Below, one piece after another: positions 1 through 36,492 of a stretch of 36,492 nucleotides of DNA; position 1 is the first letter of the stretch, and each line of letters starts with the position of its first letter. Origin of the DNA: Clostridia bacterium (lineage in GTDB: Bacteria > Bacillota_A > Clostridia > Oscillospirales > CAG-272); contig JAFSUU010000084.1 in NCBI GenBank assembly GCA_017445115.1, positions 1-36,492 of the forward strand, in the 5' to 3' direction. Position numbers and translations under genes: made by a program. The notes under the pieces were generated by a model, which saw only the letters and a program-made list of their open reading frames with translations, had not been told where the DNA came from and ran no database searches.

Positions 1-617
1 TGCTCAAGCTCCGCCTCAAGTGTGTTGCGGCGCTCCATCGTCTCAAGGATCAGTTTGCCGTCGAGCTCGTCCCACGGCGTCGTGATAAGCGACGCGTTTT
101 TGTTGATCTCGCGGATGATCGCGACTGTCTCGTCGAGTTTTTCCGTCTTTATCTCCGCGGTGCGCGAAAGGATTATCGACGACGCGAATTCTATCTGATT
201 GCGGTAGAATTCCGCAAAGTTTTTCATATACATCTTGCATTTCGAGGCGTCGATCACCGTCGTGAACGCATTGAGCATCATATCGGAGACGGATGCGTTT
301 TGAACCGCACGAATGACGTCGGAGAGCTTGCCGACGCCCGAGGGCTCGATAACTATTCTGTCGGGGTTGTACTCCTCCTTGACCTTGGCAAGCGCCTTGC
401 CGAAATCGCCGACGAGACTGCAGCAGATGCAGCCGGAGTTCATCTCGGTTATCTGTATCCCCGCTTCGCGAAGAAAGCCGCCGTCAATGCCTATCTGACC
501 GAATTCGTTTTCGATAACTACGAGCATCTCTCCCTGATAAGCCTCTTTTATGAGCTTCTTGATCAGCGTAGTCTTGCCCGCGCCGAGAAAACCGGAAAAA
601 ATATCAACTTTTGTCAT
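1..617 (-). CDS. CobW/P47K-type G3E GTPase, 3' end outside window
   Basis: Metal-linked GTPase of the CobW/YjiA/ZNG1 branch of the G3E family, which uses GTP hydrolysis to deliver or insert metal ions. Reading from 617 on the minus strand the protein starts MTKVDIFSGFLGAGKTTL, so the Walker A loop GAGKT is at about residues 12-16. It is followed by ENEFGQIGIDG, the zinc-site motif GCICC near residue 64, and EPSG in the switch II region. The usual NKxD base-recognition motif appears as LSRT, seen in some Clostridia members of the family. About 205 residues are visible and the C-terminal CobW domain lies beyond base 1. GAGGTGA lies 5 bases before the ATG, and a promoter is visible at 651-679. 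The metal and the client enzyme cannot be told from this fragment. Confidence 0.9.
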   Translation of the reverse strand, partial: MTKVDIFSGFLGAGKTTLIKKLIKEAYQGEMLVVIENEFGQIGIDGGFLREAGIQITEMNSGCICCSLVGDFGKALAKVKEEYNPDRIVIEPSGVGKLSDVIRAVQNASVSDMMLNAFTTVIDASKCKMYMKNFAEFYRNQIEFASSIILSRTAEIKTEKLDETVAIIREINKNASLITTPWDELDGKLILETMERRNTLEAELE

Positions 618-650
618 ATCTTCACCTCATTTATAATTCACTAATATATT

Positions 651-679
651 ATTATATCAAATTTCGACGTTAAATACAA
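651..679 (-). promoter_or_regulatory. Promoter of the CobW-type gene
   Basis: On the minus strand TTGTAT (679-674) and TATAAT (656-651) are separated by 17 bases, close to the sigma-A consensus. The predicted start of transcription is about 30 bases before the ATG at 617. Confidence 0.6.
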
Positions 680-710
680 TAATTTGCAATAAAATTATGT
701 GCTATCATTT

Positions 711-746
711 CCAATTTTCAATTTTCCATTTTCCATTTTCAATTCC
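711..746. repeat. Short tandem TTTTC-rich repeat
   Basis: Units of the form (C)AATTTTC and CCATTTTC follow each other five times between two divergent promoters. No coding role. It may simply be a low-complexity spacer. Confidence 0.45.
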
Positions 747-765
747 TCCCCGCCGCGCATCCGTA

Positions 766-794
766 TTGATTTGATCCGGTAAATATGCTATACT
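766..794 (+). promoter_or_regulatory. Promoter of the spermidine-synthase-like gene
   Basis: TTGATT (766-771), 17-base spacer, TATACT (789-794). The ATG at 785 overlaps the -10 region and so cannot be the real start; this supports the start at 836. Confidence 0.7.
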
Positions 795-835
795 GTTATA
801 TATGCAAACTGTTTTTTGCCCCGGAGGATCATTTT

Positions 836-2428
836 ATGTTAAAAAGAAAGTGGTTTTTATATATAACGGAGTTTTTCGCCGGCATCAGCGTTATGGCAAT
901 AGAACTCGGCGCGAGCAGACTTCTCGCCCCGTATTTTTCGTCGAGCCAGATCGTCTGGACTATCATCATCGGCACGATAATGATAGCGATGGCGCTCGGA
1001 AATATCCTCGGCGGCAGAATGGCGGACAAAAATCCCGATCCGGACAGACTTTATCTGCGCCTCCTCGTCGTCGCGGCGTGGTGCGCGGCGATACCGTTCG
1101 CCGGTAAATATATAATCGCCGGTGTCTCGCTCGCCCTCGCGGCGCTCGGCGGACAGAATTTCCTTATCTGGGCGTCGCTTCTCTCGTGTCTTCTCATATT
1201 CGTCTTTCCGCTGATGCTCCTCGGCACCGTCTCGCCGTCGCTAGTCAAGTACACCGTCAAAAATCTCGGTGAGAGCGGCAGAACGGTCGGAGAGCTGAAC
1301 GCGCTGAATACGATAGGCTCGATAATCGGCACGTTCCTTCCCACGTTTGTCACGATCCCGGCGGTCGGCACCGCGTGGACGTTTATCATCTTCGCGGGGG
1401 TCCTGCTTGCAATATCTCTTATCTATTTCATCGTTGAGAGGCGCAAGTTCATAAGGTGTGCGATCGCACTCGTCCTCTCCGTCGCGTTCGCCGTGCTCGC
1501 GTCGTTCAATTCTTTCGCGTTCTGGAGCGGAGAGGGTGAGAACGTGTACGAGGACGAGTCGATATATAACTATCTCCAGGTCACCGAAACCGACGAGACA
1601 GTCACTCTGTCAACCAACGTGATGTTCGGCGTCCAGTCGATCACAAGAAAAGACGGAAGACTTACCGGAATGTACTATGACTACGCGCTCGCGGCACCGA
1701 TAATGGCAGGCGCGGCGGAAAAAGATCATATCAATATTCTGATCCTCGGCTTCGGAAGCGGAACGTACGCCATGCAGTGCAGAAAGTATTTTCCTGCCTG
1801 CCGTATTGACGGCGTTGAGATCGACGGCAAGATAATAGACCTCGCTTATTCGCGCTTCGGGCTTGACGCGGAGGACGAAAATATAGAGGTGGTGGAATTC
1901 GACGGCAGAGCGTACCTTCGCGGCGCGGGTAAGTACGACGTCATAATGGTCGACGCGTACCGCGATATCACGATACCGTTCCAGATGTCGAGCGCAGAGT
2001 TTTTTGAAGAAGTCAAGGAGCATCTCGCCGACGACGGCGTGATGGTCGTCAACCTCAATATGCGCTCCGAGAACGAGGGCTCGATAAACGACTACCTCTG
2101 CGACACGATCCGTTCGGTCTTCCCGTCGGTCAAATACACCGATATATCGACAAACCGCGAAGTCTTCGCCGCGAAGGGCGAGGCGCCGTTCGATAGGTTT
2201 TCAAAAGATCTGTATTCGTTCCCGTCCGACCTCGCAGGGCTGATGAATACGGTCAAGGGAAAGCTGACGGTGTGCGATGAGGGCGATCTCATACTCACCG
2301 ACGACAAAGCGCCGGTAGAACTTCTCGGTATGAAAGTCATCGATGAGATAATCTCCGATGAACTCGATTATTACAGGGACCTTTTCAAGGGAAAAAGTCT
2401 CATTGAAATAATAAGATCGCTCGGCTAA
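836..2428 (+). CDS. Membrane-fused spermidine synthase-like protein
   Basis: Member of the fused MFS/spermidine-synthase family: an N-terminal half of about 220 residues with six to seven hydrophobic helices, followed by a Rossmann-type aminopropyltransferase/methyltransferase fold. The nucleotide-binding loop reads LILGFGSGT near residues 303-310 and the acidic partner GVEIDGKII follows. The spermidine synthase active-site loop (usually DxxDP) is replaced by VDAYRDI, so true polyamine synthesis is doubtful and the product may be another small-molecule transferase. The protein is 530 residues from the ATG at 836, preceded by GGAGG at 823-827. An upstream in-frame ATG at 785 lies inside the promoter and was rejected. 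Stands alone as a transcription unit, though the next gene follows closely. The fold is clear; the substrate is not. Confidence 0.85.
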   Translation: MLKRKWFLYITEFFAGISVMAIELGASRLLAPYFSSSQIVWTIIIGTIMIAMALGNILGGRMADKNPDPDRLYLRLLVVAAWCAAIPFAGKYIIAGVSLALAALGGQNFLIWASLLSCLLIFVFPLMLLGTVSPSLVKYTVKNLGESGRTVGELNALNTIGSIIGTFLPTFVTIPAVGTAWTFIIFAGVLLAISLIYFIVERRKFIRCAIALVLSVAFAVLASFNSFAFWSGEGENVYEDESIYNYLQVTETDETVTLSTNVMFGVQSITRKDGRLTGMYYDYALAAPIMAGAAEKDHINILILGFGSGTYAMQCRKYFPACRIDGVEIDGKIIDLAYSRFGLDAEDENIEVVEFDGRAYLRGAGKYDVIMVDAYRDITIPFQMSSAEFFEEVKEHLADDGVMVVNLNMRSENEGSINDYLCDTIRSVFPSVKYTDISTNREVFAAKGEAPFDRFSKDLYSFPSDLAGLMNTVKGKLTVCDEGDLILTDDKAPVELLGMKVIDEIISDELDYYRDLFKGKSLIEIIRSLG

Positions 2429-2522
2429 AAAATTTTTTTGCAGTTTCAAGGTTTGTTTAAGGTTTGCGGTTTATAATACGACTACAATGAAAAAGGCGAT
2501 GCGCCTGAAGGAGGTAACTTCT

Positions 2523-4658
2523 ATGAAAAAAATCGCATTATTTGCCGTTCTGGCTTTAATTGTTGTTTCACTGATCCTTTCATCCTGCTCCGCGGGAGGA
2601 AGCAGTGACACATCGTCCTCTTCGTCGAGTTCCGGAGAGGTGACCGGAGGCGGCGCGGACACGTCCGTCGAGAGTACGAACGAGGACAACTTTAACGAAG
2701 AGCTTGAGTCAAACGGAGACTTCACCGTGACGAGCGGAGAGGGCGCGGGGGCAGTCACCGTATCCGGCTCGACTTACACGATAACGTCGGCGGGCGAGTA
2801 TACGCTCTCCGGTATGCTCGAAGGAAATATCGTCGTCAACGCGGAAGACGGAGACGAGGTCATACTTATTCTCTCGGGCGCGACGATAACTTCGTCCGAT
2901 ACCGCGCCGATAGCGTTCGTTAACGCCGACAGCGGTACGGTCAAAGCGGAGGAGGGAACTTACAACGCGATCCACGACGAGAGGACAGGTTCACCCGACG
3001 CGGAGGACGCCGATGAATATGACGGCGCGATCTACGCCGCGTGCGACCTGAAGCTTTCCGGCAAGGGATCGCTCATCATCACTTCGACTTATGACAACGG
3101 CGTCAAGACGAAGGACGACCTCAAGGTCAAAAACGTTACGCTTAAAGTCACCGCTCCCGGCAACGCGCTCAAAGGCAACGATTCGATAACTGTCGAATCC
3201 GGCTCGCTGATACTCATTTCCACCTCGTCCGACGGTATTAAAACAGACAACTCCGACGTTTCGGAAAAGGGAGTTCAGAGAGGGATCATCACGATATCCG
3301 GCGGCACGGTCGATATCTACGCCGCCTGCGACGGCATCAGCGCCGCTTATGACTGCGTGATATCCGAGGATGAGGAAAAGTGCGTCGTCAATATCTACAC
3401 TTCGACTTATTCCGAAAACACCGGCGACGTCGCCGTGTCAAGCGACCTCTACGTCATAGTACCGACCTCGATCTACAGCGAGAGCGTCGACTACTACGCT
3501 TACTTCTACAACGAAGACGGAGAGGGTGTCTGGAAGAAATGTGAATACGAGACGATGGTATACAACGGAAGGACCGCTTCGTACTACGGTCTAATCGTCA
3601 AGGAACCGTCCGGATATTCCGGATTCCTCGTCTGCACAGTCGCATCGGGCGTAACTCCCGACGGCGATAATTACAGCGCGACGAGCGGCGGCGAAGCGAT
3701 GAATTCTTCGATGAACGGATATCTTATCAATTCGATCTCCGGCGACTCGATCGAAGGAGACTGGGTGACGCTGACGACGAACTCCGGACAGGGAAATTCA
3801 AATAAAACCACCTATTCTTCAAAGGGAATCAAGGTTTATAACGACGTTCTGATCTCCGGCGGGACGGTCACGATATACGCAATGGACGACGCGATCCACG
3901 CGAACGCGGGCGAAAAGCTTGAAAACGGCTCTACCGGAAACGGAAACGTCGAGATCTCGGGCGGCAAGGTAACTCTGACGTCAGCTGACGACGGTATCCA
4001 CGCCGACTCGGAACTTACGATCTCCGGCGGCTACGTCAACGTAGTGAAATCCCACGAGGGACTTGAAGGAAACGTTATCAATATCGCCGGCGGCGAGATC
4101 TATGTCTACGGTGACGACGACGGACTCAACGCCTGCAAGGGCTCGTCTTCAACGTTGATCAATATCACCGGCGGCTATCTCGATGTCACGACGCCCTCGG
4201 GAGATACCGACGCTATCGACTCCAACGGAAGCTTTACGATGTCCGGAGGTTTCGTCCTCGTCAAAGGCGGTTCGTCAAGCGGCTCCGTCGCGGGCTCGAT
4301 CGACACCGACGGCTCAGTCACTGTCACGGGCGGCACGATCATCGCCTTCGGCGGCATCTGCGAAGTGCCGTCGTCCGGATCGGTCAACTACTACGTTTCG
4401 AACGGAACGTCGTTCGGAGCCGGCGACTACGTACTTTCGGGTTCAAACGGCACGATCGCTTCGTTCACGCTTGGCTCTTCCTACTCGTCCTGCTGGATCG
4501 CATCGGACGCCTTTGAGCTGAACGGCTCGTACACGCTGACTAAAGGCGGCTCGACAGTCCTCAACTGGACGCAGTCGTCGTCGGCTTCCGGCGACCAGGT
4601 CAGCGGCGGCTTCGGCGGAGGCGGATTCGGCGGAGGCGGCTTCGGACCGAGAAGGTAG
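2523..4658 (+). CDS. Carbohydrate-binding beta-helix lipoprotein (Cthe_2159/DUF4353-like)
   Basis: Secreted lipoprotein of 711 residues. The signal peptide ends in the lipobox L19-S-S-C22, followed by a Ser/Gly/Asp-rich linker of about 45 residues that probably spans the wall. The rest is made of repeated turns such as GEYTLSGMLEGNIVV, DGAIYAACDLKLSGKGSL, DDGIHADSELTISGG and DDGLNAC, the signature of the family of the Clostridium thermocellum protein Cthe_2159, a parallel beta-helix that binds acidic polysaccharides such as polygalacturonate. The aspartate-rich turns are the expected calcium sites. The C-terminus ends in a GGFGGGG tail with three glycine-rich units and PRR. AAGGAGG at 2509-2515 decides the start at 2523; the in-frame ATG at 2487 has no ribosome site and lies just after a TATAAT at 2472-2477. 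Likely surface adhesion or substrate capture. Confidence 0.85.
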   Translation: MKKIALFAVLALIVVSLILSSCSAGGSSDTSSSSSSSGEVTGGGADTSVESTNEDNFNEELESNGDFTVTSGEGAGAVTVSGSTYTITSAGEYTLSGMLEGNIVVNAEDGDEVILILSGATITSSDTAPIAFVNADSGTVKAEEGTYNAIHDERTGSPDAEDADEYDGAIYAACDLKLSGKGSLIITSTYDNGVKTKDDLKVKNVTLKVTAPGNALKGNDSITVESGSLILISTSSDGIKTDNSDVSEKGVQRGIITISGGTVDIYAACDGISAAYDCVISEDEEKCVVNIYTSTYSENTGDVAVSSDLYVIVPTSIYSESVDYYAYFYNEDGEGVWKKCEYETMVYNGRTASYYGLIVKEPSGYSGFLVCTVASGVTPDGDNYSATSGGEAMNSSMNGYLINSISGDSIEGDWVTLTTNSGQGNSNKTTYSSKGIKVYNDVLISGGTVTIYAMDDAIHANAGEKLENGSTGNGNVEISGGKVTLTSADDGIHADSELTISGGYVNVVKSHEGLEGNVINIAGGEIYVYGDDDGLNACKGSSSTLINITGGYLDVTTPSGDTDAIDSNGSFTMSGGFVLVKGGSSSGSVAGSIDTDGSVTVTGGTIIAFGGICEVPSSGSVNYYVSNGTSFGAGDYVLSGSNGTIASFTLGSSYSSCWIASDAFELNGSYTLTKGGSTVLNWTQSSSASGDQVSGGFGGGGFGGGGFGPRR

Positions 4659-4660
4659 GT

Positions 4661-4789
4661 GCGACTTACGCTGCGCTTGCCGTCGCAAGTGATGCGTTTC
4701 GAAACTGTGTTTCAAAACATGATGCGCCTACGGCGTGATGTGTTGCTTTGCAACGTGATGTTCGCGGCTTTGCCGCGAATGATAAGTTA
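4661..4789. repeat. Hairpin array 1, linker word GTGATG/ATGATG
   Basis: Directly after the stop codon. The constant word occurs at 4689-4694, 4719-4724, 4735-4740 and 4755-4760, and the array closes with ATGATAAGTTA at 4779-4789. Between the words are different palindromes: an imperfect GTTTC/GAAAC stem, CGCC-CGGCG, GTTGC-GCAAC and TTCGCGGC-GCCGCGAA. Each palindrome has its own sequence but similar size (10-24 bases). Seen directly; folding was judged by eye only. Confidence 0.75.
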
Positions 4790-4866
4790 CAATAAAATAA
4801 ACGACCGCGGGACCGGGAATGGGCGATCGTCATAAGGAAGTTTTTACCGCAGATTCGTGTGGTGAG

Positions 4867-4880
4867 TAAGTGCGCACTTA
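4867..4880. repeat. Perfect 14-base palindrome
   Basis: TAAGTGCGCACTTA is a perfect palindrome between array 1 and the following terminator. It could be a protein-binding site or a leftover hairpin unit; nothing nearby decides. Confidence 0.4.
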
Positions 4881-4896
4881 ACAAAAGCAAACTGAC

Positions 4897-4930
4897 AAAA
4901 GCAGACTGAAATCAAAATCAGTCTGCTTTT
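4897..4930. terminator. Bidirectional intrinsic terminator
   Basis: A 13-base perfect stem, AAAAGCAGACTGA with TCAGTCTGCTTTT, around an 8-base loop. It has T runs on both strands, so it could end transcription from either side. It follows the carbohydrate-binding lipoprotein gene. Confidence 0.8.
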
Positions 4931-4944
4931 CATTTTCAGCAGGA

Positions 4945-5122
4945 TAAATGAAGACATCGGTTGCGCCGATTAATGAAGTCGTTCGCTTTGCTCGCTAATG
5001 AAGACGGCAATTTCGTTGCCTAATGAAGCGAAGACGCCCGCTTGAAAAAACGTCAGATTTGAATTTCTTCATTAGCGAAGCGTCTTCATTCCTTCATTAG
5101 CCCGCTTGCGGGCGTCTTCATT
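4945..5122. repeat. Hairpin array 2, linker word TAATGAAG, orientation flips midway
   Basis: The word reads forward at 4945-4953 (TAAATGAAG), 4971-4978, 4996-5003 and 5021-5028, then in the reverse orientation (CTTCATTA or CTTCATT) at 5067-5074, 5084-5090, 5092-5099 and 5116-5122. Short palindromes lie between the words, for example ATCGG-CCGAT, GGCAA-TTGCC and GCCCGC-GCGGGC. The flip makes the entire region an imperfect large inverted repeat. Confidence 0.75.
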
Positions 5123-5193
5123 TTCGGCGCGGTAAGCGAATTTCGGAAAAACATCCTTATCACGCCGCGCCGAAACCGGTACCGCGGTCTTAT

Positions 5194-5222
5194 TTGACTT
5201 TCATCTGCCGGTGTGGTATAAT
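5194..5222 (+). promoter_or_regulatory. Strong sigma-A-like promoter
   Basis: TTGACT (5194-5199), 17-base spacer, TATAAT (5217-5222). The GTG at 5211 overlaps the -10 box, ruling it out as a start. Confidence 0.8.
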
Positions 5223-5255
5223 ATTGGCGAAGAAAAACAAAGGAGGGATGACGCC

Positions 5256-6956
5256 GTGGGATACGGAAGACCGTTTTATAAAAAACCGCTGTTTTATATC
5301 GTGCTCGCGCTTTTGGCGGCGATAGTTGCCGGTGTCATCACAGTCGTCTCCGTCGTTTCGCAAAAGAACAAAGAAGCTGAAGAAGCCGAGAGGATAAAGA
5401 CCGAAAGCGACGAATACTGGGCAGATTATATTGACCGCGGCGCTTATTCCGAGACGATACGCGAGCTCCTCGAGGGTGATTATAAAACGGACCTCAGCGG
5501 GACGACGTGGGAGTACGCTCTTTACGATCTCGACCTTGACGGGCGCGACGAGTTGTTCTTAAGGATCAATTTCAAAAAGAACGAAGACGGCGCTTTGACG
5601 TTCGCTATCTGCCTTGTTGACGGAAAGCCGTCCGTCGCGGGAGTATACAAGGGCGGAAGTTACCCGTTATTCTCCGAAAAGCACCGCGCTTTTGAGAGCC
5701 CGTCGGCTGGAGAGGTTATCACCGATCACGAGTTTTACCGCCTTGAAGACGGGAAATGCGTCCTCGCATACAGACTGTATGAGGACGGCGGGGCGTATAA
5801 GATAAAGCAGGACGGAGTGACGTCGACGATCCCGTCCGAAGAGTACGGAGAATACTTCTCCGACTGCGTCTTTCTCGACTGGACGCACTTTTACTCGAAA
5901 TTCATATATAATCCGAATTATTCGTCGCAGGACGATCCGGTTCTGATATTGCCCGAGACAGTCGGCGAGGTTCCGGAGGAGTTCAGAAGAATAATCGACA
6001 ACGATCTGTTCTACGGAGCCAGATATTCGGGCGGAAGGATCGTCAAAACGGCAAGCGGATACGCGACCGACAGGACGTCGGCGATCATAACCGCCTACGA
6101 TATTTACGGACATGAGAACGCCCGCGCCGAGATCTCATACGAGCCCGAGGAAGGATATAAAAAGTCAATGACCGGGGTGCTCGATTATAAAGTCACCTCG
6201 GACGGCGGCTTTGTGATCGCGGCGGCGGTATATTCGTTCGAAGCGGACAAAACTGATGAGCAAGGCGAGACGTGTTCCATAAGACTGTTAAAACTCGGAA
6301 TAAGCGGTAAGGTCGAGTGGGACAGCTGCGTTCTCGAAAACCATTTGGTCTCGGGCGTGTCTGTTGTCGAATGGGACGACGGATATTACGTGTTCGTCTC
6401 GGTTTACGATGACGTCGTATCATCCGGGCTGACGGGCGGGATCTATCCCGGAAATATTGCGCTGTTCAAGCTGTCGCGCGGCGGTGAGATCCTGAAAACG
6501 GTAATAATCGAGCCCGACGCCTTCAGCTATCTGACCGGAACTGCGAAACGTGACGGCGATAAGATGATCATTTACCTTACAAAACTCGTAAGCCAGAGCT
6601 TTTACAGCAGTTATATAGAAGCCGTTTACAGTCGCGTGACGATCGACGGCAAAGATATGTCGTACGAGATCGAAGAAGACGTCGAGTACAGTCATGATCT
6701 GACGCGCGCTATCGGCGAACTTGACGGGGAAGAGATCTACAGCTACAGCAGAATGATCCTCGAGCTTGGAGAGCCCGGTGTGACGCTGGTCCTCGACTAC
6801 GGTGACTGTTTCATCGCTGTCTCGGATTTTTCGTCGATTATATCATTCGATCTTGCCTTATCGAGTGTTTATCCGAAATTGGCGGTCAGTACGGTATACA
6901 GCGCGTATTCCAAAGATTGTAAACTCTTGTGGAGAGCGTACGGAAAATCAAAGTGA
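5256..6956 (+). CDS. Membrane-anchored protein with Asp-rich repeat and propeller-like domain, unknown role
   Basis: Not recognised as a named family. From the GTG at 5256 it has 566 residues. AGGAGG at 5241-5246 sits 9 bases upstream. A single membrane helix lies at about residues 11-34 with a short positively charged N-terminus, so the bulk is outside the cell. A charged helix (KNKEAEEAERIKTESDEYW) follows. Near residue 88 is LYDLDLDGRDEL, the D-x-D-x-D-G type calcium-loop motif common in Clostridia surface proteins. The second half contains VTSDGGFVIAAAVYSFEAD and repeated beta-rich segments ending in DDGYYVFVSV, which resembles SDGG-type beta-propeller repeats. The signal for export is an uncleaved anchor rather than a lipobox. 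It has its own promoter (5194-5222). Function unknown; sensing or binding at the cell surface is a guess. Confidence 0.75.
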   Translation: MGYGRPFYKKPLFYIVLALLAAIVAGVITVVSVVSQKNKEAEEAERIKTESDEYWADYIDRGAYSETIRELLEGDYKTDLSGTTWEYALYDLDLDGRDELFLRINFKKNEDGALTFAICLVDGKPSVAGVYKGGSYPLFSEKHRAFESPSAGEVITDHEFYRLEDGKCVLAYRLYEDGGAYKIKQDGVTSTIPSEEYGEYFSDCVFLDWTHFYSKFIYNPNYSSQDDPVLILPETVGEVPEEFRRIIDNDLFYGARYSGGRIVKTASGYATDRTSAIITAYDIYGHENARAEISYEPEEGYKKSMTGVLDYKVTSDGGFVIAAAVYSFEADKTDEQGETCSIRLLKLGISGKVEWDSCVLENHLVSGVSVVEWDDGYYVFVSVYDDVVSSGLTGGIYPGNIALFKLSRGGEILKTVIIEPDAFSYLTGTAKRDGDKMIIYLTKLVSQSFYSSYIEAVYSRVTIDGKDMSYEIEEDVEYSHDLTRAIGELDGEEIYSYSRMILELGEPGVTLVLDYGDCFIAVSDFSSIISFDLALSSVYPKLAVSTVYSAYSKDCKLLWRAYGKSK

Positions 6957-6979
6957 TTCGATTTGTCGCTCGGCAGAAA

Positions 6980-7010
6980 ATGATATATTCCAAAGCTGAC
7001 GCTTTGAAAT
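6980..7010. repeat. Hairpin unit with word ATGATAT (left piece of a split array)
   Basis: ATGATAT (6980-6986) is followed by the stem ATTCCAAAGC with GCTTTGAAAT (6987-7010). Nearly the same word and stem open array 4 at 18159-18187, and the preceding TCGCT-GGC-GAAA sequence is also similar. The companion piece found in array 4 lies on the other side of the next gene, at 7870. Confidence 0.65.
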
Positions 7011-7057
7011 ATATACAGGAAAACGGTGCAGCAGAATTTGAGAGAAGTTGAGATAAT

Positions 7058-7861
7058 ATGAAAAAAACGCCTATGAATAGCTCAAATAATAGAAACGATA
7101 ATAGTTCGAATGGTATGCTTTTTTATGATGAGAACGGATCATCTGCTATTGATAATTCTTTCCCACATAAAAGAAAGAAAAGAAAAATATTACTGATCAT
7201 GTCAGTATGCTTTTGTCTTGCTGCGATCACGGCAGTTATATTGTATTTTGCCGGTGTTTTCAAAGGTAATGACTTGAATCAAGGCGTAAACAATGATGGC
7301 CCTCTGCGCTGGACATCTGCTGCCGCTGAGCCAATGGCGTTACTGAAAATAAAGAATCAGTCGAATGAAATTACTGATATTGATCTCAGTGATTACAACT
7401 GTAATATAAGCTGCGTTAAATGCGATTGTGAAGTCTTGTTTTTTGAGGAAAACGTAAAGAAGAGTCGGTGGGAGTATGCATCATTCGCAGATGTGATTTA
7501 CGTTCCTTACGACTATAGAGAGGAATTCTGCCCCGGATCGACTGTTTTGATCGAACTATATGCTGCAGAAAGAGGAAAAGAATATTACCTGCCGCATATG
7601 GACAAAGAACTTCATCCGGAATATCTCTCATTTTATGAAGGAAAGCTAGTTGATCTGGATTTTCCAAAAAGCGAAGGGTTTTATTTAATAAAAGAAGTCA
7701 ACAAAGAGATAGAAAGTGAACAGGCAAAAGACAAATGGGGGGACATCCTTTATGACCGTAAGCTTGAATGCGGTATGAGCGTAGAAGAAGTACGCGACTA
7801 TTTAGCATCGATTTGGCCGGCTGCTGAATGCTATTGGAATAATTTTGTAGATTGCAGATAA
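7058..7861 (+). CDS. AT-rich single-pass membrane protein of unknown function
   Basis: 267 residues, not recognised. The N-terminal 40 residues are Asn/Ser-rich and cytoplasmic-looking, then KRKKRK stops before a membrane helix at about residues 43-66. The remaining 200 residues would be outside and are acidic, with several cysteines in one cluster (NCNISCVKCDCEV near residue 112-124) and an LYDRKLECGMSVEEVRDYLASIWP segment at the end resembling a small C-terminal helical domain. Codon use is clearly AT-richer than in the neighbours (many AAT, ATA, GAA and TTT codons), suggesting a different origin. Only a weak GAGAGAAG-like ribosome site is seen, and no convincing promoter. The gene is flanked by two pieces of one repeat array (6980-7010 and 7870-7928), so it may be an insertion. 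Confidence 0.7.
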   Translation: MKKTPMNSSNNRNDNSSNGMLFYDENGSSAIDNSFPHKRKKRKILLIMSVCFCLAAITAVILYFAGVFKGNDLNQGVNNDGPLRWTSAAAEPMALLKIKNQSNEITDIDLSDYNCNISCVKCDCEVLFFEENVKKSRWEYASFADVIYVPYDYREEFCPGSTVLIELYAAERGKEYYLPHMDKELHPEYLSFYEGKLVDLDFPKSEGFYLIKEVNKEIESEQAKDKWGDILYDRKLECGMSVEEVRDYLASIWPAAECYWNNFVDCR

Positions 7862-7869
7862 TAGCAATA

Positions 7870-7928
7870 ATGATATACCGACGCGATGCGTCGGATGAAA
7901 AAAACGTCAACACAAAAGAATAACATTT
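7870..7928. repeat. Hairpin unit with word ATGATAT plus conserved tail (right piece of a split array)
   Basis: ATGATAT (7870-7876), the palindrome CCGACGCGATGCGTCGG (7878-7894), then a tail that also follows the same palindrome at 18245-18296 (ATGA..., CGTCAACA, then ...CATTTCCCTGAAG). The same order of word, palindrome, tail and double hairpin occurs in both places, so this is a composite element and not chance. Confidence 0.7.
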
Positions 7929-7987
7929 CCCTGAAGCTTTTTGAAGGGGGCGCGGGGGTGACTTTTTCTCGAAAAAGTCTCCCCCGC
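7929..7987 (-). terminator. Double-hairpin element copy 1; terminator of the fructose operon
   Basis: A small imperfect hairpin (CCCTGAAG...GAAGGGGG) and then a long stem GCGGGGGTGACTTTTT with AAAAAGTCTCCCCCGC (7952-7987). It lies just past the stop codon of ptsI on the minus strand and would end that operon. Three further copies occur at 13795, 18297 and 29486. Confidence 0.75.
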
Positions 7988-8013
7988 GTATTCATTTTTC
8001 TTTTTCTTATTCT

Positions 8014-9627
8014 TCATTCACACTCGCAGATTGTCTTGCGGGTGCGTAAAATCGAGGAGGGAGTGACGGAGAACTCGTCGAGTCCCCACTCCGCAAGCCT
8101 CGGTATCAGCTCGGGATCGGCAGCCGCCTCGCCGCACATTCCGACCGTGATCCCCGCCGCCTTCGCATTCTTGATCGTCATCTCGATCGCGCGGAGCACC
8201 GCGGGCTGGAACGCATCGTAAAGATGGCTGACCTTTGCGTTTCCGCGGTCTACCGCCATCGTGTATCCGGTCAGATCGTTCGTGCCGATGGAGAAGAACG
8301 CCGCCTCTTTCGCGAGAAGGTCGGAGATCAGAGCCGCCGATGGCGTCTCCACCATGATCCCGACGGGCGCCTCGCGGTATGCGAGACCTTCGGACTCAAG
8401 CTCTTCGCAACAGCGCTTTACGAGCGCCTTTGCCGCCTTGACCTCATCAAGCGTCGTCACGAGCGGGATCATTATCTTCACGTCTCCGAATACCGCGGCG
8501 CGAAGGATCGCACGGAGCTGTACCTTGTAGAGCGCCTCGTTGTCAAGGCAGTATCTTATCGCTCTGTGACCGAGAAACGGATTTTCTTCTTTCTCGATCG
8601 ACAGATAATCTATCGCTTTGTCGCCGCCGATGTCGAGCGTCCGGATTATGACCTCCTTGTCGCCCATCAGCTTCGCGACGGTTGAATACGCCTCGTACTG
8701 CTCCTCCTCCGTCGGTGCGTGATCGCGGTCCATAAAGAGGAATTCAGTGCGGAAAAGACCGATGCCCTCGCCGCCGTTCTGAAGTACGTTCTGCGCGTCT
8801 TCCGCCTTGCCTATATTTCCGTAAACCTTTTTGACCTTTCCCGATTTCGTCACCGACGGACGGTTGAAATAGATCTTCAGACTCTCTTTTTCTTTGAGAT
8901 AAGTTTTCTGCTTTTCGGCGTACGAAGCGGCTTCTTCCGCAGTCGGCCCGACAATGATATAACCTTTGAAGCCGTCGACCACGAGCTCGTCGCCGCCTTT
9001 GATCACCTCCGTCGCGTTCGGCACGGAGAGCGACGCGGGAATGCCCATAGCTCTCGCGAGGATCGCGCTGTGGCTCGTGACGCCGCCGACTTCGGTGACT
9101 ATCGCCGCGACGTTCTCCTTGTTGATCTTGCTCGTCATAGAGGGGGTGAAATCCTTTGCAACGAGAACGGAGCCCTTCGGCACCGCGGCGATGTCCACCG
9201 CCTTGACTCCGAGAAGAAGCGCGAGCAGACCGTCTTTGATATCCTTGACGTCGGCGGCGCGCTGCCTCATCAGCTCGTCGTCCATTCCGGCGAACATATC
9301 GTAGAACATCGTGCAGACCGTGTCGCACGCTGCCTCGGCGACAGAGCCGGAGTCGATAAGATCGTTCATCTGCGAGAGCATGAACGGATCCTTCAGCATC
9401 GTAAGATGCCCCTCCATTATCTCAGCTTCTTTCGCGCCGGCGCTTTTTTTCAGCGACTCGACCATCTCCTCCGTCTCTTTCGTGAACGCTTCGACGGCGG
9501 AGGCGAGCTTCGCACGCTCCGCTTCCGCTCCCGCGTACCGAACGGCGGAATAGTCGAGAGAGATATCTTCTATTATCACGGCGCGTCCTATGCCGTAGCC
9601 CTGCGATGCGCCAATTCCTTTTAACAT
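8014..9627 (-). CDS. ptsI: PTS enzyme I (PEP-protein phosphotransferase)
   Basis: Cytoplasmic enzyme that takes phosphate from phosphoenolpyruvate and passes it to HPr, starting the sugar phosphotransferase relay. The swivelling phosphohistidine domain has GGVTSHSAILAR with the active His at residue 186. The PEP-binding barrel shows GIGLFRTEFLFMD, RTLDIGGDKAIDYL, FFSIGTNDLTGY and the catalytic-cysteine segment GMCGEAAADP. At 537 residues it is slightly shorter than the usual 570, the difference being in the HPr-binding and C-terminal parts. It is the last gene of fruR-fruK-fruA-ptsH-ptsI, 57 bases after ptsH, and is followed by the terminator at 7929-7987. A GGAGG-type site precedes the ATG on the minus strand. 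Confidence 0.96.
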   Translation of the reverse strand: MLKGIGASQGYGIGRAVIIEDISLDYSAVRYAGAEAERAKLASAVEAFTKETEEMVESLKKSAGAKEAEIMEGHLTMLKDPFMLSQMNDLIDSGSVAEAACDTVCTMFYDMFAGMDDELMRQRAADVKDIKDGLLALLLGVKAVDIAAVPKGSVLVAKDFTPSMTSKINKENVAAIVTEVGGVTSHSAILARAMGIPASLSVPNATEVIKGGDELVVDGFKGYIIVGPTAEEAASYAEKQKTYLKEKESLKIYFNRPSVTKSGKVKKVYGNIGKAEDAQNVLQNGGEGIGLFRTEFLFMDRDHAPTEEEQYEAYSTVAKLMGDKEVIIRTLDIGGDKAIDYLSIEKEENPFLGHRAIRYCLDNEALYKVQLRAILRAAVFGDVKIMIPLVTTLDEVKAAKALVKRCCEELESEGLAYREAPVGIMVETPSAALISDLLAKEAAFFSIGTNDLTGYTMAVDRGNAKVSHLYDAFQPAVLRAIEMTIKNAKAAGITVGMCGEAAADPELIPRLAEWGLDEFSVTPSSILRTRKTICECE

Positions 9628-9684
9628 TGTGATATGCCTCCTTTGGGGCGCGGGCGGGAAATATGTCCCGCCCGCCGACTTTTA

Positions 9685-9951
9685 TTATTCTTCGCCGAAT
9701 CCGCTCTCGATCATGGCGCTCGCCTCGGCGAGCATCTCATTTTCATCGGCACCGCTGCAGACCACCGTGATATTCGCGCCGCATTTGATGCAGGCTGCCA
9801 TTATCATCATGATGCTCTTGCCGTTGATATCCTTGCCGTTGAACTTGACCGTGACGTCAGACGCGTATTTGCTCATCGCCTGAACGAAAACCTGAGCGGG
9901 ACGCATGTGAAGTCCCATCTTGTTCGTGATCGTAAAGTCTTTTGAAACCAT
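9685..9951 (-). CDS. ptsH: Phosphocarrier protein HPr
   Basis: 88-residue HPr, the small cytoplasmic carrier between enzyme I and the fructose EII. The phosphorylated histidine is H15 in GLHMRPAQ, and S46 in NGKSIMMIM is the site that HPr kinase modifies in Bacillota for catabolite control, so both functions are preserved. It ends in an acidic FGEE tail. It lies between fruA and ptsI in the same minus-strand run. Placement of HPr and enzyme I inside a fructose operon suggests either that this is the general PTS of the cell or a dedicated set. Confidence 0.95.
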   Translation of the reverse strand: MVSKDFTITNKMGLHMRPAQVFVQAMSKYASDVTVKFNGKDINGKSIMMIMAACIKCGANITVVCSGADENEMLAEASAMIESGFGEE

Positions 9952-9987
9952 TTTTATTACCTCTTTGTCATTTTTGTTATCGAAAGA

Positions 9988-11907
9988 TCAAACGCGTTTT
10001 TTCTTGAGAAGCGTCAGCATCACTGCGCCGACGACGGAGCCCGCGACGAGAGCTACAATGTAGCCGAGCGGGTTATCAACTACCGCAAAGGTGAAGATAC
10101 CGCCGTGAGGAGCCGGGCAAGCGCATCCGAACAGCGAGCAGACCGCGCCGGAGACCGCGGCACCGACCATGCAGGACGGGATGACGCGGAGCGGGTCGGA
10201 AGCGGCGTAGGGGATCGCGCCTTCCGTGATGAAGCAGAGACCCATCAGATAGTTTACGGGGCCGTTCTTTCTCTCCTGCTCGGTCCAGCGGCTCTTTGCG
10301 AACGTCGTGGAGAGAGCGATAGCTATCGGAGGTACCATACCGCCGATCATAACAGCCGCCATGATCCAGGTGTTGCCGGAGGCGATCGACGCCGTACCGA
10401 ATACGTAAGCCGCCTTGTTGAACGGACCGCCCATGTCGGTCGCCATCATCGCGCCGAGAACTATGCTGAGAAGCAGCTTGCTCGTGTTTCCGAGGTTGGA
10501 GAGCAGATCGGAAAGACCGTTGTTCAGAAGTCCGACTACGGGGTTGACGAGAAGCATGAACAGACCGATAAGAAGCGTGCCGAGAAGCGGATAGATGAAC
10601 ACCGGCTTGATGCCGTCCATCGCTTTAGGCAGCCAGTTGAAGCCCTTCTTGAGAAGGAGAACTATGATACCTGCCATAAAGCCCGCGAGAAGCGCTCCGA
10701 GGAAGCCGGAGACCGCTGCGTCGTTGCCGGTGGGCATGGTGATCGTCGCGCCGGTCGTTGCAAGATAACCGCCGACGATACCGGGAAGCAGAGCAGGGCG
10801 GTCGCCGATCGACATCGCGATGTAGCCCGCGAGTACGGGAAGCATGAACGCAAACGCCGCTTTACCTATCCAGAATATGACGGACGCGACCGGGTTCGTG
10901 AAACCGAACGACGCGGTACCCGCGTTGCCGGCGAACGTGTCGATCAGGAAGCCGACGGCTATCAGTACGCCGCCGCCCACGACGAACGGGAGCATGTGGG
11001 AAACGCCGTTCATCAGGTGCTTGTAAATGCGGCGCCCGAAGTGTTCTTTTTCTTCTCCCGCGTCGGACGAGCTCTTGTCTTCTTCCGAAGCGTGGTATAC
11101 CGGAACGTCGGATCCGTCGAGCGCGCGCTTGACGAGTTCTTCCGCCTTGTGGATCCCATTCGAGACAGACGTCTTGATGACGGGTTTGCCGTCAAAACGA
11201 GCCATCTCAACGTTGCGGTCCACCGCGCAGATGATGACGTCGCACGCTTCGATCTCTTTCTTTGTCAGTACGTTTTTGGCGCCGCCGGAGCCGTCGGTCT
11301 CGACCTTGATCGTCGTGCCGAGCTTCTTTGCCGCCTGTTCGAGAGCTTCCGCCGCCATATAAGTGTGAGCGATGCCGGTCGGGCACGCGGTCACAGCGAG
11401 AATGCGGTAGCCTTCTTTCTTCTCTTCGACGGGGGCGGGCTCTTCGGGATATTTCGCAGCCTCCGCCTCGTCGATGATCTTGAGATATTCTTCGGGATCG
11501 GTCGCGGCGCGGAGCTTTGCGCAGAACTCCGGATCCATGAGGAGCACCATAAGTCTTGAGAGGATCTCAAGGTGCAGGTCTCCGTCGAGAGGCGCCGCTA
11601 TCATGAACAGGATGTCTGACGGTTTTCCGTCGGGCGCGCCGTAGTCAACGCCGCCGGGTACCGTCGCCGAGGAGAGACCGGGGACCTTTACGCTGTCGGA
11701 TTTTGCGTGGGGAACTGCGATGCCCTCGCCGATGGCGGTAGAGCCCTGCGACTCTCTCGCGAGTATCGCCTCTTTGTAGACAGCCTTGTCGCCGAGGTTG
11801 CCGACCGAGTCGTGAAGTCCGACGAGAAGGTCGATGGCTTCGTCTTTCGACGATGCCGACGCGTTCAGCGCGATCGCGTCTTTTTTGAGCAGATCAGTGA
11901 TTCTCAT
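9988..11907 (-). CDS. fruA: Fructose PTS EIIABC transporter
   Basis: Membrane sugar transporter that imports fructose while phosphorylating it to fructose 1-phosphate. All three parts are in one 639-residue chain. EIIA (1-150) carries the phosphohistidine H67 in GIAVPHAKSD. EIIB (about 166-265) carries the phosphocysteine C175 in VTACPTGIAHTYMAAEAL. EIIC (about 290-635) has eight to ten hydrophobic segments including MLPFVVGGGVLIAVGF and GGPFNKAAYVFG. A linker of acidic and proline residues joins A and B, and a charged, serine-rich linker joins B and C. The domain order A-B-C is that of Bacillota FruA. It lies 20 bases after fruK and 36 before ptsH. Sugar specificity is inferred mainly from the neighbouring 1-phosphofructokinase. 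Confidence 0.94.
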   Translation of the reverse strand: MRITDLLKKDAIALNASASSKDEAIDLLVGLHDSVGNLGDKAVYKEAILARESQGSTAIGEGIAVPHAKSDSVKVPGLSSATVPGGVDYGAPDGKPSDILFMIAAPLDGDLHLEILSRLMVLLMDPEFCAKLRAATDPEEYLKIIDEAEAAKYPEEPAPVEEKKEGYRILAVTACPTGIAHTYMAAEALEQAAKKLGTTIKVETDGSGGAKNVLTKKEIEACDVIICAVDRNVEMARFDGKPVIKTSVSNGIHKAEELVKRALDGSDVPVYHASEEDKSSSDAGEEKEHFGRRIYKHLMNGVSHMLPFVVGGGVLIAVGFLIDTFAGNAGTASFGFTNPVASVIFWIGKAAFAFMLPVLAGYIAMSIGDRPALLPGIVGGYLATTGATITMPTGNDAAVSGFLGALLAGFMAGIIVLLLKKGFNWLPKAMDGIKPVFIYPLLGTLLIGLFMLLVNPVVGLLNNGLSDLLSNLGNTSKLLLSIVLGAMMATDMGGPFNKAAYVFGTASIASGNTWIMAAVMIGGMVPPIAIALSTTFAKSRWTEQERKNGPVNYLMGLCFITEGAIPYAASDPLRVIPSCMVGAAVSGAVCSLFGCACPAPHGGIFTFAVVDNPLGYIVALVAGSVVGAVMLTLLKKKRV

Positions 11908-11927
11908 TCTTTCCTCCTGAAATTTAT

Positions 11928-12842
11928 TTATTTGAATATTTCCAGTTTTCCGAAGTTGTCCGCGATCTCGCTTGCCGTCGCAAGTCCTTCCGAGAACGCG
12001 GTCGCGTTGCCCGCCGCCGCTCCGAGGTGGAGCGCGTAAGCGTAATCGCCTTTTTCTATCACGCCGGCGACGAATCCCGCCACCATGCTGTCGCCGCAGC
12101 CGGAGCTGCTTACTACTTTACCGGGCACGATGCCGATGTTCGAGACCTCTCCCGACTCGTCGACGAGAGTCGCCCCGTCTTTTCCGCGTGAGACGAGCAC
12201 GTTGACGGCGCCTGCCTCTTTAAGCTTTTTTGCGTAGCGCACGATCTCCTCGTCCGTCTTCGTCACGACTCCGAAGAGTTCACCGAGCTCGTGGTGGTTC
12301 GGCTTCACGAGGAAGGGCCTGTATTTCAATACGTTGAGGAGAAGCTCGCCTGTCGCGTCGACCACGCATTTTACTCCGCGGCCGTCGAGCTTTGCAAGGA
12401 TCCTTTCATAGATATCGGAGGGAAGAGTCTTCGGTATCGAACCCGCGAGGACGAGAAAGTCGCCGTCCTTGACGCAGTCGAGCTTTCCGAGAAACATTTC
12501 AATGTCGTCTTCGGTGATGGCAGGTCCCTCCGCGTTTATATCGAGCTCACGGTCAGCCTTGATCTTCACGTTTATTCTCGTCTCGCCCTTCGGCAGAAAA
12601 GTGAAGTCCGATTCGATGCCGTCCTCGGCGAGAAGTTCCACGAAGCGGCGCCCCGTGAAGCCCGCGGCAAATCCAAGCGCCTTCGTTTCGATGCCGAGGC
12701 GGTGAAGGATCGTCGATACGTTGGTCCCCTTGCCGCCGGAGATTATCTTCGCGGATTTTGCGCGGTTTATATCCTCGCTGTCGAGTCTGTCAAGTCTCAT
12801 TACGTAGTCGAGCGCGGGGTTGAGCGTTACGGTGTAGACCAT
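11928..12842 (-). CDS. fruK: 1-phosphofructokinase
   Basis: PfkB/ribokinase-family sugar kinase of 304 residues that turns fructose 1-phosphate into fructose 1,6-bisphosphate. The N-terminal family signature GGKGTNVSTIL is at residues 36-46, and the anion-hole and catalytic-base segment SSGCGDSMVAGF is near residue 250. ATP-side residues are in VLVSRGKDGATLV. The start codon shares a base with the fruR stop (TAATG on the minus strand), so the two are probably coupled in translation. Tagatose-6-phosphate kinases look alike, but the FruA and FruR neighbours favour fructose. Confidence 0.93.
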   Translation of the reverse strand: MVYTVTLNPALDYVMRLDRLDSEDINRAKSAKIISGGKGTNVSTILHRLGIETKALGFAAGFTGRRFVELLAEDGIESDFTFLPKGETRINVKIKADRELDINAEGPAITEDDIEMFLGKLDCVKDGDFLVLAGSIPKTLPSDIYERILAKLDGRGVKCVVDATGELLLNVLKYRPFLVKPNHHELGELFGVVTKTDEEIVRYAKKLKEAGAVNVLVSRGKDGATLVDESGEVSNIGIVPGKVVSSSGCGDSMVAGFVAGVIEKGDYAYALHLGAAAGNATAFSEGLATASEIADNFGKLEIFK

Positions 12843-13591
12843 TATTCCATGACCTCCTTAACTACGGTTTTGTTCTTTATCTCATTGTCGCGGCACACGT
12901 CGCAGATGATGCAGCTCGTGTCGAGAGGGGAGACTGTAACCGCGGCGACGCGTCCGAATTTCGACGAGTCGGCGAGAATGTAGGAGACAAAGCTCCGCTC
13001 TATCGCTACCGCCTTCACCGTAGCCTCGTTCGTGTCCGTCGTGGTGTATCCCTGCTTCGCCGTGACTCCGTTGACTCCGATGAAAGCCTTTGAAAAGTTG
13101 TACTTACCGAGATTTGACGCCGCGACGGCGCCTGAGACCGCCCCGGTCGTGTTCTTGATGTCGCCGCCGAGGATCATCACGCGGCATCCGTTTCTTGAGA
13201 GCTCTTCCGCCTGCGCGAGTCCGTTAGTGAGGAAGGTCGCCCTCGTGTTCTTGATGACGGTAGCCATCAGAAACGTAGTCGAGCCGGCGTCGAGAAATAC
13301 GTAGTCGTCGTCGTTTATCAGCGTTGCGGCATACTCCGCTATCGCCATCTTTGCCTCGTAGTTCTTCTGTACCTTGACGCTGATCGTGTCCTCTATGTTG
13401 TGGAACTCCTGCGGAAGCGCGGTCGCACCTCCGTGCACCTTGTTTATCTTTCCGAGATTTGAGAGCTCGGCGAGGTCGCGCCTTATCGTCGATTCGCTCG
13501 CTCCGAGAAGCCCGGAGAGCGTCGTGACGCTCGCGGCGCCGAACTCGGCTATATATTCGATGATCTTTTGTCTTCTTTCGTGAGTAAGCAT
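12842..13591 (-). CDS. fruR: DeoR-family regulator of the fructose operon
   Basis: Transcription factor of 249 residues with the DeoR layout. A winged helix-turn-helix opens the protein (MLTHERRQKIIEYI, then ASVTTLSGLLGASESTIRRDL with the recognition helix STIRRDL), followed by a sugar-phosphate-binding domain (DDDYVFLDAGSTTFLMA, GGDIKNTTGAVSG, FSKAFIGVNGV). In related operons the protein represses until fructose 1-phosphate binds. The start at 13591 is set by the conserved MLTHERR opening with an AAGG site upstream; the longer frame to 13657 crosses the promoter. First gene of the operon, so it would regulate itself. Confidence 0.93.
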   Translation of the reverse strand: MLTHERRQKIIEYIAEFGAASVTTLSGLLGASESTIRRDLAELSNLGKINKVHGGATALPQEFHNIEDTISVKVQKNYEAKMAIAEYAATLINDDDYVFLDAGSTTFLMATVIKNTRATFLTNGLAQAEELSRNGCRVMILGGDIKNTTGAVSGAVAASNLGKYNFSKAFIGVNGVTAKQGYTTTDTNEATVKAVAIERSFVSYILADSSKFGRVAAVTVSPLDTSCIICDVCRDNEIKNKTVVKEVME

Positions 13592-13618
13592 GCTTATACC
13601 TTCTTTCATTGTACTATA

Positions 13619-13647
13619 ATTATACACAAACGAGCGGAAATAGTCAA
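13619..13647 (-). promoter_or_regulatory. Promoter of the fructose operon
   Basis: On the minus strand TTGACT (13647-13642), 17-base spacer, TATAAT (13624-13619). It drives fruR and, since no terminator interrupts it, probably all five genes. Confidence 0.8.
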
Positions 13648-13723
13648 TAACGAGCAAATAAAATCAGCGATAAGCCGAATTACTCACATTTCTTTAGGGT
13701 ATATGTCACAAATCAGCAGATAA

Positions 13724-13743
13724 TTTGACTGATTTTGACTGAT
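13724..13743. promoter_or_regulatory. Perfect 10-base tandem, possible FruR operator
   Basis: TTTGACTGAT is repeated twice head to tail (13724-13733 and 13734-13743), one helical turn apart, about 80 bases upstream of the fruR promoter. Related AAATCAGC sequences, on the opposite strand sense, occur at about 13662 and 13710. DeoR-type regulators often bind direct repeats. The link to FruR is inference. Confidence 0.4.
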
Positions 13744-13794
13744 TTTTCTCAAATACGCCATCAAAACAGTCAAGAAAAGGATAAAAAGAAAAAG

Positions 13795-13853
13795 CCCTTC
13801 AAAAGTTTTTTGAAGGGGCGCGGGGAAACCTTTTTTCAAAAAAGTTTCCCCGC
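13795..13853 (-). terminator. Double-hairpin element copy 2; terminator of the HerA-like gene
   Basis: CCCTTCAAAA with TTTTGAAGGG, then GCGGGGAAAC...GTTTCCCCGC (13820-13853). Read on the minus strand, the second hairpin is followed by CTTTTTCTTTTT, a good T tract just past the stop at 13873. Confidence 0.8.
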
Positions 13854-13872
13854 AATTCATTCATTATTATAA

Positions 13873-15417
13873 TTATCTCTTATACGTTCCGAAAATGCCG
13901 CGGAAGATCTGCTTTCCGAGCTCGCGGCCGAAGGAGTTCATAGCGGAAGAGGTCGCTTTGCCGACCGCCGACGATTTGCGCTTCGCGGCTTTCGCTTTCT
14001 GCTCTCTCTCCTTTTCCTTCTTCTTCGCGGCTTCTTCTTTTGCTTTCGCCGCCTCGGCTTTGGCTTTTTCGGCCTCCTCTTTCGCCTTTGCCGCCGCTTC
14101 TTCTTCCTTTGCCTTTTCCTCGGCGGCGCGCTCTGCTTCCGCTGAGATTATCTCGTACGCGCTCTCGCGGTCAATGATCTCGCCGTATTTTTCAAACAGC
14201 GGGCTCTGACCGATGACCGCCGCGACGACGTTGGGGTCGACCGCGTTCATCGAGCTTTTCGGCGGGAGGATACCGGCGCGCTCCACTATCGTGGGCACGC
14301 CCTTTTCGTCGAGGACCGAGACGAGAGCCTCGCCGGTCGCGAGCTCCTGAAGAGCCGTCTCCGTGTCGAACGACGGATTGACTCTGAACGACTTTGCAGC
14401 GTAACGAAGCGCCTTCTGTTCATTCGGAGTGTAGGCGCGCAGCGCGTGCTGAACTCTGTTGCCTATCTGTCCGAGCACGCTCTCCGGTATGTCGGATGGG
14501 TTCTGCGTGATGAACCAGACGGAAACGCCCTTCGATCTGATAAGACGGACTACCTGCTCGACTTTTTCGAGAAGCGCCTTCGGCGCGTCGTTGAAGAGCA
14601 GATGCGCTTCGTCGAAGAAGAACGCGATCTTCGGACGGTCAAGGTCGCCCGCTTCGGGAAGCATTTCGTATAGCTCGGAGAGCATCCAGAGAAGGAACGT
14701 AGAGTAGAGAAGCGGGTGCTGGAAGAGCTCGGAACACTCGAGGATATTCATAACGCCGCGGCCGTCGTCAGCCCAGTCGAACCAGTCCGCAAGATCGAGC
14801 GCCGGCTCGCCGAAAAAGATGTCGCCGCCCTCGTCTTCGAGAGTGAGGAGCGCGCGCTGTATCGCGCCGATCGAGCCGCTCGCCACGTTGCCGTATTTAA
14901 GCTTGTATTCGGAGGCGTTGTCGCCCACGTGCTGGACCATAGCGCGGAGGTCTTTGAGATCGAGGAGCAGAAGCCCCTTCTCGTCGGCGATCCTGAACAC
15001 AATGCGGAGCACGCCGCTCTGTACGTCGGTCAGACCGAGAAGACGCGCGATCAGCTCCGGTCCCATCTCGGAGACGGTGGTGCGTACCGGATGACCGTGC
15101 CTCGTGTAAACGTCGAAGAATCTTGCCGGGTACGACGTGTAGTTGAAGTTTTCAATGCCCATCGTGTCGATAGAGCGCCTGATATGCTTGTTCTCGGCGC
15201 CGGGCTGGCACATTCCGGTGAGGTCTCCCTTGATGTCCGCGATGAAAGTCGGAACTCCCATCTCGGAGAACGACTCCGCGATGACCTTCAGCGTCACCGT
15301 CTTTCCGGTTCCGGTCGCGCCAGCGATAAGTCCGTGGCGGTTCGCCATTGAGGGATTGAGATAAATCCTTTTGTCGCTCGTCGCAAGCCATATCTTTCCT
15401 TCATCTTCTAAATACAT
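13873..15417 (-). CDS. HerA/YjgR-type P-loop ATPase (DUF853)
   Basis: 514-residue ATPase related to HerA and to E. coli YjgR. The protein opens with a short beta segment and Walker A GATGTGKT (33-40), followed by the YjgR-type FIADIKGDLTGM. Walker B is KIAFFFDEAHLLF at about 250, and sensor FITQNPSDIPESVLGQIGNRVQHALRAY is typical of the family. The last 90 residues are a highly charged Lys/Glu/Ala helix (KAKEEAEKAKAEAAKAKEEA) likely to be a long coiled coil, ending in SSAVGKATSSAMNSFGRELGKQIFRGIFG. HerA proteins pump DNA with NurA; YjgR partners are unknown and no nuclease gene is next to it here. AGGAGG lies 9 bases before the ATG. Confidence 0.9.
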   Translation of the reverse strand: MYLEDEGKIWLATSDKRIYLNPSMANRHGLIAGATGTGKTVTLKVIAESFSEMGVPTFIADIKGDLTGMCQPGAENKHIRRSIDTMGIENFNYTSYPARFFDVYTRHGHPVRTTVSEMGPELIARLLGLTDVQSGVLRIVFRIADEKGLLLLDLKDLRAMVQHVGDNASEYKLKYGNVASGSIGAIQRALLTLEDEGGDIFFGEPALDLADWFDWADDGRGVMNILECSELFQHPLLYSTFLLWMLSELYEMLPEAGDLDRPKIAFFFDEAHLLFNDAPKALLEKVEQVVRLIRSKGVSVWFITQNPSDIPESVLGQIGNRVQHALRAYTPNEQKALRYAAKSFRVNPSFDTETALQELATGEALVSVLDEKGVPTIVERAGILPPKSSMNAVDPNVVAAVIGQSPLFEKYGEIIDRESAYEIISAEAERAAEEKAKEEEAAAKAKEEAEKAKAEAAKAKEEAAKKKEKEREQKAKAAKRKSSAVGKATSSAMNSFGRELGKQIFRGIFGTYKR

Positions 15418-15462
15418 AGTCCGCGCCTCCTGATCGTTTTCTGCATTTTTATTTCAATTTCC

Positions 15463-15491
15463 ATTTTATCACACCTCGCCGCGCTTTTCAA
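15463..15491 (-). promoter_or_regulatory. Promoter of the HerA-like gene
   Basis: On the minus strand TTGAAA (15491-15486), 17-base spacer, TAAAAT (15468-15463). Confidence 0.65.
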
Positions 15492-15572
15492 TCATTTTTT
15501 TCCGGTTTTGCGTCGGATCGCCACAGGCATTCTCCGCATAATTACAATTTTGACATAATTTTATTAAAATCG

Positions 15573-15601
15573 TTGATGTGACGGGAATAATGTGGTATAA
15601 T
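15573..15601 (+). promoter_or_regulatory. Promoter of the acetyltransferase-LCP pair
   Basis: TTGATG (15573-15578), 17-base spacer, TATAAT (15596-15601), placed back to back with the HerA-like gene promoter. Confidence 0.75.
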
Positions 15602-15626
15602 ATCCGGAGCGAAAGAAGGTGACGAA

Positions 15627-16160
15627 GTGGACTGCGAACTTATGCTGATCGAACCGACGGAGGAATATTTGAATGAGGTCGCGTCGTATAAGCGCGAATT
15701 TCTCGACGCGGGCGACAGTATGGACGGCGCAGGTCCGCTCCGCCGCAGCGAGACGCCGGAGGAGTGGCTGCGGCTCGTCCGCAGTTTCAAAGATCCCGAA
15801 ACGGTGCCCGAAAAATGGGTCGCGTCGACGCAGTTTATATGCGTCAGGGAGAGCGACCGCCGGATCGTCGGGATGATCCAGGTGAGACACACCCTCAACG
15901 ATTTTCTTCGCCGCGTCGCCGGGCATATCGGCTATTCGGTGCGTCCGTCGGAGCGCGGGCGCGGGTACGCGAAGTGGATGCTGAAAAACGTCCTCCCTTA
16001 TTGCCGCTCCATCGGGCTTGACAGGGTCATGGTCTCGTGCGGCACCGAAAACGAGGCGAGCCGCAGAACGATCCTTGCAAACGGCGGAGTCTTCGACGGA
16101 ACGGCTCTTGACGAGCGCGAAAATATGACAGTTGAAAGGTATTGGATAGATCTGAAATGA
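15627..16160 (+). CDS. GNAT-family N-acetyltransferase
   Basis: 177-residue acetyl-CoA-dependent acetyltransferase. The acetyl-CoA loop is RPSERGRGYAKWML (about residues 109-122), matching the R/Q-x-x-G-x-G/A motif, followed by the family's VSCGTENEASRRTILANGG segment, in which an Asn close to the CoA is typical. It begins with a GTG at 15627 preceded by GAAGGTG. The acceptor is not predictable; close relatives include YjdJ-like and ribosomal-protein-like acetyltransferases. The stop codon overlaps the start of the LCP gene (ATGA), so the two are co-translated. This coupling does not by itself prove a shared pathway. Confidence 0.9.
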   Translation: MDCELMLIEPTEEYLNEVASYKREFLDAGDSMDGAGPLRRSETPEEWLRLVRSFKDPETVPEKWVASTQFICVRESDRRIVGMIQVRHTLNDFLRRVAGHIGYSVRPSERGRGYAKWMLKNVLPYCRSIGLDRVMVSCGTENEASRRTILANGGVFDGTALDERENMTVERYWIDLK

Positions 16161-17401
16161 ATAATGAAGATAAAAAGACAGAGGGCGAAAAGGCCGCAAA
16201 GAAAAAACTCTCGACAGCGAAGAAGGTCATTCTTATCGTCGTCGGTGTGCTGATTTTGCTTCTCGCACTCGCCTACATTTTCAGACACGAGATAATAAAT
16301 CTTATAACGAAGCCGGAGGACGACCCGAGGATCGTTGACAATCCTTATGGCGAGACCGATACTTCCGAAGATACGAAGGAAGATGAGACGGAATACGTGC
16401 CCGAGGGCGACCTCGTCTACAATATTCTGATCTGCGGTCACGACAGAGTCGGCGTGAACACCGACGTCAATCTGCTCATCAACTTCAACGTGACGAACTA
16501 CACCGCGTCGATAATGCAGATACCGAGAGACGTCAACGCCAAGTTCAGTCCGTATTCCGATTACATGATCCGCCCGACGATCAACAGTATTTTCGGATAC
16601 TGCAGGACCGGGGACTACGAGAGCGATCCGTATATCCAGAACGTCCTCAACCAGTATGAAGTCGGGACCGATATGCGCGGAATCGCCGGGTTTGCTGCAT
16701 ACCTTGAGAGAAATCTCTGCGTGAAGATACACCGCTTCGCGGTCATGGACCTTTCCGAGTTCTCGAACATCGTCGACGCGCTCGGCGGAGTTGAAATGGA
16801 CGTGCCGTACGATCTTCAGTACGACGACCCGGATCAGGATCTTCATATCGATATAAAAGCCGGAAAACAGCTCCTTGACGGCGCCGCCGCCGAGGGTATC
16901 GTCAGATACAGGGCCGGATTCGGCCGCGCGGACCTCGGACGCGCCAATATGCAGAAGATGTTTATGGCGTCGCTGATGCAGACGCTCCGCGACAAGATGA
17001 ACATATTCAATATAGGAAAGATAACCGACGTCTGCGGCATCATAGCGGACAACCTCACGACCAATATGTCGACGTCGGATATGGTCTATTTCGCAAACAA
17101 CGCGATAAAGATGGACCTCTCCTGCTTCACGTTCATGACGGCGCCGGTCGGCGGCTTCTATGACGAGGAGTACGCGACTTGGTACACCTGCCTCAACAAA
17201 GAGGCGACGCTCGAGTTCATCAACACCTATTTCAATATATTCGATACGCCGGTGACGCCGGAGCAGTTCGACGCCGCGGGAGTGTTCTATATGGATTCGG
17301 TCTGGTACTACGGCCCCGGAAGCATGGTCGCGAAGGATATCAACATCGGCTCCGAAATGGTCGAAGAGGGCTTCAAACCCGACGTGGGATATTATTATTG
17401 A
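16157..17401 (+). CDS. LytR-CpsA-Psr (LCP) family wall-polymer transferase
   Basis: Membrane-anchored enzyme of 414 residues that in this family transfers polyprenyl-linked glycopolymers such as teichoic acid to peptidoglycan. A Lys-rich cytoplasmic start is followed by one membrane helix at about residues 22-43, an acidic linker, then the LCP domain outside the cell. The key motifs are present: the pyrophosphate-lipid site NTDVNLLINFN, QIPRDVNAKF and the arginine segment YRAGFGRADLGRANMQ. The usual RSDT aspartate opening is varied to NTDV, and the usual R-x-D-x-x-R-x-x-R-Q reads R-A-D-L-G-R-A-N-M-Q, so catalytic efficiency may differ. ATG at 16157 overlaps the preceding stop; an in-frame TTG at 16142 would be too close to any ribosome site. 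Confidence 0.9.
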   Translation: MNNEDKKTEGEKAAKKKLSTAKKVILIVVGVLILLLALAYIFRHEIINLITKPEDDPRIVDNPYGETDTSEDTKEDETEYVPEGDLVYNILICGHDRVGVNTDVNLLINFNVTNYTASIMQIPRDVNAKFSPYSDYMIRPTINSIFGYCRTGDYESDPYIQNVLNQYEVGTDMRGIAGFAAYLERNLCVKIHRFAVMDLSEFSNIVDALGGVEMDVPYDLQYDDPDQDLHIDIKAGKQLLDGAAAEGIVRYRAGFGRADLGRANMQKMFMASLMQTLRDKMNIFNIGKITDVCGIIADNLTTNMSTSDMVYFANNAIKMDLSCFTFMTAPVGGFYDEEYATWYTCLNKEATLEFINTYFNIFDTPVTPEQFDAAGVFYMDSVWYYGPGSMVAKDINIGSEMVEEGFKPDVGYYY

Positions 17402-17420
17402 TCGGCGGGGCGATCAATAA

Positions 17421-17520
17421 GTGAAATCCGACGCAGTGCGTCAGGTGAAATCGTCACGTGTGACGGTGAAATCTTTCCGTCGGAAAGGTGAAATCCGGCC
17501 TTCGGCCGGGTGATAAGTTA
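17421..17520. repeat. Hairpin array 3, linker word GTGAAAT
   Basis: The cleanest array. GTGAAAT occurs at 17421, 17445, 17466 and 17488, and each copy is followed by a different palindrome: CCGACGCAGTGCGTCAG, CGTCACGTGTGACG, CTTTCCGTCGGAAAG and CCGGCCTTCGGCCGG. The array closes with GTGATAAGTTA at 17510-17520; array 1 closes with the same TGATAAGTTA. It directly follows the LCP gene stop codon and precedes its terminator. Confidence 0.85.
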
Positions 17521-17541
17521 AATATGCTGAAATATAATACG

Positions 17542-17570
17542 CGGGCTCGGAGTAATCCGAGCCCGGTTTT
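17542..17570 (+). terminator. Intrinsic terminator after the LCP gene and array 3
   Basis: CGGGCTCGGA, loop GTAA, TCCGAGCCCG, then GTTTTG. Array 3 would therefore be transcribed on the tail of the LCP message. Confidence 0.8.
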
Positions 17571-17605
17571 GTGTGCGAAAACTCTTTAGGTGAGCACTCA
17601 CTAAC

Positions 17606-17722
17606 TGTCATCCTGAGCGTAGTCGAAGGATCTTCAGATGAGCGGAGAGAGTGGACAAAACCAAGAACCGTTTATGATAAGATCCTTCGGCGAATCGCAG
17701 ACAATTCAGCCTCAGGATGACA
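17606..17722. repeat. TGTCATCCTGAG-bounded element, copy A
   Basis: Perfect 12-base inverted ends (TGTCATCCTGAG and CTCAGGATGACA) enclose about 90 bases with GAAGGATC and GATCCTTCG inside. A miniature-transposon-like shape; no coding region and no transposase is near. Similar CATCCTGAG repeats are known from many bacterial genomes. Confidence 0.7.
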
Positions 17723-17782
17723 CGTTTGGTCGTTTGGCTTTGAATTATGTGCACGATGCCTCTGTTTGTAATCAAACAAGCC

Positions 17783-17932
17783 TGTCATCCTGACCCGTGA
17801 ACCCCAAAAATCTGACGATTTTTGAGGACCCCGGGTAAGGTCGCCGCGTGGGATCTCCTTAGCATAATGTAACTCTGTGCCGGGGAGATCCTTCACTCCG
17901 CTGCGCTGCGCGATCTCCGTTCGAGGATGACA
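17783..17932. repeat. TGTCATCCTGAG-type element, copy B
   Basis: Ends TGTCATCCTGA and GAGGATGACA. The inside shares GTGGGATCTCCTTAGCATAA and GGGGAGATCCTTCACTCCGC with copy C, apart from single changes, and includes an inner CAAAAATC/GATTTTTG stem not seen in the others. Confidence 0.7.
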
Positions 17933-17994
17933 GTTAGGGGGCGTGCTCTTACAGCGATATCGTGTTCTAAATATCAAAGCTAAACGACCAAACG

Positions 17995-18100
17995 TGTCAT
18001 CCTGAGGCGACGCCGTGGGATCTCCTTAGCATAATGTTACTTTTTGCCGGGGAGATCCTTCACTCCGCTTCGCTTTGCTTCACTTCGTTCGAGGATGACA
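17995..18100. repeat. TGTCATCCTGAG-type element, copy C
   Basis: Ends TGTCATCCTGAG and GAGGATGACA. Together with the outer flank of copy A it forms a 33-base inverted repeat with one mismatch (17711-17743 against 17974-18006) around copy B. Confidence 0.7.
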
Positions 18101-18158
18101 GTGTGGGGTTCGTTTTGATAATAGTGATTTTGTTTTTCATTGATCTTTCGCTTGGAAA

Positions 18159-18261
18159 ATGATATATTTCAAAGAGGGCTTTGAAATATGATATACCGGC
18201 AGCGGAGCTGTCGGCATGATATCTGCCCTGCGGTCAGATGATATCCGACGCGATGCGTCGG
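18159..18261. repeat. Hairpin array 4, linker word ATGATAT
   Basis: ATGATAT at 18159, 18188, 18216 and 18238, each followed by a palindrome: ATTTCAAAG-CTTTGAAAT, CCGGCAGC-GCTGTCGG (imperfect), CTGCCCTGCGGTCAG and CCGACGCGATGCGTCGG. The first and last units also appear on either side of the gene 7058-7861, in the same order. Confidence 0.8.
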
Positions 18262-18296
18262 ATGAGGAATATCGTCAACATAAAAAATATCATTTC

Positions 18297-18351
18297 CCTG
18301 AAGTTTTTGAAAGGGGTGCGGGGAGAACTTTTTGAAAAAAGTCCTCCCCGC
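18297..18351. terminator. Double-hairpin element copy 3
   Basis: CCCTGAAG...GAAAGGGG, then GCGGGGAG-ACTTTTT with AAAAAGT-CTCCCCGC (18318-18351). Here it is not placed at the end of a gene; it ends the composite element of array 4, as copy 1 does at 7929. Confidence 0.65.
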
Positions 18352-18438
18352 AATATTCTTCCCCGTTTTATATTTGTGCTTTTTGCTTAAAAAAGGAAGT
18401 GTTAAATTATGTATAAGGGAGATTTGTATTTTGCCGTA

Positions 18439-18474
18439 TTGACAAACGGAAGGGAGGGATGGTATCATAATGAT
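18439..18474 (+). promoter_or_regulatory. Promoter of the galactoside-glycerol run with overlapping palindrome
   Basis: TTGACA (18439-18444), 18-base spacer, TATCAT (18463-18468). The palindrome ATCATAATGAT (18464-18474) overlaps the -10 box, where a TetR-type repressor would be expected to bind. Binding by the adjacent regulator is inference. Confidence 0.6.
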
Positions 18475-18530
18475 AGATGAATTGTCAAATTGATAGTTAA
18501 ACTCTCAAAAACGATGAAACGGTGATACAG

Positions 18531-19136
18531 ATGACGTTAAAAGACGCAAAACTCAATTTTGTAATAGATATCGCGACGGCGCTTTTTCTCGAGCGTTCCG
18601 TGTCGTCGGTCACGATAAAAGATATCGCGAAGGCGTCGGGGCTCGGCGAGGCGACGATCTACCGCTATTTCTCCGGCAGGGGAGAACTTCTTGTAGCGTG
18701 CGCGCTGAAACTTCAGGAGAAAGTCGGCTCGATCTTTATTGACGGCACGGAAGGGCTCTCGGGCTTTGCGCGGATCGAAAAGTTCTACAAAGCCTACCTC
18801 TCCGCTTTCAGAGAATCGCCGGAGCTTTACCGCTTCCTCTACGAGTTCGACGCGTACTGCATAAGCGAAAAACTAACAGGACTTGAAGAGTACGCCGACA
18901 ATATGGACGCATTCAGGGAAGCGTTTCTCTCGGCATACCGCGACGGCGTCGCGGACGGGAGCGTGAAAGAGATCTGTGACCCCTCGCTGTTCTACTTCTC
19001 GACGGCTCACGCGCTCCTCTCGCTCTGCAAAAAGCTCGCGGTCGAAGGCGCGCTCCTCAGACAGGACGAATCACTCGATAAGGGCGCCGAGATCGGAATG
19101 ATGATAGACGTCATCCTCGCATCGCTTAGAGCATAA
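18531..19136 (+). CDS. TetR-family transcriptional regulator
   Basis: 201 residues. The N-terminal helix-turn-helix is VTIKDIAKASGLGEATIYRYFSGRGELL, the TetR signature; the remaining helices form the ligand-binding and dimer domain and show no recognisable ligand family. It heads the run of transport and catabolic genes and has its own promoter with a palindrome over the -10 box, so it is a likely local repressor. The inducer could be the imported galactoside or a breakdown product, but this is not shown. A GTG at 18522 in the same frame is an alternative start; the ATG at 18531 has GGTG 8 bases ahead. Confidence 0.88.
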   Translation: MTLKDAKLNFVIDIATALFLERSVSSVTIKDIAKASGLGEATIYRYFSGRGELLVACALKLQEKVGSIFIDGTEGLSGFARIEKFYKAYLSAFRESPELYRFLYEFDAYCISEKLTGLEEYADNMDAFREAFLSAYRDGVADGSVKEICDPSLFYFSTAHALLSLCKKLAVEGALLRQDESLDKGAEIGMMIDVILASLRA

Positions 19137-19149
19137 AGATTTGTAATTT

Positions 19150-19218
19150 ACCGCGGATGCGGTTCGGAAATAATCAAATAAAAATTTTTATAGGAGGGAA
19201 TACCGCGGGGACGCGGTA
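19150..19218 (+). promoter_or_regulatory. Twin-hairpin leader of the symporter gene
   Basis: Two small stems share arms: ACCGC-GGAT-GCGGT (19150-19163) and TACCGC-GGGGAC-GCGGTA (19201-19218). The Shine-Dalgarno AGGAGG (19192-19197) lies between them and the A of the start codon closes the second stem. The 20-base gap from AGGAGG to ATG is unusually long unless the second stem is folded. Swapped pairing (first ACCGC with second GCGGT) would enclose the Shine-Dalgarno site. Candidate translational switch. Confidence 0.5.
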
Positions 19219-20663
19219 TGAACGGAAAAATGAAGAGACTCACAAAGAAACAGATGATCATCTTCGCTATCGGACAGCTCGGATGGTCGATGCTGAGCGG
19301 AATCATCAGCGCGTGGTTCGTCACGTTCTATCTGCCGACGACGGCGGATCTTGAAGCAGAGGGCGCCGCAAAGGCGACTCAGTTCATCACACCGGGACTC
19401 GTCATATTCGGATTTCTGACGATACTCGGACTTATCACGGCACTTTCGCGTATTTTCGACGCAGTCACCGACCCGTGGATCGCGTCGCTCAGCGACAGAA
19501 GCCGCAACCCGAAGGGACGCCGCATTCCGTTTATGCGCCGCGCGGCGATTCCGCTGTCACTCGTCACAGTGCTTCTTTTCTGCGCTCCCGTTTCAAGTAT
19601 CAGCGGATGGAACGTCGTATGGATCTCCGTGTTCATCGTTCTGTTCTATCTGTTCATGACGATGTACTGCACCCCATACAACGCGCTTATCTCCGAGTTC
19701 GGCAAGACGCAGGACGACAGAATGTTCATCTCCACCGCGATCTCGCTGACTTTCTTCGCCGGCACACTCATCGCCTACACCCCGTTCGTTTTCGCAGGTA
19801 TGCTCAAAGAAGCGGTCGGTTACAACTGGAGCTACAGGATCTGCTTCATTGTTCTCGCGGTCATCGCGTGCGTCTGCATGCTTATCCCGACCTTCCTGCT
19901 TGATGAAAAAGAATTCGTCGACACGAAGCCGTCAGAGACAAATATGTTCAAGTCTCTCGCGGCAACTTTCAAGAACCACGATTTCCGCGTGTTCGTCGGC
20001 TCCGATATCATGTACTGGATCGGACTCACACTCTTCCAGACCGGACTTCCTTTCTTCGTAAAAGTTTCTATGGACCTCGACGAGAGCAACACGATGCTCT
20101 TTATGGGCGGTATGACCGTTCTTTCCGCGGTCTTCTATCCGTTCGTATCGTCGCTCGTCCGCAAGTTCGGCAAGAAGAAACTCGTCATCGCCGGCTTCAT
20201 CGGCCTTGCGATCGCATACGCTATAATCTTCCTCATCCCGTTCTTCGGCAGCGGCTCGATGCTCCCCGGTATTCTGATCTGTGTCGTCGCGGCGTTCCCG
20301 ATGGCGCTTCTCGGTATCATCCCGCAGTCCATCGTCGCCGACGTTGCGGAAGCTGACGGCATCGTCACCGGCGAAAATCGCGAGGGCATGTTCTTCGCGG
20401 CGCGTACGTTCGCTATGAAATGGGGTCAGTCGCTCGCAATGCTGATCTTCACGTCTCTCGCGATCATCGGCACGACGCAGAACACAAACGCAAACGACAT
20501 CTCCGCTTCCAAGACCGGTCTTACGATCGTCGCGGCTGTCGCGGTAGTATTCTGCCTGCTCGGCGCGATCATACTTGCCGCTTACAGAGAGAAGAAAGTT
20601 ATGAAGATAATCTCCGACAAGAATGCGCCCGAGGTGCCTGCGGAAGTCGAAGAAAAGAACTGA
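19218..20663 (+). CDS. GPH-family sugar:cation symporter (MelB-like)
   Basis: 481-residue membrane transporter of the glycoside-pentoside-hexuronide:cation family, with about twelve hydrophobic helices. The family motif RIFDAVTDPWIASLSDRSRN lies after helix 3 (about residues 79-98) and its C-terminal counterpart ADVAEADGIVTGENREGMFF is near residue 375-394. The conserved Asp pair used for sodium or proton coupling in MelB is present in the first motif. It starts at 19218, 82 bases after tetR, and ends one base before the alpha-galactosidase, pointing to an alpha-galactoside as substrate. Whether the sugar is melibiose-like or a galactosyl-glycerol is discussed under the findings. The long gap between AGGAGG and ATG is filled by a hairpin. 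Confidence 0.92.
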   Translation: MNGKMKRLTKKQMIIFAIGQLGWSMLSGIISAWFVTFYLPTTADLEAEGAAKATQFITPGLVIFGFLTILGLITALSRIFDAVTDPWIASLSDRSRNPKGRRIPFMRRAAIPLSLVTVLLFCAPVSSISGWNVVWISVFIVLFYLFMTMYCTPYNALISEFGKTQDDRMFISTAISLTFFAGTLIAYTPFVFAGMLKEAVGYNWSYRICFIVLAVIACVCMLIPTFLLDEKEFVDTKPSETNMFKSLAATFKNHDFRVFVGSDIMYWIGLTLFQTGLPFFVKVSMDLDESNTMLFMGGMTVLSAVFYPFVSSLVRKFGKKKLVIAGFIGLAIAYAIIFLIPFFGSGSMLPGILICVVAAFPMALLGIIPQSIVADVAEADGIVTGENREGMFFAARTFAMKWGQSLAMLIFTSLAIIGTTQNTNANDISASKTGLTIVAAVAVVFCLLGAIILAAYREKKVMKIISDKNAPEVPAEVEEKN

Positions 20664-20664
20664 T

Positions 20665-22314
20665 ATGAACTGTCAATTTAAGTTTACTTACGTCGCTGAC
20701 GGCGTCGAAGAATCCGTTTCCGACGCCGCTCAAGGCGGTGACGTCGAGCTTTACGTCACCGACGACGGCGAGAGAAGGACGGTCAGAGTAAAAGCTTTGC
20801 GCGATATCGCGCTCAAAGGATATTTTGAGACCGACCACGACTTTTTCACGTCGCCCGTGCCCGAAACGCCCGACCCGAAGGGCGACCTCTACTTCATCAA
20901 CGGCTACCAGTCGTGGACCGAGACGAGAGAGTTCTACGGTGACGCGAGAGAGCGGAACGTGACGGCGCTCCCGCAGGGACTCGTCCGCAGCTTTTCGCTT
21001 GACCGCTACGGCGACGCGACCTTCTATGAATACAACAAAAGAGTGCTTCACGGCTACGACGTGTTCTACGTAAAGGGCACGACCGGCGCGTTTGTGTGCA
21101 GCCTCAATTCAAAAAACGCCTACCTCATAATCGAGGTGATAAGACGTTCGGGCGAGGTCTCGCTTATCTCCGATATTCGCGGCAAATCTCTTTTAGCGGG
21201 TGAGGAGTACGTGATCTGCGATTATTTCTACAAGGGAAGCTATGAAGAGGGGATCGCGGTCTTCGGAAAATATTTTCCGGCGCGGGACGTCAAAAAAGTC
21301 TTCGGCTACACCTCCTGGTATAATTATTATCAGGACATAAACGAAGAGACGATGCTCCGCGACCTCGAGGCGCTTGATTCGCGTTTCGATCTCTTCCAGA
21401 TCGACGACGGATACGAAACGTTCGTCGGCGACTGGCTCGACGTGGATAAAACAAAATTTCCGAGAGGGCTCGCTCCTGCCGTCGAAAAGATAAAGGAGCA
21501 CGGTTTCACTGCGGGTATATGGCTCGCGCCGTTCGTCGCAGAGGAAAAGAGCCGCCTTTATAACGAACACCGCGACTGGTTCAGACTCGGTCCCGACGGC
21601 GAACCCGTAAAATGCGGGTCGAACTGGAGCGGATTCTTCGCGCTCGACCTTGAAAACGAAGAAGTTAAGGACTATATCAGGCGGTGTCTCGGGCACTACG
21701 TCGATATGGGGTTCGACTTTTTCAAGCTTGACTTCCTTTACGCCGCAAGCCTTCCCGACTACGAGGGAAAGACGAGAAGCGAGTCGGCGGAGTACGCATA
21801 CTCGTTCCTACGCGAATGTCTCGGCGACAAGATCATCCTCGGATGCGGGGCGACGGTCTTCAACGCGGCGGGCAAGTTTGACTATCTGCGTGTCGGTCCC
21901 GACGTGTCGCTGATCTTCGACGACAAATGGTTTATGAAGTTTATGCACCGCGAGCGCATCTCGACGAAAGTCACTCTGCAGAACACCGTGTTCCGCTCGT
22001 TTATGGACGGATATCTCTTCGGATGCGACCCCGACGTGTTCCTGCTTCGCGACGACAATATTTCGCTCTCGAAGGATCAGCGCCGCGCGCTGATAACCCT
22101 TAACGCGCTGTTCGGATCCGTTATGATGACGTCGGACAATCTCGCGTCGTACGACACGAAAAAGAAGAAGCTTCTCGCAGGGGCGCTCGATCTGTTCCGC
22201 CGCGCGAAGGTCACTGATTATTCGAGATATGACAAAACTATCACAGTAAGATACGTTCTCGACGGCAAGACCGAAGAGATAAGATACGATACAGAGGGAG
22301 GCGTTTTGAAATGA
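20665..22314 (+). CDS. GH36-type alpha-galactosidase
   Basis: Glycoside hydrolase of 549 residues, cytoplasmic because it has no signal peptide, cutting terminal alpha-galactose from galactosides brought in by the adjacent symporter. An N-terminal beta domain precedes a TIM barrel. Galactose-binding aspartates are in QIDDGYETFVGDW (D247, D248). The nucleophile is D356 in FFKLDFLYAA, and the acid/base is D413 in LRVGPDVS, with the R-x-x-x-D spacing of Thermotoga GalA. At 549 it is shorter than the 720-residue large GH36 enzymes and close to the small forms. Start codon ATG 20665, one base after the symporter stop; an in-frame upstream start at 20623 would overlap it. The ATGA at the end overlaps the next gene. 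Confidence 0.93.
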   Translation: MNCQFKFTYVADGVEESVSDAAQGGDVELYVTDDGERRTVRVKALRDIALKGYFETDHDFFTSPVPETPDPKGDLYFINGYQSWTETREFYGDARERNVTALPQGLVRSFSLDRYGDATFYEYNKRVLHGYDVFYVKGTTGAFVCSLNSKNAYLIIEVIRRSGEVSLISDIRGKSLLAGEEYVICDYFYKGSYEEGIAVFGKYFPARDVKKVFGYTSWYNYYQDINEETMLRDLEALDSRFDLFQIDDGYETFVGDWLDVDKTKFPRGLAPAVEKIKEHGFTAGIWLAPFVAEEKSRLYNEHRDWFRLGPDGEPVKCGSNWSGFFALDLENEEVKDYIRRCLGHYVDMGFDFFKLDFLYAASLPDYEGKTRSESAEYAYSFLRECLGDKIILGCGATVFNAAGKFDYLRVGPDVSLIFDDKWFMKFMHRERISTKVTLQNTVFRSFMDGYLFGCDPDVFLLRDDNISLSKDQRRALITLNALFGSVMMTSDNLASYDTKKKKLLAGALDLFRRAKVTDYSRYDKTITVRYVLDGKTEEIRYDTEGGVLK

Positions 22315-23753
22315 AAGACAGAACGAGTGTCATTTTCGGAAACGAAATGGATGAAAAAACCGTCAAGGCAGCCGAAAAGAGCAAGGCAAAGTATATAAAA
22401 AAATACGGCGACGACTCTGACGCGGACTATAAGATCGGTTTTACAAAAATAGATACGCTTTCCCACATGGGAGTTCAGAACATTGTTTTTTCTGACGAAA
22501 ACGAGGAGTTTTCCGGCAATCCTCTGATAGTAGGAAATATCCGTATGGGATTCGGTCATTACCGTATCTCGATGGCGATGGCGTCCTGCGCGAGAGCGCT
22601 CGGCTTCACGCCGTACTGGCTCGACCTCGCGTCTTTCAACGCGACGGGCTCCGAGATGATAAGGGAGCAGAACGATATGTATTCTCTCGCATCCCGCATT
22701 TCTCAGAAATCTCGCCTTTTCAACAAATTCGTATGGGAGCCTCTGAACAGCGAGGGCTTCAAAAAGATATCCTATAACGCGAAAGACCAGAAGAACAGCG
22801 AGCTTCTCGTTCCGATATTCAGACACATACCGAAAGACATACCGTACATCGCAACTCACGTCTGGCCGAGTCAGGGCGCGATCCACGCGGGAATGACTCA
22901 CGTCGTCAACGCGATCCCCGACAACTGGCCGATGGGCCTCCACCTCTCGGAGGGGGCGATCCATACGGTGCAGACGCCGTTCGCATATCTCGGGTACAAA
23001 ACTCTTTCCGGATTCGCAAAGACGCCGCTGAAGGGTATGCCCGAGGACTCTATACGCGACGTCGGCTGTTACGTCGATCACGAACTGCTCGTAAACCTTG
23101 AGGCGGATAACGCGCTTCGCCGTAAGAGAGTGTCGTCCGGAGGTCCTGTCAGGATCCTGATGAACGTCGGCGGCGCCGGCGCCGGAGGCGCTATGTTCGA
23201 GGCGATGATAGACCATCTTATCCCGTACGTCAAAGCGGGCAAAGCGTCTTTGTTCCTCAACACCGGCGACCACACAGACGTCTATCGCCATTTTTCCGAA
23301 CACATCGGAGACAGGGCAAACGTCAGAAAATTCAACGAAGACTACGAAGCGCTCATTTCTTACGTAAGAGAGATAAGAGAGGGAGACGCCGAAGGGATCA
23401 ATCTGATCTGCAACAAAGATATTTTCCGCGCAGTCTATTCGACGAATATGCTGATGCCTGTATGTGACCTTCTCGTCACAAAACCGAGCGAGCTTGCGTT
23501 CTATCCGATACCGAAGTTATATATGAAGCATATCGGAGGACACGAGGTCTACGGAGCGATACACGGACGCGAGTTCGGCGACTCGACAGACGAGTATCCC
23601 GCCAAAAAGAGCGTCTGCGATGCGCTCGACCGGGTACTTGCCGACCGCGAGATCATTCCGCATCTTTGCGACAGGATAGATGCGCTGAAGGCGCAGGGCT
23701 ATTACAACGGAGCGTACGAGTGCGTAAAACTCGCCGCGGGCATCAAGGAATAA
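22311..23753 (+). CDS. GT28/MurG-like GT-B-fold protein, unknown function
   Basis: 480 residues, no named family recognised. Two segments resemble the GT28 group (MurG, monogalactosyldiacylglycerol synthase). The N-terminal glycine loop is MGFGHYRISMAMASCARALG (near residues 79-98, similar to GGGHxxPA). The sugar-nucleotide-facing C-terminal part is CDLLVTKPSELAFYPIPKLY (386-404) followed by GGHE; a GGAGAGGAMFEAM loop is near residue 286. No signal peptide or membrane helix. It overlaps the alpha-galactosidase stop by ATGA and has GGAGG before the start. If it is an inverting glycosyltransferase, its donor is probably UDP-sugar; its role among galactoside and glycerol catabolic genes is not known. 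It could be a phosphorylase-like or reverse-acting enzyme, or a binding protein. Family assignment is moderate, function open. Confidence 0.6.
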   Translation: MKDRTSVIFGNEMDEKTVKAAEKSKAKYIKKYGDDSDADYKIGFTKIDTLSHMGVQNIVFSDENEEFSGNPLIVGNIRMGFGHYRISMAMASCARALGFTPYWLDLASFNATGSEMIREQNDMYSLASRISQKSRLFNKFVWEPLNSEGFKKISYNAKDQKNSELLVPIFRHIPKDIPYIATHVWPSQGAIHAGMTHVVNAIPDNWPMGLHLSEGAIHTVQTPFAYLGYKTLSGFAKTPLKGMPEDSIRDVGCYVDHELLVNLEADNALRRKRVSSGGPVRILMNVGGAGAGGAMFEAMIDHLIPYVKAGKASLFLNTGDHTDVYRHFSEHIGDRANVRKFNEDYEALISYVREIREGDAEGINLICNKDIFRAVYSTNMLMPVCDLLVTKPSELAFYPIPKLYMKHIGGHEVYGAIHGREFGDSTDEYPAKKSVCDALDRVLADREIIPHLCDRIDALKAQGYYNGAYECVKLAAGIKE

Positions 23754-23793
23754 AGAATAACCGTATCATTATCAGGGGACGGTAAAAAATAAT

Positions 23794-25302
23794 ATGGAAG
23801 ACAGAAAATACGTTATCGCGATGGACCAGGGAACTACGAGTTCCCGCGCCATCCTGTTCGACAAGAGCGGGACGATAATCAGCATGGTACAGCGCGAGTT
23901 CAGACAGATATTCCCCAAGCCGGGCTGGGTCGAGCACGATCCTATGGAGATCTGGTCGACGCAGATGGGCGTGACTATGGAGGCGATGCAGAAGGTCGAC
24001 GCGAGAATTGACGAGATCGCGGCGATCGGCATCACCAATCAGAGAGAGACGACGGTGATCTGGGACGCCGCGACCGGCAGGCCGGTATACAACGCGATCG
24101 TATGGCAGTGCCGCCGCACGTCCGATATGATAGACAAAATGAAAGCGGACGGATGGGAAGAGAAGATCAAAGCCAAGACCGGACTCGTTCTCGACGCGTA
24201 TTTTTCCGCGAGCAAGATCGCGTGGATCCTTGAGAACGTCGAGGGCGCGAGAGAGCGCGCCGAAGCGGGAGAACTCCGTTTCGGTACGGTCGATTCATGG
24301 CTTATCTGGAATCTGACCGACGGCAAAGTCCACGCGACGGACTATACAAACGCGTCGCGTACTATGCTCTACGACATCCACCGTCTTTGCTGGGACGACG
24401 AGATACTCGGGTATTTCAAAATACCGAAGAGTATGCTCCCCGAGGTCAGACCGTCGAGCTGTATTTTCGGATACACCTCGAAGTTCGGCGGAGAAGTTCC
24501 GATAGCGGGTGCCGCAGGCGACCAGCAGTCGGCGCTCTTCGGCCAGTGCGGATTTTCCGCGGGCGATATAAAGAGCACTTACGGGACCGGCGGATTCATG
24601 CTGATGAATACCGGGCGCGAAGCAATAAGATCAAAGCAGGGGCTTCTGACGACCATCGCCGCCGGAGTCGGCGACGACGTGAGTTATGCGCTTGAAGGAT
24701 CTGTCTTCGTCGCGGGAGCGGCGATACAGTGGCTTCGCGATGAAATGAGAATGATAAAGAGCTCGCCTCAGTCGGAAGAGTATTGCAGAGCGGTAGAGGA
24801 TTCCGACGGGGTGTACGTCGTTCCCGCGTTTTCGGGAATGGGCGCGCCTTACTGGCAGCAGCGCGCGAGAGGGACGATAGTCGGTCTCACCCGCGGCGTG
24901 TCGAAGGATCATTTCATTAGGGCTACGGTCGAGTCTCTTGCATATCAGACGAACGACCTCGTTCACGCGATGCAGGAGGAGGCTGGACTTGATATCGGTT
25001 CTCTGAAAGTTGACGGAGGCGCCTCGGCGAACGACTTTCTGATGCAGTTCCAGTCGGACATATCCGACGTTTTGATAGAGCGTCCGAAGTGCGTCGAAAC
25101 GACGGCGCTCGGAGCCGCGTATCTCGCGGGACTTGCGGTCGGATACTGGAAAGACGAGGACGAAGTGCGCGCCAACTGGCAGTGCGAGAAGGTGTTCACC
25201 CCGTCGATCGCTCCCGAGAAAAGAAGAAAACTGTTAAAAGGATGGAAGCGCGCGGTCAGGTGCGCTGTATATTGGGCAAACGAAGAAAATGACGAAGAAT
25301 AA
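23794..25302 (+). CDS. glpK: Glycerol kinase
   Basis: 502-residue FGGY kinase that makes glycerol 3-phosphate from glycerol and ATP. The ATP loop [13 protein letters not shown] is at residues 11-23. Glycerol-site motifs [10 protein letters not shown] (about 83) and [12 protein letters not shown] (about 104) are intact. The C-terminal signature [30 protein letters not shown] and [16 protein letters not shown] match the family throughout. The protein length is normal. It starts 40 bases after the GT28-like gene and overlaps the following dehydrogenase by 14 bases, so glycerol is phosphorylated and oxidised from one message. The FBP and EIIA-Glc regulatory sites of the E. coli enzyme could not be judged here. 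Confidence 0.96.
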
Positions 25303-26722
25303 CAAATACGACGTGTGCGTCATAGGCGCCGGTGTTATCGGCTGCGCCGCCGCGAGATTCCTATCGCGGTACGATCTGAAAATATGCGTCGTCGAAAAGG
25401 AAGAGGACGTCTGTTCCGGCACAAGCAAAGCGAACAGCGGCATCGTTCACGCCGGTTACGACGCAAAACCGGGCAGCCTTAAAGCAAAGATGAACGTGCG
25501 CGGCGCGGCTCTGATAAGAGAGCTCTCCAAGACGCTCGATTTTCACTACCGTCAGAACGGATCGATGGTGCTGTGCTTTTCCGAAGATGATATGCCGGCG
25601 CTGAAGGAACTGTACGAGCGCGGTATAAAAAACGGCGTCGAGGAACTGTCGATCGTCTCCGGAGACGAGGCAAGACGTATGGAAAGCGCGCTCTCGGAAA
25701 AAGTCGTCGCGGCTCTTGTCGCGCCGACAGCCGGAGTGGTGTGCCCGTTCGGAATGACTTATGCGTTTGCCGAAAATGCTGCGGCGAACGGCGTTGAATT
25801 CAGATTTCTGACCGCGGTCAAAGAAGTACGCAGGGAAGGCGGCGGATTTGCCGTAGTTACCGATCAGGGGGCGATCTCTGCCCGAGCGGTCGTCAATGCG
25901 GCGGGAGTATATGCCGACGCCGTGCATAATTCCGTCTCGGATGATAAGATCAACATAACTCCGAGGAGAGGAGAGTACGTCCTTTTTGACCGCGAGGTCG
26001 GGGATACTGTCAGCCACACGGTGTTCCAGCTTCCCGGCGCAAAGGGAAAGGGCGTTCTCGTGACGCCGACGGTTCACGGAAATCTTCTCGTCGGACCGAA
26101 TGCCGAAGATATAGACGACAAGGAAGACACGTCGACGAGCGCCGCCGGCACGGATTATATCAAAAATCTTGCGCTTGAAAGCGTCCCGTCTCTTCCGTAC
26201 AGAAGTGTGATAACCGGCTTTTCCGGGCTTCGCGCTCACGAGGATCGCGGTGATTTTATAATAGGCGAGGCGCCGGATGCGCCGGGGTTCTTTGATGCCG
26301 CAGGCATTGAGTCACCCGGCCTTTCAAGCGCGCCTGCGATCGGGGAATATCTTGCAGGACTGATCTCAAAAAAGCTCGGCGCGAAGGAAAAAGAGAATTT
26401 CATATCCGAGAGACGCGGAATTCCGGAGGTCGCGAAACTGCCGCGCGAAGAACGGTCAGCACTCATCGCAAAGAATCCCGCTTACGGCAGGATAGTCTGC
26501 CGCTGTGAGTCGATCTCCGAAGGTGAGATCGTCGACGCGATACGGCGCAAACCCGGCGCCGTCAGTCTTGACGGCATCAAACGCCGCGTAAGGCAGGGAA
26601 TGGGCAGATGTCAGGCGGGCTTCTGCGCTCCGCTCGTCATCGAGATACTCGCGAGGGAACTCGGCATTCCCGCGACAGAAGTCGCGAAGAACCGCCCGGG
26701 CTCCGAGCAGATAAAGGGGTGA
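25289..26722 (+). CDS. glpA: FAD-dependent glycerol-3-phosphate dehydrogenase, GlpA type with [2Fe-2S] tail
   Basis: 477-residue flavoprotein. The FAD-binding fold opens with [20 protein letters not shown], then [24 protein letters not shown], the substrate-side motif of the DAO/GlpA group, and ends with [19 protein letters not shown]. The C-terminal domain has [15 protein letters not shown] and [10 protein letters not shown], four cysteines for a [2Fe-2S] cluster of the BFD type, as in the anaerobic GlpA of Clostridia. The reaction is glycerol 3-phosphate to dihydroxyacetone phosphate, with electrons passed to the neighbouring proteins. Begins inside glpK by 14 bases and is followed 4 bases later by the next gene. 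No membrane anchor. Confidence 0.88.
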
Positions 26723-26726
26723 CGGT

Positions 26727-27986
26727 ATGAGACATCACGATGTAATAATAATCGGCGGCGGCCCCGCGGGACTTGCCGCGGCGCTTTCCGCAAAGGTGGC
26801 GGGAGCGTCCGACGTGCTCGTTATCGAGCGCGACGAACGTCTCGGCGGCATACTCAATCAGTGCGTTCACAACGGTTTCGGACTTCACACTTTCAAGGAA
26901 GAGCTGACGGGACCGGAGTACGCCGAGAGATATATCAAACGGGTCCTTGAAGAAAAGATACCGTACAAGCTGAACACCATCGTCGCAGACGTTTCGCCTG
27001 AGAGAGAGGTCACATACGTGAATCGCGACGAGGGCGTGGTGACGGTGTCGGCGGGCGCGGTGGTGCTCGCAATGGGATGCCGCGAGAGGCCGAGAGGCGC
27101 GCTCGGGATCCCGGGCTTCAGACCTGCGGGCGTGTTCACCGCCGGCGCGGCGCAGCGCCTTATGAATATCGAAGGATATCTCGTCGGACGTGAGGTGGTC
27201 ATCCTCGGATCGGGAGACATAGGGCTCATCATGGCGCGCCGTATGACTCTTGAAGGCGCGAAGGTGAAGGTCGTCGCGGAGCTGATGCCGTATTCCGGCG
27301 GGCTTAAGAGAAATATCGTTCAGTGCCTTGACGACTACGGCATACCGCTGAAGCTCTCGCACACGGTGACGATGATCCACGGCAAAGAGAGAGTGGAGGG
27401 CGTAACGATTTCGGCAGTTGACGAAAATCGTCGTCCGATACCGGGGACGGAGGAGTATTACTCATGCGACACGCTTCTTCTCTCCTGCGGTCTGCTCCCC
27501 GAAAACGAGCTTTCAAAATCGGCGGGAGTAGTTCTTGACCGCGTGACCGGAGGCCCCGAGGTGGACGACCGTCTTGAGACGTCGGTCCCCGGAGTCTTTG
27601 CGTGCGGAAACGTGCTTCACGTTCACGACCTCGTGGACTTCGTGTCCGAAGAGGCGACGAGAGCGGGAGGCGCCGCCGCGGAATATGCGAAAGGCGCTTT
27701 GAGAGAAAATGCGAAATACGCCGAGATCAAAGCGTCCGGCGGGACGCGCTACACGGTGCCGAAGCGGATCGACATTTCTTCGATGGACGAAAAGGTGACG
27801 CTCCGCTTCCGCGTCGGCGACGTTTACAAAGGCAAGAGCGTGGCGCTGTACTACGACGGCGAGCTGATAAAAAAGACGCGCCGCCGTGTGATGGCACCGG
27901 GCGAAATGGAGGAGCTCGTACTTACGAAAGAGAGCTTTTCCGGCCATGAAAACGTGAAAGAGATCGTGGTCTCTGTGGAGGATTGA
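26727..27986 (+). CDS. NAD(P)/FAD pyridine-nucleotide-disulphide-type oxidoreductase, GlpB-like partner
   Basis: 419 residues. The FAD loop is DVIIIGGGPAGLAAALSAKVA (5-25) and a second dinucleotide loop, VVILGSGDIGLIMARRMTL (about 157-175), probably binds NAD(P)H. FAD-closing motif GVFACGNVLHVHDLVDFVSEEA is near residue 289. No redox-active Cys pair in the usual place for thioredoxin reductase. In Clostridia this oxidoreductase follows GlpA and precedes a DUF1667 protein, and it is thought to carry electrons from the dehydrogenase. Here it begins 4 bases after glpA and is followed 5 bases later by the DUF1667 gene. The electron acceptor is unknown. Confidence 0.85.
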   Translation: MRHHDVIIIGGGPAGLAAALSAKVAGASDVLVIERDERLGGILNQCVHNGFGLHTFKEELTGPEYAERYIKRVLEEKIPYKLNTIVADVSPEREVTYVNRDEGVVTVSAGAVVLAMGCRERPRGALGIPGFRPAGVFTAGAAQRLMNIEGYLVGREVVILGSGDIGLIMARRMTLEGAKVKVVAELMPYSGGLKRNIVQCLDDYGIPLKLSHTVTMIHGKERVEGVTISAVDENRRPIPGTEEYYSCDTLLLSCGLLPENELSKSAGVVLDRVTGGPEVDDRLETSVPGVFACGNVLHVHDLVDFVSEEATRAGGAAAEYAKGALRENAKYAEIKASGGTRYTVPKRIDISSMDEKVTLRFRVGDVYKGKSVALYYDGELIKKTRRRVMAPGEMEELVLTKESFSGHENVKEIVVSVED

Positions 27987-27991
27987 TAGAT

Positions 27992-28354
27992 ATGGAAAAG
28001 AGAGAGATCACCTGCATACAGTGTCCGATGGGATGTCCTCTCGTCGTCACGGTCGACGGCGATAAAGTTACGGTCACGGGCAACACCTGCCCGCGCGGCG
28101 CGGTATACGGCGAAAAAGAGGTCGTTCACCCGACAAGAACTGTGACGTCCACCGTTGTCGTCGAGGGCGGCGAGATACCGAGAGTGTCTGTAAAGACTTC
28201 GGGCGACGTGCCGAAGGAAAAGATCTTCGGTGTGATGGAGGAGATACGCGCGCTCCGTGTTGCGGCACCGGTGAAGACGGGCGACGTCCTGATCGGGAAC
28301 GCCGCGGGGACCGGGGTATCGGTTATTGCGACAAAATCCGTCGGAAGACGGTGA
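27992..28354 (+). CDS. DUF1667 small iron-sulphur protein
   Basis: 120 residues. The four cysteines CIQCPMGCPLVVT near the N-terminus and NTCPRG further on look like a metal or iron-sulphur site. The remaining sequence, including VKTSGDVPKEKIFGVMEEI, is typical of DUF1667. The protein takes the place of GlpC in this type of glycerol-3-phosphate dehydrogenase operon. Start ATG 27992 has GGAGG at 27977-27981; the TTG at 27983 touches it and was rejected. Confidence 0.85.
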   Translation: MEKREITCIQCPMGCPLVVTVDGDKVTVTGNTCPRGAVYGEKEVVHPTRTVTSTVVVEGGEIPRVSVKTSGDVPKEKIFGVMEEIRALRVAAPVKTGDVLIGNAAGTGVSVIATKSVGRR

Positions 28355-28394
28355 ATTGACAGTTTTTCAAAGAACTGAAAGAATGGAGAAAAAT

Positions 28395-29462
28395 ATGAAA
28401 ACGTTATTGAAGGTCATCGCAATAATTCTCGGCGTGATAATTCTCGTTGCGGGCGGATATTTCGCGTATCTTATGATCGCGTTCCACCGCATAGGCGACA
28501 TGACGGTCGAAGTTTCAGACGGGACGACGGCGTCGGCGGAAGTCGGCAAAGAATATTCTATTGTTTCTTATAACATCGGCTTCGGAGCTTACGAGTCCGA
28601 TTACGGCTTCTTTATGGACGGCGGCAAGGAATCCTGGGCGTGGTCTGAGGAGAGGCTCGATGCGAACCTGAAGAATATTTCTTCTCTTCTCAAGGACCGC
28701 GGAGCCGATCTATACATAATTCAGGAAGTCGACTTCGATTCGACGAGAAGCTATCATTTCGACGAGCGCACGTATCTGGCGTCTGCGCTCACCGGTAAAG
28801 ATTACACGTTTGCACAGAACTACGATTCGCCCTTCCTTTTCTATCCGATCTTCCAGCCGCACGGCTCGTCGAGATCCGGTCTTATGACGTTCTCGTCGTT
28901 CGACGTCAAATCGGCGGAAAGAGTAGAGCTTCCGATCGAGACGGGACTTACAAAGTTCCTCGACCTTGACCGCTGCTACTCCAAAAACAGGATAAAGTGT
29001 GAAGACGGAAAGGACCTCGTACTCTACAATTTCCACCTTTCTGCCTATACTTCAGACGGAAAGATCGCGACGGAACAGCTGAAGCTCCTGCTCAACGACG
29101 TTGAGTCGGAGTACTCCAAGGGCAATTACTGTATTGCCGGCGGTGATTTCAACAAGGATATTCTCGGCGATTCTTCGGTATATTTCGGAAAATCCGATAT
29201 AGAGTATACCTGGGCTCAGCCGATCCCCGAGGGAACGCTCGACGGTTATCATGTGACTCTCGTCGCTCCGCTCGACAAGGATGATCCGGTTCCGACCTGC
29301 CGCAACGCCGACGGGCCGTACAAAGAGGGCCAGTACGTTCTGACGATCGACGGTTTTATCGTCACAGACAACGTCACAGTCGTCTCATCCGACGTCATCA
29401 ACACCGAATTCGCATACTCCGATCACAACCCGGTGACGATGACTTTCAAGCTCGGGAAATAA
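28395..29462 (+). CDS. Membrane-anchored endonuclease/exonuclease/phosphatase-fold protein
   Basis: 355 residues with one N-terminal membrane helix (about 6-27) and the rest outside. The EEP fold motifs are in order: SYNIGFGA (metal-side Asn), YIIQEVDFD (Glu), GGDFNKDI (Asp-x-Asn), LTIDGFIVT and SDHNPVTM (catalytic Asp-His at the end). Such proteins cut phosphodiesters of nucleic acids, lipids (sphingomyelinase or inositol phosphatase type) or sugars. The extracellular position makes a phospholipid or nucleic-acid substrate possible. It follows the glycerol genes by 40 bases, with no terminator between, and ends at the terminators 29486-29592. If it hydrolyses lipid headgroups it would feed the same pathway; this is only an idea. 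Confidence 0.85.
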   Translation: MKTLLKVIAIILGVIILVAGGYFAYLMIAFHRIGDMTVEVSDGTTASAEVGKEYSIVSYNIGFGAYESDYGFFMDGGKESWAWSEERLDANLKNISSLLKDRGADLYIIQEVDFDSTRSYHFDERTYLASALTGKDYTFAQNYDSPFLFYPIFQPHGSSRSGLMTFSSFDVKSAERVELPIETGLTKFLDLDRCYSKNRIKCEDGKDLVLYNFHLSAYTSDGKIATEQLKLLLNDVESEYSKGNYCIAGGDFNKDILGDSSVYFGKSDIEYTWAQPIPEGTLDGYHVTLVAPLDKDDPVPTCRNADGPYKEGQYVLTIDGFIVTDNVTVVSSDVINTEFAYSDHNPVTMTFKLGK

Positions 29463-29485
29463 GGATATTAATAAATAGGAATTAT

Positions 29486-29545
29486 GCGGGGAAACTTTTT
29501 GCAAAAAGTTTCCCCGCACCCTTTCAAAAATCTTTGAAAGGGCAT
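29486..29545 (+). terminator. Double-hairpin element copy 4; ends the galactoside-glycerol run
   Basis: GCGGGGAAACTTTTT with AAAAAGTTTCCCCGC (29486-29517), then CCCTTTCAAA with TTTGAAAGGG (29519-29542) and a T-rich tail. The order of hairpins is reversed relative to the other three copies, in line with the plus-strand gene it follows. Confidence 0.8.
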
Positions 29546-29563
29546 TCTTTTATTAAACTGCTT

Positions 29564-29592
29564 TGCGCGGCATTGCCGCGCATATTTTTTTT
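29564..29592 (+). terminator. Second terminator after the galactoside-glycerol run
   Basis: TGCGCGGC, loop ATT, GCCGCGCA, then TATTTTTTTT. A textbook intrinsic terminator directly behind the double hairpin. Confidence 0.8.
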
Positions 29593-29748
29593 GCCGTTAT
29601 GAATATAGTAGATAGAACGATTACAAAAGATAATAGTTAAAATCTGGATTATTCCGAAATCCACAAAGAAATGGAAAACTATTTGTGCAAATGTCATATA
29701 TGTATATAAGAATAAAAGATTAATTTTTGATTAATTAACAAATTCTTG

Positions 29749-29777
29749 TTGACATATCGCGCGTTTTGCGATAAAAT
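29749..29777 (+). promoter_or_regulatory. Promoter of the ABC importer with an inverted repeat in the spacer
   Basis: TTGACA (29749-29754), 17-base spacer, TAAAAT (29772-29777). The inverted repeat TATCGC (29755-29760) and GCGATA (29768-29773) fills the spacer, an obvious candidate operator. The bound regulator is unknown. Confidence 0.7.
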
Positions 29778-29848
29778 AAAATAAATAAACAGCGCAGGGC
29801 TGTTTATACTAAAATCAATTTTCATTATTTCAAAGTGAGGAAGCAACT

Positions 29849-31180
29849 ATGAAAAAAGTATTAGCTCTTATGCTCGCTGTACTTATGTTCTTACCTGTTC
29901 TCGCATCCTGCGGCGGAAGCGCTGAACCGGCAAAAGAACAGAGCGCTGTTCAGAAGATCATCGCTGAAGCGCAGGGAATGACTCTTGAAGAGCTTGCAAA
30001 GAAAGCTATCGAAGAGTCGAACGGCAAGACGTTCTACGGCGTCGGCAACTCCAGCCGCGGCAAGAGCGCTCTCCCCGTATTCATCGAATATCTCCAGTCC
30101 ATCGACTCGTCTTACACTCTCGAGTTTGACTGGCAGCAGCCGAAGAACAACAAGATCTTCGACCAGCTGACCGCTGAATCCCAGAAAGCTACCGGCACAT
30201 ACGCTATGACGCTTATCCAGGACGGCAACCAGATCGAGAAGAAGATGGTCCAGACCGGTATTCTTGACACGTTCATTCCGAAGGCATGGGCAGAAGCAAA
30301 CAAGATCGACGCTTCTACATACAAAGGATATCTCGCACTCCAGACACTTAACAAAGTGTTCATGTACAACTGCACCGGCGAAAAGACGTATGACAACTGC
30401 TGGGACTACGTTGCAGAAGAAGCACACGGCCAGTTCATGTCCATCGACTCCGAGATCGTCGGCAAGAACTTCCTTTACATGCTGACAAAGGATAACTACG
30501 CTGCATACCTCAAAGCTGCGTTTGACAAACTCACGGACGCTGAGAAAGCATACTTCCAGCCCACGATCGACGAGATGGCTCAGACAGCTACCGAATTCGG
30601 CCTTGGTGAGAACGGCAAATACGCTCTCGCTTGGATCAAACTCTGGGTCGGCAGCTACACAGCAGTAGAAGACGACGGCCCGATCTGCAACAACCTCACA
30701 GACGCATCGGCAACCGATCAGTTTGGTCTTCTCGTTTACTCGAAACTCCGTTCCATCGAAGAGTCCGACAGCAAGTCCGTCAACAACATCAAAGTTGCGG
30801 CTTACCAGGACGGCTACGAAGGAATCGGCGGCTACGGCTACTGCCATTATCTGTTCGTAACAGATAACAGCCCGCTTCCGTGGACTGCTTGCGCATTCAT
30901 TGCTTTCATGACCTGCACACAGAAGGGCTTTGAGGCTTGGGGCAAAGACATGGGCGGTTATTCTTCCAACCCGGAAGTAGCAGCTGAGAACGAAGAGCTC
31001 CATCATCACTCCACAGGCGGTCAGGTCGACGGCGTCGACACATATCCCGCAAAGAACGACCGCGGTTACGACTGGTGGGTAGGCGACGGCGAACTCGTAC
31101 TCGAGGATCCCGAATACTGCGCATCCGTTGCATTCACGGTAGGATCATGGATCGAAACGCTCGACAAATATAAGGGCTGA
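29849..31180 (+). CDS. ABC-transporter substrate-binding lipoprotein
   Basis: 443 residues. The signal peptide with lipobox L18-A-S-C21 anchors the protein outside the membrane. The two-lobe fold of periplasmic-binding proteins is plausible (ASTYKGYLALQTLNKVFMYN, GYEGIGGYGYCHYLFVTDNS, PLPWTACAFIAFMTCTQKGFEAW), similar to iron/polyamine/sugar-type binding proteins, but the ligand class is not certain. Codons are regular and strongly GC-ended, suggesting high expression. GAGGAAG precedes the start. A stem-loop (31202-31231) between it and the permease gene would leave more binding protein than permease, as is common for such operons. Confidence 0.88.
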   Translation: MKKVLALMLAVLMFLPVLASCGGSAEPAKEQSAVQKIIAEAQGMTLEELAKKAIEESNGKTFYGVGNSSRGKSALPVFIEYLQSIDSSYTLEFDWQQPKNNKIFDQLTAESQKATGTYAMTLIQDGNQIEKKMVQTGILDTFIPKAWAEANKIDASTYKGYLALQTLNKVFMYNCTGEKTYDNCWDYVAEEAHGQFMSIDSEIVGKNFLYMLTKDNYAAYLKAAFDKLTDAEKAYFQPTIDEMAQTATEFGLGENGKYALAWIKLWVGSYTAVEDDGPICNNLTDASATDQFGLLVYSKLRSIEESDSKSVNNIKVAAYQDGYEGIGGYGYCHYLFVTDNSPLPWTACAFIAFMTCTQKGFEAWGKDMGGYSSNPEVAAENEELHHHSTGGQVDGVDTYPAKNDRGYDWWVGDGELVLEDPEYCASVAFTVGSWIETLDKYKG

Positions 31181-31201
31181 TATCCGATACTATAAATCAA
31201 T

Positions 31202-31235
31202 AATCAAAGGCGTCCTCTGACGCCTTTGATTTTAT
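31202..31235 (+). terminator. Stem-loop between binding protein and permease (partial terminator)
   Basis: AATCAAAGGCGT and ACGCCTTTGATT pair perfectly around CCTCTG, followed by TTTAT. A stem this strong with a short T run usually stops part of the transcription and protects the upstream message. Confidence 0.75.
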
Positions 31236-31249
31236 AAGAGGATCAAGAT

Positions 31250-33076
31250 ATGCAGAATAATTTATACATGCCTGTGAGCAGATGGACGATCCTGTGGAAT
31301 AAGATAAAGACCTTCTTTTCCAAGCCGCAGAACACCATCCTCGTTATCATGGGTCTTATTTGCACGTTCACGACGTTCGCACCTATAATTGCGATAATCG
31401 AAGATACGCTTAAGATCCACCCCGGTACGATCGACCAGCATCTTACCGGACAGGCGTCGGGCTTCACCGCCGTCAACTATACGGACCTCTTTACGAGCAG
31501 CATTGCGAAAACGCATCTCTGGACCCCGCTCGGCAATACGCTGATACTCGCTATCGGTTCTTGCGCGGTGGCGATCCTCTACGGCGGCCTCTTCGCATTT
31601 CTCGTTACGAGGACGAACCTTAAATGCAAAAAGTATTTAAGCTCAATATTCATCTTCCCGTACATCATGCCTCAGTGGACTCTGGCAATGGTGTGGAAAA
31701 ACCTGTTCGACTCGATGAGCGTGACCGGTACCAAGGACGGTCTTCTCGCGGGATTGTTCGGGATCAATATGCCGTCGTGGTGGTGCTCGGGAATGTTCCC
31801 GTCACTGCTCGTGCTCGGACTTCACTACGCGCCTTTCGCTTACATCCTTATAGGCGGTATCTTCCGCAATATGGACGCTAACCTCGAAGAGGCGGCGACG
31901 ATCCTGAACACTCCGAAGTGGAAGATAATGACGAGAGTCACTCTCCCGCTGATCCGTCCGGCCATCCTCTCGACGATCCTTCTCGTCTTCGGAAGCTCGA
32001 TGGGTTCCTACCCGGTACCTCACTTCCTCGGACTGACAACGCTCTCTACGAAATATATCGAACTCAACGACAGAAGAACCGGTCAGGCGAGTATCCTCGC
32101 CGTGATAATGATGCTTCTCGGCGTCGCCATCATGTATTTCAACCAGCGCTCTCTCAAGAGCAGGAAGAGCTACACGACGGTCACGGGCAAGTCCGGTCAG
32201 ACCTCGAAGATCAACCTCGGCAAGGTCGGCAAGATTGTCATCGCCGTTATACTCATCATCTTTACGTTCTTCACAAGTATTTTCCCGATAATCTCCTTCG
32301 CGTTTGAAACGTTCTTACCCAACCCGGGAGACTACAGCTTCTTGAAGACATTTGATTCTTCCAACCTGACGACGAAGTGGTGGATCACCAGTGAAAACGT
32401 CACGGAGAACGGAATGTACGGTCAGAAGGGTATGTTGTTCAACGAAATGATCTGGAAAGGCTTCGGCGGTACGATGCTCGTATCTGTCGCCTGCGCATTA
32501 ACGGCCGGCGTGCTCGGCACACTGATCGGTTACGCCGTTTCAAAGAAGCGCCGCGCGAAGCTTGCAGGCTATGTCAACGCAGTTGCGTTCCTACCTTATC
32601 TGATGCCGTCTATCGCAGTTTCGATCGCGTTCTTCAAGCTTTTCTCCGGAGGGTTGAACCTGTACAACACATACTGGCTGCTCATCATAGTCGGTACGGT
32701 GAAGTACATCCCGTTCGCAAGCCGAAGCTCGCTGAACTCGATGCTCCAGCTCTCGGGTGAGATCGAAGAAGCGGCGGTGATACAGGATATCCCGTGGAGG
32801 AAGAGGATGACGCGGATCATAATTCCTATCCAGAAGTCGTCTATCGTCTCCGGATTCCTGCTCCCGTTTATGACGTGTCTGAGAGAGTTGTCTCTGTTCA
32901 TGCTGCTCTGCGGCCAGGGACTTATCCTCTCCACTCAGCTCGACTACTTTGACGAGATGGGACTTTACGCGTTCTCGTCCGGTATCAACCTGATACTTAT
33001 CGTCACGATTCTTATTTGCAACGCCCTCGTCAACAAGATCACCGGCGCAAGCCTTGACAAGGGAATAGGAGGTTAA
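31250..33076 (+). CDS. ABC-transporter permease, two fused MetI-type halves
   Basis: 608 residues with two complete permease units in tandem, as in the AfuB/FbpB iron permeases and some polyamine systems. The first coupling loop is EEAATILNTPKWKIMTRVTLPLIRP (near residues 212-236) and the second is EIEEAAVIQDIPWRKRMTRIIIPI (near residue 504-527); each contacts the ATPase. Helices flank both. A single chain can therefore form the complete membrane channel. Starts with AGAGGA seven bases before ATG and ends one base before the ATPase gene. Substrate unknown. Confidence 0.9.
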   Translation: MQNNLYMPVSRWTILWNKIKTFFSKPQNTILVIMGLICTFTTFAPIIAIIEDTLKIHPGTIDQHLTGQASGFTAVNYTDLFTSSIAKTHLWTPLGNTLILAIGSCAVAILYGGLFAFLVTRTNLKCKKYLSSIFIFPYIMPQWTLAMVWKNLFDSMSVTGTKDGLLAGLFGINMPSWWCSGMFPSLLVLGLHYAPFAYILIGGIFRNMDANLEEAATILNTPKWKIMTRVTLPLIRPAILSTILLVFGSSMGSYPVPHFLGLTTLSTKYIELNDRRTGQASILAVIMMLLGVAIMYFNQRSLKSRKSYTTVTGKSGQTSKINLGKVGKIVIAVILIIFTFFTSIFPIISFAFETFLPNPGDYSFLKTFDSSNLTTKWWITSENVTENGMYGQKGMLFNEMIWKGFGGTMLVSVACALTAGVLGTLIGYAVSKKRRAKLAGYVNAVAFLPYLMPSIAVSIAFFKLFSGGLNLYNTYWLLIIVGTVKYIPFASRSSLNSMLQLSGEIEEAAVIQDIPWRKRMTRIIIPIQKSSIVSGFLLPFMTCLRELSLFMLLCGQGLILSTQLDYFDEMGLYAFSSGINLILIVTILICNALVNKITGASLDKGIGG

Positions 33077-33077
33077 T

Positions 33078-34352
33078 ATGCCGAAAATAGTATTGACAGA
33101 TATAACGAAACGGTGGGGAGATTTCTACGCCGTTGATCACCTTGACCTCGTGATAGAGGACTGCTCGTTCGTCACGCTTCTCGGACCTTCCGGCTGCGGC
33201 AAAACTACGACTCTCCGTATGATCGCGGGCCTTGAAACTCCGACCTCCGGCCGCATCGAGATCGGCGACACCGTCGTTTTCGACAGCGAGCGCGGAATAA
33301 ACGTTCCCGCTAACAAGCGCCACGTCGGATTCCTTTTCCAAAACTACGCTCTTTGGCCGAACATGACGGTCTATCAGAACATCTCCTTCGGACTTAAGAA
33401 TCTGAAGAAATACACGAAGCAGGAGATCGACGAGATAGTACAGCGCGTCGCCCGTGTCGTTAAGATCGAGATGTTCCTCGACAGATATCCGTCCGAGCTT
33501 TCCGGCGGTCAGCAGCAGCGTGTCGCGATCGCGCGTACACTCGCTCCGGAACCGGAAGTAATCTTCATGGATGAGCCGCTGTCGAACCTCGACGCGAAGC
33601 TCCGCCTTGAAATGCGCTCCGAGCTGCAGAGACTTCATCTGACGACGGGCAGAACGTTCGTTTACGTCACCCACGACCAGATGGAAGCTATGACTCTCGC
33701 AACGAAGATCTGCCTTATCGAGAACGGCGTGCTCCAGCAGTACGACCCGCCGCTTGACGTTTACGGCAAGCCGAACAACGTGTTCGTTGCAGACTTCGTA
33801 GGAAGCCCGTCGGTCAACTTCATCGACGCCGTCGGCGCACAGAACGCAGAGGGTGAGATGGAATTCGCTGTTCTCGGCGAGAACAAAGCTAAATTCAAGT
33901 TCGCATCCCCAATCAGGATCGACGAGTGGAGAGCGGCTGAGGCGGCGAAAGACGCCGAGCACGAAGCCGTAAAAGCGGAACGCGCCAAGGACAAAAAGCA
34001 CGTTGAAAAAGGCAACAAGGACAAAGTGTTCGATTATCCCGTTGCTCTCGTCGACGACACGAGAGAAAAGGTCGAACCGACGGAGCGCGACTTCGTCATC
34101 GGCGTTCGTCCCGAGATGATCGAGATCTGCGAAGACGGCGGCATTGAAGCCGAAGTCTATTCCGCAATGCCTACCGGTATGGAGACGACCGTCCGCGTCA
34201 GAATAGGCAACTTCCTTCTGACAGGCGTTGTCTTCGGCGGCGTGACGTACGAGATCGGAAGCCGCATCCACGTCAGATTCAAGGGTGCGGGACTTATGCT
34301 CTTCGACCGTATCAACGGCCGTCTTATCGGCACCGGTTCGCTCGAAGTATAA
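33078..34352 (+). CDS. ABC-transporter ATPase with charged insert
   Basis: 424 residues. Walker A GPSGCGKTT is at residues 36-44, the Q-loop is LFQNYALWP, the ABC signature is LSGGQQQRVAIARTLA, Walker B VIFMDEPLSNLDA, and the switch is YVTHDQMEA, so it is a complete MalK/FbpC-type ATPase. The C-terminal regulatory (TOBE) domain holds an unusual highly charged stretch at about residues 282-325 (AAEAAKDAEHEAVKAERAKD) absent from standard MalK/PotA proteins. GGAGG precedes the ATG. It ends the ABC operon ahead of the terminator at 34416. Confidence 0.93.
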   Translation: MPKIVLTDITKRWGDFYAVDHLDLVIEDCSFVTLLGPSGCGKTTTLRMIAGLETPTSGRIEIGDTVVFDSERGINVPANKRHVGFLFQNYALWPNMTVYQNISFGLKNLKKYTKQEIDEIVQRVARVVKIEMFLDRYPSELSGGQQQRVAIARTLAPEPEVIFMDEPLSNLDAKLRLEMRSELQRLHLTTGRTFVYVTHDQMEAMTLATKICLIENGVLQQYDPPLDVYGKPNNVFVADFVGSPSVNFIDAVGAQNAEGEMEFAVLGENKAKFKFASPIRIDEWRAAEAAKDAEHEAVKAERAKDKKHVEKGNKDKVFDYPVALVDDTREKVEPTERDFVIGVRPEMIEICEDGGIEAEVYSAMPTGMETTVRVRIGNFLLTGVVFGGVTYEIGSRIHVRFKGAGLMLFDRINGRLIGTGSLEV

Positions 34353-34415
34353 GATTTCCGAAATAATCAAAAGGGCGGTCTAAGGGCGCGTGCTCTTAAG
34401 GACAGTTAATAAATA

Positions 34416-34458
34416 CCGGCTGAAGTAAGGAAATAAACCTTATTTCAGTCGGTTTTTT
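34416..34458 (+). terminator. Terminator of the ABC importer operon
   Basis: CCGGCTGAAGTAAGG pairs with CCTTATTTCAGTCGG (two G-U pairs) around AAATAAA, followed by TTTTTT. Confidence 0.85.
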
Positions 34459-34463
34459 GTCGC

Positions 34464-34703
34464 ATATCGGCGCAAGCAGGGAATTTGTACTGCAAATTCC
34501 AAAGGCGATATGTTTTGCAAATATGCAAAACGCGATATAACTGCTTCGCAGTTGCGATATATTCGTTTATGAACGAAATATATCGTCCATAAGCGAAATG
34601 CGATATGATATTTGCCCTCGTTCGCGAAGCGAACATATCGCGTGCCGAAGGCACATATCGAACACCGAAGGCGTATATCGCTTGCCCGAAGGGCAAATAT
34701 CGC
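34464..34703. repeat. Hairpin array 5, linker word GCGATAT, orientation flips midway
   Basis: GCGATAT forward at 34505, 34532, 34554 and 34600; reverse ATATCGC or ATATCG at 34464, 34635, 34655, 34675 and 34697. Between words lie GTTTTGCA-TGCAAAAC, AACTGCTTCGCAGTT, ATTCGTTTATGAACGAAAT, GTTCGC-GCGAAC, GTGCCGAAGGCAC and TTGCCCGAAGGGCAA. The largest array in the window. Confidence 0.8.
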
Positions 34704-34704
34704 T

Positions 34705-34748
34705 GCCGACTGTCCTTTAGAACAGTCGGCAAAAGACCGCCTTTTTTT
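34705..34748 (+). terminator. Terminator-like hairpin closing array 5
   Basis: GCCGACTGT and ACAGTCGGC pair (34705-34713, 34722-34730). The following GACCGCC also matches GGCGGTC at 34374-34380, and a run of seven T follows. It may end transcription in two alternative folds. Confidence 0.65.
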
Positions 34749-34787
34749 GCATAAACTTTCATATTATCCAAAAAATCTAAAATATTA

Positions 34788-34816
34788 TTGCATTTACAGC
34801 TGCATTATGCTATAAT
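34788..34816 (+). promoter_or_regulatory. Promoter of the HD-GYP gene
   Basis: TTGCAT (34788-34793), 17-base spacer, TATAAT (34811-34816). Confidence 0.75.
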
Positions 34817-34854
34817 TACGTTGTGTTTTAATTCTGCAGCTCACAAGGAGCTCT

Positions 34855-34887
34855 TTGCATAATCAAGATCGGATAAGCCAATGTTGA
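34855..34887 (+). CDS. Possible ten-codon leader peptide
   Basis: The strong Shine-Dalgarno AAGGAG (34845-34850) is 31 bases before the HD-GYP ATG but 4 bases before a TTG that opens MHNQDRISQC. The stop TGA (34885-34887) overlaps the HD-GYP start (34881). Such a leader would couple translation to the next gene. The evidence is spacing only. Confidence 0.3.
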   Translation: MHNQDRISQC

Positions 34888-36086
34888 GAAAAAAGAAAAG
34901 CCTTAAGAAAACCCTTATGTACTGCGGTCTTGAAAAAGACGAATTCAGAAGCATCAAAGGCCATATAGCAAAACGAAACAACGCGCTGCTCAAGTTCTCG
35001 TCCGCGTTTATATCGGTACTCGCATTTTGCTTTTTGCTGATGGGAATTATCGGTGACACTGTGGAGATCTTTCCGTACGCGTTCTTGCTTTTTGCAAATG
35101 TGGTCGTTTTTATTTTGCGCTGCTGTATCAAGAACACGGCGTACGTGCTGGGGATACTTCTTTCATACGCGCAGATGATGGCAGTTTTTCTGTATGCCAT
35201 AGTGCTCAGTTTTATGCCGAATAACATCGGGATGCCTGCGACGAGCGTTATCGTTTTCTTCTCGATGATACCGCTCACGATAGACGACAGACCGGTCAGA
35301 ATGATAATCACGATGACGGTGTTCTATTTCTCGTATATGTTCATGTCGTACGCGTGGAAAGCGCCCGAGATCTTCAGAGTCGACCTTTTGAACTGCGTCG
35401 CTTTCTATTTTTCCGGGATCACGATGTACATTGTTATTTGCCTGCGAAACGTCAAGGAGATCAACCAGGACGTCAAGATCAAGCGCTTTCAGGGTGAGGT
35501 CATAACCTCTCTGGCGATGGTGGTCGAGTCGAGAGACCATAACACCGGCGAGCATATTTCGAGGACTGTTGATTACGTTCGCGGGATCACGCGCGCTATG
35601 AGACACGACGCGAGATATCTGTCTCTTCGAAATGATTTTCTCGATCTTGTCGTTCAGGCGGCGCCTATGCACGACGTCGGCAAGGTAAGGATCTCAGATA
35701 TTATCCTCAATAAGCCTGCAAAGCTGACCGAGGAAGAATACGCCGAAATGAAGAAGCACACCGTTTACGGCGCGGAGCTGATAAAGGGCACGATGAAGAA
35801 CATCGAGGAGGAAGATTTCTTCGACGTCGCTCACAACGTCGCGTTGTACCATCACGAAAGATACGACGGAAAGGGCTATCCTTACGGGCTTGCCGGAGAG
35901 GACATACCGATCGAAGCCCGGATCATGGCGATAGCAGACGTTTACGACGCGCTCGTTTCGGACAGAGTCTACAAGAAAGCGATTCCGAAGAATGAGGCGA
36001 TCAAGATCATCAAAGAGGGCGCAGGCACTCAGTTTGACAGTCATCTGGTCGATCTTTTCTGCAGTTATATTGAAAAAACAGCATAA
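34881..36086 (+). CDS. Membrane HD-GYP phosphohydrolase
   Basis: 401 residues. The N-terminal half has five to six membrane helices (about 35-190) with no recognised sensor domain. The C-terminal half is a full HD-GYP domain: VVESRDHNTGEHISRTVDYV, the metal pair H264-D265 in MHDVGK, LYHHERYDGKGYPYGL with the GYP signature, and IPIEARIMAIADVYDALVSDRVYKK. HD-GYP proteins hydrolyse cyclic di-GMP; all expected metal ligands appear present. No GGDEF gene is in the window. Only a weak ribosome site precedes the ATG, which a stop at 34860 fixes as the first possible start. Followed by a terminator. It lies downstream of an ABC importer but has its own promoter. Confidence 0.9.
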   Translation: MLRKKKSLKKTLMYCGLEKDEFRSIKGHIAKRNNALLKFSSAFISVLAFCFLLMGIIGDTVEIFPYAFLLFANVVVFILRCCIKNTAYVLGILLSYAQMMAVFLYAIVLSFMPNNIGMPATSVIVFFSMIPLTIDDRPVRMIITMTVFYFSYMFMSYAWKAPEIFRVDLLNCVAFYFSGITMYIVICLRNVKEINQDVKIKRFQGEVITSLAMVVESRDHNTGEHISRTVDYVRGITRAMRHDARYLSLRNDFLDLVVQAAPMHDVGKVRISDIILNKPAKLTEEEYAEMKKHTVYGAELIKGTMKNIEEEDFFDVAHNVALYHHERYDGKGYPYGLAGEDIPIEARIMAIADVYDALVSDRVYKKAIPKNEAIKIIKEGAGTQFDSHLVDLFCSYIEKTA

Positions 36087-36124
36087 GACAGCGGACGGTA
36101 CTGTGTTTTATGAAAGAAAAAAGT

Positions 36125-36150
36125 CTTTGCGAATCATCGCAAAGGCTTTT
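36125..36150 (+). terminator. Terminator after the HD-GYP gene
   Basis: CTTTGCGA, loop ATCA, TCGCAAAG, then GCTTTTATT. Confidence 0.85.
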
Positions 36151-36235
36151 ATTCGTTTTTAGATAAGCCACTCTTTCCGCGGGGGTCATTCGATACGCCG
36201 TTCTCACAGTTAAACATATTTTTACGTTTCGGGTA

Positions 36236-36264
36236 TTGACAATTTCGATCAAATATTGTAAACT
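36236..36264 (+). promoter_or_regulatory. Promoter of the last, partial gene
   Basis: TTGACA (36236-36241), 17-base spacer, TAAACT (36259-36264). Transcription would begin at about 36271, at the ATG of the next reading frame. Confidence 0.65.
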
Positions 36265-36269
36265 GATTT

Positions 36270-36492
36270 ATGGATAATAGACCGCAATTAACCCGACGCA
36301 TTATCCGAAAAGACAATTTAAAATACAACACAGTATAGTTGACAGCGATTCTGTTTTCGAGATAATACCAAAAGAATCTTTTATAGATATAAATGAAATA
36401 GAAACAAACGATAAGTGTCTTGATGTTGAAGCTGAAATTTGCGTAAGGCTGACTGATCAAGAGGCAACTAGGATAATCGAAAAGACAACAAA
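36270..36492 (+). CDS. AT-rich partial gene, possible -1 frameshift, cut by right edge
   Basis: The ATG at 36270 opens a 22-codon frame (MDNRPQLTRRIIRKDN...) that ends at TAG 36336-36338. A second frame, one base back, is open from 36281 to the window end (VDSDSVFEIIPKES..., CLDVEAEICVRLTD...) and lacks any ATG, GTG or TTG start. The sequence T-TTA-AAA at 36317-36323 is a classical -1 slippery heptamer in the first frame and leads exactly into the second. Either a programmed frameshift, a damaged gene, or a base-call error explains it. No Shine-Dalgarno site is present; the ATG lies at the predicted transcription start. Unlike its left-hand neighbours it is AT-rich. No family recognised. Confidence 0.35.

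Follow-up and report, generated by a model that had tools for sequence, protein, structure and literature searches.

The window, by which we mean the whole 36,492-nt stretch of DNA analysed here, carries five intergenic arrays in which a short constant word alternates with palindromic hairpins (Table 1). In all five, the intervals between words are filled by different palindromes, which bears out the picture drawn in the preliminary description of a fixed word with exchangeable palindromes. The location that it gave, noncoding DNA at gene ends, also stands: array 1 starts directly past the stop codon of the gene at 2487-4658, and array 3 about 20 bp past the stop of a gene whose product is LytR_cpsA_psr according to Pfam. 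TGATAAGTTA does end both arrays (4780 and 17511). The word originally given for array 1 is one base too long for one of its copies. The palindrome CCGACGC...GCGTCGG, said to accompany two words, is perfect with ATGATAT but imperfect with GTGAAAT, where it reads CCGACGC..GCGTCAGG. Three words (GTGAAAT, ATGATAT and GCGATAT) are heptamers, and two (TAATGAAG and TGATG) are not. Each array has its own word within the window, as had been stated, but arrays with these words are found in other genomes as well; most words also occur as single copies elsewhere in the window.

Table 1. Positions of the arrays and adjoining features in the window
Feature	Position	Strand	Details
Array 1	4661..4789	+	word TGATG in 4/4 copies, GTGATG in 3/4; 3' end is TGATAAGTTA
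Terminator-like palindromic hairpin and T-run	4897..4930		shortly 5' of array 2
Array 2	4946..5124		word (T)AATGAAG; forward half 4946-about 5040, inverted half 5066-5122
Left-end piece, array-4-type	6976..7012	+	86.5% identity to 18155-18189
Right-end piece, array-4-type	7870..7987	+	one unit; 83% identity to 18238-18351
Array 3	17421..17520	+	heptamer GTGAAAT x4 (17421, 17445, 17466, 17488); 3' end is TGATAAGTTA
Array 4 element	18155..18351		termini GGAAAATGATAT / ATATCATTTCC, then terminator-like hairpin
Array 5, forward half	34505..34606	+	heptamer GCGATAT x4 (34505, 34532, 34554, 34600)
Array 5, inverted half	34630..34705	-	ATATCGC on the + strand, x3 (34635, 34675, 34697); Gut-1 match

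Arrays 2 and 5 are each built of a forward half and an inverted half, a feature that the preliminary description did not mention. The termini of array 2, AATGAAGAC and GTCTTCATT, are inverted repeats, and TAATGAAG occurs in it three times forward (4971, 4996 and 5021) and twice in reverse (5067 and 5092). The heptamer of array 4, ATGATAT, occurs four times (18159, 18188, 18216 and 18238; span 18159-18261), with further copies at 6980 and 7870. The left-end and right-end pieces of the array-4 type flank an ORF at 7058-7861 (267 aa), as if a foreign gene had entered such an element; this ORF had no Pfam match and was not called by the codon-usage gene model. Terminator-like hairpins such as that at 4897..4930 abut elements in relatives too. 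A double-hairpin terminator-like repeat (CCCTTCAAAA..GGGG and GCGGGGAAACTTTTT..) was observed at 7934-7996, 13782-13879, 18301-18358 and 29456-29555, joined in two places to ends of array-4-type elements. Another dispersed repeat (GTCATCCTGAG...GGAGATCCTTC) occupies 17600-18110, where 17847-17940 and 18014-18108 are 86% identical.

Arrays were scored with a detector for words that come back at spacings of hairpin size, the gaps being taken up mostly by a single stem-loop, with 40 dinucleotide shuffles as the control. At word length 6, the + strand yielded five segments, corresponding to arrays 2, 3, 4 and 5 (the last as two), against a shuffle mean of 0.025. Chance alternation, which the preliminary description had named as a possible refutation, is thus far exceeded in arrays 2-5. 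Shortening the word to 5 bases gave eight segments (0.6 per window in shuffles), two of which (9252 and 11843) are chance matches that lie outside the arrays and inside genes. At neither word length did any of the 40 shuffles contain a segment of three or more good units. Array 1 is weak by itself because its shared word is only TGATG and it was detected only at word length 5. Its place in the family is suggested by TGATAAGTTA, common to it and array 3, and by GTGATG arrays in the relative G153 (one at L174, with the reverse form at L184).

The preliminary description had known of no named family with this logic. In a search of the whole window with the Rfam covariance models, one family was matched at gathering score, namely Gut-1 RNA (RF01706), which has the same design. 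The minus strand of array 5 scored 50.6 bits (gathering 50; E = 2.8e-7). At relaxed thresholds, array 3 fell just under the cut-off (48.8 bits, E = 7.9e-7), so that two arrays match at E < 1e-6; arrays 4 and 1 scored 26.4 and 23.0 bits, below the cut-off, and no match was listed for array 2. The printed consensus, CAaUGAAAU-hairpin-GUGAAAU-hairpin-GUGAAAu-hairpin-UGAAAUuG, contains the word of array 3. A full-text literature search for RF01706 found PMC2864571 alone, whose passages on Gut-1 call it certainly an RNA, probably not cis-regulatory and 'human gut only'. Gut-1 as listed there resembles the present arrays in its alternation of (G)UGAAAU with three hairpins, in its terminus CAaUGAAAU and in its occurrence in gut bacteria, although it is listed from environmental sequences only. 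By contrast, the family described here occurs also in rumen Clostridia, is dispersed, comprises several word classes and inverted halves, reaches tens of matches in some genomes and is linked to PF05635 genes. Judged from these sequences, Gut-1 would be one subfamily of a dispersed repeat family with several word classes rather than a single RNA.

Relatives, rumen and gut Clostridia metagenome-assembled genomes (MAGs), were reached via a PTS protein of the window; their assemblies are fragmented, and contigs may be broken or made chimeric at repeats. Gut-1 matches were found in 20 of 32, with up to 37 in one genome. The LytR_cpsA_psr protein of the window is 61% identical to its counterpart in G153, and all four genomes examined from the genus with the nearest LCP protein match Gut-1 (28, 18, 13 and 3 matches at E 0.01). 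Across the phylum the family is rare, being found with stricter filters in 5 of 398 evenly drawn genomes, G042 included. In 693 kb sampled from G042 there were 31 candidate arrays, some of them chance matches in genes, against none in one shuffle. The codon-usage gene model was applied to 42 oriented candidates in G042, G153, G028 and the window and classed 33 as noncoding; the nine coding ones are mostly chance matches by appearance.

The words mark subfamilies of the dispersed repeat. One such subfamily, in G042, is a 200-bp element with the word ATATCATCA/TGATGATAT; a DNA search of that genome returned 15 matches to it including the query, some of them parts of one locus. The long matches are 70-78% identical, and seven aligned copies have different flanks. 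The outer arm of this element co-varies with its inner partner, CCAAGCCG occurring with CGGCTTG and CCATTGCG with CGCAATG; the copy at L237 fits poorly. Another element, matching Gut-1, was aligned in 15 copies from G003, G002 and G007. The alignments of its ten G003 copies span 200-340 bp of 3-kb loci, the left flanks of the 15 copies differ, and 12 of the 15 have a further terminator-like hairpin on the right. L317 and L320 align over 626 bp, and such cross-genome pairs are therefore probably orthologous. At L260 and L261 in G042, several GCGATAT/CGATAT arrays start with a recurring GTAGGGGCGA..TCGCCC hairpin, from which these arrays appear to be mosaic. The Gut-1 element was also matched at 92.6% in MT835590.1 (L365), filed as an unverified bacteriophage from human faeces. 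A phage home was considered and rejected: by eye, its neighbours there (TetR-like, sugar-kinase-like and one PF05635-like) look chromosomal. A plasmid search did not find the Gut-1 element, nor did a phage search with array 5 find a match.

Comparison of closely related loci indicated how the elements come and go. Two genes of G003 are followed by the Gut-1 element, whereas in their presumed orthologues in G002 (75% and 72% identical in DNA) the stop codon is followed by a plain intrinsic terminator; at these two compared sites, the element takes the terminator position. L291 equals the near-identical L277 of one genome minus exactly two units, and the window copy at 7870 has one unit against four in array 4. 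These two comparisons back the suggestion, made in the preliminary description, of slippage or unit loss between words. In the tRNA-Pro(ggg) arrays of two genomes (L082 and L274), the word is kept and several hairpins differ. A tRNA or tmRNA gene was present in 13 of 48 scanned array loci; none was found in the window. In tandem contexts, 11 arrays are oriented with transcription and 4 against it, numbers too few for a claim. The array locus L343 of G003 brings together two segments that are separated by 12 kb in G002 (L352); the cause would be either rearrangement at the repeat or chimeric MAG assembly.

The preliminary description had suggested looking for a dedicated protein. A candidate, PF05635 (23S-rRNA-IVP/S23, Avd-like), was identified in related genomes, but none was seen in the window, where PF05635 was not found among the eight proteins scanned with Pfam. 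It would also be the candidate protein if the arrays served as the RNA-binding protein scaffold that the preliminary description had listed as a possible role. At L317, L320 and L365, copies of the Gut-1 element run into a PF05635-like gene. In seven genomes (G002, G003, G008 and G024 at E 0.001; G042, G153 and G178 at E 0.01; one weak fragment left out), a Gut-1 match lies at most 450 bp from 10 of 36 PF05635 genes above the cut-off against 0.52 expected (Poisson P = 2e-10), these genomes having been picked for their arrays and the link noticed in them before counting. The match is upstream in nine of the ten. The other 26 genes have no Gut-1 match nearby, and Gut-1 matches far outnumber PF05635 genes in these genomes. 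PF05635 was detected in 22 of the 24 Gut-1-bearing genomes versus 2 of 12 without a Gut-1 match; G016 and G108 have Gut-1 matches and no PF05635, and G021 and G031 the reverse.

In a tree of 36 PF05635 proteins, the 11 array-linked ones require two label changes versus 9.6 in shuffles, on a sample that is not blind since some loci were fetched for their arrays. L381, a twelfth protein of the array-linked clade, likewise lies downstream of a Gut-1 match. Within each supported subclade there is a single word class, namely TGAAAT (four proteins), TGATGATAT (two) and ATGATAT (two), an agreement between word and protein that covers 12 loci, some of them orthologous. L085 (RTGATAT) does not group with L278 and L200 (ATGATAT) despite their related words. 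A tRNA gene lies on the upstream side at 10 of 15 loci of the wider clade versus 0 of 20 other PF05635 loci; at L085 and L278 it stands between array and PF05635 gene. The sole solved PF05635 relative found by sequence was 2RLD, which has five chains. Apart from PMC4990558 on S23p, a literature search returned nothing on arrays or heptamers linked to PF05635.

PF05635 genes without hairpin arrays have tandem heptamers upstream, with locus-specific words. When the best self-match lag between 3 and 15 was taken for each upstream region, it was 7 in 21 of 24 regions, among which are four near-duplicate pairs. In a second set of 29 regions, taken from 28 of 30 loci in 299 genomes drawn across the phylum, it was 7 in 22. 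The controls gave lag 7 in 57 of 580 shuffles and in 68 of 596 upstream gaps of ordinary genes (Fisher P = 2e-14 for the 22/29 set). Lag 7 was also best at 27 of 57 other genes of the same 3-kb loci; the heptamers therefore surround PF05635 genes and are not strictly upstream. At L418 and L421, the tandem words upstream of the PF05635 gene are of 11 bases instead of 7. The array-linked genes gave no lag-7 signal at 0.8 (0 of 12), so equating the hairpin word with the heptamer depends on word length and tree position; hairpin words are 7 bases long in some classes and 8 or more, or 5, in others.

Related heptamers are on record. The sections of PMC4990558 on the 23S rRNA intervening sequence describe tandem heptamers, two or three by strain, before its S23p ORF, and report that an S23p is a toroidal homopentamer and that the function of S23p is not known. 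The intervening sequence and the present family are alike in having an S23p-family ORF (here in relatives, none having been seen in the window), inverted terminal repeats that form a large hairpin, a stable-RNA locus and tandem heptamers of varying number 5' of the ORF. As described in those sections, however, the intervening sequence has one 28-bp terminal stem, lies inside 23S rRNA and is excised by RNase III, whereas the present elements have several hairpins each, occur next to tRNA genes and gene terminators and for the most part lack the ORF. A location inside 23S rRNA is not what was observed here: 10 of the 15 loci of the wider clade have a tRNA gene on the upstream side, and the window has no Rfam rRNA match. 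The tandem heptamers before the ORF are shared by the non-array PF05635 genes. Avd of diversity-generating retroelements also resembles PF05635, according to the part of PMC10053308 that treats it.

Taken together, the arrays of the window may be gene-less copies of a dispersed, palindromic, PF05635-linked element family of uncultured gut and rumen Clostridia, with the word as the site of the protein, a reading whose chances we consider evenly balanced. In the fullest form observed in relatives, the element runs from a terminator-like hairpin through the array and a promoter to the PF05635 gene, often near a tRNA gene, the array itself often having a forward half that faces an inverted half. 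The protein is a four-helix bundle with S23p (one of which is a toroidal pentamer) and Avd as relatives. A PF05635 oligomer would recognise the word as a heptameric site, and the palindromes would be replaceable hairpins that space and display the words. Co-evolution of protein and word could give each lineage its own word, and the arrays of the window would have lost the gene or never carried it, persisting at the ends of transcription. The dispersal, structure, PF05635 adjacency and heptamers are observations; recognition of the word by the protein, like its purpose, is something that we infer. This reading would make the orphan Rfam RNA Gut-1 one branch of a dispersed repeat family with a candidate protein, and would provide PF05635/S23p, whose function is given as not known in the S23p sections of PMC4990558, with a candidate target in the adjoining heptamer word. 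It also hints at a little-understood kind of genetic element, in which arrays precede a gene for a small protein that has word-preceded relatives.

A different possibility, which we regard as somewhat doubtful, is that the arrays function in transcripts, where as 3'-UTR or tRNA-trailer structures they would stabilise or terminate mRNA, and that Gut-1 is rightly classed as an RNA. The element does lie directly 3' of stop codons at the two sites where relatives carry a terminator. Moreover, 13 copies of the Gut-1 element (two of the 15, with long insertions, were left out) share a 58-pair structure in which 97.9% of 753 pair cells are kept, against 36-47% paired in slid versions. Two-sided, compensatory changes affect five pairs (11 cells) versus 1.5 (3.6) in shuffles, but further pair types do not outnumber those in shuffles (234 of 500). 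Folding of one copy gave z -9.1 as RNA, but the DNA fold was equally unusual, at z -9.9. The first mismatch at the stem base, read on the word strand, is G-T in 104 cases and A-C in 16 (215 units), an excess largely due to the constancy of the words. The 13-copy alignment has 19 G-T versus 9 A-C cells (14 versus 7 distinct events), but in the inverted half the two are even, at 6 to 7. Internal stems are near-perfect, with 1.1% G-T pairs as found by a detector that favours Watson-Crick pairs; the G-T share of 18% in terminators was obtained with a permissive caller and does not serve as a firm control. Mismatches embedded in stems, when searched for, proved too few to count. In addition, a promoter beating at least 296 of 300 shuffles lies between array and ORF at 5 of the 12 PF05635-linked loci, and the array is therefore not the leader of the PF05635 mRNA there.

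The loops also argue against an RNA. Over 221 units, which are not independent within one array and from which nine loci judged false positives were left out, GNA triloops number 72 on the anti-word strand versus 2 on the word strand, and GNNA tetraloops 29 versus 1. With the nine loci kept in, word-strand triloops are C-TNC-G in 51 and C-GNA-G in 2 of 100. Loops of the GNA and GNNA kind form extraordinarily stable mini-hairpins in DNA, as stated in the portion of PMC4686876 devoted to them. Calculated DNA and RNA energies did not differ clearly by strand; almost every triloop has the same energy in the parameter sets. We also considered a closed multi-way junction, as Gut-1 can be read as CAAU-GAA-AU[H]GU-GAA..AUUG and flank pairing was tested, with p 0.02 for all 87 arrays and p 0.0004 for the 52 compared within word class. 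It is not claimed, because the flanks held half-hairpins and some of the 87 arrays are chance matches. A 203-bp element with a 14-bp closing helix is 96.7% paired in that helix, with no two-sided change.

The loop bias is consistent with a single-stranded DNA element, in which anti-word-strand hairpins are substrates of a DNA-processing enzyme, as in REP-like systems, and the word is a foot or guide; this we consider rather unlikely. Proteins of the Y1 family (PF01797; 44-63 bits, frames of 240-300 aa) are encoded in eight array-bearing genomes, truncated in three more, and in none of 12 without Gut-1. A RAYT/Y1 transposase was nevertheless rejected as the driver: despite this co-occurrence, no convincing arrays were present at four Y1 loci (L298-L301, 1.5 kb on each side), three of which had no array candidate and one (L299) two at chance level. 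Array-rich G032 and G178 have no PF01797 match, and G017 only a weak one. REP, BIME and REPIN sequences, in the descriptions of PMC3733652, PMC3116915 and PMC6006769 that bear on them, are likewise dispersed intergenic palindromes that form clusters and inverted pairs. They carry a GTAG or CGTC tag, however, whereas words of the noncoding arrays have neither and are of the TGA/CGA type. In addition, no palindrome sequence is fixed within an array here, and each subfamily has its own foot word. CGTC occurs in one word, at L256, which is located in a gene and looks like a chance match. At L298 (G153), a long Y1 transposase gene stands beside different, GGGGACGGTTCTATGTC-type repeats, possibly a RAYT-repeat pair in Clostridia.

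It is improbable that the arrays are a functionless by-product of template switching and slippage that create and homogenise palindromes and words: near-perfect stems, unit loss between word copies and the replacement of hairpins under a kept word at the tRNA-Pro(ggg) arrays would fit, but the loop polarity relative to the word (101 to 3), the adjacency to PF05635, the rarity in the phylum and the inverted two-half design do not.

A broader proposal can be made, although tentatively. PF05635 (S23/IVP) proteins and locus-specific heptamer arrays could be the two halves of one general system, in which the protein forms an oligomeric ring that recognises the repeated word belonging to it. Its most elaborate target would be the word-hairpin arrays, among them Gut-1, and the free copies scattered over gut genomes would be a population, trans-acting or parasitic, obliged to carry a word that fits the ring. 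The window itself contains a tract of TTTTCCA-like heptamers at 703-747 (self-match of 83% at lag 7), which lies upstream of a spermine-synthase-domain gene at 785-2428 and next to which no PF05635 gene was observed.
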